Shown in pieces: positions 1 through 64,000 of a stretch of DNA of 64,000 bases (positions are counted from its first letter, which is position 1; each line of letters opens with the position of its first letter). The position numbers were made by a program, and so were the translations under genes. Under the pieces are notes generated by a model, which was not told the origin of the DNA, did not search any database, and saw nothing but the letters and a program-made list of their open reading frames with translations. The stretch covers positions 248,001 through 312,000 of the forward strand of contig JHUT02000001.1 in NCBI GenBank assembly GCA_000690595.2, in the 5' to 3' direction. Source of the stretch: Natrinema mahii (GTDB lineage Archaea > Halobacteriota > Halobacteria > Halobacteriales > Natrialbaceae).

Positions 1-94
1 TCGAGTCGACCTCCATCACCGACTCGCCCTCGATCAGTTCCGCGAGTTTTGCTGCCGTCACCATTCGCCCCTGAACGACGCGATTCTCGCTCAC
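1..94 (-). CDS. Partial small haloarchaeal protein, N-terminus only (DUF5795-like)
   Basis: Only the first 31 codons lie in the window; the gene runs off the left edge. Reading from a GTG at 92-94 gives MSENRVVQGRMVTAAKLAEL followed by an acidic stretch, with no stop before the edge. From memory this N-terminus resembles small haloarchaeal zinc-ribbon proteins of the DUF5795 type, but the zinc-binding half would lie outside the window. An internal ATG at 62-64 is an alternative start. Function unknown. Confidence 0.6.
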   Translation of the reverse strand, partial: MSENRVVQGRMVTAAKLAELIEGESVMEVDS

Positions 95-456
95 AATCGG
101 GGTAGCGTTCGCAAGCGACTAAGCGTTTCCTGATACGGGTTGCTGTAACGGTTTCCCGGCGGGACCGCAGGGCGGTCGCGGTCCCACCGGCAATGGCTGA
201 CAGTAACCGTCTGAATCGATCGCATCGGCCGCCGCTCGAGGCCGTCGAGTCAGTACCGAAAGTGCGTGAGTCCGATCGGCGAGTCCCAGTCGATCGGTGC
301 GGCCCGCGTGCGTGTACTCCCCCATCCGTGGGCCGTCAGCGCGGTCGTCGATCCACCTACCGCGGTCGAACGGACGGGTGCCGCGGATATCAGTGTATTC
401 CGCACATCGTGTGCGTGCCATGCACGGCCCGCGCCGCTATCGTCTCCCCCGTGTCG
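95..456. other. Intergenic region without a convincing gene
   Basis: No reading frame here has coherent haloarchaeal protein character; the open frames are antisense or random GC-rich translation. One structural feature stands out: a perfect 8-bp inverted repeat, GGGACCGC at 161-168 and GCGGTCCC at 178-185, with a 9-nt loop. It lies upstream of the left-edge gene and about 270 nt beyond the stop of the regulator on its right, so no role can be assigned. Confidence 0.5.
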
Positions 457-1254
457 CTACGGCTCCAGTTCGAACGGCCGCGCCTCCCGGCGGAAGGCGT
501 CGAACCGCTCGAGCGCCCACTCCCGGACGCGGTCGTCCGTCGACTCGAGCAGCGCCACCGGCAGGCCGGTGTCGTCGTGGACGCCGAACTGAACGGTCCG
601 ATCGACGACGCCCAGATAGACGGGAACGTCCCGCTCGACGACGGAGACGGAGACGGACGGCCGATCGACGATCGACTCGAACGCGTCGGTGAGCGTTGGG
701 TCCGTCCGGACGCTCTCCGCGACCGGTTCCGCGAGCAACATCTCGAACGCCGCGCCGTTCCGGATCGCCTCCCGCGAGGCCTCGAGGGGCTCGACGCCGG
801 TCGCCGGCAACACCGCCTGCACGCGATCGGCCTTGGCCAGCGTCGCCGCGTGGCGGGTGACCGGCGCGTACGGGTTCGCCGTCGTGGCCTCGACCACCGT
901 CGCGTCGGTCAGTCTGGTGGGGTCGACCCCGAGCCACTCCTCGTCGAGTCGCTCGAGGACCGGCCGCAGGCGGACCGCCGCGTCGGCCCGTTCCAGCGCC
1001 GCGGTCAGCCCCTCGGCGACCAGCGAGCCGGCCGCCGTGATCTCGTAGCGGTGCCCCCGTTCGCGAATCAGTCCCCGGTCGACCAGCCCGGACAGACTCC
1101 GGCTCAGCGTCGTCCGCACGACGTCGACCTCGGCCGACAGCGCGTCCCGCGAGACCGTCCCCTCGGCGTCGAGTCGCTCGAGGATTCGGACCCGGCTCGG
1201 CGACCGAGTCACGAACTCGAGTGTCTCGACCGCGGCGTCCGTCCGATCGCTCAT
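457..1254 (-). CDS. Winged-helix transcriptional regulator with C-terminal sensor-like domain
   Basis: A 265-residue protein. Residues about 10-75 form a winged HTH: helices around RSPSRVRILERL, a recognition segment DVVRTTLSRSLSGLVDRGLI and a wing. Residues 75-265 match the general layout of haloarchaeal HTH regulators of the DUF1724/FilR1 type, probably a ligand or dimerisation domain. The start at 1252-1254 (MSDRTDAAVETLEF) is preferred over an upstream in-frame ATG at 1344, because the extra 30 residues lack conserved character. It is monocistronic, with its divergent neighbour starting at 1393. Ligand and targets are not visible. Confidence 0.8.
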   Translation of the reverse strand: MSDRTDAAVETLEFVTRSPSRVRILERLDAEGTVSRDALSAEVDVVRTTLSRSLSGLVDRGLIRERGHRYEITAAGSLVAEGLTAALERADAAVRLRPVLERLDEEWLGVDPTRLTDATVVEATTANPYAPVTRHAATLAKADRVQAVLPATGVEPLEASREAIRNGAAFEMLLAEPVAESVRTDPTLTDAFESIVDRPSVSVSVVERDVPVYLGVVDRTVQFGVHDDTGLPVALLESTDDRVREWALERFDAFRREARPFELEP

Positions 1255-1392
1255 CACACCGACCCTCTCGTCGGCCCCTACTTTATCGCACTGGCCGTGC
1301 GAGGGATCGATCCACCTCCCCGACCCGGAAACCGGCGCCGGCATGGTTCTGCGCGCACAACCGTATACCGACTCCGTCCTGAACGAATCGGT

Positions 1393-1722
1393 ATGGAGAC
1401 GCGCTGGGCGACCGTCGACGGCGTCACCCTGGAGCTACCGGCCGACAGTACCGCGGGCGAACTTCGGGACGCCCTCTACAAACCCGACGACGCGGTCCTG
1501 ATCGCGGTGACCGGCGACCTCGTCTCGGTCGTCCACGATCAGGACCGGCCCCTCTCGGAGTTGGTCGCCGGCTGTGCGGACACCTACTACTTCTATCGGC
1601 CCGGCGAACCCGACCGCAACGAACTGCTGGCCGCGACGGACCTCGAGGAGGCCCTCGAGGCAGGGCTCGGTGACCGATCGGACGCCGAGACGACGTTCCA
1701 GCGGCCCGGCATCGATCACTGA
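1393..1722 (+). CDS. Small conserved-looking protein of unknown function
   Basis: A 109-residue acidic protein beginning METRWATVDGVTLELP. The pattern of short beta strands with a helix (ADSTAGELRDALY) resembles a compact beta-grasp or ubiquitin-like arrangement, but that is only a secondary-structure impression. The ATG at 1393 is chosen because the frame upstream has no protein-like composition. Its last 7 nt overlap the 3' end of the convergent MOSC gene. It could cooperate with either neighbour, but nothing in the sequence shows this. Confidence 0.7.
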   Translation: METRWATVDGVTLELPADSTAGELRDALYKPDDAVLIAVTGDLVSVVHDQDRPLSELVAGCADTYYFYRPGEPDRNELLAATDLEEALEAGLGDRSDAETTFQRPGIDH

Positions 1723-2489
1723 CGACCGCTCTCGACCGGATCGCCGACCGCGAGAGTGCGGCCACGGTCGCGCTCGGGAACGCGCGTGATGATCATCAGC
1801 GTGTAGTAGTGATCGAACGCGTCCCAGTCGGCCCAGTCGGGAAACGTTTCCTCGCGCTTTTCGACGAACCGCTCTCGGAACGCGGTGGTCGGCTCGCCGG
1901 TGTCGGGATCGCGCTGGGGGACGACACACCGGCCGCAGGGGGTGACCCCCTCGAATCGAACGTCGCCGACCGCAAACGCCGGGGCGTCCTCGCCGACGAA
2001 CCGGTCCTCCCAGAAGGGGTCGACGCCGCCGATCTCGACGTTGGCCCTGAGCCGCCGCCGTGCGCCGTCGACGGTCATCCCGTCGAACCACGAGGCGACG
2101 GTCTCGAGCGTCGCCGTGCTGACCACCGACGGCCCCATCTCGCGGCGGTCGACGAAGCCACACGAGTCGTCGCGCTCGAGCGATAGATCCGCGTCGAAGA
2201 AGTCGCCGAACCAGGCCGCGGCGGCCTCGCGATCCGCCTCGAGGTCGAATCGACGGCGCTTGCTGTCCGGCGCCGTCACCGATAGCGTCGCCGTCGACGG
2301 CTCGTAGTCGGTCTCGAGGTCGTGGACGCGGTCGGTCCGCTTGCCGTTTACGACCTCGCCGTCGGCGTCGAACAGGGCGAACTCCCTGTCGTGGGCGAGG
2401 GTCCCTCCCTCGCGGACCGCGGCCGCCTCGAGTTCGATACCGTCTAAGCCCTTCACCGGATACACGGTGAGCCGGTCGAGTCGTGCCAT
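1716..2489 (-). CDS. MOSC domain protein with N-terminal beta-barrel domain
   Basis: A 257-residue protein of the YcbX/mARC type. The N-terminal MOSC_N beta barrel starts with the characteristic LTVYPVKGLDG. The C-terminal MOSC domain contains RLRANVEIGG (about 146-155) and GVTPCGRC, whose Cys185 sits where MOSC enzymes bind a molybdenum-cofactor sulfur. Members reduce N-hydroxylated substrates or carry Moco sulfur, usually with an electron donor protein. No ferredoxin domain is fused here, so a separate donor would be needed. It is convergent with the small gene at 1393-1722. Confidence 0.88.
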   Translation of the reverse strand: MARLDRLTVYPVKGLDGIELEAAAVREGGTLAHDREFALFDADGEVVNGKRTDRVHDLETDYEPSTATLSVTAPDSKRRRFDLEADREAAAAWFGDFFDADLSLERDDSCGFVDRREMGPSVVSTATLETVASWFDGMTVDGARRRLRANVEIGGVDPFWEDRFVGEDAPAFAVGDVRFEGVTPCGRCVVPQRDPDTGEPTTAFRERFVEKREETFPDWADWDAFDHYYTLMIITRVPERDRGRTLAVGDPVESGRQ

Positions 2490-2602
2490 TGCGGGGAGCT
2501 ATCCGCCGACGACGCATTAGTCTTCGTTCGAACCGAAGCGCGTCAGAACGGAACCCGGCAGCGCGGCGTCGAGCCGATCAGTCACACGCATCGAGACGGC
2601 GG

Positions 2603-2863
2603 TCAGTCGATCGTCACGACGGGGTCACCGCGTTCGTCGAACTCGACGCGGATCTCGTGGCCCGCGTACGTGAAGCCGACGTGACCGGCCCGGCGACCGC
2701 CCGATTCGGTAGTCGCGAAAAGCGCCGCGAGCGCATCGGGGTCGACCGCGTCGAAAAGCGGCGGTAACGCCGTCGGATCGACTCCCTCGAGCGCCGCGAT
2801 ACCGGCGACGATCCGTTCGTGTACCGCGTCAGTATCTGCCGCTATATGATGGGTTTGGTCCAT
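2603..2863 (-). CDS. HalOD1 output domain protein
   Basis: A single-domain protein of 86 residues matching the haloarchaeal HalOD1 output domain: a helix with the VDPTALPPLFDAVDPDAL core, then a beta hairpin and the VEFDERGDPVVTI end. HalOD1 occurs alone or at the C-terminus of response-regulator-like proteins and is thought to act in signalling; its biochemical function is unknown. A TATA-like CATTAATAG box (2887-2895, read on the minus strand) lies about 25 nt before the ATG, consistent with a leaderless transcript. Confidence 0.85.
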   Translation of the reverse strand: MDQTHHIAADTDAVHERIVAGIAALEGVDPTALPPLFDAVDPDALAALFATTESGGRRAGHVGFTYAGHEIRVEFDERGDPVVTID

Positions 2864-3056
2864 TGCCGACTACGGCCACACCGCCACATTAATAGCTTTT
2901 GGAATACCGACGTGTTCCGAGCGCCGTCAGAACGCTCTCTTCGTCAGGTTCGGGCGTCAGTGCGGCGTCTGACGGATCCGAGCCCGGTCGCTCGAGCGCC
3001 GAGCTCGATTGCCGTCTCGGCGCTCATCGATCCGCCCGCTCGGACGACGCGCCGAC

Positions 3057-3145
3057 GTATAGTCGCCACTGACAGTCACTGCACACCCGATCGCACGATG
3101 GCCGTGCGATCGGTGTGTGAATCGTTGCAGGCGTTACTCTATCAG
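3057..3145. repeat. Palindromic repeat element, degenerate copy
   Basis: This copy resembles the element at 3181-3266: GTATAG-like left end, conserved TCACTGCACACCCGATCG, a central hairpin around CGATCG...CGATCGG, then GTGTGTGAATCGTT and a decayed right end. It is in the same orientation as the 3181 copy, 35 nt away. Divergence from the better copies suggests an older insertion. Confidence 0.7.
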
Positions 3146-3180
3146 CGACCCACCACTGGTGCGGTGGACGCCCGGTCAAA

Positions 3181-3266
3181 CTATAGTAGTCGCTGAAAGT
3201 CATTGCACACCTGATCGTACGACAGCGGTGCGATCAGTGTGTAAATCGTTTCAACGGCTACTATAG
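3181..3266. repeat. 86-bp palindromic repeat element
   Basis: The element begins CTATAGTAGTCGCTGAAAG and ends GGCTACTATAG, so its ends are imperfect inverted repeats. The interior contains CTGATCG and CGATCAG arms around a short loop, and almost the whole element can fold on itself. The element at 6726-6811 is its reverse complement at roughly 93 percent identity by eye and has exactly the same length. No protein is encoded, consistent with a MITE or REP-like element; I cannot match it to a named family. Confidence 0.85.
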
Positions 3267-3320
3267 AGTGACCCGATCGGCCGGGTTCTCGAGGGCGTGA
3301 CGACACCGCACCGACACCCG

Positions 3321-3327
3321 ATTTAAG
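3321..3327 (+). promoter_or_regulatory. TATA-like box of the wHTH/substrate-binding fusion gene
   Basis: ATTTAAG lies 25 nt before the ATG at 3352, the spacing expected for a leaderless haloarchaeal transcript. This supports the ATG at 3352 over the in-frame GTG at 3337. Confidence 0.5.
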
Positions 3328-3351
3328 CCAGTCGGCGTGGAAACCCGCCCG

Positions 3352-4659
3352 ATGGACGTCCGGACGTTTCCCGTCCTGACCGACGAGGACGAGCCGGTAG
3401 TCGACCGGCTGTCGCTTGGGACCGGCGAACGGCAGGCACGGGTGCTGGCGTACCTCCTGTGTCGGCTGGCGGACCCGGACCTGTCGGACGCCGCGACCCG
3501 GACGGCCGTCCACATCGGGGCCGGGCTGAGCAAGCACGCGACCGCGGACGCGCTGGCCGAACTGGCGGCCGCGGGGCTGATCGCCGAGACGACGGCGGCG
3601 ACCAACTCTCCCGGCCGACCGCCGAAGGCCTGGCACGCCGTCGCCCCCGAAGCCGAAACGATCCGACGGGTCGACACCCGCCACGCGGACCGCCTGCTCG
3701 AGCAGGGCGAGCGCTACGCCGGCCTCGAACCAGCGGGGGCCGACTCCGCCGACGACGAACGGAACGGGGGCGATACCGACGGGCCGGCGTCCGAATCGGC
3801 CGAGCGAGCGGACGCGAGGCGGGTCACCGTCGCGCTCAACTGGCGACCGAACGGCCTCCACCTCCCGCTGTTGGCCGCGCGGGACGGCGACGACGGAGCG
3901 ATCGCGCTCGAGTCCGCCGACGGCTCGCGGGCGGCCGCGCGGGCCGTCGCGTCGGGGGAGTGTGACGTCGGCGTCGCCGGGGCGGCGACGGTCCTTCGAG
4001 CGCGCTCGCGTGACCGGCCCGTCGTCCCGATCGCGGTCTGGTTCCAGCGGTCACCGGTCGTCCTCTACACCACGCGGTCCGCGTTCGGCGAGCCCCTCGA
4101 GGCCGTCGGACAGCTCCGTGGGCGTCGGATCGGGATGCCGACCGGGACCGAAACCGGCCTGTTAGGACGGCTGCTGCTCGAGCAGGCCGGCATCCGGGAC
4201 GCGGTCGAGCTCGTCGTCGTCGACGGCGAGGAGGGGGCGGCGCTGCAGTCGGGCGCGGTCGACGCCGTGACGGGCATGGCGCCCGATCCGGTCCGGCTCG
4301 AGGCGGCGGGCCGAACTGTCGACGCCCTCGCCGTGTCGGCGGCCTACCCGGCGTACGGACCGGCACTGATCGTGGCGGAGGACCGGCTCCGGCGGGATCG
4401 GGACCGCGTCGCGGCGTTCCTCGAGACGACGCTGGCGGGCTGGGGGAAAGCCGTGCGCGCACCCGAGTCGATCGCTCGGACGGCCGCGAGCGACACCGAC
4501 GAGTCGGCCGACCGCCTCGCCCGGACCTTCGAGCGGGCGACCGATCGGTTCGCCACGAGCGAGGGGGTCCGGCGGCACGGCTGGGGCTGGCACTCGCCCG
4601 ATGCGTGGCGAAACCTCCGGGACGCACTGGCACAGGGCGGCCTGCTCGAGGGCGAGTGA
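3352..4659 (+). CDS. Winged-helix regulator fused to a THI5/NMT1-like substrate-binding domain
   Basis: A 435-residue protein with two parts. Residues about 1-100 form a winged helix (ERQARVLAYLLCRL, then GLSKHATADALAELAAAGLI). After an acidic linker (about 125-155), residues about 157-430 resemble the periplasmic-binding fold of the SsuA/THI5/NMT1 family, with VTVALNWRPNGLHLPL, CDVGVAGAATVL, LRGRRIGMPTGTETG and VDAVTGMAP. There is no signal peptide, so the binding domain should act in the cytoplasm as a ligand sensor. No ABC permease or ATPase is adjacent. THI5-like relatives bind pyrimidines, sulfonates or nitrate; the ligand here is not determinable. It may be autoregulated. Confidence 0.82.
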   Translation: MDVRTFPVLTDEDEPVVDRLSLGTGERQARVLAYLLCRLADPDLSDAATRTAVHIGAGLSKHATADALAELAAAGLIAETTAATNSPGRPPKAWHAVAPEAETIRRVDTRHADRLLEQGERYAGLEPAGADSADDERNGGDTDGPASESAERADARRVTVALNWRPNGLHLPLLAARDGDDGAIALESADGSRAAARAVASGECDVGVAGAATVLRARSRDRPVVPIAVWFQRSPVVLYTTRSAFGEPLEAVGQLRGRRIGMPTGTETGLLGRLLLEQAGIRDAVELVVVDGEEGAALQSGAVDAVTGMAPDPVRLEAAGRTVDALAVSAAYPAYGPALIVAEDRLRRDRDRVAAFLETTLAGWGKAVRAPESIARTAASDTDESADRLARTFERATDRFATSEGVRRHGWGWHSPDAWRNLRDALAQGGLLEGE

Positions 4660-4677
4660 GTCCGCGATAACCGACCG

Positions 4678-5010
4678 CTACCGGACGGAGAGGTCCTCGC
4701 CGCCCGCCGGGGCCGTGAACTCGAGTTCTATCTCGAGTTCCCGGTTGCGCTGGTCGGCGAACTCGATCTCGACCTCGACCGGGTCGGCGAACTCGATCTC
4801 GACCTCGACCGGGTCGTCGTACTCGAAGGGGATCTCCCACTCCGAGGCGGAGATGGTAAACGAGGGGCCGGCCTCGAGTTGCTCGGCCAGTTCGTGGAGG
4901 AAAGCCGCGGTTTCCTCGCTGGAGAGGTACACCTCCCGTTCGAAGAAGCCGCCGGTGATCGTCCGCCGGTCGCCGGTCCGGTCGTCGGGGATGTCGACGC
5001 GGTCGCTCAT
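4678..5010 (-). CDS. amphi-Trp domain protein with an internal tandem duplication
   Basis: A 110-residue protein with the amphi-Trp layout: FFEREVYLSSEETAAFLHEL helix, then alternating acidic/hydrophobic beta strands. The start at 5008-5010 (MSDRVDIPDD) is preferred over longer in-frame alternatives that translate upstream DNA. Ten residues, DPVEVEIEFA, are repeated exactly in tandem because of a 30-nt direct duplication (4752-4781 and 4782-4811). Function is unknown; a second family member lies at 27775-28017. It is convergent with the wHTH fusion gene. Confidence 0.85.
   Translation of the reverse strand: MSDRVDIPDDRTGDRRTITGGFFEREVYLSSEETAAFLHELAEQLEAGPSFTISASEWEIPFEYDDPVEVEIEFADPVEVEIEFADQRNRELEIELEFTAPAGGEDLSVR
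4752..4811. repeat. Perfect 30-bp tandem duplication inside the amphi-Trp gene
   Basis: GGTCGGCGAACTCGATCTCG begins at 4752 and again at 4782; both 30-nt units are identical, and a third copy starts (GGTCG) but decays at once. The duplication keeps the reading frame and adds ten residues to the beta-strand region. Confidence 0.9.
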
Positions 5011-5109
5011 GTGACTTGCTCCCACTCCGGCACCGATAAAACTGCAGTCAGGGAATCCGATACGTTCGCAGCGGGTATCTATAGTAGCCGGCGCGTCCAG
5101 GCTCGTGGC

Positions 5110-5524
5110 ATGGGTCTTCTCGAGGCGCTCGGCAACGGCACTCGCCTCCCCATCTGCAGGGGAACTCTCGCGGGAACCGATGTCCGTCTCGGAACTCGCG
5201 GAGGCGACCGGCATGGACGGCACGACCGCCGTCCATCACCTCTCGACGCTTGAAGAGGCCGGACTGGTGTCCCACTACAAACGCGGCAACAGGAAGTACG
5301 ACGAACTCGTCCGACGGGTGGAGTTGCGGATCGCGCCGCCGCCCGAGCGGACGTTCGTCCTGCAGGCCACCGAGATCGACGAACCCGACACCACGGCGGA
5401 CGACTGCTCACCGCCGGTCGGGGTCGCCCGTCGGACTCGAGCGCTCGCGGACCCTCTCCCGAATCGCCGACGCGTGTATAGCTATCCAACGACCGTTCCT
5501 CCCCGGGCTGATAGCTATATGTGA
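5110..5524 (+). pseudogene. ArsR-like winged-helix regulator interrupted by a frameshift
   Basis: From the ATG at 5110 the frame reads MGLLEALGNGTRLPI, the start of an ArsR-type HTH. After about 5150 the family match (MSVSELAEATGMDGTTAVHH, then LSTLEEAGLVSHYKRGNRKY) continues in the +1-shifted frame and runs to the stop at 5522-5524. One extra nucleotide around 5150-5160 (ATCTGCAGGGGA where an ATC-CTG-CGG-GAA-like sequence is expected) would explain this. Alternatively, translation could start within the second frame and yield a protein lacking the first helix. A sequencing error cannot be excluded. The gene precedes the exchanger by 22 nt and may have regulated it. Confidence 0.65.
5478..5518. 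promoter_or_regulatory. Two ATAGCTAT palindromes upstream of the exchanger gene
   Basis: The 8-bp palindrome ATAGCTAT occurs at 5478-5485 and again at 5511-5518. The second runs into CTATATG, a plausible TATA box about 28 nt before the exchanger ATG at 5547. Paired palindromes over a promoter suggest a dimeric regulator site; this is inference. Confidence 0.4.
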
Positions 5525-5546
5525 CCATGTGTCGTGGATCGGGAGT

Positions 5547-6650
5547 ATGATCGAGGAACTCCTCGAGGGCGCGGTCGACTCCCAGGGGACGTGGTTCGCG
5601 TACCTCGTCCTCGCCGTCGGCGCGATTGCCCTGACCTATAGCGTCGAGAAACTCATCAGCTACCTGACGCGGGCGGCGATGGGGCTTGGCGTCTCGATCT
5701 TCGCGTTGGCGATCGTCTTCACCGGCATCGAGTTCGACGACACGGTCGTCGCGCTGGTGTTCGGGGCCGGCGACTTGGAGCAGGTGGCACTCGGCACCGC
5801 GCTCGGGACCGCCCTGGCGATCACCGGCATCACGCTGGCCGCCGCGGCGATCTACAAGCCGTTCCCCGTCGAGGTGCCCCGGGACTACCTGCTGCTGTTC
5901 GCGGCCGCCCCGCTCGTGTTGGTCCCGTTCGTCGCCGTCGATCGGCTCGGGCTCGCCCACGGGCTCGTCCTCGTCGCGGTCTTCGCGGTTCTGTTCGGGT
6001 ACATCGTCGTCCGAGAACTCCAGCGCGACGTGCCGGTGTTCAGAGACTCCGAGATCGCCGAGCGACTCGAGGCCGACGGCGGCGTCCCGCTCGACGACCT
6101 CGCCATCGAGGACGTCGACAGCCGAACGGTCTTGGAGGAGATCCCGGAGGATCGATACGTCGCCGAGCGACGCTACGAGGGGCTGTTCTGGCTCGCGCTG
6201 GCGATCGTCTCGCTGGTCGGCGTCATCGCCGGCGCGATGCTGCTCGAGGCCGGCTCCGAGGCGATCGTCGAGTCGTGGGGGATCGAGGAGACGGTCTTCG
6301 GCGCGACGGTGTTGACCCTCGTGTTGACCGTCGAGAACCTGTTGCTGACGATCGAGCCGGTCCGGCGCGGCATCCCCGAGATCGGGATCGGCCACGTCAT
6401 CGGCAGCGTCGTCTTCTCGGTGACGGCCAACGTCGGCGTCATCACGTTCGTCGCCGACGTGACGATCCCGCGCGCGGTCCTTTACTTTCACCTGCCCGCA
6501 GTCGTCGTCCTCACTGCCGTCGCTGCCCTCTTCGTCTCGAGCGGGCGGCTCCGGCGGCGACACGGGCTCGCCTTGCTCGGCCTCTACGCGGCCTACTGGC
6601 TCGTCTCGCTGCTGGTCTTCGGCGGCGTCCCGATTCCGGAGACTCTCTGA
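5547..6650 (+). CDS. Sodium/calcium exchanger family membrane protein (CaCA, YrbG-type)
   Basis: A 367-residue protein with about ten hydrophobic segments in two halves. Each half carries a CaCA alpha-repeat-like stretch: the first around AIVFTGIEFDDTVVAL, the second around VENLLLTIEPVRRG...GHVIGSVVFSVTANVG. A charged cytoplasmic loop (about 150-205) separates them. CaCA proteins exchange Ca2+ for Na+ or K+ across the membrane. The canonical acidic residue of the first repeat appears as GIEFDD. The start MIEELLEGAV at 5547 fits a TATA box about 28 nt upstream. A relic of a second, similar C-terminus lies at 6813-6872. Confidence 0.85.
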   Translation: MIEELLEGAVDSQGTWFAYLVLAVGAIALTYSVEKLISYLTRAAMGLGVSIFALAIVFTGIEFDDTVVALVFGAGDLEQVALGTALGTALAITGITLAAAAIYKPFPVEVPRDYLLLFAAAPLVLVPFVAVDRLGLAHGLVLVAVFAVLFGYIVVRELQRDVPVFRDSEIAERLEADGGVPLDDLAIEDVDSRTVLEEIPEDRYVAERRYEGLFWLALAIVSLVGVIAGAMLLEAGSEAIVESWGIEETVFGATVLTLVLTVENLLLTIEPVRRGIPEIGIGHVIGSVVFSVTANVGVITFVADVTIPRAVLYFHLPAVVVLTAVAALFVSSGRLRRRHGLALLGLYAAYWLVSLLVFGGVPIPETL

Positions 6651-6725
6651 TCGAGCGACGCAGCGGCCGGGACGGCCCCGTCTCGCGCGCCGACCCGGCG
6701 GTCGGAAATTGAGTATCACAACGGT

Positions 6726-6811
6726 GTATAGTAGCCGTTGAAACGATTTACACACTGATCGCAACGCTGTCGTGCGATCAGGTATGCAATGACTTTCAGC
6801 GGCTACTATAG
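6726..6811. repeat. 86-bp palindromic repeat element, inverted copy
   Basis: Same length as the 3181-3266 element and near-identical to its reverse complement: GTATAGTAGCCGTTGAAACG at the left, GACTTTCAGCGGCTACTATAG-like sequence at the right, and TGATCGCAACGCTGTCGTGCGATCA in the centre. Its right end directly abuts a coding relic (6813-6872), so it marks an insertion or deletion junction. Confidence 0.85.
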
Positions 6812-6812
6812 C

Positions 6813-6872
6813 TCGGCCGCGATAGTCGTGTGCGGGCTCTACGCCGCCTACTGGGTCGCGAACCTCCTGTGA
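6813..6872 (+). pseudogene. C-terminal relic of a second cation exchanger
   Basis: Immediately after the palindromic repeat, one frame reads SSAAIVVCGLYAAYWVANLL and then TGA. This matches the last transmembrane helix of CaCA exchangers and resembles LLGLYAAYWLVSLL in the intact neighbour 200 nt upstream. The rest of the gene is missing. It is probably the stump of a paralogue or duplicate removed by a deletion ending at the repeat. Short, hence moderate confidence. Confidence 0.6.
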
Positions 6873-7122
6873 CCGGTGAACCGCCACGGGACGGCCGAAC
6901 GGTCGCGATTCCCAGCCAACCAAGACATGGTAACAACCCACAATCGTGTTCGGGCGAATCGAAACAACCGGTTAGGCGACGGCAAGCCGGTGTTGGAACC
7001 GCTCGAGTTGCCCAAGTCGACCTTGAGCGGGGAACGATCGGCCCGGTTTATTGGGCGCTGTCGAGACCCCGTTATCCAGTACGCGGGCGGGAGCGGATCG
7101 GTACCCGGCGTACTGGGTTACT

Positions 7123-9108
7123 ATGACACGGAACGACGATCACGCGTTCTCGAGGCGGCGGCTCCTTCGATCATCGGCGGTGCTTTCCCTGGCCGGCGTC
7201 GCGTCGACGGCGCTGGCACAGGAGGCGCTCCCGAGCGAACTCGAACTCGGCGGCCGAATCAGTAGCTGGGTCGGGCAAGCGCCCGACGCGATCGCCGACG
7301 AGCGGAACCCGACTCTCCGGCTCGAGACGGGCCAGGAGTACACCCTCACGTGGGAGAACCTGGACGGCGCGGGCCACAACTTCGTCATCGTCGACGGGAA
7401 CGACGAGCGGCTCGTCGAGACGGAGATCATGGCCAGTTCGGGCGAGACCCAAACCGTCGAGTTCACCGCCGAAGAGGAGATGGTCGAGTACTTCTGTGGT
7501 CCGCATCGCTCCTCGATGACCGGCGCGATCGAACTCGTGGGAAGCGACGACGGCGGTGACGAGGCGGACACGGACGACGGTCCGCCGATCGGCGAGGGAC
7601 CGACCGTCGGCCTCGAGCCCGTCGCGGACGGATTCGCCAACCCGATCACGCTCGAGACGGCCGACGAGGACGCCGACCGCCGGTTCGTCGTCGACCAGAC
7701 CGGCACGATCACCGTCCACGGCGAGGACGGCCTCGAGTCCGAGCCGTTCCTCGACGTCTCGGATCGGCTGGTCGACCTCCGCGAGGGGTTCGACGAGCGC
7801 GGGCTGCTCGGCCTGGCCTTCCATCCCGACTTCGCGGAGAACGGCCGCTTTTTCGTCCGCTACAGCGCGCCGCCCCGCGAGGGTACCCCCGAGGGGTACG
7901 ACCACACGTTCGTCCTCTCGGAGTTCCGGACCGACGGCGACGACCACGCGAGCGCCGATCCCGACTCCGAACGGACGATCCTCGAGATTCCGGAGCCGCA
8001 GTTCAACCACAACGCGGGGCCGATCGCGTTCGGCCCGGAGGACTACCTCTACGTCGCCACCGGCGACGGCGGCGGAGCCAACGATTCGGACGAGGGCCAC
8101 GTCGAGGACTGGTACGACGAGAACGAGGGCGGGAACGGCCAGGATACGGAAGCGAACCTGTTGGGCGGCATTCTTCGGCTCGACGTGGACGGCGGGACGT
8201 CGGAGACGTCCCGAGACGGAGGCGGCGACGCCGCCGACGAAGGCGAGGACGCGGGCTACGGCGTCCCCGACGACAACCCGCTGGTCGACGCGGCGGGCCA
8301 CCGCGACGAATACTACGCGTGGGGACTGCGCAACCCGTGGGGGATGACCCTCACCGGCGAGGGGGCGATCCTCGCGGCCGACGTCGGTCAGGCGCTGTTC
8401 GAGGAGGTCAACCACGTCGAACGCGGCGGCAACTACGGCTGGAACGTCAGGGAAGGGGCCCACTGTTTCAGCACCGAGTCGCCGACGGAGCCGCCCGCGG
8501 AGTGTCCACAGGAGACCCCCGAGTCGGTCCGCGGCGGCGAGCCACTGCTCGATCCCGTCCTCGAGTACCCCCACGAGGCCGACGGCGAGCCGGTCGGCGT
8601 CTCCGTGATCGGCGGCTACCTCTACGAGGGCGAGGCAGTCGACGCCCTCGCCGGCACCTACGTCTTCGGCGACTGGAGCCGGGACGGCCAGAGCCCCGGC
8701 CGGCTATTCGTCGCCCGCCCGCCGGCCGAGTGGCTCGAGGAGAACGCGGCGGTCGAGACGGAGGAGGGCGACGACCCCTTCATCGATCCGCCGGGCGAGG
8801 GCGACGACGGCGGTGCCGAGGGTGACGGCGGCGACGGCGGGAGCGAGAACGGACTCTGGCCGATCGAGGAACTCGAGGTCGAGACCGCGGGCGGAGGCGA
8901 CGACGGTGGCGACAAAGCGGACGACGGCGACGGTGAGGGGGACGACGGCGAGCCGGTCGCGTCCGACGGGGCGATGAACCGATTCGTCTACGGCTTCGGC
9001 CGCGACGACGCCGGCGAACTCTACGTCCTGACGTCGGCGACGCCGTCCATCGAGGAAGACGACGGCGCTGTCTACCGGATCGTCCCCCAACAGCGATCCG
9101 AACACTGA
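7123..9108 (+). CDS. Tat-exported cupredoxin-PQQ sugar dehydrogenase (GSDH-type) fusion
   Basis: A 661-residue protein. Residues 1-32 are a twin-arginine signal (SRRRLLRSSAVLSLAG). Residues about 40-140 form a cupredoxin with type-1 copper ligands visible as His85, Cys125, His128 and Met132 (GHNF, YFCGPHRSSM). Residues about 160 to the end are a glucose/sorbosone dehydrogenase propeller, with RGLLGLAFHPDF, NHNAGPIAFGPEDYLYVATG, WGLRNPWGM and GNYGWNVREG. An acidic low-complexity insert (about 560-625) interrupts the last blade. The likely role is periplasm-facing oxidation of a sugar or alcohol with electrons passed directly to copper. It is convergent with the PQQ propeller dehydrogenase. Confidence 0.88.
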   Translation: MTRNDDHAFSRRRLLRSSAVLSLAGVASTALAQEALPSELELGGRISSWVGQAPDAIADERNPTLRLETGQEYTLTWENLDGAGHNFVIVDGNDERLVETEIMASSGETQTVEFTAEEEMVEYFCGPHRSSMTGAIELVGSDDGGDEADTDDGPPIGEGPTVGLEPVADGFANPITLETADEDADRRFVVDQTGTITVHGEDGLESEPFLDVSDRLVDLREGFDERGLLGLAFHPDFAENGRFFVRYSAPPREGTPEGYDHTFVLSEFRTDGDDHASADPDSERTILEIPEPQFNHNAGPIAFGPEDYLYVATGDGGGANDSDEGHVEDWYDENEGGNGQDTEANLLGGILRLDVDGGTSETSRDGGGDAADEGEDAGYGVPDDNPLVDAAGHRDEYYAWGLRNPWGMTLTGEGAILAADVGQALFEEVNHVERGGNYGWNVREGAHCFSTESPTEPPAECPQETPESVRGGEPLLDPVLEYPHEADGEPVGVSVIGGYLYEGEAVDALAGTYVFGDWSRDGQSPGRLFVARPPAEWLEENAAVETEEGDDPFIDPPGEGDDGGAEGDGGDGGSENGLWPIEELEVETAGGGDDGGDKADDGDGEGDDGEPVASDGAMNRFVYGFGRDDAGELYVLTSATPSIEEDDGAVYRIVPQQRSEH

Positions 9109-9185
9109 TCGCGTCGGACGCGACGCCGGGCGTCGACGCGGTCGCTCGCGAGTCCGTCCACGCGCGAAAAAGGTTAGCCGGCCGC

Positions 9186-11096
9186 TCAGATCTCGAGCGA
9201 GAAGACGGCCAGCGTGGTCCCCAGTTCGACGTCGGTGTGGTGGCCGCCGCCGGCGGGCATCGCGACGTACTGTTTCTCCTCGTGGGGGTCGACCCAAGAC
9301 ATCGGCGCGCCGTCGACGCCGTGGTCGCCGACTTCGAACTCGGCGAGGCGATCGCCCGACTCGACATCGTAGGCGGCCATCACGCCGTTGGGCGTGCCCG
9401 CGAAGGCCAGTCCGGTCGGCGTCGTAAAGGATCCGCCGCGGGGGTGGTAGTTGGACCAGTCGTACCACTCCTGCCACTTCACGTCGCCGGTGTAGGGGTC
9501 GATCCCGGCGATGACGCCGATCGCACCGTTCCACTCCGGCGGGTAGGCGGGTCGGCCCGACGCGTCGCCGTCGCCGTCAGTGGCTTCGTCGTCCGCGGTT
9601 TCGGCGTCGTCGCCCTCTCCCTCGTCGACCTCCGCCTCGAGGTGTGGATCTTCGCCTTCGGCGACCTCCTCGGCATCGAGGGTCGGCTCGTCGGGCTCCT
9701 CGATGTCTTCGGGCGGTTCTCCGCCGACGATGTCCATGCCCATGTACCGCTCGCCGGCCTCGTACTCCTCTTCGTACCACGACAGCGCCATCGGCTCGTT
9801 GGCCCCCTTGACGACCATCGTCCGGGTGTTGGGATCGAAGGAACTCGGCTGGGGGTTGGTGCCGCCGGTGAGATGGGGCATCATCCACTCGGCGCTGTCG
9901 ATGTCGTCGTACGGCGGTAGCGAGAACGTGTTGACGTGCTGGACGTACTCCTCGCTGCGCTGGTGGAGCTGTCCGGTTGCCATATCGACTGTGTAGACCC
10001 AGCCGGTCTTGCCGGGCCAGGCCGCGAACTGCGTCGCCTCGCCGTCCGCTTCCTCCTCGAAGACGATCGGCGGGCTCGGCGAGTCGTAGTCCCACCAGTC
10101 GTGGGGCGAGTCCTGGTAGTGCCACTGGTACTCGCCGGACTCGATGTCGATACCGACCTTCCCGCAGGTAAAGGGGTTGTAGCCCGGTCGAACGGTGCCG
10201 TACCACGGCCCGGGGTTGGACGCCGGAACGACCACCGTTCCCGACTCGGGCTCGATGGCCGCCGAGGCCCAGGCGGTCCCGCCGCCGTGACGCCACGACT
10301 CGCCGACCCACTCCGCCGAGGGCGTCATGTTGAACCGCCACTGCGGGTTCCCCTCGAGGTCGATCGCGTCGAAGAAGCCGCTGACGCCGAACTCGCCCCC
10401 GAAGCTGCCCTTCAGCAGGGTGCCGTCGTAGATCAGCGGCGGGAACGAGGAGGTCGATCCTCGCTCGCGTTCCCACTGTAGCTCCTCGTGCATGAGGTCC
10501 TCGGCGACCTCGCCGCGATAGGCCGCCGCCCCGTTGTAGTACCACTCGGTCTCGCCGGTGTAGCGATCGACCGCCAGCACACCCAGATCGAGCGTACTCT
10601 TGTAGACGGTATCGCCGTAGACCGCCGGGCCACGCTCGGCCGGCGGCGCGTCCGCCGAGTAGCCCACGGCCGGCTCGTAGTAGTGTTCCCACAGCTTCTC
10701 GCCGGTGCGGGCGTTGAGCGCGTAGAGCTGGTCGGCCCCGACCGTCGTATACATGATCGGCGGATCGCCGTCGACGACCAGCGGCGACCCCTGGAACTCG
10801 TGGCTCGGGTTCGGCTCGAGCGCCTGCGGCGGCGCGAGGTCGATGCGCCACTCGAGTTCGAGCTGGTCGACGTTGTCCGGCGTGATGTGTTCCGCTGGGG
10901 TGTGGCGTTGGTTCTCGTAGGCCCCGCCGAACAGCAGCCAGTTCGTCTCGTCGTCCGCTGTCCGGCTGAGATCTTCCTGGGTAATCTCGCGTTCGGGAAT
11001 GGTATCGATATCCCCCTGTGCGACGTATGACTCGCCCGGTTTCTCGTCCCACGGTGCGTCCGACGGCAGGTCCATGTGTTCGGTGTCGAACGTCAT
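9186..11096 (-). CDS. PQQ-dependent dehydrogenase, eight-bladed beta-propeller (methanol/ethanol family)
   Basis: A 636-residue quinoprotein-like protein. Tryptophan-docking blades are visible (NARTGEKLWEH, DRYTGETEWYY, DPYTGDVKWQEW), along with DWWDYDSPSPPIVF, typical of PQQ alcohol/glucose dehydrogenases. No vicinal Cys-Cys pair and no cytochrome c domain is present. It lacks an N-terminal signal, although the family acts outside the membrane; the upstream gene, coupled by a 1-nt overlap, carries a Tat motif and may export it. An acidic insert (about 470-520) is a haloarchaeal feature. Substrate unknown. Confidence 0.85.
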   Translation of the reverse strand: MTFDTEHMDLPSDAPWDEKPGESYVAQGDIDTIPEREITQEDLSRTADDETNWLLFGGAYENQRHTPAEHITPDNVDQLELEWRIDLAPPQALEPNPSHEFQGSPLVVDGDPPIMYTTVGADQLYALNARTGEKLWEHYYEPAVGYSADAPPAERGPAVYGDTVYKSTLDLGVLAVDRYTGETEWYYNGAAAYRGEVAEDLMHEELQWERERGSTSSFPPLIYDGTLLKGSFGGEFGVSGFFDAIDLEGNPQWRFNMTPSAEWVGESWRHGGGTAWASAAIEPESGTVVVPASNPGPWYGTVRPGYNPFTCGKVGIDIESGEYQWHYQDSPHDWWDYDSPSPPIVFEEEADGEATQFAAWPGKTGWVYTVDMATGQLHQRSEEYVQHVNTFSLPPYDDIDSAEWMMPHLTGGTNPQPSSFDPNTRTMVVKGANEPMALSWYEEEYEAGERYMGMDIVGGEPPEDIEEPDEPTLDAEEVAEGEDPHLEAEVDEGEGDDAETADDEATDGDGDASGRPAYPPEWNGAIGVIAGIDPYTGDVKWQEWYDWSNYHPRGGSFTTPTGLAFAGTPNGVMAAYDVESGDRLAEFEVGDHGVDGAPMSWVDPHEEKQYVAMPAGGGHHTDVELGTTLAVFSLEI

Positions 11097-12031
11097 CAGT
11101 GACTCACCTCGCGGGGTGCTCGCATGTGATCGTCAATCTGGATCACGTCGTTGCGGAGGAACTCCTGCCCGATGATCGCGATCGCGGTGCTGCCCGTGAT
11201 CAGCGCCGAGAGCTGTTCGTCGGCGATCTCGCCCGCGGCGAGATCGCGGGCGGCCGATCCCAGCAGGTAGTAGCCGCCGAGCATCGACTTGACGTCCCAG
11301 AGCCCGCGGTCGATCATCTCGTCGGTCACCAGCACCTCGTTCTGCCAGAGGAAGTGATCGAGGCCATCGATCCACAGTAAGGCTCCCTCCGCGGCCCGCC
11401 GGTGCAGCGGCGCGACGAACTCGTGGACGACCCCGTCCTCGACGGCTTCAGCCGGCGGGTACTCCGGCGTTTTCATCCACCACGAGAGCTGCTCGCGCGA
11501 ATTGACGATGTTCGTCACCAGCGCCGTCTGCTCGCCCTCGGCGAACCCGACCTCCGCGAGGGTCGCCGGCAGCTCCTCGATGTGGAGCAGCTGGCGGGTC
11601 GTCTCCTCGATGTGATCGGGGGTAAAGGCCGGCAGGGCCTCCTCGGCACTCGCGAAGAATCCGACTTCCGCGAGGTGGTCGTTGATCGTCCACGCGGGCG
11701 CAGTCAGCTCCTGATAGGCCGACGCCCCCTGCTCGGGTACTCCCATCGACGCCAGCTGGGGCAACAGTTCGAAACTCCCCTCGAGTCCCGCCAGTTCCTC
11801 GGCCAACAGCGCGCCGTCCAGCGTGCCGGTCAGTCCGGCCCGAACCGCCTCCCCCATCTCGGCGAGCCCGCCCGTAGCGCCGCTCGCGACCTCCCCACGG
11901 AGATCGCGGAGCGTCGCACCGGCGACGCCGCCGGCGGCGACGACGCCAAGCGCCTTCAGGAACTCGCGACGATCTTCGTCGCTTACCTCCCCGTAACTGT
12001 ATCGCTCTTCAGGTGTGGTCCCATATGCCAT
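11096..12031 (-). CDS. Tat-signal protein partnering the PQQ dehydrogenase
   Basis: A 311-residue protein with DRREFLKALGVVAAGGVAGA at about 22-41, a twin-arginine signal after a short hydrophilic leader. The remainder is mostly alpha-helical, with no cofactor motif I recognise. The start MAYGTTPEER at 12029-12031 is preferred to an in-frame ATG nine codons upstream. The stop codon shares one base with the start of the PQQ dehydrogenase, so the two are translationally coupled. By analogy with the small Tat subunit of gluconate/sugar dehydrogenases, it may act as chaperone, export escort or electron-transfer subunit; this is inference from context. Confidence 0.75.
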   Translation of the reverse strand: MAYGTTPEERYSYGEVSDEDRREFLKALGVVAAGGVAGATLRDLRGEVASGATGGLAEMGEAVRAGLTGTLDGALLAEELAGLEGSFELLPQLASMGVPEQGASAYQELTAPAWTINDHLAEVGFFASAEEALPAFTPDHIEETTRQLLHIEELPATLAEVGFAEGEQTALVTNIVNSREQLSWWMKTPEYPPAEAVEDGVVHEFVAPLHRRAAEGALLWIDGLDHFLWQNEVLVTDEMIDRGLWDVKSMLGGYYLLGSAARDLAAGEIADEQLSALITGSTAIAIIGQEFLRNDVIQIDDHMRAPREVSH

Positions 12032-12281
12032 GACTACAGTTAACAGACAGCACAACACCCATTAGAAGCGTTCATAGTTTCATCGTATGCAACACATTTA
12101 TTCCGATATCACTACGAGCTGCATTTACGGAATTGAAACCCAGTATATGGTGGTAAACAACAACCACTGATTAGAACGTGGCACCGATCCGCAATCACCT
12201 GTTTCGACCAGGGGTGGGAGTACTCCGCGTGCAGAAACGGACTGGTTCCGTTTCCAATCGAACTGAGCGAACGCGGCGCGG

Positions 12282-12905
12282 TTACTCGCCGAGACCGTAC
12301 CGGTCGGAGACGGTTCGCCACCGATCACGCAAGAGCCCGTCACCGGCGAGATGCGTTAGGAATCCGACGAGGAACGCTCCCCCACAGAGCGCGCTGGTCC
12401 GGACAACGAGTCCCGACGGCAAGCCGGTGCCCTCTAACAGCAAAACGACGACAGTCGTCAGGCAAACGGCGACGGTCATCCCGGCCGAAATCCGATGTGT
12501 CACCGTTCGATGGGACGGACGGAGTCTGGGGAAGAGACGACTCGTCGCCCACCAACCGACCCAGAATACCGTCGCGACACTCGCTCCGGCGACAAACAGA
12601 GGATCGACGCCTACCGAGATCGATTCAACGGCGGTGATCGCTGCCCCACCGAATTTGAGCGTTAGACACGTCGCGACGGCCGCTGTGGCCGGCGGTACGT
12701 ATCGAGTCGCGAGCCGGTACGGGCGCGCATGCGGGTGATCGATATCGGGAGCGACCGATCCGACGAGCGTAATCGGGACGACGGCGAGTGCGACGACCAG
12801 CGTCTCCTCCCGCAGGGCACCCAGTAGGTAGGGTATCCCGAGGGCGGCAACGAGCAGCGCGTGAGCGCTGATTCCGTGTTGTAGGTGCCGTTCGAAGTCA
12901 GTCAT
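12282..12905 (-). CDS. Membrane-bound metal-dependent hydrolase (DUF457/YdjM type)
   Basis: A 207-residue protein with about five hydrophobic helices and the family's dispersed histidine/aspartate motifs: LQHGISAH near the start, VAPDIDHPHARP (about 52-63), PSHRTVTHR (about 130-138) and LTHLAGDGLL (about 185-194). The family is annotated as inner-membrane metal-dependent hydrolases, but substrates are unknown. It lies 117 nt downstream of the two-helix membrane protein on the same strand, so it may be the last gene of that unit. A distant relative of the same fold is at 62577-63161. Confidence 0.8.
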   Translation of the reverse strand: MTDFERHLQHGISAHALLVAALGIPYLLGALREETLVVALAVVPITLVGSVAPDIDHPHARPYRLATRYVPPATAAVATCLTLKFGGAAITAVESISVGVDPLFVAGASVATVFWVGWWATSRLFPRLRPSHRTVTHRISAGMTVAVCLTTVVVLLLEGTGLPSGLVVRTSALCGGAFLVGFLTHLAGDGLLRDRWRTVSDRYGLGE

Positions 12906-13022
12906 CGTGTCCCTCCGCGTCCGCTCGCCGGTCGTACTCTGTTCCGTGGTCCGTCGTCACTCATTGTCCTGTCTCTCCGTTCGGAAAACGCCGTTCCGGC
13001 GGCTCGGCTCCCGCCGGCAGTG

Positions 13023-13643
13023 CTATTCGTCGTCAGGGCTGATCGTGGTCCGTTTCCGTCTGCGTTCCTCGCTCGAGAGGCTCCCCTCCCGCAGGTTCGT
13101 CTGGCCAGCGTGGCGGTCCCTATCGGGTTCGCCCTCGACCGTCCTGGGCTGGTCCGTTCCGGTCCGGTCGCAGTCCCCCTCGTCCCGCGAGACGGGATCG
13201 TCGGTCGTCGTTCCGCCGACGATCCGCTTGCCGCGCCCACTGTCCGAGCTCGGCTGTTCAGACTCGGTTTCGTGCTGGGTCCCCGGCCGTTGTGGCACCG
13301 CCGACGCCCCGGTTTCCCGGGAGCCCGCGCGAACGTCACTCGAGCCCTCGAGCGTCCGGCTCGAGGCTTCGGCCGAATCGCTCGCGTCGTCGATCCCGCC
13401 TCCGGGATTGGCACCCGATCGCAAGGCCGCAGCGATAGCACTGATCGTCAGGAGGATCGCCAAGCCTGCGGTGACGGCCACGACGACTGACATGGGAAGC
13501 GCCGCCGGCAGGACGACGCTCGTATAGACGATCCACGTCGCGACGGCCAGTGCGGTACTCGTTGCTGCTGCGATCACTGCCCACGCAGCGAAGAGGCCGG
13601 TCCAGACTGTCGATTCGGTCGTGAAGGTGCTGTTGAAGTTCAT
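13023..13643 (-). CDS. Two-helix membrane protein with a long charged tail, next to the tubulin-like gene
   Basis: A 206-residue protein with hydrophobic helices at about 13-40 and 44-73, then about 130 residues of low-complexity, charged and probably disordered sequence (repeated SSD, GSRE, RTG and REGS-type segments). No domain is recognised. It begins 29 nt after the stop of the tubulin-like gene on the same strand, so the two are probably cotranscribed. A membrane-anchored protein with a flexible tail beside a cytoskeletal GTPase suggests an anchor or scaffold, by loose analogy with ZipA or SepF; this is inference. Confidence 0.7.
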   Translation of the reverse strand: MNFNSTFTTESTVWTGLFAAWAVIAAATSTALAVATWIVYTSVVLPAALPMSVVVAVTAGLAILLTISAIAAALRSGANPGGGIDDASDSAEASSRTLEGSSDVRAGSRETGASAVPQRPGTQHETESEQPSSDSGRGKRIVGGTTTDDPVSRDEGDCDRTGTDQPRTVEGEPDRDRHAGQTNLREGSLSSEERRRKRTTISPDDE

Positions 13644-13672
13644 TGAGTATCGTCCTCGTTTCGATCTCGCGT

Positions 13673-15172
13673 TCAGCGGCCACCCCGACCCAGCGTTCGC
13701 CGTTCGAGGCGGCCGTGTTCCTGTTCGATTCGCGCGCGGTACGGCGAGGCGACGTCCTCGAGGCAGGGGTAGGCCCAGACGGCGAACTCCTGATCACCGA
13801 CCGGGAATCGCTCGAGACCTTCGACGGCGTGGATCCGGATGTCGCGTTCCCCGATGTGACGGGGCAGTTCCCCGCTCAGACGCGCCGGGAGGGAGAGCCA
13901 GTTGACCCCGTTCAGGTCGAAGTCCCGGGCATGGAGGAAGAAGTGGTACTTCTTCAACGCGTCTTCCCGGTGTGGCGCACCGACCAGCAGGGAGGCGACC
14001 TTGGCGACCGAACTCAACACGATGTCGAGGTCGCCCTCCGAGACGTCTTCGGGGATGTCCGAGTGGACGTAGTAGCCGTTGAGGTCGGCGACATCGTCGA
14101 CCCCGAAGTAGCCAGGGGAGACGATTTCACCCTCGAAGGCCGCCCGAACCTCGGCCCCATCGAAGACGTTGGTCATGTCCTGCAGGAGCCGCACGCCCGG
14201 CAGGTTCGCCCGACTGGCCAGCAGCGGAAGCATCGCGGTCTGGATCATTTCGTTGCAGGCCGCCGGGACGCTGGTGTGTGGGTAGCCCAGTTCCTGATAG
14301 AGATCGGTGAACGGGTCGTTCACGGGGTTCAGCCGGTGTTCGCCGATACGGTCCTGAAGCGTCCGGACCGGAACCGGGTTGTGATTGACCGCCTGCATCC
14401 CGAGGGTGTGGGAGTTCGCCAGCACGAACAGCCCCTGGTAGTGTCCCTCCTGCAGGGCCTTTTGTGCCCGCTCGAGGCCGAACGCGGTGTTGTCGTACGA
14501 GCTGTCGATGTCGGCGTCCAGATACGCCGCCTGTAGGTCGGCCCGCCAGGAATCCTCGTCGGCGGCACCCCCGGGCAGCCCCAGCGTATCGATATCCCCG
14601 ACCGGCCCCAGCGGTCCGACCGCAAGCGCGTAGATCTCCTTGGTTTCGTCGCGATCGAACAGGAGCCCGCGCTTCCGGAGTTCCGGAATCATCATCAGCC
14701 CCGCACCGCCGTTGCCCCCGGTGATCCCGGCGCTGAGGAACAGGACGTCCGGAAGATCACCGGACTCCGTCGAGAGGTTCTCACGGAGCAGGCCGACGAA
14801 GTCATCTGGATCGTCGATCATCCCCAGCATCACGGCCGGGGCCTTTCCGGCTCCCTCAGCGTCGATGACGATGGTCCGGTTGGCGGCTACCTGGTCGACC
14901 TCGAGGGGCAACTGGTCGTTCACGTCGTCGATCGAATTGGGATCCGAATCGACGAAGCTGACCAGATACCGGGTATCACGGTCGGTCGAGAGCGCGGGCG
15001 TGTTGCTCGTGATGTCGAGGTTCTCCGCACACAGCTGACCCGAGTCGGCGAGCAGCCGGATCACGCTGGCAGCGACGTTGACACCACACTCACCGAACGC
15101 GACGTGTCCGACGGTCCGTTTGTGCGGTTTTTCGTTCGATGCTCGGTCGGCGATGGATTCGTTCGTATTCAT
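13673..15172 (-). CDS. Divergent tubulin/FtsZ-superfamily GTPase-like protein
   Basis: A 499-residue protein carrying the tubulin nucleotide-binding pattern in the correct order: N-terminal T1-like VGHVAFGECGVNVAASVI (21-38), T3-like DAEGAGKAP (104-112), T4 signature variant SAGITGGNGGAGLM (147-160; compare GGGTGSG) and a helix-7-like YDNTAFGLERA (226-236). It is longer than FtsZ or CetZ (about 360-420), and the canonical T4 GTG core is changed to GNG. It could be a filament-forming GTPase or an inactive relative. The start MNTNESIADR at 15172 follows a purine-rich GGGAGGAA about 30 nt upstream. It heads a probable unit with the membrane protein at 13023-13643. Confidence 0.78.
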   Translation of the reverse strand: MNTNESIADRASNEKPHKRTVGHVAFGECGVNVAASVIRLLADSGQLCAENLDITSNTPALSTDRDTRYLVSFVDSDPNSIDDVNDQLPLEVDQVAANRTIVIDAEGAGKAPAVMLGMIDDPDDFVGLLRENLSTESGDLPDVLFLSAGITGGNGGAGLMMIPELRKRGLLFDRDETKEIYALAVGPLGPVGDIDTLGLPGGAADEDSWRADLQAAYLDADIDSSYDNTAFGLERAQKALQEGHYQGLFVLANSHTLGMQAVNHNPVPVRTLQDRIGEHRLNPVNDPFTDLYQELGYPHTSVPAACNEMIQTAMLPLLASRANLPGVRLLQDMTNVFDGAEVRAAFEGEIVSPGYFGVDDVADLNGYYVHSDIPEDVSEGDLDIVLSSVAKVASLLVGAPHREDALKKYHFFLHARDFDLNGVNWLSLPARLSGELPRHIGERDIRIHAVEGLERFPVGDQEFAVWAYPCLEDVASPYRARIEQEHGRLERRTLGRGGR

Positions 15173-15215
15173 TGGTCGCAGAGTCGTCAGTCGTTTTCGC
15201 ACCGTTCCTCCCGGT

Positions 15216-15232
15216 CGTAAGCTGGGCTTACG
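15216..15232. promoter_or_regulatory. Perfect palindrome CGTAAGC-TGG-GCTTACG, candidate operator
   Basis: Seven-base arms with a 3-nt spacer, 44 nt upstream of the tubulin-like ATG. With no upstream gene on that strand a terminator role is unlikely, so a dimeric regulator site or a 5'-leader hairpin is more plausible. Confidence 0.5.
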
Positions 15233-15275
15233 TTCCGTATGTCTGCAATTACAACTGAGGGATAATAAATGTATT

Positions 15276-15302
15276 GCGTATACAGCCTCTTCTGCGTATA
15301 CA
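15276..15302 (+). promoter_or_regulatory. Direct repeat GCGTATACA x2, candidate RHH operator
   Basis: Identical 9-mers start 18 nt apart, and a partial third (TGCGTA) begins at 15317. Ribbon-helix-helix dimers bind tandem short direct repeats, and the adjacent gene at 15391 encodes an RHH domain, so autoregulation is plausible. The core GTATAC is itself a palindrome. Confidence 0.5.
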
Positions 15303-15390
15303 AAGATAGAGTATAATGCGTAATCAGTATCTTAGAAATAGTAAATACTAATTACGAACGTTCAAGGGAAAGGAGAAGAAACGGCCGAGC

Positions 15391-16764
15391 ATGTCCAAAG
15401 TCGTACAGACCAGAGTCGAAAGCGATCTCCAGAACCGAATCGAGGAGAAAGCGGACCAGCGCGGTGAAACCGTCTCCGAGTTCGTCCGTGGGATCCTCGA
15501 GAACGCGATCGAAGCCGACGACGACACGACTCCCGGGCTCAAATCGCGGCTCCGCCGCGACCTCGACGAGATCGGGGCGACCGACGACGAACGGGGCGTC
15601 GCGGACGCGATACGTGAGGACACCTGGGACCAACTCTCGCGTCCCGCGTTCCGATCGGAGGTACGGAACGCAATGCTCGAGACGGCGGGCGTCGTCTACG
15701 TCGCCGGACAGGGGTCGTCGCGCTCAGTCGGTCACTGGCTCATCGGCCGCTTGCAGAACCATGGTCGGCAGGCGATCGTCAACGCCGCGGAACCGCTGCT
15801 CTCGGCACCGATCGAGTCGGACGATGTCGTCGTCCTTGTCTCACAGAGCGGCGAAACCGACGCCTGTCTCGATCTCGCCGAGTACGCGGCAGACCGGGGC
15901 GCGACGGTCGTCGGCGTGACGGCCCCGGAGTCGTCGATCGCCGATACGTCCGATCTCTCCGTGCCGCTACCGTCGGTCACCGAACACGTCTCACAGTACG
16001 CCACGAAGAGCCTCATCGCACAGGTGACGACGCTTCAGACGGTGTTGTTCGACGAGGACCCGTCCCTCGAGCAGATCGAAGCCCGATTGGACGCGCTGAC
16101 CGCGTTCGTCCGAGACCAGTTCGACGACGGGGAGTTACGCGACGCGAGTCAGTTCAAACGCGCCGCTGCAGTACTCGAGGAGTACAACGAGACGGCGCTG
16201 GATCCGATCGTCGCGTCGGCCGGAACCGGCCATCGGTATGGGATCGAAGCGGCCCAGAAATTCACCGAGTTCTTATATACGAACCCGACGCACGAACACA
16301 TCGGTAGCGTCCGAGACGGGGCACTCAACCTGCTTTTCGACGAGAGTGCGTATCTGTTTACGATTCTCCCGCCGCGCGACGAGCGAACGCCGACCGATCC
16401 GTGCGCGGAACACCTCTTCGTCGGCGAGAATGCGATCATTAACGAGTTGCTGTTCAAGACGAACGCCGGCGGGAGCCTGACACCCCGACTTGTCGCGATC
16501 GCCCTCGACGAGACCGACGATGACGAGACCGACAGCACGATCGAGCAGATCGGTCACCAGTCGATGTACGGTGAAGACGGTGTTATCCTCCTCTCACCGG
16601 AGACGTACGTCGACGGCGCGGTGTCGACTGACGACCTCTCGCGGTCCACGATCGACCTGTTCGTCTACGGGAGCGTCTTCCTCTTCACGTACGCGTTACT
16701 GAACCAGCGCTGGGATACGGACCGACAACTGCGCAGGACCATCATCAAGCAGACCTACGCATGA
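15391..16764 (+). CDS. Ribbon-helix-helix / double SIS sugar-isomerase-fold fusion protein
   Basis: A 457-residue protein. Residues 1-42 are an RHH (CopG/Arc-type) DNA-binding domain (VVQTRVESDLQNRIEEKADQ, SEFVRGILENAI). Residues about 95-220 form a first SIS domain with GQGSS (106-110) and SQSGET (151-156), the sugar-phosphate loops. Residues about 265-420 form a second SIS-like domain (SAGTGHRYGIEAAQKFTE at 276-293). The layout resembles the GlmS isomerase half without glutaminase, or an RpiR regulator with RHH replacing the usual HTH. It is likely a sugar-phosphate-responsive regulator. The stop overlaps the methyltransferase start (ATGA). Confidence 0.85.
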   Translation: MSKVVQTRVESDLQNRIEEKADQRGETVSEFVRGILENAIEADDDTTPGLKSRLRRDLDEIGATDDERGVADAIREDTWDQLSRPAFRSEVRNAMLETAGVVYVAGQGSSRSVGHWLIGRLQNHGRQAIVNAAEPLLSAPIESDDVVVLVSQSGETDACLDLAEYAADRGATVVGVTAPESSIADTSDLSVPLPSVTEHVSQYATKSLIAQVTTLQTVLFDEDPSLEQIEARLDALTAFVRDQFDDGELRDASQFKRAAAVLEEYNETALDPIVASAGTGHRYGIEAAQKFTEFLYTNPTHEHIGSVRDGALNLLFDESAYLFTILPPRDERTPTDPCAEHLFVGENAIINELLFKTNAGGSLTPRLVAIALDETDDDETDSTIEQIGHQSMYGEDGVILLSPETYVDGAVSTDDLSRSTIDLFVYGSVFLFTYALLNQRWDTDRQLRRTIIKQTYA

Positions 16765-17414
16765 GCGTCCACGACGACTGGGAGACCTACTTCGAGCAGC
16801 AGTTCGACGAGCGCGATCCGTGGTCGTTCGAAACGTCCGGCTACGAGCGGACGAAATACGAACGCCAGCTCCGGGTTATTCGGGACCACCATCCCGGCCC
16901 CGAACGGATCCTGGAACTCGGCTGTGCAGAAGGAGTGCACACCGAAATGCTCGCCGACACGTTCGACGCCGAGGTTGTCGCGGTCGACATCAGCGATACC
17001 GCCATCGAACGCGCCCGGGAACGGATCGACGACCCTCGCGTGACGTTCGTCGCCGCCGACGCGCTTGAGTTCGTCGCGGAAATCGACTCACAGTTTGACG
17101 TGATCGTTTGGAGCGAATTGATCTACTACCTCGGCGATAAACGGAGCGTCCCGGCGTTCTTCGACTACATCGCCACCGTTTCCGACCGTCTCCGCGAGAA
17201 CGGGCTCCTCTGTCTGGCAAACATCATCGACCAGAGTTCCGGACGAGAGGCCGCCCTGACCAGAGCGCCGGTCATGGACTGTTACGAGACCATGCTGTCG
17301 GCACTGCTCGAGCGGGTCCATCGGGCGACCTACACGGAATGGAAGGCCGAGTCCGATTCCCGGTACGAGTATGCTGTCTGGGCGTTCAGGCAGGGTGAGG
17401 AAACCAATGGATAA
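16761..17414 (+). CDS. NodS-like SAM-dependent methyltransferase
   Basis: A 217-residue class I methyltransferase with motif I ILELGCAEGVHTEML (about 50-64), an acidic motif after the second strand (VVAVDISDTAI), motif post-II VTFVAADALEFV and motif IV FDVIVWSELIYYL. The fold and the WSELIYYLGD motif resemble NodS and related small-molecule N-methyltransferases. Its ATG overlaps the RHH-SIS stop by 4 nt, so it is translationally coupled and probably acts in the same process, perhaps on a sugar or amine metabolite. The substrate is not evident. Confidence 0.82.
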   Translation: MSVHDDWETYFEQQFDERDPWSFETSGYERTKYERQLRVIRDHHPGPERILELGCAEGVHTEMLADTFDAEVVAVDISDTAIERARERIDDPRVTFVAADALEFVAEIDSQFDVIVWSELIYYLGDKRSVPAFFDYIATVSDRLRENGLLCLANIIDQSSGREAALTRAPVMDCYETMLSALLERVHRATYTEWKAESDSRYEYAVWAFRQGEETNG

Positions 17415-17680
17415 CGACATCCATCGGCTCCTCGAAACCGCCCCGAATCGACTGCGCTCGAAGAAACTCGGGCGCGCCTCGAGCCGAGTGTCGAAGATGG
17501 CAGTTCCCGTGAACGAGCACTCGACGCACTTGCCGAAGCCAACGGCGACCGCTGCCTGAAATGTACGACCACGGCGACCGCGGATGAGCAACGGCTCCCG
17601 TCAAGAGATCGGTGCCGGCGGGACCGGCGGCCCCGCGGACTCGAACCGTCGACGCCCCTCGAACGGATGCGACGATCGGG
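17407..17680 (+). pseudogene. Frameshifted remnant of a small gene downstream of the methyltransferase
   Basis: The ATG at 17407 overlaps the methyltransferase stop and opens a 50-codon frame (MDNDIHRLLETAPNRL...). Protein-like sequence then continues in another frame from about 17456: ALEETRARLEPSVEDG, then RERALDALAEANGDRCLKC. This is coherent haloarchaeal sequence with a CxxC that looks like half of a zinc site, and no complete gene remains. It is best read as a decayed third gene of the RHH-SIS unit; the right boundary is approximate. Confidence 0.45.
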
Positions 17681-17801
17681 CGGGCTGAGTCGATCGAACT
17701 CGTCCGCGCCAGCGTGACGCCGTTCGAGTCCGGCGTCAGTCGGTAGCGAACGACCATCAATGCAGCCGCCGGCGGCCCGAGCATCCAAAGAGTGTCGCGC
17801 C

Positions 17802-18266
17802 TTAGCTATCTCCGTCCGTCTCGAGCTCGAACTGCTCGTTCTCGCTGACGGCGTTGAGGACGATACTGGTGCTCGACTGGTTGATGTCGGGGTCGGTGAT
17901 CAGCTGCTTGATCTGGTCGTTCATGTCGTCGGTGTCTTTGAACTTCCCGATGGCGATCACGTCGTAGTCGCCCGTGACCTCGTAGACCGAGATCATCTGG
18001 CGGTGGTCCTTCAGCGTCTCCGTGATCTCGGGCAGGGCGTTCCCCTCGGCCTTGAGTTGCATAACCGCAGTCACGTCGTAGCCGACCGCGTCGTAATCGA
18101 TTTTAGGCGTGTACCCCTCGATAACGCCCTCGTCCTCGAGGTCGGAGAGGTGGTTCGAAACGGTCGTCACGGAGACGTCGAGTTCCTCCGCGAGGCTGCG
18201 GAGACTCGAGCGGCCATCATTGAGCAGTTCGTTTACCAGATCGGAATCCAGATTCTCGTACGTCAT
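17802..18266 (-). CDS. lrp: Lrp/AsnC family transcriptional regulator
   Basis: A 154-residue protein with an N-terminal AsnC-type HTH ([39 protein letters not shown]) and a C-terminal RAM effector domain (about 65-150; [16 protein letters not shown]). It resembles the haloarchaeal Lrp often found beside glutamine synthetase, but no glnA is present here. A TATA-like TAATATAAG (18286-18294, minus strand) sits about 22 nt before the ATG, giving a leaderless transcript. It is likely an octameric amino-acid-responsive regulator; effectors are not visible. Confidence 0.9.
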
Positions 18267-18474
18267 TGATTGATCTAAACGGCTGCTTATATTAGGAGTT
18301 TACGGATAGCAACTTCTCTCTGGAGCGAGAGAGTGACTGTTTCGACACCGCCGGTTTCGACTCTCCCCTGTCCACCCACGGGGCGAAAACGCGACCGTTC
18401 CACCGACTCCCCGGCGCTCCCCGTCCCGGCGACGGACAGGAACGCTCTAGTGGCGTCGCTCCTAACGGGTCGGT

Positions 18475-18849
18475 ATGACAGCGCCAGCCAAACCGGTCGT
18501 CGGCCGTCTCGAGACGGTCGCGGTCAGCGGCACCGACGCGACCGAGACCGTCGTCGCGAAGGCCGACACCGGGGCGGACCGAACGACCGTCGACGAAACC
18601 CTCCTCGAGCGAATCGGTAGTACCGGCGCGATCGACGACGTCACCGTCAGGTCCGGCGGCAGCGCCGAGAGTCGCGACATCGTCGCGATCAGCGTCGATG
18701 TCCGGAGCGTCGACCGGGGGCCTCGAGTCGTGTTGGCCGACGTGGACGACCGCCAGCCGTACACGGGCGATGTCCTGCTCGGCAGCGATCTGCTGGACGG
18801 GTTCTACGTCGACTGCGAACTGCAAAACACTACCGCGAACGCCGATTAA
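18475..18849 (+). CDS. Retropepsin-like putative protease (RimB/ATP-dependent zinc protease family)
   Basis: A 124-residue single-domain protein with the aspartyl-protease-like signature KADTGADRTTVDE (Asp-Thr-Gly at about 31-33) and the closing motif VLLGSDLLDGFYVDCEL. It matches the small Zn_protease/RimB family, a retropepsin fold that in bacteria trims glutamate tails added by RimK ligases. No RimK homologue is adjacent, so the substrate is unknown. Start at 18475 follows a short GC-rich leader. Confidence 0.75.
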   Translation: MTAPAKPVVGRLETVAVSGTDATETVVAKADTGADRTTVDETLLERIGSTGAIDDVTVRSGGSAESRDIVAISVDVRSVDRGPRVVLADVDDRQPYTGDVLLGSDLLDGFYVDCELQNTTANAD

Positions 18850-18976
18850 CCTGGTCGGCCGTCCGGGACGTCACTCGACGGCGAAACCGATCGACCCGCC
18901 CCGATCCGTGGCGGCGTATATGACTCGCGAACCATTCCACGAGTGCGGTTACGGTGTGCGAGACGAACCGTTCCCT

Positions 18977-19294
18977 ATGAGCCTCGTCCTCCTGGGAGCG
19001 GTCCTCTCGCTCTGTCTGCTCCCGTCGCTTTGCTTTCTGGGACTCTGGCGCGGACTCGGCCGACTGCAACGCAGTTCGCTGGTTTCGCGTGCGAGCGATC
19101 GTGCGGGCTGTCCCGACCCGGCAGTCACCTGGGGCGATGTCATCGACGCGTACGCCGACCCCCAGAAACGCCTCTTCGCTCCCTCGTCCGCGTCCCGGCC
19201 GTCGACGACTCGCGACGACCAGTGTGACGTCTGTGCCGCGGACAACGACCCGGTCGCGTCGTACTGCCACAACTGCTTCCGAAAGCTCGAGTGA
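18977..19294 (+). CDS. Membrane-anchored zinc-ribbon protein (DUF7577-like)
   Basis: A 105-residue protein. A hydrophobic N-terminal helix (MSLVLLGAVLSLCLLPSLC) is followed by WGDVIDAYADPQKRLFAP and a C-terminal zinc ribbon CDVCAADNDPVASYCHNC with four cysteines. An in-frame ATG at 18920 would add 19 residues without hydrophobic character; I chose 18977 because it places the helix at the N-terminus. The domain resembles haloarchaeal DUF7577, from memory. Function unknown. Confidence 0.7.
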   Translation: MSLVLLGAVLSLCLLPSLCFLGLWRGLGRLQRSSLVSRASDRAGCPDPAVTWGDVIDAYADPQKRLFAPSSASRPSTTRDDQCDVCAADNDPVASYCHNCFRKLE

Positions 19295-19369
19295 AACCGT
19301 TCTCGCCCACATTTCCGGGTCGCGACCCCCGGCCCACAGTTGGAACTCGAGAATTCGGTCGGCGGAAAA

Positions 19370-19391
19370 TGCTCCGTCTGGGATTTGAACT
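19370..19391 (-). repeat. tRNA-Glu 3'-end fragment, copy 1 (attachment-site-like)
   Basis: TGCTCCGTCTGGGATTTGAA matches the 3' acceptor and T-arm of the intact tRNA at 19616-19690, read on the minus strand. The identity stops after the T-loop. Confidence 0.7.
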
Positions 19392-19503
19392 ACGCGAAGA
19401 CGTTCCTGCTCGCTCACTTCGTTCGCTCGCAGGCTGCGACTTCTCTACTTCAAATCCCAGAGCGTGCGCTTCCTTCTTCACTCACTTCGTTCGTTCAGAA
19501 GAG

Positions 19504-19525
19504 TGCTCCGTCTGGGATTTGAACC
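19504..19525 (-). repeat. tRNA-Glu 3'-end fragment, copy 2 (attachment-site-like)
   Basis: Same 20-nt tRNA-derived core as copy 1 plus CC, 134 nt to its right and 112 nt left of the intact tRNA end. The following CACGCCCAGACG is unrelated to the tRNA body. Confidence 0.7.
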
Positions 19526-19615
19526 ACGCCCAGACGTGCTCGCTACGCTGCACGCGACTGGTCTGATTCAAATCAAGGGCCGCATTTTCGGCTCACGGAT
19601 TTGTTCGCCGAAAAG

Positions 19616-19690
19616 TGCTCCGTCTGGGATTTGAACCCAGGTCATCGGCTCGAAAGGCCGAAATGATTGGCCGGACTACACCAACGGAGC
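19616..19690 (-). tRNA. tRNA-Glu (anticodon TTC)
   Basis: Read on the minus strand, the 75-nt gene folds as a cloverleaf: acceptor GCTCCGT pairs with ACGGAGC, the anticodon stem TCGGC/GCCGA encloses loop CTTTCGA (anticodon TTC), and the T-arm is TGGGTTCAAATCCCA. The discriminator is A and CCA is not encoded. No intron is seen. Its 3' end is the source of the fragments to its left. Confidence 0.93.
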
Positions 19691-19964
19691 GTTCACTGCG
19701 TTCGCGCACCGAGTCGCGACGGACTGTGTCCACCTCGCCAGCGGAGCGCGTCTCGCAACTGCTTGTTGCCGAGGCCTAATGAAAAACGTTCCGTTCCGGG
19801 CCGGCAGTGCCACGATATCACGCACGTTGACTCATCAGGGCGCTAACAGCAGCCCGCTCGAGCGAGCCGTGTCACCCACAGGCGGTCGCTGCCGAATCCG
19901 CGAACACCCCTCGGACTGACCGGCTTCTCAACGCTTTTGATCCCCGGTGTGCATTCCACCGAGC

Positions 19965-20702
19965 ATGAAATACGTCCGCTTTCGCGACCCGGCCGGTGCG
20001 GTCCGCCGCGGCGAGTACGAGAACGGCGCGGTCCAGTTCGGAACGGAGCGTTACGACCTCGAGAGCGACGAAATCGATGTATTGCCGCCGGCGGAGCCGT
20101 CGAAGATCGTCTGCATCGGGCGGAACTACGCCGACCACGCGGCGGAACTCGACTCCGAGGTGCCGGATCGACCCCTGCTCTTTCTGAAGCCGCCGAACAC
20201 GCTGGCGGCCCACGGCGACACCGTCACCCTGCCCGCGGGCAAGGAGCGGATCGACCACGAGGCCGAACTCGGCGTCGTCATCGGCGAGCAGTGTCGCCAC
20301 GTCTCCGAAGCCGACGCGATGGACGTCGTGGAGGGCTTTACCTGCGTCAACGACCTCTCGAACCGCGACGACCAGCGGCAGGAACAGAACTGGGTCCGCG
20401 GGAAGGCCTTCGACGGCGCGGCCCCGATCGGGCCGGTGCTGGCGACCCCGGACGAAGTCCCGGCGGACGCGTCCGTACAAACCCGCGTCAACGGCGACCT
20501 GAAGCAGGACGGCTCCCGCGAGCAACTCATCTTCCCGATCCCGGAACTGATCGCCGAGATCACGACGTATCTCACCCTAGAGCCCGGCGACGTGATCGCG
20601 ACGGGCACGCCCGAGGGCGTCGGCCCGCTCTCGGACGGCGACACCGTCACAATCACGGTCGACGGCGTCGGCACCCTCGAGCATTCGGTCCGGATCCCCT
20701 GA
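19965..20702 (+). CDS. Fumarylacetoacetate hydrolase family protein
   Basis: A 245-residue protein with a short N-terminal region (MKYVRFRDPAGAVRRGEYEN) and the FAH catalytic domain: CIGRNYADHAAEL (about 48-60), HEAELGVVIGEQ carrying metal-binding glutamates, and PGDVIATGTPEGVGPL. Members cleave C-C bonds in beta-diketo acids or decarboxylate/isomerise aromatic-catabolism intermediates with Mg2+. The single-domain form suits the 5-oxopent-3-ene or acylpyruvate hydrolase group. It stands alone between the tRNA and an MBL gene, so the pathway cannot be set. Confidence 0.9.
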   Translation: MKYVRFRDPAGAVRRGEYENGAVQFGTERYDLESDEIDVLPPAEPSKIVCIGRNYADHAAELDSEVPDRPLLFLKPPNTLAAHGDTVTLPAGKERIDHEAELGVVIGEQCRHVSEADAMDVVEGFTCVNDLSNRDDQRQEQNWVRGKAFDGAAPIGPVLATPDEVPADASVQTRVNGDLKQDGSREQLIFPIPELIAEITTYLTLEPGDVIATGTPEGVGPLSDGDTVTITVDGVGTLEHSVRIP

Positions 20703-20802
20703 ACCGGCCGCCGGAGCCGACGGTCGACCGGCCACCGACCGGCGGCCGCTCACGCACCGCTCGAGAGAAGCCTTTTCGGAGCCCTCACGCGTGGATACGG
20801 AC

Positions 20803-21501
20803 ATGACAGTTCGATTCGACGCGGTGACCGTCGACTGGCACGGTCACGCGACCGTCCGCCTCGCGGGCCGGACCGGCGCGGTCGTCTACACCGATCCCGG
20901 TCCGGAGCGGGTATTAGAGGGCCGCGAGCCGCGGGACGGCGACCTGATCCTCGTTTCTCACGCCCACCACTACGATCCCGACGCGATCCGGCGGGTCGCT
21001 CGCGACGACGCGCTGGTCGTGGTCCACGAGTCGATCGACGCGAGCAGGATCGAGGGAATCGACGAGCACCCCGAAGACCTCCCGTTTGACGTCGAACGCG
21101 TCCGCGCGGACGAGTCGTTCGTTCTCGGCCCGCTGGATCTGTTCACGACGCCGGCGTACAACGACCCCGCTGGGTCACGTGCCGACGCCGACGGGACCGT
21201 TCCACATCCCGAGGGACGGGGCTGTGGCTTCGGCGTGACGATCGACGGGATCACGGCGTTCTGGCCCGGCGGCACCGACGCCCTCCCGCTCCACGAGTCG
21301 CTCGAGATCGACCTCCTGCTCCCGCCGATCGGCGGCGCGGTCACGATGGACCGCCACGAGGCCGCGTCGCTGGCGGGCGAGATCGGTCCCGATCTGGTCT
21401 TGCCGGTCCACTACGACGCGGACGGGACGCTCGCCGCCGACGCCGAGGCGTTCGTCGTCGACGTGGCGACCCGCGGCGTCCCGGTCGTCCTCGACGAGTA
21501 A
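20803..21501 (+). CDS. MBL-fold metallohydrolase (UlaG-like)
   Basis: A 232-residue metallo-beta-lactamase-fold protein. The core motif appears as SHAHHYDPDAI (HxHxxD variant HAHHYD), preceded by the WHGHATVRL strand typical of the UlaG/RNase Z-like group. GTDALPLHESLEIDLLLPPIGG contributes later metal-ligand region residues, and HYDAD lies near the C-terminus. ATG 20803 is chosen over 20791. It is probably a cytosolic hydrolase; the substrate is unknown. The UPF0173 protein at 63260-63988 is a related but distinct member. Confidence 0.82.
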   Translation: MTVRFDAVTVDWHGHATVRLAGRTGAVVYTDPGPERVLEGREPRDGDLILVSHAHHYDPDAIRRVARDDALVVVHESIDASRIEGIDEHPEDLPFDVERVRADESFVLGPLDLFTTPAYNDPAGSRADADGTVPHPEGRGCGFGVTIDGITAFWPGGTDALPLHESLEIDLLLPPIGGAVTMDRHEAASLAGEIGPDLVLPVHYDADGTLAADAEAFVVDVATRGVPVVLDE

Positions 21502-21519
21502 GCGCGCCGGCGGCCGCTC

Positions 21520-21825
21520 TCACACGCCGACTCGAGACCAGGCGAAGAGCGCGACCGCGGCCAGGGCCAGCACGCCGAGCGCGAGCCACTGCCCGAGCCC
21601 CGAGTCGGCGATCGGCGCGAAGAAATCGACGAGGCCGGACCCCTGCAAGAGGCCGAGCCCGAGGAGGAGCATGGCCCCGATGGCGATCAGCCCGACCGTG
21701 ATCCCCTCTTTTAACATCCACGCCGTCTCGTCGGCCTCCTGTGCGCTCGAGGTCGTCGGCTCGTCTATCGCGCCCTCGTCGGGGTCGCTGTGCAGCGGCC
21801 GTTCGTCGTCTTTGTCGTCCGCCAT
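21520..21825 (-). CDS. Small two-helix membrane protein
   Basis: A 101-residue protein: an acidic, hydrophilic first 35 residues, then hydrophobic helices at about 41-60 and 78-97. No recognised domain; architecture resembles many haloarchaeal DUF proteins. It is convergent with the MBL gene and lies on the opposite strand to the Nramp gene that follows. Confidence 0.7.
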   Translation of the reverse strand: MADDKDDERPLHSDPDEGAIDEPTTSSAQEADETAWMLKEGITVGLIAIGAMLLLGLGLLQGSGLVDFFAPIADSGLGQWLALGVLALAAVALFAWSRVGV

Positions 21826-21947
21826 GGCTCCGTTCTAGACGGTGAGTGGCCGCACAGACGGGAACCGGTTGCACCTGCAGTCACAGGGCGCGCCTCGAGC
21901 CGCGGCCGGCTCTCGATCCGAACGGTAGCACACGTCGGAGTCGCACG

Positions 21948-22083
21948 ATATAAGTACGCCCTCCGGAATTCTCCGACACTCATGCCGACAAATACCACAG
22001 TGTCGCGGACGAGACAGCCCGGGTCGATGCCCCCGGCGCGCGGGAGTCCGGCCGCGACGACGGGTGATCCCGATGGGCGGTGA
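21948..22083 (+). promoter_or_regulatory. TATA box and 33-codon upstream ORF before the Nramp gene
   Basis: GATATAAGT (21948-21956) is a good TATA-like box. The first ATG downstream (21982) opens a 33-codon ORF that ends at the TGA 22081-22083, inside the first codons of the Nramp gene. The short ORF could be a translated leader coupled to Nramp translation, or the transcript may start further downstream. Confidence 0.4.
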
Positions 22084-23428
22084 GGGAGCGACGGAGGTCC
22101 CCGAGGCGGACCTCGAGTATCCGGAGCGGGACTGGCGCGGGTTCTTCAGGGAACACTTCGGGCCGTCGATGCTGTGGGCGCTGATCAGCATCGGCGGCAG
22201 CCACATCGTACTGGCACCCACCCTCGGCGGGACCTTCGGCCTCGTCGCGATCTGGATGTTCGGGCTCATCTACGCCGCCAAGTACGGGGCCTGGGAACTC
22301 GGGGTCCGCTACAACTACGGCGTCGGGGCGAACCCGATCGAGGCCTACGACCAACTGCCCGGCCCGAAAAACTGGGCGCTGTGGGTGACGATCCTCGTGT
22401 TCACGGGGATGTACACGTTCATCACGGCCAGCGTCGGGATGAACACCGCGGCGTTCGTCGCCGCCCTGACCCCCGAGTGGTTCACCGCCGCGATGGCCTA
22501 CGTCGTCTTCGTCGGCGGCGCGGGCCTGCTCGTTGCCGTCTCACGATACAGCCTGCTCGAGACGGCCCTGATCGCCTTTACCATCGCGCTGGGCGTCCTC
22601 GTCCTGCTGGGCGTGATCGTCGGCCCGCCGTCCGGCGACGTCGTCGCCCAGACGGCGTTCGCGGTGCCGGACCTGACCGGGCCGGCCTTCGTCGGCCTGT
22701 TCGCCGCCGCCGCGGGCTTCGCCCCGACCGGCTTCAGCACGAGCATCCTGATCGGGAGCTGGAGCATGGCCAAAGGCGAGGGCGCAAGCGAACTCGAGGA
22801 ACGGGGACTCGACCCCGACGATCCGAAACACCACGACTACATCCGGGCGTGGATCCGGACCGGTCGGCGCGACTTCAACATCGGCTACGCCTTCAGCTTC
22901 CTGTTGATCGTCGCGATGGTGATTCTGGCGTCGAACGTCCTCTATCCGGAGCCGCCGACGGACGCGAACCTCGCGTTCGCGATCGGCTCGATTCTGAGCG
23001 ACTCCTTCGGCGAATGGTCGTACTACGCCATGCTGCTGGGCGGGTTCGCCGCGCTGTACTCGACGGTCATCACGCTGCTCGACGGCGCCGCCCGCGCCAC
23101 CGGTGACATCCTCCCGATGGCCCTCGAGAACGACGACATCGACAGCGAACGGGTGCGGAAACTCGTCGTCGTCGGCGTCGTCGCGGTCAGTAGCGCGATG
23201 GTCCTCGCGCTCGGCGAGGTGCCAGTGACGCTGTTGCTCTACGTCGCCGCGATACTCGCAGTCACGGAGATCTTCTTCTATCCCGCGAACTGGTACGTCG
23301 TCGAGAAGAACCTGCCCGAGCCGTTCCGCCCGTCGCGGGTCTGGCACGCCTACTACGTCGTCAGCCTCGCGTTCGTGTTGCTCTTCGGCGCGATGGGCGC
23401 GGCGGTTCGGCTCGGCTACATCGGCTGA
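22073..23428 (+). CDS. Nramp family divalent metal transporter
   Basis: A 451-residue protein with 11 or so transmembrane helices. Helix 1 holds a variant of the Nramp metal site (GPSMLWALISIGGSHIVLAPT) and helix 6 AGFAPTGFSTSILIGSWSMAK, where canonical members have the A-x-x-MPH metal-binding motif. The changed residues suggest altered metal preference. The start is ATG 22073 or in-frame GTG 22064. No metal regulator is adjacent. A second Nramp-like gene lies at 32696-33934. Confidence 0.85.
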   Translation: MGGEGATEVPEADLEYPERDWRGFFREHFGPSMLWALISIGGSHIVLAPTLGGTFGLVAIWMFGLIYAAKYGAWELGVRYNYGVGANPIEAYDQLPGPKNWALWVTILVFTGMYTFITASVGMNTAAFVAALTPEWFTAAMAYVVFVGGAGLLVAVSRYSLLETALIAFTIALGVLVLLGVIVGPPSGDVVAQTAFAVPDLTGPAFVGLFAAAAGFAPTGFSTSILIGSWSMAKGEGASELEERGLDPDDPKHHDYIRAWIRTGRRDFNIGYAFSFLLIVAMVILASNVLYPEPPTDANLAFAIGSILSDSFGEWSYYAMLLGGFAALYSTVITLLDGAARATGDILPMALENDDIDSERVRKLVVVGVVAVSSAMVLALGEVPVTLLLYVAAILAVTEIFFYPANWYVVEKNLPEPFRPSRVWHAYYVVSLAFVLLFGAMGAAVRLGYIG

Positions 23429-23506
23429 CGGACGCCGTCAGTCCGTTTCGGTCACGATTTCCGGAGGGCGGCCCGCGCGTGCCGAGATTCGATCGGAGTG
23501 GCGGGC

Positions 23507-24598
23507 TTACAAGACACCCATCGCGTCGAGTCGCTCGGGGAGATAGGTGTCGGTCACGAAGTCCAGCCCCCGGGAGGCCAGCGACTGCTGTTCGGACTTC
23601 TTCCCGAGGTCGAGCTGGAGTTCGATCTGTTCCTCCCAGTAGTCGGTCTGGAACCGCGGGTCCTCGAGTTCGCTCTCGAGGGCGTTGATGTCGGAATCGG
23701 AGAGCGGGTCGGAGGGCAGATCGTACTCGACGATGTCGGCGGGCTGGATGCCGATGAAGTCCGCCTCGGGCGTCGCCAGATACTCCGAGAGGTGCGCGGA
23801 CTTGATCGAGCCGTAGGCCACCGAGCCGTAGATGCGATACGACCACGGGTCGCCGTCCGTAAACACGGTGACAGGCAGGTCGAGTTCGTCGTGGAGCCGT
23901 TTGGTGATCCGGCGGGTCGCGCGGGCGGGTTGGCCCTTCAGATGGACGATCAGGGCGTTGAACTCCTCGTCGAAGCCGTTCTCGACGAGTCGGTCGCGCA
24001 TGCCACCGGTCTCGACCGCGAGGATGAAGTCGGCGTCGCAGTCCAGAAACTCGATCGTGTCCGGGTTGTTCGGAATCTGGTAGCCGCCCTCGCCGACGTC
24101 TTCCTGACAGTGGATCTCGCGTTCGCCGCGGCGGGTCTGCTCGCGCAGGTGCAACGGCCCCATGATCGTCGCGCCCGACTCCTCGGGGCGCATGTGGAAG
24201 TCCTCGCGGGTGACCCCCGAGACGATCTCGAGGTCCTCGACGAGGCTGTTCGACTCGTCCTGACTCGAGAACTGCGCCTCTTCGTTGTCCCAGCTCTCCG
24301 AGAGGTAGTAGAGTTCACGCAGGGTCGAGGAACGGTCCGCCTCGAGTTGCTCGGCGAGGAACTCGATCGTGTAGACCGCCTTCAGGAGCTTCCGCGCGCC
24401 CTGGACCGAGTTGGCCGACCGGGTCGACTCCCGATCGCCGTAGACCCAGACGTCGCTGTCCTCGTCGTACTCGATGTTGTTCTTCGTCCGCGTCGGCACG
24501 GACATGTGGGGGATCTCGCCCAGTTCGAACTGGTCGTAGAATTGCGCCGCGAGATCGATCAACTGCTCTCTGGCTTCCTGGGTGTCGTCTGCGCTCAT
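23507..24598 (-). CDS. top6A: DNA topoisomerase VI subunit A
   Basis: The catalytic subunit of the type IIB topoisomerase, 363 residues. The winged-helix domain includes [12 protein letters not shown] with the DNA-attacking tyrosine (Tyr98 by alignment to the Spo11 motif). The Toprim domain shows [11 protein letters not shown] with its acidic residue and [11 protein letters not shown] with the DxD Mg2+ site. Length is normal. Its ATG overlaps the stop of top6B by 4 nt, so the A2B2 enzyme is made from a coupled two-gene unit. Confidence 0.97.
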
Positions 24599-27063
24599 TG
24601 GTTTACGGTCAGTTTCTCGCTTTCGACGCCTTTGACGTCCAGATCGAAGGTCGCGTCGTCCGGTACCTCGTACTCGAGGGCCGCCTCGTCGTCACTCGGG
24701 ACTTCGGGTTCCCACTTGACGAACCACTCGCCGTCCATCTCGACGACGGTCGCGCCGTCCGAGAGGGCGGTGGGTTCGGCCGAGACGATGTCGGTGATCT
24801 CGAGCGATTCGTTCGTCCCCGAGTTGTTCTCGACGACGACCGAGACGGCCGTGCCGTCGCCGTTTTCTTCGACCTGCCGTTCGACGAGGACGTTGTTCAT
24901 GATGCGGGCGATCGCGTCGTCGATGTCGGGTTCGTCGCGGCCGGTGACTTCGGCGACTTTCTCGGCCATCTCCGGGAGGATCGTCCCGAGGACGTTCTGT
25001 TTCTTCCGGCGCTGTTGCATCGAGCGCCGTTTGTTGAGGTAGCTCTTGAGGTCGCGGGCGGCCTCTCGAATGGCGAGTTCGATCTCGTCTTCGATCTCGG
25101 GGACGTTCGCGACGGCGTCTTTCGACTCGCTGGTGAATGGGACGTTCGTCGAGGCGACGTGGACCATGATCACGACCGGGCCGTTGGGCAGGCCGGAGCC
25201 GCCGGGCTGGTCGAGCCCGTAGTTGCGCCAGCCGATCGATTTGACCACGTCCGTCGTGGCACAGGCCCCGCGCTGGTAGACCAGCGGCACCCGGTTGGCA
25301 AAGCGCATGACCTCGCCGGTGCCCTCCGCGGGGAGGTCGCCGCCGTAGGCGATCCCGGCCTCGACGATGAACGGATCGCCGCCGGAGACGCCCGCGTCGC
25401 GGGTCGCCGAGGCGTAGAAGTCCGCGTCGAACTCCTTCTCGAGCCCCGCAGTGATGAGCTCCTCGGAGATCGGCGAGAGACACCGCGTCGGCGGTGCCAT
25501 GATGTCGGTCGCCCGCATCGCGTCGACGAGGTCGCTGGTGGCGTCGCGGTCGCCGTTCAGCTCCCGCACGAGCGGCGGGTCGTCGGGCACGGTGGCCATC
25601 ACGTCCCAGATCGCGTCGGTGACGTTCTCGCGGGCCGTCTCGCCGAAGGAGACGTCGTCGTACTCCTCGGTGAGATCGGCCGCGCGGTCGACGTGCGAGC
25701 GGAGTCGATCGCGGGTGAGCCGGTGGCGAACGTTCCCCTCGTCGTCGTCGCCCTCGAGTTCGTCCTCGAAGGTGGCCGCGAGCCGATCGGCGAAGGCGTG
25801 GATGACCTCGTCGTCCTTGCGGGTACTCGTCGCCTCGTCCGCGAGGTCGGAGAGGTCGGCGACCAGCCGCGAGTCGCCCTCGTCGTCGCTCTCCGACTCG
25901 TCCGTCTCGACGGCGTCGATCAGCTCGAGCCAGACGGCTTCGACGGCGTTTTCCCGGACGGTGTCGCCGAACGTCGTTCCGTGGTCGTCCGCGACTGCCT
26001 CGGCCGCGGATTCGACCGTCTCGAGCAGTTCGTGGTAGGCAATGCGGTCGTAGTCGTCGACCCCGTCGGCGATGGCCGCGGCGAACGCGGCCGTCGCCTC
26101 CTTGCCTTTGTTCGCCGTCGCGTCGGCGACGGCGGCCTCGAGATCCACGTTCTCGTGAGCCGCGGGCGGCCGCCAGCGCATTTCCCGGCCGTAGTGGCGG
26201 TCGCGGAACTCGTCGATGATCGAGTCGGCGGTCTTCTTCCCGACGCGGGTAAACTCCTCCTGAACGAAGCCCGAAACGGTCTGGGAGTCCGTCGCCGCGA
26301 GCATCTTCATCACGGTGCCGAGTTCGACCCCGTGGGGGTGGGGCCGGATCTCCTCGGTCTCCGCGGGGAGCTGGTCGGTCGCGCGCTCGAACTTGAAGTG
26401 TTCCTGCGGTTCGCGCAGCTCGAGGCGGGCGTGGGGATTGACGACCGCCGTGTGCTTGATGTAGTCGTGGAGCTGCTGGCGGGCACGCATGTTCGCTTCC
26501 ATCTCGAGTTCGATGCGGGTCCCGTGTGGGCGATCCCACGTGGTCGTCTCCTCGACGCTGATCTCGGGCTCGTTGTTGTCGGTGTCGATGATGAGTTCGA
26601 AGTATTCGGCCTCCTCGGAGCCCTGCGTGCGGCTGGTGATCTTCGCGGGCTTGCCGCTGGTCAGTTGCGAGTAGAGGACGGCCGCGGAGATCCCGATCCC
26701 CTGCTGGCCGCGCGATTGTTCGCGTGCGTGAAAGCGAGAGCCATAGAGCAGTTTCCCGAAGACTTTCGGGAGCGATTCCTTGGTCAGTCCCGGCCCGTTG
26801 TCCTCGACGATCAGGCGGTAGTAGTCGCCGGCCTCCTCGATCTCGACGTAGATGTCCGGGAGAATCCCCGACTCCTCGGCGGCGTCTAAGGCGTTGTCGA
26901 CGGCCTCCTTGACGGCCGTAACGAGGCCTCGAGCGCCGCTGTCGAAGCCGAGCATGTGCTTGTTCTTCTCGAAGAACTCGGCGATGGAGATCGACTGCTG
27001 GCTCTCGGCCAGCTCCTCGGCGATCCCCGGCTCGTCACCGAGTGTCGACTGAAACGACGTCAT
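24595..27063 (-). CDS. top6B: DNA topoisomerase VI subunit B
   Basis: The ATPase subunit, 822 residues. The GHKL Bergerat fold contains EAVDNALDA (N-box), VEDNGPGL (G1) and [16 protein letters not shown] (G2), followed by H2TH and transducer domains. It is longer than crenarchaeal subunits (about 530): a large acidic insertion (about 300-540, rich in EAVADD and ESDDEGD segments) sits between the H2TH and transducer regions, as in other haloarchaea. It forms the first gene of a coupled top6B-top6A unit. Confidence 0.97.
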
Positions 27064-27174
27064 CGTCTCCCTGTACTAACGGGGAGGCTAAAAGGTGTGT
27101 GCTACCGGAGTGAAAGTGAATCCCCCGCGCGTTTCGTCGCGGTTCCAGCCGGGAACCAGTGACAGTAGACCGGC

Positions 27175-27531
27175 TCAGAAGGTGATGATCTCGTAGTCGT
27201 CGTCGACCAGCGAGCGGATGCTCGGGTGACCGTCGTTGTCGTCGACCGTGACGATGCCGGCGTCGTTGACGGCGTCCTCGACGCCGAACGCGCCCGAACA
27301 GTAGTCACAGGCCGCCGCCTCGTCGCTGACCGACCGGTAGAGGTCGTGGGAGTCGTGGTCCTCGTCTTCCAGTTCCGGGATCCACTGCGTGCCGGCCCCG
27401 TCGAAGACGAGCTCGAGGTCGTCGTCGGGGTTCTCGGCGAACTCCCGGGCCGCCTCGAGGCCGTTGACGAGTCGCCCGAGGTCGCTGTGGGAGTCGGTGC
27501 CTGCCAGAATTACGATTGCTGCGTTCGTCAT
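27175..27531 (-). CDS. DsrE/DsrF-like family protein
   Basis: A 118-residue protein with the alpha/beta DsrE fold: AAIVILAGTDSHSDLGRLVNG (about 3-23), a central DLELVFDGAGTQW strand and the C-terminal DAGIVTVDDNDGHPSIRSL. The conserved cysteine region is CDYCSGAFGV (Cys85 and Cys88 by count), consistent with sulfur-relay chemistry. The promoter is unusually clear: a TATA box with an overlapping perfect inverted repeat (27544-27558). It is monocistronic. Confidence 0.85.
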   Translation of the reverse strand: MTNAAIVILAGTDSHSDLGRLVNGLEAAREFAENPDDDLELVFDGAGTQWIPELEDEDHDSHDLYRSVSDEAAACDYCSGAFGVEDAVNDAGIVTVDDNDGHPSIRSLVDDDYEIITF

Positions 27532-27543
27532 TATGGCGGATGG

Positions 27544-27564
27544 TAGGCCAGTGGCCTATAAAAG
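27544..27564 (-). promoter_or_regulatory. TATA box with overlapping palindromic operator of the DsrE gene
   Basis: On the minus strand, CTTTTATA (27557-27564) lies about 25 nt before the ATG. The perfect inverted repeat TAGGCC-AGT-GGCCTA (27544-27558) overlaps the downstream edge of this TATA box, where a bound dimer would block transcription initiation. Confidence 0.6.
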
Positions 27565-27774
27565 AGAACGGCGGTCGTGTGCCGTTGACACAGACCCGTC
27601 GGCGGTGGCGAGGGTCAGCCGGGGCGAAGGGTTACGACACCGGGACGGACTGCGATGGAACGGTATCGTCCCGCCGGAGTCGGCCTCGGGCGGTCGCTGC
27701 CTCGTTGAAATCCTCGGTAGCGGCTCGGAGTGGCGTGCTGAATACAGCGGGCGGATTCGAAACGCCGGGGAGCG

Positions 27775-28017
27775 TCACTCGGTCCACCTGATCTCGTACT
27801 CGAGTTCGTACCGTTGTTCTCCCGTTTCCGAATCAGTGAGTCGTTCGAGTTCGGTTTCGAACCGGGCGTGTTCCGGAACGGTGACGTCTCTCGAATCCGT
27901 TTCGCTCTTCAACTCGACGGAGCCGGATTCGATCTGTTCTGCCGCATCGCGTAGCGCCGCCGCGATTTCGGTTCTCGTCCGCTGGTCCTCGAGTTTGAAC
28001 AGTTGCTCTTCGGGCAT
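27775..28017 (-). CDS. amphi-Trp domain protein
   Basis: An 80-residue protein beginning MPEEQLFKLEDQRTRTEIAA with amphi-Trp features: an amphipathic helix (AAALRDAAEQI) then beta strands ending ELEYEIRWTE with the aromatic signature. The start at 28015-28017 is preferred to an ATG nine codons upstream. No internal duplication, unlike the 4678-5010 protein. Function unknown. Confidence 0.8.
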   Translation of the reverse strand: MPEEQLFKLEDQRTRTEIAAALRDAAEQIESGSVELKSETDSRDVTVPEHARFETELERLTDSETGEQRYELEYEIRWTE

Positions 28018-28121
28018 CGACGTTCCCCACGGTCCGGATTCCAATATAGGTGTGGCCCGTTCTCAAACCGCTCGGTGACCGACGGCGTCACCGCGGCCGG
28101 AATCGAACGGCAGGTGGTCGA

Positions 28122-28415
28122 TCACGCCGTGTCCGCGTCCGTCGTCTCCTGAAGCGGCTCGACGCGAAACACGTACTCCGCGTAACTCCCATCGAGATTC
28201 GCGGGACTCTCCTCAGTGGCGTGCTCTTGACAGAGAACGGCCTCTGCCTCGACGGCACCGTGTCCGGTCTCCTCCTGATATCGTTCGAGGGCGACAAACG
28301 TCGCCCGCTCGGTGCAGCCACGGCGGTGACACTCGGGAAGCGAGTCCGAAGAGTCGTCGTCGCGTCGGTTCTCGTCGTCCGCTTGCTTCTCTCGTCCGCG
28401 TTCCGTGTCTGCCAT
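28122..28415 (-). CDS. Small putative zinc-binding protein
   Basis: A 97-residue hydrophilic protein. A charged N-terminus (about 1-28) precedes CHRRGCTERATFVALERY and VLCQEHATEE, giving a Cys-x4-Cys...Cys-x2-His arrangement that could bind one zinc ion, with C-terminal VFRVEPLQE. The ATG at 28415 is chosen over an upstream in-frame TTG. Domain family not recognised with certainty. Confidence 0.65.
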   Translation of the reverse strand: MADTERGREKQADDENRRDDDSSDSLPECHRRGCTERATFVALERYQEETGHGAVEAEAVLCQEHATEESPANLDGSYAEYVFRVEPLQETTDADTA

Positions 28416-28492
28416 CCCGACATCGTAGGGAAGCAAGCGAAATAATACTGTGGTCGTTCGCGATCTCGATACCGCGTACGCGCTCCGTAAGT

Positions 28493-28506
28493 GGCTACTA
28501 TAGTAG
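28493..28506. repeat. Fused ends of the palindromic repeat family (GCTACTATAGTAGC)
   Basis: A 14-bp perfect palindrome equal to the right end of the 86-bp element joined to a left end. No full interior is present, so it looks like two termini brought together by deletion, or an independent short palindrome. Confidence 0.45.
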
Positions 28507-28574
28507 CGGCGTATTCGCGTAGCAACTCCCGGGTGCGCGGGGAGTTACTGACAGAACAACAATAGGTGTCCGTC

Positions 28575-30032
28575 TCACTGATCGTGGCTGTGGTCGTGTC
28601 CGTGGTCGTGCCCGCCCCGCGTGAACTGCCCCGAAAAGGCCCGCTGGACGACCTCCGAGAGCGCGGGGTGGATGTGGACCGACTGCCGGATGTCCTGAAC
28701 CGTCCCGGAGCCGGCCGTCATCGCGACGACGACCTCCTGGATCAAATCCGAGGCCTCGGGGCCGACGATGTGACAGCCGAGAATCTCGCCCTCGAGGTCG
28801 ATGATCGGCTTGACGAACCCCTCGGCTTTCATCGCCTTCCCGCGGGCGGTCTCCTCGTAGCGATAGGTGCGCGTGGCGTATTCCCGACCGGCCTCCCGCA
28901 GTTCCCCCTCGATCAGCCCGACGCCGGCGACCTCCGGCGAGCCGAAGACGGCGAAGGGCATCGCCGAGTAGTCGACCGGCTCGAGGCCCTCGCCGAACAG
29001 GTTCCGCGCGACGGCCCGCGCCTCGTGGTTGGCGTTGTGTTTCAACAGGTACTCGCCGACGACGTCGCCGAGCGCCCAGACGCCGTCGGCGGTCGTTCGC
29101 AGGTACTCGTCGGTCTCGACGAAGCCGGCCGCGTCGGTCTCGATCCCGGCGGCTTCGACGTTCAGGGTGTCCGTGTTGGGGACGCGACCGGCGGCCACGA
29201 GCAGTTCGTCGCCGGTGACCGAGACCGTCTCACCCGGCCCAGTCGTCTCCGCGTCCGCGTCGCCGTCGGACTCGGCGAACGGCCGTGCCTCGACCGTGAT
29301 CGACTCCCCCGACTGCATCGCCGCGGTGGCCTCGTATCCGGTGTAGACGTCGAACCGGTCGGCGTAGCGGTCGGTGAACTCGGCGGCGACCGCCGCGTCG
29401 GCGTCGGGAAGCAGGTGCGGCCGCCGGCCGACGATCGACACGTCGCTGCCGAAGGTGCCGAAAAAGTGGCCCAGTTCCGCGGCGATGTAGCCGCCGCCGA
29501 CGATGACGAGGTGGTCCGGGACCGACTCGAGTTGGAGCGCCTCCCGGCTGGTGAGGTAGTCGACGGACCCGATCCCGTCGATCGGCGGGACCGACGGCCG
29601 GGTCCCGGCCGCCACGAGGACGGTGTCGGCGGTGAGACGCTCGCCGTCGTGATCGCCGCCGGCGAGTTCGAGCGTCCGCTCGTCGACGAACCGCCCCTCC
29701 GCTTGGTACAGGTCGTGGCGGTCCGACGAGGCGAGGCCGCGCTCGATCGAGTCGGAACTACCGTGGACGTCGTCGGTGACGTCCCGGACGATCTCGGCGA
29801 CGTCGACGTCCTCGACGGTCGCGTCGATGTGGAACTCGTCGGCCCGCTCGATCGTCTCCAGCACGTCGGCGTGGTACAGCAACTGCTTCGAGGGGATACA
29901 GCCCCGGTTCAGACAGGTCCCGCCGAGCCGCCCCTTCTCGACGATCGCGACCGACTGGCCCTGATTCGCCGCCGCGTTCGCCACGTCCAGTCCGGAGCCG
30001 GATCCGACGACCAGAAAGTCGTACTCTCCCAT
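28575..30032 (-). CDS. Dihydrolipoamide dehydrogenase-type flavoprotein with a His-rich C-terminal tail
   Basis: A 485-residue class I pyridine nucleotide-disulfide oxidoreductase. It has the FAD-binding GSGSGLDVANAAANQG, redox disulfide Cys40-Cys45 (GGTCLNRGC), NAD(P) site VIVGGGYIAAELGHFF, second FAD motif GVWALGDVV and active-site HIHPALSEV (His-Glu pair). The last residues (GGHDHGHDHSHDQ) form a His/Asp-rich metal-binding-like tail. No E2 or other 2-oxoacid dehydrogenase genes are adjacent, so it may be mycothione/mercuric-reductase-like or a stand-alone Lpd. Start MGEYDFLVVG at 30032. Confidence 0.88.
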   Translation of the reverse strand: MGEYDFLVVGSGSGLDVANAAANQGQSVAIVEKGRLGGTCLNRGCIPSKQLLYHADVLETIERADEFHIDATVEDVDVAEIVRDVTDDVHGSSDSIERGLASSDRHDLYQAEGRFVDERTLELAGGDHDGERLTADTVLVAAGTRPSVPPIDGIGSVDYLTSREALQLESVPDHLVIVGGGYIAAELGHFFGTFGSDVSIVGRRPHLLPDADAAVAAEFTDRYADRFDVYTGYEATAAMQSGESITVEARPFAESDGDADAETTGPGETVSVTGDELLVAAGRVPNTDTLNVEAAGIETDAAGFVETDEYLRTTADGVWALGDVVGEYLLKHNANHEARAVARNLFGEGLEPVDYSAMPFAVFGSPEVAGVGLIEGELREAGREYATRTYRYEETARGKAMKAEGFVKPIIDLEGEILGCHIVGPEASDLIQEVVVAMTAGSGTVQDIRQSVHIHPALSEVVQRAFSGQFTRGGHDHGHDHSHDQ

Positions 30033-30139
30033 GGGTGGTGGACGACCCCTGACCCAATGAATATCGGGCCCCGTTTCCGCCCGATTCGGTCGGAATCCGC
30101 ACCGACGGGGGCCGAAAATTACCGAAAACCGCCCCCGCG

Positions 30140-31144
30140 CTACTCCTCGGTCGGCGGCCACTCCCACGCGTCCGCCTCGACCGCGCCGAGGAGCCGCCGT
30201 CGCCGGTCGGTCAGGTCGGCCAGCGCCTCGGCGAACGCCTCGTCGGAGACGGTCGGGACGTCGTCCTCGCGCAGGCGGTCGAGGTCCGGCGCTCGCGGGA
30301 CCGACGGCGCGGGGTCGATGAACGACGCGTCCAACGTCTCGAGGTAACTCTGTGCGCTCGAGCGACCGTTCTCGACGATCGCGGGGTCGAGCCCCTCTCC
30401 CTCGGGCATCGCGTACCGGGACAGCATGAGCGCCTCGTCGAGGATCGGGACGGCGACGGCCGAGGCCCGCTCGGCCCGCTCGCTGTGGTAGTAGTGGAGG
30501 ATCGGGTAGGACTTGTGCTGTTCGGCGAGGGTACTCAGGTCAGCCGCGAGCGACTCGACGGTCAGCTCGAGCCCGCGGAAGTCCTCGCCGTTCCAGCCGG
30601 TTCGGAGGAACGCCTCGCTGCGCTCGCCCAGCCCCGTCACGGTGCTTGCGAAGGAGCGTTTGTCGGCGACGGCACCGAGGACGGTCAGGACATAGGAGAC
30701 GCCGAGCGTGACGAAGGCCATGCCAGTGGCCGTCGTGAACGCGCTGGCGACCTCCCAGACGTTCCCGCCGTAGACGGGGGTGTAGTCGCCGTTCCCGTCC
30801 GTGAACATCGTGTAGGCGACGTAGTAGAACCGCCCCCACCAGTCGGCGGGACCGCCGGTCCGGCTGTTGACGACCGCGAGGGGCTCGCTCGCGAAGATGA
30901 TCGTCCAGCCGAGCCAGATCAGACCGATCCACGTCGCGAGCGTGAGCAGCAGAATGAGCGGGCCGGCGAGGCTGAGCGCCCGGTTGCGGTCCCCCGTCGC
31001 GGCGCGCAGCCCCTTCCAGACGCCGGTCGTGAGCCGGCCGGAGACGGGGCCGGAGCCGCCGTCGACCCACAGCGTCGTCCAGACGATGTCGACGATGCCG
31101 GCCGCGAGGACGACGATTCCGACGGCGAGATAGACCGGGTTCAT
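30140..31144 (-). CDS. Ion channel-like membrane protein
   Basis: A 334-residue protein with transmembrane helices at about 1-27, 58-85 and 138-160 and a pore-loop-like segment WGRFYYVAYTMFTDGNGDYT (104-122) between the second and third. The geometry fits the Ion_trans_2 family, but the filter reads TDGNGDY rather than TVGYGD, so ion selectivity is uncertain. A cytoplasmic C-terminal half (about 165-334) may be regulatory. The ATG overlaps the stop of the SGNH-like gene by 4 nt. Confidence 0.7.
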   Translation of the reverse strand: MNPVYLAVGIVVLAAGIVDIVWTTLWVDGGSGPVSGRLTTGVWKGLRAATGDRNRALSLAGPLILLLTLATWIGLIWLGWTIIFASEPLAVVNSRTGGPADWWGRFYYVAYTMFTDGNGDYTPVYGGNVWEVASAFTTATGMAFVTLGVSYVLTVLGAVADKRSFASTVTGLGERSEAFLRTGWNGEDFRGLELTVESLAADLSTLAEQHKSYPILHYYHSERAERASAVAVPILDEALMLSRYAMPEGEGLDPAIVENGRSSAQSYLETLDASFIDPAPSVPRAPDLDRLREDDVPTVSDEAFAEALADLTDRRRRLLGAVEADAWEWPPTEE

Positions 31145-32406
31145 TCGACAATCGCTCGTCGGTCGACGGTCTCGGCCAGCACCTGTGCGATCTCGGCGTT
31201 GGTCTCGGGGCTGTAGTGACCGCCCTCCCCGCGCTCGACGTACAGCGACTCGACGTCGCCATCGTCGGGCGAGAGGTGGGTGGCCATATCGATCGTCGTC
31301 AGGCCCTCGTAGCGTTTGTCGAGTCGCTCGAGCAGGTCGCCGTAGATCGGGCCGTGTTCGGCCTCGTAGGTGGCGTACCGGAGCTGCTGGACCATCACGA
31401 ACGTGGGCTCGAAGCCCTGTTCGTCGGCGTAGTCGACGAACTCCGCGATGAGCGCGTCGAAGAGGGCCTCGTGGGTGTCGAACAACCGCTCGTGATACCG
31501 CACGCGGGGTCGTTCCAGTCGCAGCGCCGACTGGGTCTGTGCCAGATCGAAGTCGATCCCCGGGATCGATCGGCCGAGTCGCCGCTCGAGGCCCTTCCCC
31601 GCAGTGTAGGCCGCGTAGCGGACGTGTTCGTTCTTCGCGAGGAAGTCAGCGGTGTAAGGACGGGTCGCGAAATGGGGCTCGAACCAGTGGTCGTAGTGGA
31701 AGTCGTACTCCCGGAGGAAGTCGGCCTTCGACTCGAGATCGAGCAACTCCTCCTTCTCGTCGACGGGGCTCTCGAGTCGCTCCAACTCGCCGTCCGCGAG
31801 GACGTACCGGGGCTTGACTGCGAGGATGTTGCCGAACTCTTGATAGTGTTTCCAGACCGAGAGGATGCGGGCGATCGAGGAGGCGGTGACGACCATGCAG
31901 ACGTGGTCGGTCGGGTCCTCGGGGTACTGCCGTTTGAGCCGCAGCAGGGCCTGATCGAGGCCGTAATTGCCGCCGCCGTAGTTGGCGACGTGGGTGTCGA
32001 GTTCCTGGGCGAGGTAGTGCTGAAAGGTCTCGTCGTCGTCGACCTCCCGGCAGAAACAGTAGGAGTCGCCGTAGGTCGAGACGGTGAGGTCGGCGTCGGG
32101 ATCCCGCTCCTTGGCGGGACAGACCCGGCTCGCGTACTCGTCGGTCGAGTAGGTCACGACGCTGCGGACCTCCTCGCCGGGGAGGTGGTCGCCGGTGTCT
32201 TTCTGTTTCTCCCGGTTCGGCTGGGGACACCAGCCCAGTTCGGGATCGAAACTGCTGAACTTCCCCAGTAACTCCCGGTCGATCTCGGGGAACTCCTCGG
32301 TGGCGACCGAGGGGAGCCGCTCGAGCGCACGGTACGACACGACCTCGAGAACGACCGCGACGCCGACCACCGCGAGGGCGATCGCGACGAACGGAAGCAT
32401 GGACAT
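31141..32406 (-). CDS. Membrane-anchored SGNH-hydrolase-like protein
   Basis: A 421-residue protein with an N-terminal signal anchor (about 4-26) and an extracellular-type domain holding SGNH/GDSL landmarks: TYGDSYCFC (GDS at 113-115), block-III-like GGGNYGLDQA (about 144-152) and C-terminal GGHYSPETNAEIA, where the catalytic His would lie. Homologues may acetylate or deacetylate surface polysaccharide. It is translationally coupled to the ion channel-like protein downstream; the functional link is unknown. Confidence 0.7.
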   Translation of the reverse strand: MSMLPFVAIALAVVGVAVVLEVVSYRALERLPSVATEEFPEIDRELLGKFSSFDPELGWCPQPNREKQKDTGDHLPGEEVRSVVTYSTDEYASRVCPAKERDPDADLTVSTYGDSYCFCREVDDDETFQHYLAQELDTHVANYGGGNYGLDQALLRLKRQYPEDPTDHVCMVVTASSIARILSVWKHYQEFGNILAVKPRYVLADGELERLESPVDEKEELLDLESKADFLREYDFHYDHWFEPHFATRPYTADFLAKNEHVRYAAYTAGKGLERRLGRSIPGIDFDLAQTQSALRLERPRVRYHERLFDTHEALFDALIAEFVDYADEQGFEPTFVMVQQLRYATYEAEHGPIYGDLLERLDKRYEGLTTIDMATHLSPDDGDVESLYVERGEGGHYSPETNAEIAQVLAETVDRRAIVE

Positions 32407-32695
32407 ATCGTACCGGAACGGGCGGTAAGTGGGTTGGGCCGGACAATGCCGCTTTCACGTCGCCGTGGGTCGCACGTGCGTGCCGCGTTCACCCGGGTTG
32501 GGTTCGAACGGCGTCTTGTCACCGCCGGTCACCCCCTCGTCCCCGCGGGTGTCGTGTTCGTTGGTCCCGTCCTCGCGCCAGGGAGTTCGGGGGTTGTGGT
32601 GCCGTCGTACTCGCTCGTAGCCTCGAGCTCCGCGCCTCGGCGCAAAGAGGGCGCTGCCCGTGTATGCAGGCCGGACCGGTTCGAGGCCAGCGCCG

Positions 32696-33934
32696 TCAGA
32701 GCAGCCCGGCGATCGAGCGGACGAGTGATTCGGCGGTCACGAGCGACGTCAGGAACATCGCGATCACGGCCGCGAGGAAGACCGCCTGCTCGAGTCGGTC
32801 CGGCTCGTAGTAGCGCTTGATCGCCGCGAACAGTGCAAGCGCCGTGATCGGCAGGCCGACGACGCCGTTGACGGCGGGCATGAGCAACGCCAGCCTGACC
32901 GGCGTGAACTCGGTGAACGCGAGGATCGGGATCGCGAGGACGACCGAGAGGCCGATCAGGCAGTGGACGGTCCGGCGGAAGTGCATGTCGCCGAACTGGG
33001 TCGTGAGTGCGTACGACTGGGGAACCATGAAGCCGGCGGCAAACAGCGTCCCAGTCGCGCTCGTAAAGGAGGCGGCACCGACCGCGAGGACGAACACCCC
33101 GAGTACCCACGGACCGATCATGTCGATCAGCGGTTCCGCGGGGGCGGTCAGGGTGAGCGTCCCGTCGGGGACGGCCATCGCCGCCGCGATGACGACCGTT
33201 GCGCTGAGTGCGACGACGGCCGCCAGTCCGACGGTGTGGTCTTTCCGGTAGCGGGAGACGTTCGTCCAGTCTTTCTCGTGTTGCATGCTCGTCTGGATGA
33301 AGAAGTTCGGGTAGTAGACGGTCGTCCCCAGCAACGCGATGATCATCGTGAGATAGTTCAGATCGCCGGACATCGTCGGGATAAAGCCCATCGCGACGCC
33401 GCCAAGCGAGGGCTGGAGATTCGCGACGATAACCAGATACGAGGCGAAGATCGCGAGAACGAGCGTCGCGATGACGCCCTCGATGCGGCTGTACACCCGG
33501 AGTTCGACGAGCGAGATGCCAAGCGCCGCCATGAGGATAATTCCCACATACAGGTTCGACAGCGGGGTCAGAAAGACCAGTGCAGCTCCCGCGAGCGCGT
33601 AGTTCGCCACGCTCCAGAACTGCATGATGAACGCGATTCCGAGCGCGAACGGTTTCGCCGCAGTCGGGCCGATCACGTCCCTGATATAGTCCATGAGCGG
33701 TTCGTCCTTCGCCGCGAGGCGGGCCGACATCTCGTGCATCGTCAGCCCGACGCCGAGTGCCAGCGGCAGGACCCACAACAGGCCGAATCCGAAACTGACG
33801 CCGGCTTGCGTCAGAATGTAGACGGACCCGGCTCCGAAGATATTCGCCGCAAAGAGGAGACCGAGCCCGTACTGATGAATTGTTTGTTTGGCCTTTTCAA
33901 CAGGAACGTCGACCGCGGTACTGTGTTCTTCCAT
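32696..33934 (-). CDS. Second Nramp family divalent metal transporter
   Basis: A 412-residue protein with about 11 helices. Helix 1 reads FAANIFGAGSVYILTQAG, close to the Nramp A/G-P-G-D-x-x-N-metal-site region (the Asp is not conserved), and helix 6 reads ALLGTTVYYPNFFIQTSMQ, where canonical members have MPH. The family assignment is good; metal selectivity is unclear. Start MEEHSTAVDV at 33934. A strong hairpin lies 48 nt upstream (33982-34011). It differs substantially from the 22073-23428 gene, so it is not a recent duplicate. Confidence 0.8.
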   Translation of the reverse strand: MEEHSTAVDVPVEKAKQTIHQYGLGLLFAANIFGAGSVYILTQAGVSFGFGLLWVLPLALGVGLTMHEMSARLAAKDEPLMDYIRDVIGPTAAKPFALGIAFIMQFWSVANYALAGAALVFLTPLSNLYVGIILMAALGISLVELRVYSRIEGVIATLVLAIFASYLVIVANLQPSLGGVAMGFIPTMSGDLNYLTMIIALLGTTVYYPNFFIQTSMQHEKDWTNVSRYRKDHTVGLAAVVALSATVVIAAAMAVPDGTLTLTAPAEPLIDMIGPWVLGVFVLAVGAASFTSATGTLFAAGFMVPQSYALTTQFGDMHFRRTVHCLIGLSVVLAIPILAFTEFTPVRLALLMPAVNGVVGLPITALALFAAIKRYYEPDRLEQAVFLAAVIAMFLTSLVTAESLVRSIAGLL

Positions 33935-33981
33935 GTGTGGGACTGCTCCGAAAACCGGCAGACGTGTTGGCCGCTCGAGCC

Positions 33982-34011
33982 CGTCCGGCCGCATCGACTC
34001 GCGGCCGGACG
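33982..34011. promoter_or_regulatory. Perfect 11-bp inverted repeat upstream of the second Nramp gene
   Basis: CGTCCGGCCGC (33982-33992), an 8-nt loop and GCGGCCGGACG (34001-34011). It lies in the leader or promoter of the minus-strand Nramp gene. It could be an RNA hairpin in a 5' leader or a protein-binding site; there is no gene upstream for it to terminate on that strand. Confidence 0.5.
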
Positions 34012-34377
34012 AATTGCACCTGTGTACTGTCGCACGGAATGCTGTACCCGAAGCAACGATTGGGATCCGGTTGAGCGGAAAGCTTGAGATAGCAGCCCAC
34101 CCCTCACAACGCCGGCTCGAGTACTCCGATAGTCACCGATTCGTGACGGCTCGGCCCAACGTGACGACCACGAGGGCATCGGGCTCGGAGCGGCAACGAT
34201 CGCCGACACCGACCGATCAGCCCGCCGACCCGATCGAGACGTCGTCTCCCGGGAGTCGACCGACGCCGCCGATCGGTCCCGTCTCGGGTCGATCCCTCGA
34301 GTCCCTGCTGGCACCACTTTCTTGGGAGTCCGGGTCGAAGCGGCCGATACAGACGAAGTTGCCTTCAGAAGAAGGCC

Positions 34378-34386
34378 TATATATTT
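34378..34386 (+). promoter_or_regulatory. TATA box of the proteasome operon
   Basis: TATATATTT at 34378-34386 is centred about 32 nt before the psmA ATG at 34414, the strongest TATA-like box in the window. It predicts a leader of only a few nucleotides. Confidence 0.65.
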
Positions 34387-34413
34387 CTATCCCTTACCAC
34401 AGGTGAAGACCAA

Positions 34414-35154
34414 ATGCAAGGACAATCCCAACAGCAGGCCTACGACCGGGGTATCACCATCTTCTCCCCGGACGGACGCCTCTACCAAGTCGAGTACGCT
34501 CGCGAAGCCGTCAAACGCGGCACCGCGAGCGTCGGCGTTCGGACGCCCGACGGCGTCGTCCTCGCCGCGAACCGCCAGATCAGCTCGCCGCTCATGGAGC
34601 GCTCGAGCGTCGAGAAGATCCACAAAGCGGACGACCACGTCGGCGTCGCAAGCGCCGGCCACGTCGCCGACGCGCGCCAGCTGATCGACCTCGCGCGGCG
34701 ACGCGCACAGGGCGAACAGCTCCGCTACGGTCAGGAGATCGGCGTCGAGACGCTGACTCGGTCGATCACCGACCACATCCAGGAGTACACCCAGACCGGC
34801 GGCGCACGGCCGTTCGGGGTCGCCCTGCTGGTCGGCGGCGTCGAGGACGGCCAGCCGCGGCTGTTCGAGACCGACCCCTCGGGCACCGACTACGAGTGGC
34901 AGGCCGCCGCCGTCGGCGGCGACCGCGACGTCATTCAGGGCTACCTCGAGGAGGAGTACCGCGAGGACATCGATATCGACGCCGGTATCGAACTCGCCAT
35001 CAGCGCGCTCAACGAGCCCGAAGAGGAGTCCGTCGCGGCCGAAGCGGTCGACGTCGCGACGATCACGACCGAAGACGAGTCGTTCAGTACGGTCGACGAC
35101 GAGCGCCTCGAGTCGATCGTCGCGGAGATCGACACGGAGGAACAGGATGAATAA
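34414..35154 (+). CDS. psmA: Proteasome subunit alpha
   Basis: A 246-residue alpha subunit of the archaeal 20S proteasome. The N-terminal gate and H0 region (MQGQSQQQAYDRGITIFSPD) and the signature DGRLYQVEYAREAVKRG are intact. The non-catalytic NTN fold follows, and the C-terminus is acidic and extended. It forms outer rings that gate the beta chamber and dock regulatory ATPases. Its 3' end overlaps psmB by 8 nt, so the subunits are coupled. Confidence 0.97.
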   Translation: MQGQSQQQAYDRGITIFSPDGRLYQVEYAREAVKRGTASVGVRTPDGVVLAANRQISSPLMERSSVEKIHKADDHVGVASAGHVADARQLIDLARRRAQGEQLRYGQEIGVETLTRSITDHIQEYTQTGGARPFGVALLVGGVEDGQPRLFETDPSGTDYEWQAAAVGGDRDVIQGYLEEEYREDIDIDAGIELAISALNEPEEESVAAEAVDVATITTEDESFSTVDDERLESIVAEIDTEEQDE

Positions 35155-35848
35155 CCCGCTCTCGCAGGGCAACGGCGATCCCTCGCCGTACGAGCCCGAA
35201 CTGGGGTCGCTGCCGAACGGCAGCCAGACCGGCGACGACGAGACGGTCAACAAGACCGGGACGACGACCATCGGCATCACGACCGACGAGGGCGTCGTCA
35301 TCGCGACGGACATGCGCGCCAGCCTCGGCGGGCGATTCGTCTCGAACAAGAACGTCCAGAAGGTCGAGCAGATCCACCCGACCGGCGCACTGACGCTGGT
35401 CGGCTCCGTCGGTGGCGCGCAGTCGTTCATCCGGACGCTGCGCTCCGAGGTCAACCTCTATGAATCCCGGCGCGACGAGCCGATGCCGATCGAGGCGCTG
35501 GCGACGCTGGCGGGTAACTTCGCCCGCGGCGGCCCGTTCCGCGCGATCAACCCCATCCTCGGCGGCGTCGACGACGAGGGCAGCCACGTCTACAGCATCG
35601 ACCCCGCCGGCGGCGTCATGGCCGACGACTACACGGTCACCGGCTCGGGCATGCAACTGGCCTACGGCCTCCTCGAGCAGGAGTACGAGGACGACCTCTC
35701 GCTCGCGGACGCGAAGTCCGTCGCGGCCCGCGCGATCAAAAGCGCCGTCGAGCGCGACACCGGCTCCGGCAACGGCGTCTTCCTCGCGGAGGTCACCGAC
35801 GAGGGCGTCGACATTCAGGGCCACGAGGAGTTCGACGCGGTCATCTAA
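35147..35848 (+). CDS. psmB: Proteasome subunit beta
   Basis: A 233-residue catalytic subunit. A 38-residue propeptide ends in NKTG before TTTIGITTDEGVVIATD; autocleavage would expose Thr39 as the N-terminal nucleophile, with the catalytic Asp and Lys in TDMRAS and FVSNKN equivalents. It forms the inner rings. The start overlaps psmA. Having alpha and beta adjacent is unusual for many haloarchaea, where the genes are often separated, so this pair is likely a coordinated operon. Confidence 0.97.
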   Translation: MNNPLSQGNGDPSPYEPELGSLPNGSQTGDDETVNKTGTTTIGITTDEGVVIATDMRASLGGRFVSNKNVQKVEQIHPTGALTLVGSVGGAQSFIRTLRSEVNLYESRRDEPMPIEALATLAGNFARGGPFRAINPILGGVDDEGSHVYSIDPAGGVMADDYTVTGSGMQLAYGLLEQEYEDDLSLADAKSVAARAIKSAVERDTGSGNGVFLAEVTDEGVDIQGHEEFDAVI

Positions 35849-35959
35849 GCCGGTTCGACGGCTGTTTCGAGTTCGACGCCGCGGCTCGCCGGATCCGCGC
35901 TCGCGCGCGTACACGTGACTTTTATTAGGGCCGGACCGCTATCCGAAAGCAGGTTTTAC

Positions 35960-37891
35960 ATGTCCCAGGAAAGCGAGTACGGAGCCGGACAGATTCAGGT
36001 CTTAGAGGGCCTGGAAGCTGTGCGAAAGCGACCGGCGATGTACATCGGCTCTACCGATTCTCGAGGCCTCCACCATCTGGTCTACGAAGTGGTGGACAAC
36101 TCGATCGACGAGGCGCTGGCCGGCCACTGCGACGACATCACCGTCTCCATCCACGAGGACGGCTCGGTGAGCGTCGCTGATGACGGCCGCGGCATCCCCG
36201 TCGACACACACGAGGAGTACGACCGCCCTGCACTCGAGGTCATTCTGACCGTCCTCCACGCCGGGGGGAAGTTCGACAACAAGTCCTACCAGGTCTCCGG
36301 CGGCCTCCACGGCGTCGGCGTCTCCGTCGTCAACGCCCTCTCCGAACGCCTCGAGGCAGAAGTCAAACGCGACGGCGGGGTCTTTCGCCACGCCTTCGAG
36401 GGCGGTGAGCCCGTCGGCGACATGGAGCGGGTCCGCGACATGGAACCCGACGAGGAAACGGGCACCCGGATCCAGTTCTGGCCCGACACGGGCATCTTCG
36501 AGACGGGCGAGATATCCTTCTCGACGCTGTCGAACCGGCTCCGCGAACTGGCCTTCCTCAACTCGGGCGTTCGCATCACGCTTCGGGACGAGCGCGAGGA
36601 GACCGACGACGGCGACGTGGTCGCCGAGACCTACGAGTACGACGGCGGCATCCGCGAGTTCGTCGACTACCTGAACGAGACGCGGTCGGCGATGCACGAG
36701 GACGTCATCTACTTCGAGGACGAGGATCAGAGCATCCAGATCGAGGTCGCGATGCAGGCCACCGAGGAACTGCAGGGTTCGATCCACGCCTTCGCGAACA
36801 ACATCAACACCCGCGAGGGCGGGACCCACCTCACCGGCTTCAAGACCGCACTGACGCGGTGTGTCAACGACTACGCCAACGAGAACGACCTCCTCTCGGA
36901 CCTCGATAACAACCTCACGGGCGAGGACATCCGCGAGGGGCTGACGGCGGTCATCTCGATCAAACACCCCGATCCCCAGTTCGAGGGCCAGACGAAGACC
37001 AAACTCGGCAATAGCGAAGTCCGAGGGATCGTCGAGAGCGCCATGCACGAGGGGCTTGGCACCTACTTCGAGGAACACCCCGACACCGCCGAGGCGATCG
37101 TCAACAAGGCCGTCGAGGCCGCCAAGGCCCGCATGGCCGCCCAGAAAGCCGAAGAACTCACGCGGCGCAAGTCCGCCCTCGAGTCCACGTCGCTACCCGG
37201 CAAACTGGCCGACTGCCAGACCAAAGATCCCGAGGAGGCCGAACTGTTCATCGCGGAGGGCGACTCCGCGGGCGGCAGCGCGAAACAGGCCCGCAACCCC
37301 GACTTCCAGGCCATCCTCCCGATCAAAGGGAAGATCTTAAACGTCGAGAAACACCGGCTCGATCGCATCCTCGAGAACGACGAGATCCGGAACATGATCA
37401 CTGCCATCGGCGCGGGGATCGGTGACGAGTTCGACGTCGAGGACGTCCGCTACAAGAAGATCATCATGGCGACCGACGCCGACGTCGACGGGGCACACAT
37501 CCGGACGCTCCTGCTGACGTTCTTCTACCGGCACATGCGGCCGCTGCTCGAGGGCGGCTACGTCTACGCCACCCAGCCGCCGCTGTACCGCATCCGGTAT
37601 CGCGGCGAGACCTACGACGCGATGACCGAGGCCGAACGCGACGAGATCGTCGCGGAGAAATGCGACGGCAACCCCTCGCAGGTCCAGCGGTTCAAGGGCT
37701 TAGGCGAGATGAACCCCCAACAGCTCTGGGACACGACGATGGACCCCGACAACCGCATCCTCAAACAGATCACGATCGAGGACGCGGCCGCGGCGGACAA
37801 GATGTTCTCCGTCCTGATGGGCGACGCCGTCGAACCCCGCAAGCAGTTCATCAAGGAACACGCGCCGGAAGCCGAGTGGATCGACATTTGA
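35960..37891 (+). CDS. gyrB: DNA gyrase subunit B
   Basis: A 643-residue GyrB, normal length for archaeal/bacterial short forms. The GHKL ATPase has EVVDNSIDEALAG, ADDGRGIPVDTH and GGLHGVGVSVVNAL; the Toprim region has EGDSAGGSAKQ and IMATDADVDGAHI; the C-terminus ends PRKQFIKEHAPEAEW. Start MSQESEYGAG at 35960 is chosen because a TATA-like CTTTTATTAGG lies about 35 nt upstream. gyrA follows after 21 nt, so it is one operon. Gyrase introduces negative supercoils. Confidence 0.97.
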   Translation: MSQESEYGAGQIQVLEGLEAVRKRPAMYIGSTDSRGLHHLVYEVVDNSIDEALAGHCDDITVSIHEDGSVSVADDGRGIPVDTHEEYDRPALEVILTVLHAGGKFDNKSYQVSGGLHGVGVSVVNALSERLEAEVKRDGGVFRHAFEGGEPVGDMERVRDMEPDEETGTRIQFWPDTGIFETGEISFSTLSNRLRELAFLNSGVRITLRDEREETDDGDVVAETYEYDGGIREFVDYLNETRSAMHEDVIYFEDEDQSIQIEVAMQATEELQGSIHAFANNINTREGGTHLTGFKTALTRCVNDYANENDLLSDLDNNLTGEDIREGLTAVISIKHPDPQFEGQTKTKLGNSEVRGIVESAMHEGLGTYFEEHPDTAEAIVNKAVEAAKARMAAQKAEELTRRKSALESTSLPGKLADCQTKDPEEAELFIAEGDSAGGSAKQARNPDFQAILPIKGKILNVEKHRLDRILENDEIRNMITAIGAGIGDEFDVEDVRYKKIIMATDADVDGAHIRTLLLTFFYRHMRPLLEGGYVYATQPPLYRIRYRGETYDAMTEAERDEIVAEKCDGNPSQVQRFKGLGEMNPQQLWDTTMDPDNRILKQITIEDAAAADKMFSVLMGDAVEPRKQFIKEHAPEAEWIDI

Positions 37892-37912
37892 GAGCCGTGG
37901 TGAGGTAACTAC

Positions 37913-40402
37913 ATGAGTTCAGACGTACCCGATCCGACTGACATCGAGGCGCGAGCGGTAGAGAACGTCCGCATCGAGGACGAAATGGAGCAGAGCTACA
38001 TCGACTACGCGATGTCCGTCATCGCGGGCCGTGCGCTCCCCCGCGTCGAGGACGGCCTGAAACCCGTCCACCGGCGTATCCTCTATGCGATGCATGAGAT
38101 GGGTGTCTCTTCGGGCTCGTCCCATCGCAAGTCCTCCTCGATCGTCGGGGAGACAATGGGTGACTACCACCCCCACGGTGACAGCGCGATCTACGACACG
38201 CTGGTCCGGATGGCACAGGACTTCTCGATGCGATATCCCCTCGTGGACGGCCAGGGGAACTTCGGCTCGATGGACGGCGATCCGGCCGCCGCACAGCGCT
38301 ACACCGAGGCCCGGATGTCACCGATCTCCGAGGAGTTGCTCGCAGACATCGAGAAGGACACCGTCGACTTCTCCGCGAACTACGACGACCGCCTGCAGGA
38401 ACCCGACGTCCTGCCGGCGGCGTTCCCGAACCTGCTCGTCAACGGTTCCTCCGGGATCGCGGTCGGGATGTCGACGAACATCCCGCCGCACAATCTCGGC
38501 GAGGTGATCGACGCGACGATCGAACTGATCGACGACCCCGACGCGACGGTCGAAGACCTGATGGAACACGTCAAGGGCCCCGACTTCCCAACCGGTGCCA
38601 ACATCGTCGGGCGCGACGCCATCTACTCGGCGTACAAGACCGGCCGCGGTCGCCTCCGCGTCCGCGCGGAGTTCGAGGTCGAGGAGTGGAAGAACGGGCG
38701 CGAACGGATCGTCGTCTCCGAACTCCCCTTCCAGTCAAACAAGGCCCGCCTCGTCGAGCGCATCGCCGACGACGTCAACGAGGGCGAGATCGAGGGCATC
38801 ACCGACCTGCGCGACGAGTCCGACCGCGACGGCGTCCGGATCGTCATCGAACTCAATCGCGGGGCAAACGCCGAGGTCGTCAAGAACAAACTGCTCGAGA
38901 ACCACCTCGAGAAGACCTTCGGCGTCATCAACCTCGCGCTGGTCGACGGCCAGCCGCGAGTCCTCTCGCTCAAGGAGACCCTAGAGGAGTACGTCGCCCA
39001 CCGCCGCGAGGTCGTCCGCCGGCGCAGCGAGTACGACCTCGCGGAGGCCGAAGACCGCGCCCACATTCTCGAGGGCCGGCTGACGGCCGTCGAGAACGCC
39101 GAGGACGTGGTCGAGCTGATCCAGGACAGCGAGACGCGGTCGGACGCGAAGGAGAACCTCCAGGACGCCTACGACTTCTCCGCGGACCAGGCCGATCACA
39201 TCGTCCGGATGCAGCTGGGCAGTCTCACCTCGATGGAGGCCGCCGAGATCAACGAGGAGTACGAGGCGGTCCAGGCCGAGATCGAACGGCTGACCGCCAT
39301 CCTCGAGAGCGAGGACGAGTTGCTCTCGGTCATCAAAGAGGAACTCCGCGAGATCAAAGCCGAGTACGCCGACGACCGCCGCACCTCGATCATCGAGGAT
39401 CAGGGGACGGTCACCCACGAGGACCTCATCCCCGAGGAGGAAGTCGTCGTCGTCATGACCGAGGACGACTACGTCAAGCGGATGCCGATCGAGCAGTTCG
39501 ACCCGCAGGGTCGGGGCGGCAAGGGGATCATCGGCGCGGACGTCAAGGAGGACGACCGCGTCGCGACGGTCTTCCGGGCCAACACCCACGATTACCTGCT
39601 CTGCTTTACCAATCAGGGCGAGGTCTACCGGCTCAAGACCTACGAGATCCCCGAGATGGGCCGGACGGCCCGCGGGAAATCGGCGGTCAACATCCTCGAT
39701 CTCGACCCCGGCGAGGACATCACGGCCATCGTCGACACCGACGCCCTCGAGGACGACGAGTACGTGACGATGGCCACCCGGAACGGTTACGTCAAACGCA
39801 CCGCCGGCGAGGCGTTCGACAACATCCGCTCGACGGGAATCATCGCCGCCGATCTCGAGGCGGGCGACGAACTCGTCGACGTCGAGGTCACCGACGGCTC
39901 GCAGGACCTGGTCATCGCGACCGAGGGCGGGATGACGATCCGCTTCGACGAGGACGAAGTCCGCGCGATGGGGCGGAACGCCCGCGGCGTCAACGGTATC
40001 AAACTGCAGGACGGCGACGCCGTGGCCGGGCTGGTCGCGACCGACGAAGGCGACGAGCAGGCGCTGCTGACGGTGACCGAGAACGGCTACGGCAAGCGGA
40101 CGCCACTCTCCGAGTACAGCACGCAGTCCCGGTACGGGAAGGGGCTGATCGACATCAAGACCGGCGAGCGAAACGGCCCCGTGACGGCCGTCAAAGCCGT
40201 CTCCGAGGACGATCAGCTCGTGTTGATGAGCGAACGCGGGCAGATCGTCCGGACCCGCGTCGACGAGATTTCGACCGTCGGCCGGAACACGATGGGCGTG
40301 ATCGTCATGGCAGTCGAGGACGGCGACGCGGTCGCTGCGGTCGACGACATCCCGGCAGCCGCCGCCGAATCCGACGACGAGCCGGTCGACGCGACGGACT
40401 GA
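37913..40402 (+). CDS. gyrA: DNA gyrase subunit A
   Basis: An 829-residue GyrA. The catalytic tyrosine is Tyr130 in [10 protein letters not shown]. The quinolone-determining region reads [19 protein letters not shown] with Ser91 and Asp95 at the E. coli Ser83/Asp87 positions, the drug-sensitive form. The C-terminal beta-pinwheel contains the GyrA box QGRGGKGI (in [13 protein letters not shown]), required for wrapping. It is cotranscribed with gyrB. With top6A/B about 13 kb away, the genome carries both type IIA and IIB enzymes, as is normal in haloarchaea. Confidence 0.97.
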
Positions 40403-40519
40403 GCCGACCGCAACACGGCTCGCGCTGCTCGAGCAGGGCGAAAGCGGCTGTTTTCGAACACGGCGGTGGAGAGCGCGAACGCTATCGGCGCGACTGCACC
40501 GAGTTCCACAGCGATCGCG

Positions 40520-40566
40520 CCGACCTCGTGCGATCAGTGTGTCAATCGTTTCAGCGGCTACTATAG
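40520..40566. repeat. Half copy of the palindromic repeat family
   Basis: CGATCAGTGTGTCAATCGTT followed by TCAGCGGCTACTATAG at 40531-40566 matches the right half of the 86-bp element. The left half is too degenerate to align. It sits between gyrA and the convergent wHTH gene, again at an intergenic boundary. Confidence 0.7.
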
Positions 40567-40598
40567 AGAAGGAAGGAGAGACGGCGGTCGAGCGCCGA

Positions 40599-41132
40599 TC
40601 AGTGGGCCGGTTCCTCGGCGGGCGCGACCATATCGTCGATCCGCAGGATCAGGATGTTGTTCGTGTCGTCCTTGCCGTCGACGGTGCCCTCGATCAGCAA
40701 CTTCGAGAGCGGCGTCGGGCCGACGGTGACCGAATCGTTCTCGTGAATGTCGCCCAGCGTCCCCTGAATGTGGATCTCGGCCCGGCAGAGTTCGGGGTGG
40801 TGAACGCTCGAGAGGTCGATCTCCTCGATGATGGTGTCGTCGACGGGTTCGCCCTCGTGTTGCATCGGGACCGCGGCGGGCTCGTCCATCTGCTGGATCT
40901 CGAGTGCCTCGTAGGCGGCTGCAGTGGGCTTGTAGCCACCTTTCGGCCCCGGTACACCCTCGACGAGCTGGAGGGCTTTGAGACTCTGCATCTGGTTACG
41001 GATCGTGCCGGGGTTGCGGTCGACCTGTTCCGCGATGTCCTCGCCTTTGATGGCATCTTCGGACTCTTTGTGGAGGTTCGTGAGCGCGCGGAGGATTTTC
41101 TTCTGGCTGGGTGTGAGTTCGATGGATGACAT
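40599..41132 (-). CDS. Winged-helix transcriptional regulator (Rrf2-like annotation in haloarchaea)
   Basis: A 177-residue regulator. Residues 1-80 form an HTH (SSIELTPSQKKILRALTNLH, IKGEDIAEQVDRNPGTIRNQ) with a glycine-rich wing GVPGPKGGY. A C-terminal domain (about 100-170; CRAEIHIQGTLGDIHENDSV, GPTPLSKLLIEG) is beta-rich and may be a ligand or dimerisation domain; no Rrf2 cysteine cluster is present. A TTTAAG box at 41157-41162 (minus strand) gives a leaderless transcript. Highly conserved in haloarchaea, from memory; targets unknown. Confidence 0.82.
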   Translation of the reverse strand: MSSIELTPSQKKILRALTNLHKESEDAIKGEDIAEQVDRNPGTIRNQMQSLKALQLVEGVPGPKGGYKPTAAAYEALEIQQMDEPAAVPMQHEGEPVDDTIIEEIDLSSVHHPELCRAEIHIQGTLGDIHENDSVTVGPTPLSKLLIEGTVDGKDDTNNILILRIDDMVAPAEEPAH

Positions 41133-41296
41133 AGGTATTTATTCGTATTTGGTTTCCTTAAACCCGGCGGGTGAGTCCGTCGGATTCGTGGGGGAACGTG
41201 ACGTTTGCACGGGGGACGTGAAGATGTTTCTTTTCGTTCCGCGACGGAAACTAGGTGTCCGTTGGCACGATTCACCGGGAGTCAAACGCTTGCGAA

Positions 41297-41983
41297 CTAA
41301 CCCTGTGGATCCGGCTCTGCCGGGGTCACGACGCGGACGTGGTGTGCGACCGTTTCGGGCAGCGAGACCGGCTCCTCGCTCTCGCTCGAGCGGGCCGTCA
41401 CCATGCCGAAGGGGGCGACCTCGAGGATCTCGAGTTCGACGCCGGGTTCGACGCCGCGGTCGGCGAGATAGGAGAGAACCTCGGGATCGCGGTCGGCGAC
41501 TTCCGCGACGGTGACGACCGCTCCCTCCTCGAACTCGGAAATCGCCTCGCCGGCGGGGCGCTCGGGCGGCTCGAGGTCGGCGCCCGGGATCGGCGAGCCG
41601 TGGGGATCGACCGTGGGCTCGCCCAGCGCGTCGGCGACGCGGGCCTCGAAATCCTCGCTGATGTGGTGTTCGAGTCGGTCGGCCTCGGCGTGGACCTCCG
41701 ACCAGTCGTAGTCGAGATGCTCGGTGAGGTAGGCCTCGAGCAAGCGGTGATGGCGGACGATCTCGAGGGCGACCGTCTCGCCCTCGTCGGTCAGCGTGAC
41801 GCCGCGGTACTTCTCGCGGTCGACCAGCCCCCGTTCCTCGAGCTTGTCGAGCATGCTGGTGACCGTCGGCGACGTGACGTCTAACTCCGCGGCGATCTCG
41901 GACGTGCGGATCCGCTCGTCGGTCCCGCGTTGGAGCTGGTAGATCGCCTTGAGGTAGTCCTCCATCACGTCGCTCAGCATCAT
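41297..41983 (-). CDS. DtxR/MntR family metal-dependent regulator
   Basis: A 228-residue protein with an N-terminal winged HTH (LSDVMEDYLKAIYQLQRG, TSPTVTSMLDKLEERGLV), a metal-binding and dimerisation domain with VRHHRLLEAYL and EADRLEHHIS, and a C-terminal SH3-like FeoA domain (about 150-228). It senses Fe2+ or Mn2+ and represses metal-uptake genes. A perfect palindrome 13 nt upstream suggests autoregulation. The two Nramp genes are candidate targets, but no similar palindrome was found in front of them. Confidence 0.92.
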   Translation of the reverse strand: MMLSDVMEDYLKAIYQLQRGTDERIRTSEIAAELDVTSPTVTSMLDKLEERGLVDREKYRGVTLTDEGETVALEIVRHHRLLEAYLTEHLDYDWSEVHAEADRLEHHISEDFEARVADALGEPTVDPHGSPIPGADLEPPERPAGEAISEFEEGAVVTVAEVADRDPEVLSYLADRGVEPGVELEILEVAPFGMVTARSSESEEPVSLPETVAHHVRVVTPAEPDPQG

Positions 41984-41995
41984 GCTGTCCCGGAT

Positions 41996-42009
41996 TTAGA
42001 CGGGTCTAA
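41996..42009. promoter_or_regulatory. Perfect palindrome TTAGAC-GG-GTCTAA, candidate DtxR box
   Basis: The 14-bp site, with a further CCTAA 4 nt to the right, sits 12-26 nt upstream of the DtxR-family start, within its promoter. Haloarchaeal DtxR/SirR sites share TTAG...CTAA half-sites, so an autoregulatory operator is likely. Confidence 0.65.
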
Positions 42010-42074
42010 CCCTAAACCTGTCGCCCTCGAGAACGCAGCGGGATCGCCACGACCAAGCCGGTCGACCCCCTATC

Positions 42075-43001
42075 ATGGATATGGACCGAACCGTCAGGAT
42101 CATCGGCGCACCGATGGACTACGGGGCGAACCGCCGTGGGGTCGACATGGGACCGTCCGCGATCCGGTACGCGGATCTGGCAGACCGACTCGCCGAGGCG
42201 AACGCCGAGCCCGTCGACGACGGCGATCTGGCGATGCCGCGAGCCGAAGAACGGGATCCGGACGCCGCCCAGCCCACCGACGGGAACGCGAAGTTCCTCC
42301 GGGAGGTCGAAGACGTCTGCCGGCGGGTGAGCGACCGCGTCGCGGCGACGATCGCGGACGGGGAGTTCCCCCTCGTTCTCGGCGGGGATCACTCGGTGGC
42401 GATCGGCTCACTCGCGGGGTCGGCACGCGAGACCGACCTCGGCGCGATCTGGTTCGACGCCCATGCCGACATCAATACGCCCGAGACCTCGCCCAGCGGC
42501 AACGTCCACGGGATGCCCCTGGCCGCGGCGCTTGGCCACGGGTCGTTCGGCGAGACGGAGTGGGCTCCCGCCCCCCGGCTCCAGGCGTCTTCGATCGCGT
42601 ACGTCGGCCTCCGGAGCATCGACGATCGCGAACGCGAACTGCTCCGGGAGAGCGAACTGACCGTCTTTACCATGTCCGACATCGACCAGCGGGGCGTCTC
42701 GTCCGTCGTCGAGGACGCGCTCGCCGTCGCGACCGACGGGACCGACGGCGTCCACGTCAGTCTCGACCTCGACTGGCTCGATCCCAAGACCGCGCCCGGC
42801 GTCGGCACCCCCGTCCGCGGCGGCGTCACCTACCGGGAGGCCCACGCCGCCCTCGAGACCCTTTCGAAGCGCGACCGCGCGGACGACGTCCTCAGGTCGA
42901 TGGACGTCGTCGAGGTCAACCCGATCCTGGACGAGGGCAACGAGACGGCGACGCTGGCGGCCGAACTGACCGCCAGCGCGTTCGGCAAGCGCATCTTCTG
43001 A
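42075..43001 (+). CDS. rocF: Arginase (ureohydrolase family)
   Basis: A 308-residue Mn2+-dependent ureohydrolase. Metal ligands are visible: GGDHSVAIG (His106), DAHADIN (128-134) and SLDLDWLDP (Asp231, Asp233). SPSGNVHGMPLA (139-150) is the arginase rather than agmatinase signature. It hydrolyses arginine to ornithine and urea. No other arginine-catabolic genes are adjacent. The initiation codon may be 42075 or the ATG two codons further in. It is divergent from the DtxR gene; their promoters overlap. Confidence 0.9.
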   Translation: MDMDRTVRIIGAPMDYGANRRGVDMGPSAIRYADLADRLAEANAEPVDDGDLAMPRAEERDPDAAQPTDGNAKFLREVEDVCRRVSDRVAATIADGEFPLVLGGDHSVAIGSLAGSARETDLGAIWFDAHADINTPETSPSGNVHGMPLAAALGHGSFGETEWAPAPRLQASSIAYVGLRSIDDRERELLRESELTVFTMSDIDQRGVSSVVEDALAVATDGTDGVHVSLDLDWLDPKTAPGVGTPVRGGVTYREAHAALETLSKRDRADDVLRSMDVVEVNPILDEGNETATLAAELTASAFGKRIF

Positions 43002-43107
43002 CTGCCCGGCCGTCGATATCCGGCCGCGGAAAGCGGCGCTTGTCAACAGTATTCACGGGGATGCTGGTTTCAACAGCTTTGTATCATAGTGCTTCCCAGT
43101 ATGCGGT

Positions 43108-44277
43108 ATGACTGAGAACGTCGTCGTGCTCGGAGCCGGCTACGCCGGAACCGGTGCGATCACGAAGCTCCAATCCGAACTCGGGAGCAACGCGCGACTG
43201 ACCTGGATCGCCGACGTCGACTATCACCTCGTTCTCCACGAGTCCCACCGCGTCATCCGCGATCCCAGCGTCCGCTCGGACATCACCTTCCCCGTCGAGG
43301 AGATCGCCGACCCCGCCACCCGGTTCATCCAGGACGAGGTCGTCGGCCTCGACGTCGACGATCAGGTCGTCGAACTGGAAGACACCGAGGACGTCGAGTA
43401 CGACTACGTCCTCGTCGGACTGGGCAGCCAGACCGCCTACTACGGCATCCCCGGCCTCGAGGAACACTCCCTGACCCTGAAGAGCTTAGACGACGCGCTG
43501 GAGATCCACGAAGCGGTCAAAGACGCCAGTCAGGAAGCGACCCGCGGCGAGCCCGCACAGGTCGTCATCGGCGGCGCCGGTCTCTCGGGCATCCAGACCG
43601 CCGGCGAGATCGCCGAGTTCCGCGACGCTCACCGCGCGCCCATCGAGATCCACCTCGTCGAGGCGCTCGAGGAGATCTTCCCCGGCAACGACCCCGAGAT
43701 CCAGCAGGCCCTGCGGGACCTCCTCGAGGACGCCGGCATCCAGATCCACACCGACGACCCGATCACCGAGGCCACCGCGGACCACATCGAGTTCGACGAG
43801 GGCGAGCCCCTCGATCACGACGTCCTCGTCTGGACCGGCGGCATTACGGGCCGGGACGCGATGGACGACGCCGATCTCGAGAAGGAACACAACCGCGTCA
43901 ACGCGAGCGCGAACTTCCAGACCTCGGACGAGCGGGTCTTCGCCATCGGCGACTCGGCGATCATCGACCAGGGCGACCAGCCCGCACCGCCGACGGCACA
44001 GGCCGCCTGGCAGGCCGCCGAAGTCGCCGGCGAGAACATCGCCCGCGCGATCGCGAACCGCCCGCTGAAGACCTGGGAACACGAGGACAAGGGGACCGTC
44101 ATCTCCGTCGGCGACGAGGCCGTCGCCCACGAGGTCAAGCCCGCCTTCGGGATCTCCCTGCCCGTCGACACCTTCGGCGGCATCCCGGCCAAGAACTTAA
44201 AGAAGATGATCGCCGCCCGCTGGATCGCCGACATCACCTCCTGGAACGAGGCCCGCAAGTCCTGGTCGTCGCTGTAG
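43108..44277 (+). CDS. Type II NADH dehydrogenase (NDH-2-like flavoprotein)
   Basis: A 389-residue two-dinucleotide-binding protein. FAD site VVVLGAGYAGTGAITKL at the N-terminus, NAD(P) site VVIGGAGLSGIQTAGEIAE (about 152-170), and FAD motif RVFAIGDSAIID near residue 280. The C-terminal amphipathic region (PAKNLKKMIAARWIADIT) is typical for membrane association in NDH-2. It likely oxidises NADH without proton pumping and reduces menaquinone. TATA-like TTTGTATC lies about 28 nt upstream. Sulfide:quinone reductase is an alternative, but its extra cysteines are absent. Confidence 0.88.
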   Translation: MTENVVVLGAGYAGTGAITKLQSELGSNARLTWIADVDYHLVLHESHRVIRDPSVRSDITFPVEEIADPATRFIQDEVVGLDVDDQVVELEDTEDVEYDYVLVGLGSQTAYYGIPGLEEHSLTLKSLDDALEIHEAVKDASQEATRGEPAQVVIGGAGLSGIQTAGEIAEFRDAHRAPIEIHLVEALEEIFPGNDPEIQQALRDLLEDAGIQIHTDDPITEATADHIEFDEGEPLDHDVLVWTGGITGRDAMDDADLEKEHNRVNASANFQTSDERVFAIGDSAIIDQGDQPAPPTAQAAWQAAEVAGENIARAIANRPLKTWEHEDKGTVISVGDEAVAHEVKPAFGISLPVDTFGGIPAKNLKKMIAARWIADITSWNEARKSWSSL

Positions 44278-44337
44278 ATCGGGTTCGACGAGTTCGGTTT
44301 CGACGCCGTTTTTGCGAGTCGCTCGAGCGAGTACGCC

Positions 44338-44883
44338 TCAGTCCGACCGTTCGTCTCTCGATCCGTCACCGGCCGCCTCGCCCATCGGTTCCGCGGGGAC
44401 GCCCGCGACCGTCGTCCCCGGTGGCACGTCGCGGGTCACCAGCGAGTTGGCCGCCACGCGGGCCTCCGGGCCGATCTCGACGCCGGGCAGCACGATCGCG
44501 CCCGCGCCGATCATCGCCCGCTCGCCGACGACGACCTCGCCGGTCCGGTACTCCTCGAAGAGGAACTCGTGACAGAGGATCGTCGCGTCGTAGCCGACGA
44601 TCGCGTCGGCCTCGACGGTGATGAGATCCGGCCAGAAGACGTCCGGCGTGGCCTCGAGTCCCCACGAGACCCCCTCGCCGACTGTGACGCCGATCCGGCG
44701 CAGGAGCCAGCGCTTGAGCCTGAGACTCGGCGAGATCCGGACCAGCCAGACGACGACGTAGTTGATCGCGACCCGGAGCGGGTTGCGGGCGGCCGTCCAG
44801 TGGGCCAGCGAGTTGCGCGGCCCGGGCGTCGCGTGGCGTTCGACGCGCTCGTGTCGTGGCGTCGTATCGTCGGAATCCGTCAC
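44338..44883 (-). CDS. Left-handed beta-helix acyltransferase
   Basis: A 181-residue protein starting at GTG 44883 (TDSDDTTPRHERV). After an N-terminal helical segment (about 30-65) come hexapeptide repeats, readable as VTVGEGVSWGLEATPDVF and VVVGERAMIGAGAIVLPGVE, then ANSLVTRDVPPGTTVAGVPA, a signature of Maa/LacA-type acetyltransferases. CHEFLF near the centre carries the likely catalytic His. Substrates in this family are sugars or CoA-linked acceptors. It is convergent with the NDH-2 gene. Confidence 0.82.
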   Translation of the reverse strand: MTDSDDTTPRHERVERHATPGPRNSLAHWTAARNPLRVAINYVVVWLVRISPSLRLKRWLLRRIGVTVGEGVSWGLEATPDVFWPDLITVEADAIVGYDATILCHEFLFEEYRTGEVVVGERAMIGAGAIVLPGVEIGPEARVAANSLVTRDVPPGTTVAGVPAEPMGEAAGDGSRDERSD

Positions 44884-45012
44884 TGGCTAGCGGTTTCGAG
44901 CCGTCGGCACATGAAACCGAGCGATGCGGAACCGCGGACCGGCGTGTGGCGATCGACGGCGTCCAAACTAGTAAGGCGATACCGCCGTTCCCGTCCGGAC
45001 TGACTCACCGCT

Positions 45013-45354
45013 ATGTCCTGCCCCCAACAGACCACCCTCGAGACCGAGACCGTCTACACGCTGCTCGCGGACGAGCGGTTGCGGGCCGTCCTCGAGTCGC
45101 TTCGCGCGGCAGCGCCGGCGTCGCCCGACGAACTCGAGCGTCGCCTCGCCGCGTCGGATTCCTCCCTCGAGGCGAGCGCCGCCGGAGACGCCGACCATCG
45201 CGCGATCGCCATCGAACTGATCCACTACTACCTGCCGAAACTCGACGATCACGACGTCGTCGAGTACGATCGATCGGACGCGACGGTCACGACCGGATCG
45301 AACTTCGACGACCTCGAGCCGTTTCTCGATCGGATCGAGACGGGGTCGTCCTGA
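45013..45354 (+). CDS. DUF7344-type HTH domain protein
   Basis: A 113-residue acidic protein of the haloarchaeal DUF7344 type: ETVYTLLADERLRAVLESLR helix, then RRLAASD and AIELIHYYLPKLDDHDVVEYDRSDATVT, the family's closing motif, a degenerate winged helix. Members are thought to be small DNA-binding or protein-interaction modules. The stop is 31 nt from the convergent Nmad3 gene. Confidence 0.85.
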   Translation: MSCPQQTTLETETVYTLLADERLRAVLESLRAAAPASPDELERRLAASDSSLEASAAGDADHRAIAIELIHYYLPKLDDHDVVEYDRSDATVTTGSNFDDLEPFLDRIETGSS

Positions 45355-45385
45355 CCGCTGGAGCCGATCCCCCGCCGGCCGCCGT

Positions 45386-46219
45386 CTACGGCTGCCGACA
45401 GCAATCTGGGGTCCAGCGGTCGCGTTCCGCGGCCGTCCGCGCGCCCGGAACCCCGACCAGATCCCGAAAGGCCGGTCCCGAGAGGGCACAGCGATAGGCC
45501 GGTTTGTACATCATGTTCTCGCCGCCGGCCGCTACGTTCCACTCCGCGGCGATCTCGTCGCGGAGGTAGTACTGTGCCCGCTCGTTGCCCGGCTTGACGT
45601 AGTAGTCGCTGAGCCGGATCGGGTCCCGCGCGAAGAGCCCGCCGGGCTCGCGACCGTCGACGATCACGACCGGCTTCTCGAGGTAGAGGTCGCCGTCCCG
45701 GGCGCGTTTCGCATGTGCGTTCTCGGGGTGGGCCGCGAGGATCGATTCCCGCTCGGCCGGCGGCGTCTCCGGACCGACGACCGCCACGTCCTCGACGGTG
45801 ACGTAGCCGATCAGATAGCGGTGCGCGCGGTCGCCGCCGGGCCGGCGCAGGCCGGCGTAGAACCCGACGACGTCGCCCGGCTCGAGCGCGCGCAGCCGCG
45901 AGACGTAGCCGCTGGTCCGATGTTCGCCGTATGTCAGCGCCGCGAAGTTGGGGTCGCGGTGGAGCGGCCACGACTCGAGGGCGTCGCCGGCGACGGTCTC
46001 GCTCCCGTCGTGGACCGGCTGTGGCGTGATCCGGGTCGTCAGGTCCGCAGCGACGCCGTCGTCGGCCCGCAAGTCCCACGATCCCAGCGTTTCGGTTTCG
46101 GCCGTCTCGCGGGTCTTCTCGGGGATCGGGACGTATTCGAACCGCCCGTCGTCGTACAGCGGGGCCAGGGCACCGAGGTTCGTGCTGTCGGCACCGACGC
46201 CGGCGAGGACGACCGTCAT
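45386..46219 (-). CDS. Nmad3-family putative nucleotide-modification protein
   Basis: A 277-residue protein whose N-terminus, VVLAGVGADSTNLGALAPLY, then FEYVPIPEKT, is diagnostic of the Nmad3 (nucleotide modification associated domain 3) family. Other conserved blocks are PNFAALTYGE, LEPGDVVGFYAGLRR, YLIGYVTVEDVAV and RLSDYYVKPG. The family was defined by association with DNA/RNA base modification, phage and restriction loci. Here no methyltransferase or restriction partner is adjacent, so it appears as a stand-alone, conserved gene. It overlaps nothing; a small membrane protein follows 54 nt upstream. Confidence 0.82.
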   Translation of the reverse strand: MTVVLAGVGADSTNLGALAPLYDDGRFEYVPIPEKTRETAETETLGSWDLRADDGVAADLTTRITPQPVHDGSETVAGDALESWPLHRDPNFAALTYGEHRTSGYVSRLRALEPGDVVGFYAGLRRPGGDRAHRYLIGYVTVEDVAVVGPETPPAERESILAAHPENAHAKRARDGDLYLEKPVVIVDGREPGGLFARDPIRLSDYYVKPGNERAQYYLRDEIAAEWNVAAGGENMMYKPAYRCALSGPAFRDLVGVPGARTAAERDRWTPDCCRQP

Positions 46220-46273
46220 GGTGTTGTCGTCCTCTCGGGACGGCGCGGGGGTAAAGCCGCCGATCGAGTTCGG

Positions 46274-46534
46274 TCACCCGTCCGCGCCCCGAGCGAGATA
46301 GAACAGGGGAATCGCGAGCGCGAGGAACACCGACCCCAGCCCGGCGATGCCGATCCAGGCCGTCGACAGCCAGCGGTCGGGGAGGACGCCGCCGACCTCG
46401 AGGACCCACAGCAGGCTGTAGGACCCGAGGAGCACACAGCCGGCCACGTAGAGCCGCAGGAGCCAGCCGGCGATCCGATAGAGCGTCGTCTTCGTGACCG
46501 TCGGCGAGAGCGCGTCCTCGAGGCCGTCGATCAT
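46274..46534 (-). CDS. Small two-helix membrane protein
   Basis: An 86-residue protein with hydrophobic helices at about 24-48 and 58-82 (LYVAGCVLLGSYSLLWVL and GIAGLGSVFLALAIPLFYL). No recognised family. It lies 54 nt upstream of the Nmad3 gene on the same strand and could be cotranscribed with it. Confidence 0.7.
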   Translation of the reverse strand: MIDGLEDALSPTVTKTTLYRIAGWLLRLYVAGCVLLGSYSLLWVLEVGGVLPDRWLSTAWIGIAGLGSVFLALAIPLFYLARGADG

Positions 46535-46875
46535 CGGCTCACCGTCCGCTCGGGAGAGCGACCACCGTCGTCGGCGACGGCGGGCACGTCACCGCTCGAG
46601 CGTCCGTAGCTGCGGGCCGTCGGAAGCGATGCCATGGATCGATACCCGACGGTGTGGCGTCGAACCGCTTGAAGCTTCGCGTCCTCGAGCCGGGGGTGAG
46701 CAGTGCCGTTTGACTGGAGTCGCGACGCACTATGGGTACAAACGTAGCACTGCCGCTCGAATACACACGCGACTCGAGAAGCGCCGATGGCGCAGCTCAC
46801 CGACGGGCAAAAGACCTGCCTCGAGTCCGCTGATCGCCAGCGGTCCCGGAAAGATGACGCCGATCGGTCCCGCGA
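46535..46875. other. Intergenic region with no supported gene
   Basis: 341 nt between rpoF and the small membrane gene. Frames on both strands lack coherent sequence. In many archaea a DUF655 gene follows rpoF; I see no trace of one here. Confidence 0.55.
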
Positions 46876-47232
46876 TCAGGCGTACTGGGCGACGACGTTG
46901 AGAATCTCGTCGAGTTCGTCCCCCGACAGCGAGTAGCGCTGCTTCGCGTACACCGACCGGAGTTCGTCCCGGTCGTGCGGCAGGAGATTGGCGATCTTGT
47001 ATGCGGTCGGCTCGTCGACCTTCTCCAGCTCCTGGAGGTCGTCGACCAGCGCCTGGGCCTCTTCGGGCTCCAAGACCGCGAACCGATTGGCGTGTTCGAT
47101 CGCTCGCGCGAGTTCGTACCGCAGCTCGCGATCCTCGTCCATCGCGCGTTCGGCTTCGATGTCGGCGAGCAGCTCCTTTGTCTCCGAGACCGTCAGGAAC
47201 TCCTCGTCGACGATCTCTTTGAAGATCGTCAT
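46876..47232 (-). CDS. rpoF: RNA polymerase subunit F (Rpb4-like)
   Basis: A 118-residue Rpb4-family stalk subunit of archaeal RNA polymerase. It is all-helical: FKEIVDEEFLTVSETKELLA, ANRFAVLEPEEAQALVDDL, and the HRDC-like end LPHDRDELRSVYAKQRYSL. It pairs with Rpo7 and assists open-complex formation and processivity. It starts 5 nt after the L21e stop, the conserved archaeal L21e-rpoF pair. Confidence 0.93.
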   Translation of the reverse strand: MTIFKEIVDEEFLTVSETKELLADIEAERAMDEDRELRYELARAIEHANRFAVLEPEEAQALVDDLQELEKVDEPTAYKIANLLPHDRDELRSVYAKQRYSLSGDELDEILNVVAQYA

Positions 47233-47237
47233 CCTGC

Positions 47238-47546
47238 TTAGATCCGGCTCTTTTCCTGATTCTGTGCGCGCATGTGGGCCGCGGCGACGAGCAGGGTCTT
47301 GTCCTTGCCGCCGTCGTTGATCGCGACCTTGAAGACGCTGCCCTGTTTGCCGACGACTTCGCCGGTGCGACCGTCGAATCGCGGGTGGAAGCGACCGTCG
47401 GCGACGCTTGGGTCGATTTTCAGATGGACTTTCTCACCCTCCTCGTACTCCTGAATGGCACGCTGTGGCGGCGACGTACCGCGGTCTCGAGGATCGTTCG
47501 CGAGCTTCTTCCGGGTTCCCTGACGGGGGCCATTAGATTTCGGCAT
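47238..47546 (-). CDS. rpl21e: 50S ribosomal protein L21e
   Basis: A 102-residue protein with the L21e signature [20 protein letters not shown] and the SH3-like [20 protein letters not shown]. The start at 47544-47546 follows from the family N-terminus. It is the first gene of the L21e-rpoF unit. Confidence 0.97.
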
Positions 47547-47649
47547 AGTCGTACGCCCGCTTTGTCCGGTGACGGTTATAAAACACACGTATTCCACCCA
47601 CCGTTTTCGTCGGGAACCGCTCGCGGACCGATCGTCCGTGCCATGTCAC

Positions 47650-47668
47650 GCGGGACCGCTGGTCCCGC
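47650..47668. promoter_or_regulatory. Perfect hairpin between L21e and ksgA
   Basis: GCGGGACC-GCT-GGTCCCGC, 8-bp arms with a 3-nt loop, in the 179-nt divergent region between rpl21e and ksgA. It may be a regulator site or a leader hairpin on either transcript. Spacing to ksgA is 57 nt. Confidence 0.5.
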
Positions 47669-47725
47669 CTGCCGACGGGCGTCCGAGACGGTGCGTTTAC
47701 ACCCGGCCCGACCGAAGCGCCGGCA

Positions 47726-48562
47726 ATGAGAGACCCAGACGGACTGATCGCCCGAGCGGGCGTGCGGGGCGATCCGGACCGCGATCAACACTTCCTCGTC
47801 GACGATCGGGTGCTGGACCGGCTACCGACCTACCTCGAGGAGATCGGTGCTGACGCGAGTCACCTGCTCGAGATCGGCGGGGGGACGGGCGCGCTGACCG
47901 ACCGACTGCTCGCGGTCGGTGACGAGGTGACCGTCGTCGAGCGCGACCGCGAGCTCGCCGCCTTCCTGCGCGAGGAGTTCGCCGACGAGATCGCGGCCGA
48001 CGAGCTGACCGTGATCGAGGGCGACGCCCTCGAGGTCGAGCTGCCCGACTTTACCGCGTCGGTCTCGAACCTCCCCTACGGCGTCTCGAGCGAGATCGCG
48101 TTTCGGCTCTTTCCGGAGAAGAGACCGCTCGTATTGATGTTCCAGCAGGAGTTCGCCGAGCGGATGGTCGCCGAGCCCGGGACCCCGGAGTACGGCCGCC
48201 TCTCGGTCTCGAGCCAGCACTACGCCGACGTCGAACTCGTCGAATCGATCCCGAAGGAGGCCTTCGACCCGCAGCCTGCCGTCCGGAGCGCGGTGGTCCG
48301 GGCCGTCCCTCGCGAGCCCGACTACACGGTCGCGGACGAGGACTTTTTCCTGCGGTTCGTCAAGGCCGTGTTCACCCAGCGGCGGAAGACGGTCCGCAAC
48401 GCCGTCCGGAACACGGCCCACATCTCCGGGCTCGGCGAGCCGGACGCGGTCGTCGAGGCGGCCGACGAGGCCCTGCTCCGCAAGCGGCCCGACGCGATGG
48501 CGCCGGCGGAGTTCGCCGCGCTGGCTTCGCTCGCGCGAGACGTCGGCGAACCGGAGACGTAG
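47726..48562 (+). CDS. ksgA: 16S rRNA dimethyladenosine transferase
   Basis: A 278-residue KsgA/Dim1 enzyme. An N-terminal DQHFLVDDRVLDRL precedes motif I LLEIGGGTGALTDRLL, motif II VTVVERDRELAAFLRE, the NLPY motif (VSNLPYGVSSEIAFRL) and QQEFAERMVAEPGTPEYGRL. It dimethylates two adjacent adenosines in helix 45 of 16S rRNA. It heads a codirectional ksgA-mscS-hemK2 run. Confidence 0.95.
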   Translation: MRDPDGLIARAGVRGDPDRDQHFLVDDRVLDRLPTYLEEIGADASHLLEIGGGTGALTDRLLAVGDEVTVVERDRELAAFLREEFADEIAADELTVIEGDALEVELPDFTASVSNLPYGVSSEIAFRLFPEKRPLVLMFQQEFAERMVAEPGTPEYGRLSVSSQHYADVELVESIPKEAFDPQPAVRSAVVRAVPREPDYTVADEDFFLRFVKAVFTQRRKTVRNAVRNTAHISGLGEPDAVVEAADEALLRKRPDAMAPAEFAALASLARDVGEPET

Positions 48563-48705
48563 CCGGGTGCGAGAGCGAGACGTAACGTCGGACGAGGCGG
48601 CTCGAGCCGACCACTCGGGCGGGGGCGCGGTGACCGTTCGAACGGGGGCGGAGTAACCAACGAATACTCAAAGCTGCACGGCCGAGGAACCCGGGAGACG
48701 AACGC

Positions 48706-49845
48706 ATGTCAGTACTGACGCGGCTCGACTGGCTCTCGGAGATGTTTCCGACGGTCCCGCTTCGGCTCGCGGTGTCCCTCGTCGCGGTCGGGCTCGTCTT
48801 CGCCGTCCTGCTCACCTACCGCCGGCTACACGCACGCGTCGCAGAGCGAACGCGACCGCTGTACGCGGACGTCGTCTCGGTGGCGGTACTGGTCGGGGCC
48901 TGTGCGGTCAGCGCCGGCGTCGTCCTGGGCGTCTGGGACCGCACCGACGAGGTCCGCCAGCTCTTCGTGGGACTCGATCCGGGGGGGAACACCGTTCCGC
49001 GCGCGGTCTTTTCGTTCATTCTGCTCGTACTGACCGTCATCGTCACGCGATTCGTCCGACGGATCATCGAGGAGGTGATGGACTCGACGGCCGCGGTCAC
49101 CGAACACCAGCGCCAGATCACCCATCGGCTCTCACAGGTGATCATCTGGACCGTCTCGCTGGTCGTCATCCTCGGTATCTGGATCGAGGATCTGGGCAGC
49201 CTGCTCGTCGGGGCCGGCTTCCTCGGGATCGTGCTGGGCATGGCGGCCCGCCAGACCCTCGGGACGATGCTGTCGGGGTTCGTCCTGATGTTCGCCCGCC
49301 CGTTCGAGATCGGCGACTGGATCGAAGTCGAGGGTGACGAGGGGATCGTCACCGATATCTCGATCGTCAACACCCGCATCCGGTCGTTCGACGGCGAATA
49401 CATCATGATCCCCAACGACGTCATCGCCTCGAGCATGGTGACGAACCGCTCGAAGCGGGGCCGCCTGCGGATCGAAGTCGAGGTCGGCGTCGATTACGGA
49501 ACCGACGTCGACCGGGCCGCATCGCTCGCCGAGTCGGCGATCGAGGAGGTCGACGAGGTGCTGGCCGCGCCGTCGCCGCAGGTCGTCGGGAAGTCCTTCG
49601 GCGACTCGGCGGTCGTCCTCGGGGTGCGGTTCTGGATCGACAAGCCGAGCGCCAGACGCTACTGGACGGCCCGGACCGCCGCGATCGACGCGATCAAGCG
49701 GGCCTTCGAGGACGAAGAGATCAAGATCCCGTTCCCACAGCGGGAACTCTCGGGCCGCGCCGAGACCGGCGGGTTCCGGATCGCCGACGACGCCGACCGT
49801 GAACGGAGCGAGGAACACCGTATGCAAACACCGGAGGAACGATAG
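48706..49845 (+). CDS. MscS family mechanosensitive channel
   Basis: A 379-residue protein with four or so membrane helices: about 19-40, 55-80, 100-120 and 140-175. The TM3-like pore helix GSLLVGAGFLGIVLGMAARQ is followed by the MscS beta domain (RPFEIGDWIEVEGDEGIVTD; MIPNDVIASSMVTN). It releases osmolytes on hypo-osmotic shock. The stop is directly followed by the HemK2 ATG, so the pair is cotranscribed. Confidence 0.93.
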   Translation: MSVLTRLDWLSEMFPTVPLRLAVSLVAVGLVFAVLLTYRRLHARVAERTRPLYADVVSVAVLVGACAVSAGVVLGVWDRTDEVRQLFVGLDPGGNTVPRAVFSFILLVLTVIVTRFVRRIIEEVMDSTAAVTEHQRQITHRLSQVIIWTVSLVVILGIWIEDLGSLLVGAGFLGIVLGMAARQTLGTMLSGFVLMFARPFEIGDWIEVEGDEGIVTDISIVNTRIRSFDGEYIMIPNDVIASSMVTNRSKRGRLRIEVEVGVDYGTDVDRAASLAESAIEEVDEVLAAPSPQVVGKSFGDSAVVLGVRFWIDKPSARRYWTARTAAIDAIKRAFEDEEIKIPFPQRELSGRAETGGFRIADDADRERSEEHRMQTPEER

Positions 49846-50415
49846 ATGGGACTCGAGGAGCAACGCGACGTCGAAACCGACGTGTACCAACCGGCCGAGG
49901 ACTCGCAACTGCTGGCCGAGGCGGTCTGTGAGCGACTCGAGGGGGCCGAGCGCGTCCTCGAGGTCGGGACCGGCTCGGGCTTCGTCGCCGGGCGGATCGC
50001 CGCCGAGACCGACGCCCGCGTGATCGCGTCGGATCTGAACCCCCACGCCGTCCGACAGGCCCGGGGTGAGGGCGTCGAGACGGTGCGTGCGGATCTGGTC
50101 TCGCCGTTCCGCGACGGGAGTTTCGACGCGGTCGCGTTCAACCCGCCCTACCTCCCGACCGATCCGGACAACGAGTGGGACGACTGGATGGAACACGCCC
50201 TCTCCGGCGGCGAGGACGGCCGGGCAGTCATCGACCCCTTCCTCGAGGCGGTCGGCCGGGTCCTCGCGCCTGACGGTAGCGTCTACCTGCTCGTGAGCAG
50301 CCTCACCGGCGTCGACGAGGTCGTCGAACGGGCCGGCGAGGAGGGCTTCAGCGCCGTCGCCGTCGCCGACGAGTCGTTCCCCTTCGAGACGCTGACGGTA
50401 CTCGAGTTACATTGA
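49846..50415 (+). CDS. HemK2/MTQ2-type protein or RNA methyltransferase
   Basis: A 189-residue class I methyltransferase. Residues 10-22 (ETDVYQPAEDSQL) match the HemK2 N-terminus, motif I is VLEVGTGSGFVAGR (37-50) and the NPPY active site is at 99-102 (FNPPYLPTDP). The group methylates the glutamine of the GGQ loop in release factors. It immediately follows mscS, an arrangement also seen with KsgA in archaea. Confidence 0.92.
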   Translation: MGLEEQRDVETDVYQPAEDSQLLAEAVCERLEGAERVLEVGTGSGFVAGRIAAETDARVIASDLNPHAVRQARGEGVETVRADLVSPFRDGSFDAVAFNPPYLPTDPDNEWDDWMEHALSGGEDGRAVIDPFLEAVGRVLAPDGSVYLLVSSLTGVDEVVERAGEEGFSAVAVADESFPFETLTVLELH

Positions 50416-50524
50416 CGGTTTGGTACGGACACGATAAGATTGCAGCCCCATTAATAAGTTAACAACTTATACTATAATTCTAGCAGTTAATTATATGAAC
50501 GCCATGTGTAATAGATAAGATGCA

Positions 50525-51612
50525 ATGAGAGAATCGTAAACAGAAGAGCAGTCTTAAAATCACTTGGCGCAACTACTATTGCAACACCACTGATTGGTAA
50601 TGTGGCTGCTCAAGAGCGTATAGGCTCGGAAGACGCATTATTAACAGGCACGATTGATTCTCCGATAGATCCAAACGAGATCAAGGACGAGCAGGAGGAC
50701 TCCTTAAAGGCTGCTGTGCACCAGTCTTCTAAACAGACAGATGTAGCAACAATCAACCTACGCAAGGGGGAAAGTATCGTATCATATTCTCATACGATTG
50801 CCGAAGATGGCGTACCAAGAATCTACTTCGGAACAGTACCGAATCATAAAGCAGATTCTGGGATTCAGACAGCATCTAGCGAAGTAGATAAAAAAGAAAC
50901 AATTCAAGAAAAACATAATAGGGCGATAGAAAACTTGGAAATCACTCAAGATCAAGCATCCATCCAAACCCAAGCACAAACTCAGGAGTCATTTGTTGAG
51001 CATGATGAAGATTGGATGAGAACAATACGAAGCACCCACGACTCTGGTAGTTGCCCAGACGGAACTATGACGACTGTTTATGAAGCTTATACTCAGACTG
51101 ACTTGGATAATGATAATAGAGGGATTATGACTAGAGCACTTACCTATCCTGGTGCTAGTAAGGAATGTGACAACAATATGGGATTTGGGCATGAATTAGA
51201 CTTAGCACATCGCTGGGACAATAATGACTCAGGAGTACCAAACCCTACAATAACTGACCGGAGTGCAGAAGAAGGAGAGGGGGAAAGCAGTGGTTCTATC
51301 ACGCTGACGTATGCTGGGGCAGGCCTCTCAGTACCTATGAGTGGTCCTGATACTGAGATGACGGATAATTCAACTAGCGATCAGGCTGCGTGGGATTATG
51401 CTATTTCACAGAGTAGTGATGCAAGCAATGAGGCTAGCACACATACAACTGGTTCTGTAGCAGAATGGGATGATCTACCAGGAGACTCCCAATATGTTTC
51501 TTTAGATGTTGACCTCGAAGTAATGTATTGTGATCTTGTTGTCCCTATTCGTGGTTGTACTGGTAGGTCATTTGAAAAATTTGGTTCTGTGATTGATTTA
51601 TCCACTACATAG
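50525..51612 (+). pseudogene. Tat-signal secreted protein with a frameshifted start, in the AT-rich island
   Basis: The frame from about 50539 reads NRRAVLKSLGATTIATPLIG, a twin-arginine signal ending VAAQE, followed by about 330 residues of low-GC, hydrophilic, Ser/Thr/Asp-rich protein with four cysteines (CPDG, KECDNN, YCDL, IRGCTG), ending at 51612. The ATG that would start it (50525) is one base out of frame; inserting one A near 50531-50534 would restore MREIVNRRAVL. Internal initiation at the in-frame GTG (50602) would lose the signal. Domain unknown. A sequencing error remains possible. Confidence 0.65.
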
Positions 51613-51677
51613 GACCCAGACGGTAGATCTTCTAACGAAAATATTTTCATGTGATCACACACACACACAACTCATAT

Positions 51678-51824
51678 ATGATATCCAGTCTTTCGATAAT
51701 AGATCTTGTAACAACCATAGTCATATTATTTAGCATTATATATATGGCTGTGTATTTGGCAGTGAAATCAGCACTAAGGGAACATCGACAAGAAAAGATA
51801 GATAACACTGACGATGAAAAGTAG
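51678..51824 (+). CDS. 48-residue single-pass membrane protein in the AT-rich island
   Basis: ATG 51678 to TAG 51822-51824 encodes MISSLSIIDLVTTIVILFSI, continuing through a hydrophobic helix (about 9-30) into a charged C-terminus with a run of K, E and D. Codon use matches the AT-rich neighbour, not the chromosome. It lies 65 nt after the secreted-protein ORF on the same strand and might be its partner. Short, so moderate confidence. Confidence 0.5.
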   Translation: MISSLSIIDLVTTIVILFSIIYMAVYLAVKSALREHRQEKIDNTDDEK

Positions 51825-52092
51825 AATGCGAAAATATGATTTTGGTTATGATTGGGCCAGATAATTAAGCCTATTCAACACTACTGTACCCGTAATATAA
51901 TTGGCGATTTTACTAGTAGATCAGATAGTAATCATAGGGAATATACTCATGGTGTGGGGTGCTAGAATTAAAATTTATATTGATGATATTTTTAACACGC
52001 TTTCCCCCCTGTCAGGATGTTGTTCGAATTACTGTAGCACATTAGATCGGATAGAAAATATTAAGCGTCGGCATAGCCTAGCCGACCCTACG

Positions 52093-53097
52093 ATGACTGA
52101 GTACGTTTCGACCACGCCGGGGCTGTATCCGCTCCCGGACTGGGCGAAAGACGATCTCTCGGATCTCAAGGGACACCAGAAACACGACCTCATCAGCGGC
52201 GACGAGGGTGAGGAAATCACCGCGGCCTACGAGGAGGCCCGCGAGGAGGTCATCGGCGTCCAGACCGAGGCCGGCCTCGATCGGATCGTCGAGGGCCAGC
52301 TGCGCTGGGACGACATGCTCGCCCATCCGCTGGCCGTCGCCGACGCCGTCGAGACCCGCGGGATCGTCCGCTACTACGACAACAACAACTTCTACCGGGA
52401 GCCGGTCGTCACCGACGACCTCGAGCCCACCGGCGACGTCGCCGCGGAACTCGAGGCGGCGACCCAGCTGACGGGCGGCGAGGACCTGCAGGCCGTCCTC
52501 CCTGGCCCGTACTCGCTGTTCGATCTCGCGACCGACGAACAGTACGGCGACGACGCCGACTTCCTCGCCGCGATCGCCGACTTCCTCGCGGGCGAGGTCG
52601 AGGCCTTCCCCGCAGTCGAGACGCTGTTCTTGCTCGAGCCCTCGCTGGTCGAGTCCGCGCCCGCGGACGGACTGGACGAGCGAGCGAGCGAAGCGATCGA
52701 CCGGGTCGCGAGCGCGACCGACGCCGAGGTCGTCGTCCAGCCCTACTGGGGGGCTCTCGAGGAGAAGGTCTACGCGCACCTGCTCGACGCCGACATCGAC
52801 GCGGTCGGCTTCGACTTCGTCGCGAACCAGGACGACAACGTCTACAACCTCCAGGAGTACGGCGCGACCGACGACGTCGCGCTCGGGCTCGCGGACGGCC
52901 AGAACACGCTCGTCGAGGACCCCGAAGCGATCCGTGATCGGGTCGAGTGGGTCGAGGGCCAGCTCGGGGTCACCGACTTCGAGACGGTCTACCTGACGAC
53001 GAACACCGAGACGTTCTACCTGCCCTACGCCAAGTACGTGGAGAAACTCGAGGTCCTTGCCGAGGCCGCGGACCTCGCGGAGGTGACCGCAGCATGA
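52093..53097 (+). CDS. Methionine synthase, MetE-like N-terminal-type protein
   Basis: A 334-residue MetE-family barrel starting MTEYVSTTPGLYPLPDWAKD. It keeps the N-terminal-type core with FDLAT, LVVQPYWGAL-like and VYLTTNTETFYLPY, but no complete zinc-binding His/Cys/Cys set. It is paired (4-nt overlap) with the metal-containing MetE half at 53094. In haloarchaea these two polypeptides replace one large MetE and together should transfer methyl to homocysteine. Start 52093 fits the change in base composition; upstream in-frame extension belongs to the AT-rich island. Confidence 0.88.
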   Translation: MTEYVSTTPGLYPLPDWAKDDLSDLKGHQKHDLISGDEGEEITAAYEEAREEVIGVQTEAGLDRIVEGQLRWDDMLAHPLAVADAVETRGIVRYYDNNNFYREPVVTDDLEPTGDVAAELEAATQLTGGEDLQAVLPGPYSLFDLATDEQYGDDADFLAAIADFLAGEVEAFPAVETLFLLEPSLVESAPADGLDERASEAIDRVASATDAEVVVQPYWGALEEKVYAHLLDADIDAVGFDFVANQDDNVYNLQEYGATDDVALGLADGQNTLVEDPEAIRDRVEWVEGQLGVTDFETVYLTTNTETFYLPYAKYVEKLEVLAEAADLAEVTAA

Positions 53098-54167
53098 CAA
53101 ACGAGAACAAAGATCAGTTCCGACCGGCCGACCACGAGAACGACCACTTCCTGCTGACGACCGTCGTCGGCTCCTACCCCAAGCCCAAGTGGCTCAACCG
53201 CGCGAAGGACCGCTTCGAGGACGAGGACAGCGACTTCGACGAGGACAACTGGCAGGAAGCGAAAGACGACGCGGCCCGCCTGATCACGGCCGAACACGAG
53301 CGCGCCGGCTTGGACGTCGTCGTCGACGGAGAGATGCGGCGCAACGAGATGGTCGAGTTCTTCGCCGACCGGATCGAGGGCTACGAGTTCAACGGGCCCG
53401 TCAAGGTCTGGGGCCACAACTACTTCGACAAGCCCTCCGTGGTCTCGGAGGTCGAGTACGACGACTCCTGGCTGGTCGACGAGTACGAGTTCACCGCCGA
53501 CGCCACCGACCGACCGGTCAAAGTCCCGATCACGGGTCCCTACACGCTCGCGAACTGGTCCTTTAACGAGGCCTACGAGGACGACGACGAACTCACCCTC
53601 GAGCTGGCCGACCTCGTCAACGAGGAGATCGAGAAGCTCGTCGACGCCGGCGCGCGCTACATCCAGATCGACGAGCCCGCGCTCGCGACGACGCCGGACG
53701 ACCACGCCATCGTCGGCGAGGCGCTGGAACACATCGTCGCCGACATCCCCGAGGAGGTCCGGATCGGCCTTCACGTCTGTTACGGCGACTACTCCCGGAT
53801 CTACCCCGAAATCCTCGAGTTCCCCGTCGACGAGTTCGACCTCGAACTGGCAAACGGCGACTACGAGCAGTTAGACGTCTTCAAGGACCCCGAGTTCTCC
53901 AAGGACCTGGCGCTCGGCGTCACCGACGCCCACGTCGCCGAGGTCGAATCGGTCGAGCAGATCGAGGAAAACATTTTGAAGGGGCTCGAGGTCGTCCCGC
54001 CGGAACAGCTGGTCGTCTCGCCGGACTGCGGCGTGAAGCTGCTGCCGCGCGACGTCGCCTACGGCAAGATGGCGAATATGGTCCAGGCCGCCCGCAACGT
54101 CGAGGAGGACCTCGACGCGGGCGACATCGATGTCGAGCGCGGCGCGCCGACGCCCGCCGACGACTGA
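53094..54167 (+). CDS. Methionine synthase, metal-binding MetE half
   Basis: A 357-residue MetE C-terminal-type barrel. VVGSYPKPKWL near the N-terminus, QIDEPALATTPDDH (191-204), and zinc ligands His227, Cys229 (GLHVCYGDY) and Cys312 (VSPDCGVKLLP) are in place. It is translationally coupled to the upstream half. The methyl donor in archaea is probably a tetrahydropterin or a corrinoid-type donor, not shown here. Confidence 0.92.
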   Translation: MTNENKDQFRPADHENDHFLLTTVVGSYPKPKWLNRAKDRFEDEDSDFDEDNWQEAKDDAARLITAEHERAGLDVVVDGEMRRNEMVEFFADRIEGYEFNGPVKVWGHNYFDKPSVVSEVEYDDSWLVDEYEFTADATDRPVKVPITGPYTLANWSFNEAYEDDDELTLELADLVNEEIEKLVDAGARYIQIDEPALATTPDDHAIVGEALEHIVADIPEEVRIGLHVCYGDYSRIYPEILEFPVDEFDLELANGDYEQLDVFKDPEFSKDLALGVTDAHVAEVESVEQIEENILKGLEVVPPEQLVVSPDCGVKLLPRDVAYGKMANMVQAARNVEEDLDAGDIDVERGAPTPADD

Positions 54168-54257
54168 GCGAGAACGTCCCGTTTCGGTACTCGTCGCGGG
54201 AGTCGGCCGGCGAGGCCACCGCAAAGCGCTAACTACCGGGCCGGTGAACGGCCGTCC

Positions 54258-55397
54258 ATGACCCTCGAGGTCGGCGTGCTCGGCTATCGGTTCATGGGGA
54301 AAGCACACGCGAACGCGATGGCGCGGCTCCCGATGTTCTTCCCCGACGCACCGGCGATCGAACGCAGCGTTTTGGTCGGCCGCGACGAGGCGGCGCTGGA
54401 AGGCGCGGCCGAACGGCTCGGCTTCGACTCGACCGCGACCGACTGGCGCGCGGTCGTCGACGACGTCGACGCCTTCTACAACCTCGGTCCGAACCACGTC
54501 CACGCCGAGCCGTCGATCGCCGCGCTCGAGGCCGGGACGCCCGTGTTCTGCGAGAAGCCGCTCGCACCGACGCTCGAGGAGGCAGAGGCGATGGCCGAAA
54601 CGGCCCGCGAGGCCGGCGGCGACGTGCCCGCCGGCTGTGCGTTCAACTACCGGTTCGTCCCTGCGATACAGTACGCCAAGGAGCTGCTCGAGGACGGCGA
54701 CCTCGGCGAGATCCACCACGTCCGCGGGCGCTACTTGCAGGACTGGCTGGTCGACCCCGGCGCGCCGTGGTCGTGGCGCAACGACGCGGAGATGGCGGGG
54801 TCGGGGGCGCTGGGCGACCTCGGCGCGCACACGGTCGACCTCCTGCGCTTTCTGGTCGGGTCGGACGACCTCGCGGGGCCGATCGAGCGGGTCAGCGGTC
54901 ATCTGGAGACGTTCGTCGAGGAACGGCCGGTCGGAGACGGCGGTGAGGGTGGGGATCCGGAGACCCGTCCCGTCACCGTCGACGACGCCTACACCGCCCA
55001 GCTCGAGTTCGCGAACGGCGCGATGGGCACCCTCGAGGGGTCGCGCTTCGCGACGGGACACAAGAACGACCACACCATCGAGATCCACGGCTCGAGGGGA
55101 AGTCTGCGGTTCTCGCTCGAGCGGCTGAACGAACTCGAGGTCCTCCGGGCGGGCGACCGGGGGTACGAGACGATCCTCGTGACCGACGAGGACGACCCCT
55201 ACGTCGACCACTGGTGGCCGCCGGGCCACGTACTGGGCTGGGAACACACGTTCGTCCACGAGAACTACGAGTTCCTGAGCGCGGTCGCGAACGGCGAGTC
55301 GTTCGCGCCGAGTTTCGCGGACGGGCTGGCGGCCCAGCGGGCCCTCGACGCGATCGAACGCAGCGACGAGCGGGGGGAGTGGATCGCGCTTGAGTGA
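54258..55397 (+). CDS. Gfo/Idh/MocA family oxidoreductase
   Basis: A 379-residue NAD(P)-dependent oxidoreductase. The Rossmann N-terminus shows VGVLGYRFMGKAHANAM and the EKPLAPTLEEAEAM segment carrying the catalytic-region Lys-Pro; NYRFVPAIQYAKELL and GDLGAHTVDLL (catalytic His) follow in the C-terminal domain. Substrates are sugars or inositols. Stand-alone gene; 90 nt after metE. Confidence 0.9.
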   Translation: MTLEVGVLGYRFMGKAHANAMARLPMFFPDAPAIERSVLVGRDEAALEGAAERLGFDSTATDWRAVVDDVDAFYNLGPNHVHAEPSIAALEAGTPVFCEKPLAPTLEEAEAMAETAREAGGDVPAGCAFNYRFVPAIQYAKELLEDGDLGEIHHVRGRYLQDWLVDPGAPWSWRNDAEMAGSGALGDLGAHTVDLLRFLVGSDDLAGPIERVSGHLETFVEERPVGDGGEGGDPETRPVTVDDAYTAQLEFANGAMGTLEGSRFATGHKNDHTIEIHGSRGSLRFSLERLNELEVLRAGDRGYETILVTDEDDPYVDHWWPPGHVLGWEHTFVHENYEFLSAVANGESFAPSFADGLAAQRALDAIERSDERGEWIALE

Positions 55398-55949
55398 GTT
55401 CGGCCGTGGTCATTTCTTCGAGCGATTCGGGAGGCGGTCGGCCTCGAGAGAGGCACGTTGTGTTTGGGGTCAGACCGCCACAGCCGACGTGCCGTGGCGC
55501 ACGCTGTCGACTGCTCGAGTGAGAACGAGAGCAGTCGACGACACCGTGCGAGGGATGAGTGAACGCCGCCAGGCGTGAACGAATCGGTTGGGGAGGGTGT
55601 GGCGACTCCGTGCAGCCACGAGAGCAGAACGACTCTCTTCGTCCCACCATCCCAGTCGATACGGACTTCCCTGCTATCGTGGCAACGGGGACTGACCACG
55701 TCCTCCCCAGCCGATTCGCTCTCTCCGTTCAGTCGGTCGCTCATCCCTCGCGCAGCGTCGTGTCGCGGTTCGTTACTCACTCACCGCGACACAGCGCGCG
55801 CCACCGCACACCGTGTGGTCGGTTCGGCACGAGACGTCGCTCGCGCGCTTCGAAACCGGCAGTTCGAATCGTCCGCCGACGAACTGCGTAACTCGAGCGG
55901 CCGACCGAGTTCGCAACGTATTCGCCGTGGCACCACCTCTCACTGATCG
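55398..55949. other. Gene-free region containing a 204-bp imperfect palindrome
   Basis: No gene is supported over 552 nt. Most of it is an extended imperfect inverted repeat (55548-55751). A short inner palindrome (ACTGCTC at about 55510 with GAGAGCAGT) lies just to its left. Confidence 0.6.
55548..55751. repeat. Long imperfect inverted repeat, MITE-like
   Basis: Arms pair in three nested blocks. GCGAGGGATGAG (55548-55559) pairs with CTCATCCCTCGC (55740-55751) perfectly. GAATCGGTTGGGGAGG (55581-55596) pairs with 55702-55717 with one mismatch. GCCACGAGAGCAG (55615-55627) pairs with CTGCTATCGTGGC (55672-55684) with one mismatch. The element could fold to a 200-nt hairpin. It carries no ORF. 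It may be a transposon-derived MITE or a structured RNA. Confidence 0.75.
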
Positions 55950-56342
55950 ATGGCGGCCTACGAGACGACGATCGACGTCAGGACCGACGACCTCGGGCGC
56001 AGCGGCCACGTCAACAACTCGAAGTTCGTTGCCTACACCGACCTCGCGCGGGACCGGTATCTCGCGAGCCACGGCTACGGCCCCGACGACCTCGACCACC
56101 TGGTCGTCCGTCTCGAGGTCGAGTACGAGCGGGCGCTCGCGTCGCTGACGCCGGTTACCGTCGCCGTCGATGTGGCCGCCGTCGGCGAGACGAGTGTCAC
56201 CCTCGAGTACGAACTCCGGGACGCGGAGGGGGTCGTCGCGACGGTCACCACAGTGGCCGTCACGGTCGACGCGGAGGGCTCGGTTCCGATTCCGGACCCG
56301 CTGCGCCGGGGGCTCGAGGCCGACCTCGAGACGGCGACCTGA
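55950..56342 (+). CDS. 4-hydroxybenzoyl-CoA thioesterase-like hotdog protein
   Basis: A 130-residue hotdog-fold acyl-CoA thioesterase. The motif VRTDDLGRSGHVNNSKFVAYTDLARDR (about 10-36) contains the Asp-x(n)-Gly-His-Val-Asn-Asn signature of 4HBT/YbgC enzymes. It should form a tetramer and hydrolyse short-chain or aromatic acyl-CoA. Its start at 55950 lies at the end of the palindromic region. Confidence 0.88.
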   Translation: MAAYETTIDVRTDDLGRSGHVNNSKFVAYTDLARDRYLASHGYGPDDLDHLVVRLEVEYERALASLTPVTVAVDVAAVGETSVTLEYELRDAEGVVATVTTVAVTVDAEGSVPIPDPLRRGLEADLETAT

Positions 56343-56390
56343 CGCCGACCGTCGCCGCCCGTGGCCCGATCGGACGGACTCGACGGTCCC

Positions 56391-56636
56391 CTACTCCTCG
56401 ATCGTCCCGACCGTGTTGATCTCGTCGTAGCGGACACTGCCCGCGTCGAGCGGCTGGCCGTCGATTTCGAGATAGCCCGGTTCGAACCCGGTCACGTCGC
56501 CGACGACATCGGTCCCGTGGTCCTCGGTCCGTTCCTCGCTCCGGACCGCGACGGTGTCACCGATCTCGAGGTGGTCTTGCACGAGGGCTTTGATGCGATC
56601 CGTGTCGGCGTCCGAGGGAATCGTCAGGTCGGTCAT
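56391..56636 (-). CDS. Small hypothetical protein with KOW/SH3-like beta pattern
   Basis: An 81-residue acidic protein: an N-terminal helix DRIKALVQDHLEIGDTVAVR, then beta strands DVVGDVTGFEPGYLEIDGQ ending DEINTVGTIEE. The strand pattern resembles a small beta barrel (SH3/Sm-like). Not recognised. It is convergent with the thioesterase. Confidence 0.65.
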   Translation of the reverse strand: MTDLTIPSDADTDRIKALVQDHLEIGDTVAVRSEERTEDHGTDVVGDVTGFEPGYLEIDGQPLDAGSVRYDEINTVGTIEE

Positions 56637-56765
56637 CGTCCGTCGAGACGCCGACGGCCACGCGGGTAGTCGTTACACCGGTATTCGCAACCCCGCTTGC
56701 GGCGTCCGGACGGCTGTCGGGGCCGGACGACCGTTTTTGTACGTTCGGGCCGAACTTTCGCGCCA

Positions 56766-57998
56766 ATGAAGACCATCAAGGACAGCGTCCACGATCACAT
56801 TCGGGTCGACGGCGTCGCCCGCGACCTGCTGGACACGCCGGCGCTCCAGCGGCTGCGACGCATCAGCCAACTGGGCACCGTCTCGCTGGTCTACCCCTCG
56901 GCCAACCACACCCGCTTCGAACACAGCCTCGGCGTCTATCACCTCGCCTGCGAGGCCCTCGAGCAACTGGGCGTCGCGGGCCGGGAGGCCCAGCGGGTCC
57001 ACGCCGCCGCCATGCTCCACGATGTCGGCCACGGCCCGTTCAGCCACAACCTCGAGTCGCTGACCCACCGCCGGACCGGCCGGTATCACGACGACGTCCA
57101 CGAGCTGCTCGCGGACGGCCCGGTCGGTGACGTCCTCCGATCGCACGACCTCGAGCCGGCCCGCGTCGCGGACCTGGTCGCCGGCGAAGGCCGGTTCGGA
57201 CAGCTCGTCTCCGGGGAACTCGACGTCGACCGGATGGACTACCTCGTGCGTGACGCCCACCACACGGGGGTGCCCTACGGGACGATCGATCACGGCCGAC
57301 TTGTCCGCGAGTTAACATTCGCCGACGGCGAACTCGTCCTCGCGGAAGGCAACGTCCAGACCGCCGAGAGCCTGCTGGTCGCCCGGGCGCTGATGAACCC
57401 GACCGTCTACAGCCACAGCGTCGCCCGCATCGGGAAGGCGATGCTGCGCCGAGCGGCCGAACGGCTGCTCGAGTCGCCCGAGATCGACGTCGACGCCGAG
57501 GTCCTCCAGCGGATGGACGATCCGGACCTGCTCGTGGCGTTGCGGTCGTGTGCGGCGACGAGCGAGTTCTCCCGCCGCCTCGATCAGCGGGACCTGTTCA
57601 AGCGGGCGGTGTGGGCGGAGATGGACGACGTGCCCGGCGGGATCATCGAGGCCGATCACGGGACGATCCGGGCGTTCGAACGCGAGATCAGCGACCGGGC
57701 CGACGTCGATCCGGACCGCGTCATCCTCGACGTGCCGAGTCGCCCCTCGATGACCGAGTCCACCTCGCGGGTGATGGTCAACGGTGAGATCAGACGACTG
57801 GACGAGCAGTCGCCGCTGGTCGCGGCCCTGCGGGCGTCCCAGTACTCCCAGTGGCGGCTCGGGGTGTACTCGCCGGCCGACCTGCGCGATCGAGTGGGTC
57901 GAGCCGCCGTCGACGTCCTCGGGCTCGACATCGACGGTGCCTTGGTCAGCGAGGTCCGGAACGGCGTGGACGCGACGCTGGACCAGTTCGTCGAGTAG
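56766..57998 (+). CDS. HD domain phosphohydrolase (SAMHD1/dNTPase-like)
   Basis: A 410-residue HD hydrolase. The metal ligands follow the H...HD...D pattern: RFEHSLGVYHL (His53), AAMLHDVGHGPFSH (His85-Asp86) and GELDVDRMDYLVRDAHHTG. The family includes dNTP triphosphohydrolases and cyclic-nucleotide phosphodiesterases; a dNTPase role is plausible, but allosteric sites cannot be judged. Start MKTIKDSVHD at 56766 matches the family N-terminus. Confidence 0.9.
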   Translation: MKTIKDSVHDHIRVDGVARDLLDTPALQRLRRISQLGTVSLVYPSANHTRFEHSLGVYHLACEALEQLGVAGREAQRVHAAAMLHDVGHGPFSHNLESLTHRRTGRYHDDVHELLADGPVGDVLRSHDLEPARVADLVAGEGRFGQLVSGELDVDRMDYLVRDAHHTGVPYGTIDHGRLVRELTFADGELVLAEGNVQTAESLLVARALMNPTVYSHSVARIGKAMLRRAAERLLESPEIDVDAEVLQRMDDPDLLVALRSCAATSEFSRRLDQRDLFKRAVWAEMDDVPGGIIEADHGTIRAFEREISDRADVDPDRVILDVPSRPSMTESTSRVMVNGEIRRLDEQSPLVAALRASQYSQWRLGVYSPADLRDRVGRAAVDVLGLDIDGALVSEVRNGVDATLDQFVE

Positions 57999-58083
57999 AG
58001 TCCGCGTTCGACCGGTCCGCGTTCAGTACAGGCCAAGCAATTAGACACAATACATATAGTGGGATGGTTAAAACAATCATGCG

Positions 58084-58257
58084 ATGGATAATAAACCGAT
58101 CATCTTACGCCTCAATCTGATTATCGCACTTTTGCTTAGCAACCTTGTGCTGCTGCTTATCCTTATTCTCCCTCTGGAGCTGGTACTTATCGGAGGGGGC
58201 GTGATTTTGTTCCTAAGTCCTGTAGTAGGTATGCTAATAATCCGACTCCTTCGATGA
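58084..58257 (+). CDS. 57-residue two-helix hydrophobic protein
   Basis: ATG 58084 to TGA 58255-58257 encodes MDNKPIILRLNLIIALLLSN and continues as a nearly unbroken run of Leu/Ile/Val (helices about 7-30 and 33-55). A TATA-like ACATATAG (about 58052-58059) about 27 nt upstream supports a leaderless transcript. Codon use is more AT-rich than neighbours. No family recognised. The region from 58030 to 58370 is locally AT-richer, possibly acquired. Confidence 0.55.
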   Translation: MDNKPIILRLNLIIALLLSNLVLLLILILPLELVLIGGGVILFLSPVVGMLIIRLLR

Positions 58258-58422
58258 GTTCGAAGCCGTCGTTACCGCTGTTCGGTTCAGTTTCACGTTT
58301 GATTTGGATACAGAACTCGTACTACCATCTACTACAGAATATAAACGACCGACTCGAGTCGCATCCTCCACTGTCCTTCGTCGGTCGCAACGATTGAAAA
58401 GACGGCCCACGAACGGCCCGGT

Positions 58423-59475
58423 ATGGAACGAACGGGAACGATCCTCCGCGGCCGCGAGTTCGAGCCCGTCGAGGGGCGGGTCGTGATCGACGACGACGGC
58501 CGCATCGAGGCCATCGAGGAGACACCGGTCGAGAGCGACGACATCATTCTGCCGGCCTTCGTCAACGCCCACACTCACATCGGCGATTCGATCGCCAAGG
58601 AGGCCGGCGGCGGCCTCTCGCTCGAGGAACTGGTCGCGCCGCCGGACGGGCTGAAACACCGGCTCCTGCGGGCGGCCTCGCAGGACGAACTCGCCGCCGC
58701 GATGCGACGCTCGCTTGGGTTCATGCAGCGGGGCGGCACGGCGGCCTGTCTGGAGTTCCGCGAGGGCGGCGTCGAGGGGGTCCGGACGCTCGAGCGGGCG
58801 GTCGAGGGGCTCTCGATCGACGCGCTGTCGTTCGCGCGGGGCTCGATCGATGCGATGCACGCGGGCGACGGCTTCGGAGCCAGCGGGGCCAACGACGACA
58901 GCTTCGACCGGGAACGGACGGCGACCCGCGAGGCCGGCAAGCCCTTCGGCATCCACGCCGGCGAGGTCGATGCGAGCGACATCGACCCGGCGCTGGACCT
59001 CGAGCCGGACTTTCTGGTCCACATGGTCCATCCCGAGCCGAGCCACCTCGAGCGGCTCGCGGACAGCGAGATTCCGGTCGTCGTCTGCCCGCGGTCGAAC
59101 CTCGTCACCGACGTGGGGCTGTCGCCCTACGCGGAACTCAGCGAGCGGACGACGCTCGCACTGGGGACGGACAACGTGATGCTGAACTCGCCGTCGATGT
59201 TCCGGGAGATGGAGTTCCTGGCGAAGCTGTCGGACCTGCCGGCCGCCGAGATCCTCCGGATGGCGACGGTCAACGGGGCCGAGATCGCCGATCTGGCGTA
59301 CGGACTGGTCGAGCCCGGGCGAGAGGCCCGGCTGCTGGTACTCGACGGTGACTCGGATAACCTCGCGGGCGCTCGCGACCCGGTCCGGGCCGTGGTCCGG
59401 CGGGCCGGCGTCGACGACGTGCGGGAGGTCAGCTACGGTGCGGACACGACCGCGGACGGCGACGGCGATCGCTGA
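58423..59475 (+). CDS. Amidohydrolase family metal-dependent hydrolase
   Basis: A 350-residue amidohydrolase: VVIDDDGRIEAIEE (edge strands of the composite domain), FVNAHTHIGDSIAKEAG (His-x-His metal site), GIHAGEVDASD (His after the fifth strand), MVHPEPSHLERL, and ALGTDNVMLNSPSMF with the catalytic Asp. Related proteins are cytosine/guanine deaminase-like or N-formimino enzymes; substrate not determined. Confidence 0.88.
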   Translation: MERTGTILRGREFEPVEGRVVIDDDGRIEAIEETPVESDDIILPAFVNAHTHIGDSIAKEAGGGLSLEELVAPPDGLKHRLLRAASQDELAAAMRRSLGFMQRGGTAACLEFREGGVEGVRTLERAVEGLSIDALSFARGSIDAMHAGDGFGASGANDDSFDRERTATREAGKPFGIHAGEVDASDIDPALDLEPDFLVHMVHPEPSHLERLADSEIPVVVCPRSNLVTDVGLSPYAELSERTTLALGTDNVMLNSPSMFREMEFLAKLSDLPAAEILRMATVNGAEIADLAYGLVEPGREARLLVLDGDSDNLAGARDPVRAVVRRAGVDDVREVSYGADTTADGDGDR

Positions 59476-59480
59476 GACGG

Positions 59481-59981
59481 TCAGTCGAGCCGTTCGGATG
59501 TCGCCGCGTGTTCCGACGAGAGTTCGACGTACCGGTCGGCCGTCGCCTGCAGGTGGGCGTCCTCGATCTCGGTCTTCGGCTCCGCGGGGGTGCCGGCGAC
59601 CAGCGTCGACTCGGGAATCTCGGTGCCCTCGGTGACGACGCTGCCGGCGGCGACGACCGATCCCTCGCCGACGTGGGCGTCGTCTAAGACGACCGCGTTC
59701 ATGCCGACCAGCGCGCGCTCGGCGACGGTCGCGGCGTGGACGATGGCGCTGTGGCCGACCGTCGAGTACGGCGCGAGTTCGGCGTCCTCGTGGAGGACGG
59801 CGTTGTCCTGGACGTTCGCCCCCTCGCCGACGACGATCCGGCCGTGATCGCCCCGGATCGTGACGTTCGGCCAGACGCTCGCGTCCTCCTCGATGACGAC
59901 GTCGCCGATGACGACCGCCGCGTCGTCGACGTACGCGGAGTCGGCGACCTGTGGTTCGGTCCCGTCGAACGATCGTAACAT
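59481..59981 (-). CDS. Gamma carbonic anhydrase family protein
   Basis: A 166-residue left-handed beta-helix. It shows the Cam-type signature: TIRGDHGRIVVGEGANVQDN, zinc ligands likely His64, His77 and His82 (VLHEDAEL; VGHSAIVHA). The start MLRSFDGTEP at 59981 is chosen because earlier in-frame codons translate non-conserved DNA. It is convergent with the amidohydrolase (5 nt apart). Reversible CO2 hydration is the inferred reaction; acetyltransferase-like activity is an alternative. Confidence 0.85.
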   Translation of the reverse strand: MLRSFDGTEPQVADSAYVDDAAVVIGDVVIEEDASVWPNVTIRGDHGRIVVGEGANVQDNAVLHEDAELAPYSTVGHSAIVHAATVAERALVGMNAVVLDDAHVGEGSVVAAGSVVTEGTEIPESTLVAGTPAEPKTEIEDAHLQATADRYVELSSEHAATSERLD

Positions 59982-60326
59982 GGCCGTTCCTGTCTCGAGG
60001 ACGCTCTTGAACCTGCCCATCCCGACTCGCACGCGCGCCGTCGTCGAGCGGTCTCCACGCGAGGGAAATCGGCTCGACCGAGCGGCTCCGAGCGCGCAGC
60101 GCCGCGCAGGGTAGCCGATGCTGCCGACTCTCGGGATTCGTTCGTCTCGAAACCCAATACATTTTGGCAGTAGGGCTAATGTAGTTTCTCCCCAAGATGG
60201 AAACGGCGACACGCAATCGTCGCACTGACGGCCGCGTGTCGCCTGTCATCCCCCCGAACCCACCCGCGGTTCGGTACCTCTCCCTTTCCGTTTCGTCCCC
60301 TCCCCCACCCACCCCGTCCGCTGACG
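59982..60326. other. Intergenic region with no supported gene
   Basis: 345 nt between two minus-strand genes. The right part (about 60250-60325) is C/T-rich on the plus strand, giving a G/A-rich transcript 3' end for the DUF3006 gene; there are T-runs but no clear terminator. The left part holds the upstream region of the carbonic anhydrase gene. Confidence 0.5.
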
Positions 60327-60671
60327 CTACTCGTCGGGCAACCGCTCGGAGAGCCGGTCGAACCGCTCCCGGGCGGACTCCCGACGCTCTCCTTCCGCGT
60401 CCGCCCGGTAGCTCGCCTCGAGCAGCGTACCGTCCGCACCGACGCGAACCGCGAAGACGGCCCCCTCGTGGCGGCCCGCGGCCGGCAGGGCGTCGACGCC
60501 GACGACGAGTTCGTCGACGACGGTCGATCGGCCGGGTTCCGTTCCGCCGCCGGACTCCTCGTCGGCTCCGTGCCCGGCCGCGCGGTCGTCGTCCCGGCCG
60601 TCCTCGAGCAACAGCACCGCCTGCTCCCCGTCGACGATCCGGTCGAGGACTGCGGTGTAGGTTTCGCTCAT
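60327..60671 (-). CDS. DUF3006 domain protein
   Basis: A 114-residue protein: YTAVLDRIVDGEQAVLLLEDG at the N-terminus is the DUF3006 signature, followed by an acidic loop and VVDELVVGVDALPAAGRHEGAVF. In bacteria this domain commonly neighbours ComEC-like MBL proteins, as it does here: the upstream gene's stop overlaps its start by 4 nt. Confidence 0.88.
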   Translation of the reverse strand: MSETYTAVLDRIVDGEQAVLLLEDGRDDDRAAGHGADEESGGGTEPGRSTVVDELVVGVDALPAAGRHEGAVFAVRVGADGTLLEASYRADAEGERRESARERFDRLSERLPDE

Positions 60672-61714
60672 CGAGGGAGCGTACGGACGGGAGCGTCATC
60701 AAACGAGGGCCGGACCTCGTCGGCGTGTGGGCGGTCGAGCCCGTCCGGCGCGGCCGCGAGCGACGACTGTGCGTCCGCCTTCCGCTCGAGCAGCGCCTCG
60801 GGATCCGTCGGCCCCTGGCGTTCGGTCGCGACGTCGATCTCGTTCCCGTCGGTCGCGAGGACGACGGTGCCGTGGACGCCGGTCCAATACGTCTCGACGC
60901 CGCGGTCGGCGAAGGCCGCCAGCACCTCGTCGTGAGGGTGGCCGTACCGCGAGTCGAGGGGGCTCGAGACGACGGCCACCTCGGGCGCGACCGCGTCGAG
61001 GAACGGAGCGGTCGAGGAGGTCGAGGAGCCGTGATGCCCCGCCTGATAGGCGTCGGCCGCGAGGTCGTCGCCGCGCGTTTCGACCAGTCGGCGTTCGGTG
61101 GGCTCGGCGACGTCGCCAGTCGTCAGATAGGAGAACTCGCCGTACTCGAGGGCGAGGACGACGCCGTTGGCGTCGACGTCGCCGCTCGTCTCGTTCTCGG
61201 GCGGGTTCAAGACGGTCGCCTCGAGATCGTCGCTCTCGAGCGGGAGGTGATCGCCCGCCGCGACCTCGTACAGCGTCACATTGTAGGCCTCGATCGCGTC
61301 GAGGTACGCGTCGTAGGTTGCGGTCGTGTGCGGAACCCCGGAGTCGTAGACTGCACCGACGCCCTCGCCCGTCGTCTCGAGGGACTCGATGACGGCGGGG
61401 TGGCCGCCGACGTGGTCGGCGTGGCCGTGGGTCGAGACCAAGTGGTCGATCCGGTCGATGTCGTGGGCCTCGAGGTAGTCGATGACCGTCGCGCCGTCGT
61501 CGCGATAGTCGCCGGTGTCGATCAGGATCGTCTCGTTCGACGGCGTGACCACGAGCGTCGAATCGGCCTGTCCGACGTCGATGTGGTGGATCTCGAGGTC
61601 GCCGTCGGGTTCGGCCGCCGCAGTCCCGTCGGCGTCGTCCACCCCGCCGAACCCGCCGCACCCGGCGAGGACGAGCAGCCCCGCGACCGCGACGACCGTG
61701 ATGGTTCGCCCCAT
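60668..61714 (-). CDS. Lipoprotein with ComEC-like metallo-beta-lactamase domain
   Basis: A 348-residue protein with a lipobox (LVLAGC, Cys19) and a ComEC/Rec2-type MBL domain: HHIDVGQADSTLVV (about 43-56), HLVSTHGHADHVGGH with the HxHxDH motif, LTTGDVAEPTERRL and AYQAGHHGSSTSST. The membrane-channel part of ComEC is absent. It is likely an extracellular nuclease or hydrolase anchored to the membrane, possibly processing external DNA. Coupled to DUF3006. Confidence 0.9.
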   Translation of the reverse strand: MGRTITVVAVAGLLVLAGCGGFGGVDDADGTAAAEPDGDLEIHHIDVGQADSTLVVTPSNETILIDTGDYRDDGATVIDYLEAHDIDRIDHLVSTHGHADHVGGHPAVIESLETTGEGVGAVYDSGVPHTTATYDAYLDAIEAYNVTLYEVAAGDHLPLESDDLEATVLNPPENETSGDVDANGVVLALEYGEFSYLTTGDVAEPTERRLVETRGDDLAADAYQAGHHGSSTSSTAPFLDAVAPEVAVVSSPLDSRYGHPHDEVLAAFADRGVETYWTGVHGTVVLATDGNEIDVATERQGPTDPEALLERKADAQSSLAAAPDGLDRPHADEVRPSFDDAPVRTLPR

Positions 61715-61838
61715 TCGTGTCCGTGACGGACGGCCTCGAGGGCAATGGGGGTTCGGACCCCTCCGATCGCGGAACTGCTCGGATTACCAACCGTTGATCG
61801 CCGAGCGCCACGGAGCAGGGTTCGGGCGGAGACTCACC

Positions 61839-62234
61839 TCAGACCGCGCCGCCTTCGAAGGTCGCCTCCGCGTGCAGCCCGTCTTTCAGCGCGTCGTGGA
61901 CCTTGCAGAGTTCGAAGGCCCGCTCGAGGATCTCCTCGCCGGTGTCGTCGTCGACGTCGGCTTCCACCCGGATGTCGAAGCTAATCGACTCGAGTTTGTC
62001 GTCGTCGTTGAGGTCGCCGTCGATGTCGATCTCGATCCGACCGAGGTCGTCGGCCCCGCGCTGCTGGCCGCCGACCCGCAGCGCCGGGACGTAACAGGAG
62101 CCGTAGGCCGCAAGCAGCGTCTCGAGCGTGTCGGGGGCCGCTTCGCCGTTGGCGTCGACGGTCGTCTCGAAGTCGCGGATCTCGTTGGTCGCGCTGTACC
62201 CCTCGTCGGAAACGGTGGTGACCTGCTTCGCCAT
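61839..62234 (-). CDS. OsmC family peroxiredoxin-like protein
   Basis: A 131-residue OsmC/Ohr-fold protein with the two cysteines of the family (Cys47 in YGSCYVPAL and Cys110 in FELCKVHDAL). It may reduce organic hydroperoxides with a dithiol partner. Start MAKQVTTVSD at 62234 is chosen over six codons further upstream. Stand-alone gene, divergent from a small gene at 62369. Confidence 0.88.
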   Translation of the reverse strand: MAKQVTTVSDEGYSATNEIRDFETTVDANGEAAPDTLETLLAAYGSCYVPALRVGGQQRGADDLGRIEIDIDGDLNDDDKLESISFDIRVEADVDDDTGEEILERAFELCKVHDALKDGLHAEATFEGGAV

Positions 62235-62368
62235 AGCACTCGAGTCGTCCACGAGCGACGGCGTAAACGTTTGGTGGGGATTCCGCGGCCGCCGAGATCG
62301 GGGGCGGCGGGCCTGCGCTTGCAGCGCGGTTCGCCTTGTCGGTTGCGGGCCAACGTCGCGGACGAACG

Positions 62369-62572
62369 ATGGGTACGCTCGACAGACGGTCGATCAACGG
62401 GCGCAGTATCCGCTCGACGCTGGTCGACAGTGCGATGGCGGTCCGGCGGGGGCGGCCGAAGAGCGCGCTCGTGCTCCTCGGCGCGGCCGCGCTCTCTGCT
62501 CGAATCACGGGTATCGGAACGGCCGCGTCGCTGTGTCTCCGGGTGATGTGGCGACTCCGTCGGTCGAGGTGA
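62369..62572 (+). CDS. Small basic hypothetical protein preceding the metal-dependent hydrolase
   Basis: A 67-residue protein, MGTLDRRSINGRSIRSTLVD, then a hydrophobic segment KSALVLLGAAALSARITGIG and a basic tail ending WRLRRSR. It ends 4 nt before the downstream ATG at 62577, so the two are probably cotranscribed. It is unusually basic for this proteome. No family recognised; an in-frame start at 62336 is also possible. Confidence 0.5.
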   Translation: MGTLDRRSINGRSIRSTLVDSAMAVRRGRPKSALVLLGAAALSARITGIGTAASLCLRVMWRLRRSR

Positions 62573-62576
62573 GCCG

Positions 62577-63161
62577 ATGGTCGACGTCACCGGACACCTC
62601 GCGATGGCGCTGTTGTTCGCCGCGCCGGCGTGGCTCGTCTGGGGCCGTCGAGCGGCGCTTTCGTTCGCCGGCTTCACGCTGGTGACGGCCATGCTCCCGG
62701 ACACCGATCTCGTCTTGCAGGGCGTCCTGCCGATCACCCATCACGGCGTGACCCATACCCTGCTGTTCGTGGCGCTGAGCAGCGTCCTTGCCGGGGCGGT
62801 CGCGGCCCGCTATCTCACCGACTGGTTCAACGCCACCCGCTGGATCCGGAGCACCGACATCGGGAGCGAGGCGGTCTTTGCGTTTGCGACGGGCGGACTG
62901 CTTACCGGCGGTATCAGCCACCTGTTCGCGGACGTTCTCTCCGCGCCGGACATCGCGTCTCCGCTCTCGCCGTTCTGGCCGCTGTACCCGGAGCCGATCG
63001 TCGTCGACGTCATCTACTACGATTCGCCCGTCTGGAACTTCGGCCTGTTCGGCGTCGCCGTCGCCCTCCACCTGCTGCTCGTCTGGGACGACCGCTACCC
63101 GCTCGAGACGCGCTATCGGATCGGCGACCGCGACCCGTCTCAGACGAGCGGCGACGACTGA
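62577..63161 (+). CDS. Membrane-bound metal-dependent hydrolase (YdjM/DUF457 family)
   Basis: A 194-residue polytopic protein. Conserved polar residues: VTGHLAMALLFAAP with an N-terminal His, AMLPDTDLVL, PITHHGVTHTLLF and GGISHLFADVLSAP, a metal-site set of the YdjM family. Substrate unknown. It has the small basic protein as its upstream partner. It is only distantly similar to the 12282-12905 protein. Confidence 0.85.
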   Translation: MVDVTGHLAMALLFAAPAWLVWGRRAALSFAGFTLVTAMLPDTDLVLQGVLPITHHGVTHTLLFVALSSVLAGAVAARYLTDWFNATRWIRSTDIGSEAVFAFATGGLLTGGISHLFADVLSAPDIASPLSPFWPLYPEPIVVDVIYYDSPVWNFGLFGVAVALHLLLVWDDRYPLETRYRIGDRDPSQTSGDD

Positions 63162-63259
63162 CGGCGCGGCCGGAACCGGACCCACAGCGCGACGGTTCGA
63201 ACGAAAAAACAGCCATCGGTCGAGTTCGACTCCCCCCGTTCGAGGCGGCGACCGTCCGT

Positions 63260-63988
63260 TCAGCCCTCGAGTTCGAACGGCTCGTCGGCCTCGAGTGCGT
63301 GGACCTCGGCGTCGCTCCCGGTTCCGCGGACCTCGCTGGCGAAGTCCGCGGGATCCTGTTCGATCGGCGGGAACGTATCGTAGTGCTGCGGGAAGGCGTG
63401 GTCGACGTCGAGCCAGTCGACGGCGACGGCGGCCTGCTGGGGCCCCATCGTGAAGTGGTCGCCGATCGGGACGATCGCCGCGTCGGGCTCGAGGTAGGGG
63501 CCGATGACGTCTTTCATCTCGCTCATCAGGCTGGTGTCGCCGGCGTTGTAGATCGTCGTCGACTCCTCGTCGTCGACCTGGGTGGGCTTCGTGTCCGAGA
63601 TGACGAAGCCGGCGGGCATGCCGCCGCTCTCGTCGTTTTCGGTCATGATCCCGTTCGTGTGGTCGGCGCGGGTCATGGTGACGTAGGCGTCGCCGCACTC
63701 GACGGTGCCCCCGAGGTTCATCCCCATGCCGCCGACGGCGTCATCGAAGCCGAACTCCTCCTCGCAGTAGGAGACGATCTCCGGCGTCGCGACCAGCGTC
63801 GCGTCCGCGAACTCGCCCGCGTGGGCGATGTGGTCCGCGTGGCCGTGTGTCAACAGCACGTAATCCGGCGTGTCGACGTCTTCCGGCTCGAGGTCCGTCT
63901 TCGGATTGTCGAAGAACGGATCGATCAGCAGCTCCGTCTCCCCCACGGTGACGTGCCACGTCGAGTGGCCGTGCCAGGTAAGTTCCAT
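63260..63988 (-). CDS. UPF0173 metal-dependent hydrolase
   Basis: A 242-residue MBL-fold protein of the UPF0173 family: [20 protein letters not shown] at the start, [16 protein letters not shown] with HxHx[15 protein letters not shown] and ALVPIG-like [16 protein letters not shown], then [13 protein letters not shown]. These are cytosolic hydrolases of unknown substrate. Start [10 protein letters not shown] at 63986-63988. Confidence 0.9.
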
Positions 63989-64000
63989 AGCGTCCGACCG

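Follow-up and report, generated by a model that had tools for sequence, protein, structure and literature searches.

Within a 64,000-nucleotide window of the Natrinema mahii genome (contig JHUT02000001.1; all coordinates count from the first letter of this window), five genes arranged around one divergent control region constitute a single insertion. We favor, as the probable explanation, a horizontally acquired and self-regulated island in which an RHH-SIS regulator and a methyltransferase act as the controller of an interchangeable, envelope-acting cargo. The features of this island are as follows.

12241 to 17793, no strand: inserted island, about 5.5 kb; the right edge is uncertain, at about 17760 to 17794
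12282 to 12905, minus strand: YdjM-like membrane-bound metal-dependent hydrolase (PF04307, E=5.4e-7), third gene of the left arm
13023 to 13643, minus strand: small membrane protein; hydrophobic segments precede a polar and probably disordered tail (about 131 residues)
13673 to 15172, minus strand: probable divergent tubulin-superfamily protein of 499 aa with an ATG start (PF00091, E=0.0049; T4-S5 profile)
15173 to 15390: divergent control region between the tubulin-like gene and RHH-SIS
15262 to 15269, minus strand: putative TATA-like element TTTATTAT, read from the sequence; adjoins the operator and faces the tubulin gene
15276 to 15284, plus strand: operator copy 1, GCGTATACA, conserved with Haloferax
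15294 to 15302, plus strand: operator copy 2, GCGTATACA, 18 bp from copy 1
15318 to 15326, plus strand: putative degenerate third copy, GCGTAATCA
15391 to 16764, plus strand: RHH-SIS regulator, 457 aa (SIS, PF01380, E=1.5e-13)
16761 to 17414, plus strand: NodS-like SAM methyltransferase (PF05401, E=5.4e-21)

A sequence-only reading of this DNA had named four open reading frames, all of which exist about where it placed them and show a coding-like GC3. Its span placed the genes roughly, but the start that it gave, 12282, is where a fifth, YdjM-like gene ends, which it left unmentioned; the left arm comprises three genes in one operon, ordered tubulin-like, membrane protein, YdjM-like. The flanking positions 12240 and 17794 are directly adjacent in five congeners (G060, G064, G065, G075 and G077), with a 195-bp spacer between the flanks in G064 and G075 and with flank identities to G064 of 92.8% and 87.0%. 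Searches of the island for a clean target-site duplication, an integrase, a transposase and integration at a tRNA end found none, and PHROGs returned nothing informative.

Closer inspection of the 457-aa regulator revealed an RHH-like N-terminal segment followed by a GlmS-like double-SIS region. The SIS assignment is firm (51 bits against a cut-off of 25), with residues 138-315 aligning to PDB GlmS and residues of about 110-337 aligning to haloarchaeal GlmS-sized frames of 600-700 aa. The N-terminus gave weak RHH/NikA-like matches (E 0.001-0.05), among which the NikA-like and RHH_5 matches, at E 0.001-0.002, lie below their cut-offs; its AlphaFold model, built on single or shallow input, was of low quality (pLDDT of 43 on average). 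SIS regulators of the MurR/RpiR type combine an N-terminal DNA-binding part with a phosphosugar-binding SIS domain and regulate an adjacent operon. RHH-SIS appears to be built likewise, with a DNA-binding-type N-terminus joined to a SIS region, but that N-terminus is RHH-like rather than helix-turn-helix (Pfam gave no HTH match), the SIS unit is double and GlmS-like, and the partner gene encodes a methyltransferase. A literature search for a SIS domain combined with ribbon-helix-helix in haloarchaea found none.

The ATG of the methyltransferase and the stop codon of RHH-SIS lie in a 4-bp overlap. The product resembles the NodS N-methyltransferase (PDB 3ofj/3ofk) most closely in both family (PF05401, 75.8 bits against a cut-off of 24) and solved structure (3ofj, E=1.1e-12); however, the island has no nodulation genes, and the score against the NCBIfam NodS equivalog, a nodulation N-methyltransferase, is far under its cut-off (76 vs 300 bits).

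The claim that this regulator is coupled to its methyltransferase was borne out beyond Natrinema, as the two genes stand in tandem and in the same order in 4 of 15 Haloferax species, with a full-length RHH-SIS relative at 34% identity and a partner methyltransferase at about 51%. Outside these four species, none of the 391 class genomes carries a full-length RHH-SIS. The remaining RHH-SIS matches within the family (23-33%, over residues of about 110-337) were 600-700-aa frames that look like GlmS and were rejected as relatives of the regulator. The Haloferax pair is divergent from a membrane operon unrelated to the island cargo, and this module, too, is a variable insert, spanning some 7.4 kb.

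The two divergent units of the island do share a control region, as had been read from the sequence, and at its center lies a 27-bp tandem operator conserved with the Haloferax RHH-SIS loci. There the divergent region holds the GCGTATACA pair at a spacing of 17 (18 in the island) and in the same orientation relative to RHH-SIS; the pair is present at all four Haloferax loci, where the outer copy differs by no more than one change. A search of 391 genomes found the exact pair in 3, every time at RHH-SIS, compared to 0 for the reversed control, and the Natrinema genome has a single site for it even when 3 mismatches are allowed. Across 20,000 dinucleotide shuffles, no 9-mer was repeated in both the island and the Haloferax regions. 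This conservation supports a putative DNA-binding role for the RHH-SIS N-terminus, and the operator would be the link between the controller arm and the cargo arm. Given that the same controller and operator precede a different membrane operon in Haloferax, the cargo would be interchangeable. The operator pattern was also encountered on seven viral contigs, where no related protein is present, and these occurrences were rejected as chance in a very large collection.

The sequence-only reading had further proposed a candidate system of tubulin-like GTPase, membrane anchor, RHH-SIS regulator and methyltransferase; such a system as a fixed set of four genes is not supported. Our co-occurrence survey found the tubulin-like gene next to RHH-SIS in one genome only, while the Haloferax pair faces other membrane genes; for the tubulin part, therefore, adjacency is limited to one strain, the outcome that the proposal itself had named as counting against it. 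Since the intact two-arm combination is present in one genome, functional coupling of the arms could here be accidental. The RHH-SIS-methyltransferase pair might regulate only itself, in sugar or glycan metabolism, with the tubulin operon under its own promoter control and brought alongside by the chance of insertion. Each arm does occur elsewhere without the other, and no second genome has the combination; yet the whole stretch was gained or lost as one block, the operator sits centrally in the shared region beside the TATA-like element facing the tubulin gene, and in Haloferax, too, a membrane operon lies divergent to the controller. We consider such independence of the two arms rather unlikely.

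An anti-virus or inter-element conflict island is doubtful, and would entail a controller that senses the metabolic disturbance of infection and derepresses membrane effectors that stop growth or block the virus: a tubulin-like scaffold and the YdjM hydrolase here, a membrane protein and a JAMM-like protein in Haloferax. The sporadic distribution, the insertion, the exchangeable membrane effectors and the tight self-regulation would all suit such a role, as would the Haloferax insertion site, a hotspot where other species carry other inserts, and an 894-aa Haloferax protein in which a membrane segment is combined with a motif resembling that of JAMM peptidases, HSHP-x7-S-x2-D. Against this, the JAMM reading has no Pfam support, the island holds no recognized defense gene, and its sole PADLOC match is a generic methyltransferase-domain match to mad2.

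Returning to the self-regulated island that we favor, its cargo arm has a parallel on haloarchaeal plasmids. The YdjM-like protein scores 29.7 bits against PF04307 (cut-off 29) and is 45% identical to the YdjM of the Halarchaeum plasmid pCBA1220-01; D54, D56, H57, H132, H137, H185 and D189, which are metal-ligand-like, and the residues of PDxDH and HRTVTH are invariant in four proteins. On pCBA1220-01 this gene follows a Tubulin_2 gene, whose product matches PF13809 at 2e-15, and a membrane-protein gene; on Halorubrum p117 the same order is disrupted by an IS5 transposase. Compared pairwise, the island tubulin-like and small membrane proteins do not resemble the Tubulin_2 and membrane proteins of the plasmids, and the link between island and plasmids consists of YdjM and gene order only. 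The small membrane protein, which matched nothing in family searches, had been described as a two-helix protein with a disordered tail of about 130 residues, and this description fits: residues 17-35, 31-49 and 53-71 are hydrophobic and make up two closely spaced stretches (17-49 and 53-71) ahead of the polar tail. We propose that the cargo arm is a variant of the plasmid Tubulin_2-membrane protein-YdjM cluster. A literature search for YdjM together with tubulin and archaea found none.

Tubulin_2 (PF13809), or FtsZl1, belongs to described membrane-remodeling systems (Makarova and Koonin 2010, PMC2875224), and the island shares with them a non-canonical, probable tubulin-superfamily protein adjoining membrane-protein genes. 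The island protein differs in that it has no PF13809 match and no coiled-coil extension, is 499 rather than 826 aa long, and carries the G-box GGNGGAG, not GGGTG[ST]G; the island also lacks a vWA, kinase or OmpA gene and has RHH-SIS and the methyltransferase instead. Haloarchaeal CdrS/CdrL control ftsZ2, and CdrS-ftsZ2, an operon of cell division, is conserved widely (PMC7439475). The island would likewise have an RHH regulator controlling a tubulin-superfamily gene from a dedicated promoter, but it is sporadic, its regulator has a sensor domain and its tubulin is highly divergent.

The earlier tubulin/FtsZ-like label is probably right but weak, as the PF00091 match (residues 22-156) reaches 17.6 bits against a family cut-off of 33. 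The T4 G-box, although non-canonical, is present with flanking S4/H4/S5, and the T4-S5 element (PDVLFLSAGITGGNGGAG...YALAVGP) scored 34.0 where the best of 100 shuffles reached 21.0, and 31.0 where the best of 110 unrelated reading frames of the window reached 22.2. The protein has no canonical FtsZ1/FtsZ2/CetZ family match, and it is absent from the matches of the search that found five canonical FtsZ/CetZ-type copies elsewhere in its own genome. Relatives were found neither in 125 family, 391 class (haloarchaeal) and 295 phylum genomes nor in plasmid, phage, viral-contig or genome-contig collections. The sole phylum matches (family f29, E ~1e-3) resemble class I fumarases in translation, by eye, and were rejected as chance. 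By eye only, a GVRLLQDMTNVF stretch could match the T7 loop/H7. It is improbable that this is some other Rossmann-like protein whose G-rich motif resembles tubulin by chance: the haloarchaeal FtsZ/CetZ HMM alone did not separate the protein from shuffles, the H7-T7, T6 and T1 sub-profiles did not rise above them and the AlphaFold model is poor (pLDDT 36, single or shallow input), but PF00091 is the only Pfam family that matches, the T4-S5 score stands far above both controls and the protein occupies the tubulin position of a tubulin-membrane protein-YdjM gene order. We regard it as probably a remote member of the tubulin superfamily.

In the self-regulated island, RHH-SIS would bind the paired GCGTATACA copies of the divergent promoter and probably repress both its own operon with the methyltransferase and the cargo operon. 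Repression would end when the double-SIS domain meets a phosphosugar-type ligand, and the translationally coupled methyltransferase probably modifies that ligand or a sugar product, thereby tuning the signal. Once derepressed, the cargo of tubulin-like protein, small membrane anchor and YdjM-like membrane metallohydrolase would act at the cell membrane, where the tubulin-like protein may form filaments. The metabolic control of a filament that the sequence-only reading had suggested is a possible role.

As the same controller pair and DNA switch occur with different membrane genes, this controller seems to be portable. We raise only tentatively the broader possibility that RHH-SIS and the NodS-like methyltransferase are a portable sensor-controller, marked by its tandem GCGTATACA operator, of interchangeable membrane-effector operons, with a tubulin-like/YdjM set in one lineage and a JAMM-like set in another, and that they define self-regulated islands of an undescribed class, for conflict or envelope remodeling. 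The proposed regulator-operator pair is directly testable and is conserved though the proteins are just 34% identical, and the island places a very divergent, probable tubulin-superfamily protein in a membrane operon that is mobile and regulated. Should the controller prove portable, the operator would be a handle to find further such islands, and the tubulin cargo would widen archaeal cytoskeletal-type proteins beyond cell division and shape.

We compared the island flanks by DNA search across the 28 other genomes of the genus. In five, the left flank (up to 12240) lies directly next to the right flank (starting at ~17794), with just ~195 bp between the flanks in the two nearest congeners (92-93% and 87% identity). 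The five genes listed here with their operator pair therefore constitute one ~5.5-kb block that is present in the 3.79-Mb haloarchaeal window genome (G000) and absent from those congeners.

12282-12905, minus strand: YdjM-like membrane protein
13023-13643, minus strand: 206-aa protein whose hydrophobic segments lie close together, with a polar tail of ~131 residues
13673-15172, minus strand: tubulin-like ORF, 499 aa
15276 and 15294: operator pair GCGTATACA, in the divergent region
15391-16764, plus strand: RHH-SIS protein
16761-17414, plus strand: NodS-like methyltransferase, overlapping the RHH-SIS gene by 4 bp

The island genes have the codon-position composition of real genes, with a GC3 (0.70-0.82) somewhat lower than that of their neighbours (0.85-0.89). 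The sequence-only reading had bounded its system widely enough to include the YdjM gene but left that gene out of its description. Several lineages have an empty site, and elsewhere in the family neither the tubulin nor full-length RHH-SIS is present, so acquisition of the island is a simpler reading than its loss. At the island we found neither an integrase or transposase nor a clean target duplication. Elsewhere in the window, a drop in GC at 50001-52000 (0.465 versus ~0.66 around it) suggests a foreign insert.

Full-length RHH-SIS was found in 5 of 391 Halobacteria genomes, an even draw from the larger class: the window genome and four Haloferax species, including H. marisrubri, H. prahovense and H. 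gibbonsii. All four Haloferax species carry RHH-SIS followed by the same methyltransferase, at 34% and 50-51% identity to the window proteins, respectively. Their divergent operon encodes three proteins, of 328-355 aa (a membrane protein), 383 aa and 847-894 aa, none of which resembles the window cargo or has a significant match in Pfam. The largest has a single hydrophobic segment, and the sequence read also shows an HSHP-x7-S-x2-D motif resembling that of JAMM peptidases. In the 894-aa form (L078:12185-14869) the segment is N-terminal, and a long low-complexity linker leads to the motif at the C-terminus. The Haloferax module is a variable insert of ~7.4 kb, its site, a hotspot (loci L126, L127 and L128), holding ~440 bp in one congener and an unrelated insert with an MMPL-type transporter and a TetR-like regulator in two.

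The divergent regions of Haloferax contain the same GCGTATACA pair, 17 bp apart and oriented relative to RHH-SIS as in the window, with one change in the outer copy in two species. An exact pair with a spacer of 5-11 occurs three times in the 391 genomes (the window and two Haloferax), always at RHH-SIS, compared to zero matches for the reversed control; allowing three mismatches, the window genome has one site. In 20,000 trials with shuffled regions, no 9-mer came up as a repeat in both. Since the two RHH-SIS regulators share just 34% identity, selection has most likely maintained the operator, and the natural inference is that RHH-SIS binds its own operator. As read from sequence, the two operator copies flank a TTTATAT element in Haloferax, and next to the pair in the window is a TTTATTAT element directed towards the tubulin gene; either placement fits promoter control.

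The tubulin-like protein has a sole Pfam match, PF00091 (E=0.0049, residues 22-156), which lies under the curated cut-off. Using profiles built from haloarchaeal FtsZ, CetZ and divergent tubulins, we observed that its T4-S5 element (PDVLFLSAGITGGNGGAG ... EIYALAVGP) scores 34-35 versus a maximum of 21-24 for shuffles, and 31 versus at most 22 among 110 unrelated window reading frames. The T1, T6 and H7-T7 sub-profiles gave no significance, nor did a plain HMM built from canonical FtsZ/CetZ proteins of haloarchaea give a match. The 499-aa protein is best described as a remote member of the tubulin superfamily whose G-box is non-canonical. Five canonical FtsZ/CetZ genes lie elsewhere in the window genome, and searches of 391 class genomes, 295 phylum genomes, plasmids, phages and viral contigs returned no relative of the protein. 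Other tubulin-superfamily loci were seen in two other genomes. Congener G065 (L116:8463-18645) has a cluster of three divergent ORFs (408, 465 and 531 aa) that alternate with long proteins, several of them of predicted membrane or coiled-coil character; genome G074 (L117:7372-10605) encodes a 1077-aa protein that contains a long coiled-coil-like region and is organised like FtsZl1 as described.

Window YdjM retains metal-ligand-like residues, and its best plasmid relative (45% identity), from Halarchaeum sp. CBA1220, lies directly behind an 826-aa Tubulin_2 protein (PF13809, E=2e-15) and a membrane protein. This order of tubulin, membrane protein and YdjM is that of the window, which independently supports the tubulin assignment. 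Similarity of the window tubulin and 206-aa protein to their plasmid counterparts was not detectable. On plasmid p117 of Halorubrum sp. BOL3-1, an IS5 transposase is followed by the coiled-coil end of a Tubulin_2-type tubulin, then by a membrane protein (38% identity) and a YdjM gene broken into two pieces. This cluster (L141:2145-5595) looks disrupted. Together, the two plasmid clusters indicate that the cargo arm resembles an existing tubulin, membrane protein and YdjM cluster that lacks RHH-SIS. Another YdjM relative, on a Natribaculum luteum plasmid (L145), adjoins a 2335-aa protein rich in repeats; a ThiF-like adenylyltransferase and a vWA protein are close by.

The double-SIS region of RHH-SIS matches GlmS, 3-hexulose-6-phosphate isomerase and phosphosugar isomerases, which suggests a phosphosugar ligand. 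NodS, which the methyltransferase matches, N-methylates a glucosamine unit, making an amino sugar a reasonable guess for the substrate. We infer ligand, repression, methylation and filaments as follows: RHH-SIS would most likely hold down both operons until its ligand changes, the methyltransferase would alter the ligand or a product, and the cargo would act on the membrane through a tubulin-like scaffold, an anchor and the YdjM hydrolase.

The earlier proposal of a standing four-gene system is not supported, as tubulin and RHH-SIS were seen together once. Its divergent, shared-control architecture is supported, with an operator pair in the divergent region that is conserved with the Haloferax RHH-SIS loci. 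The more interesting result is a conserved controller with different cargo.
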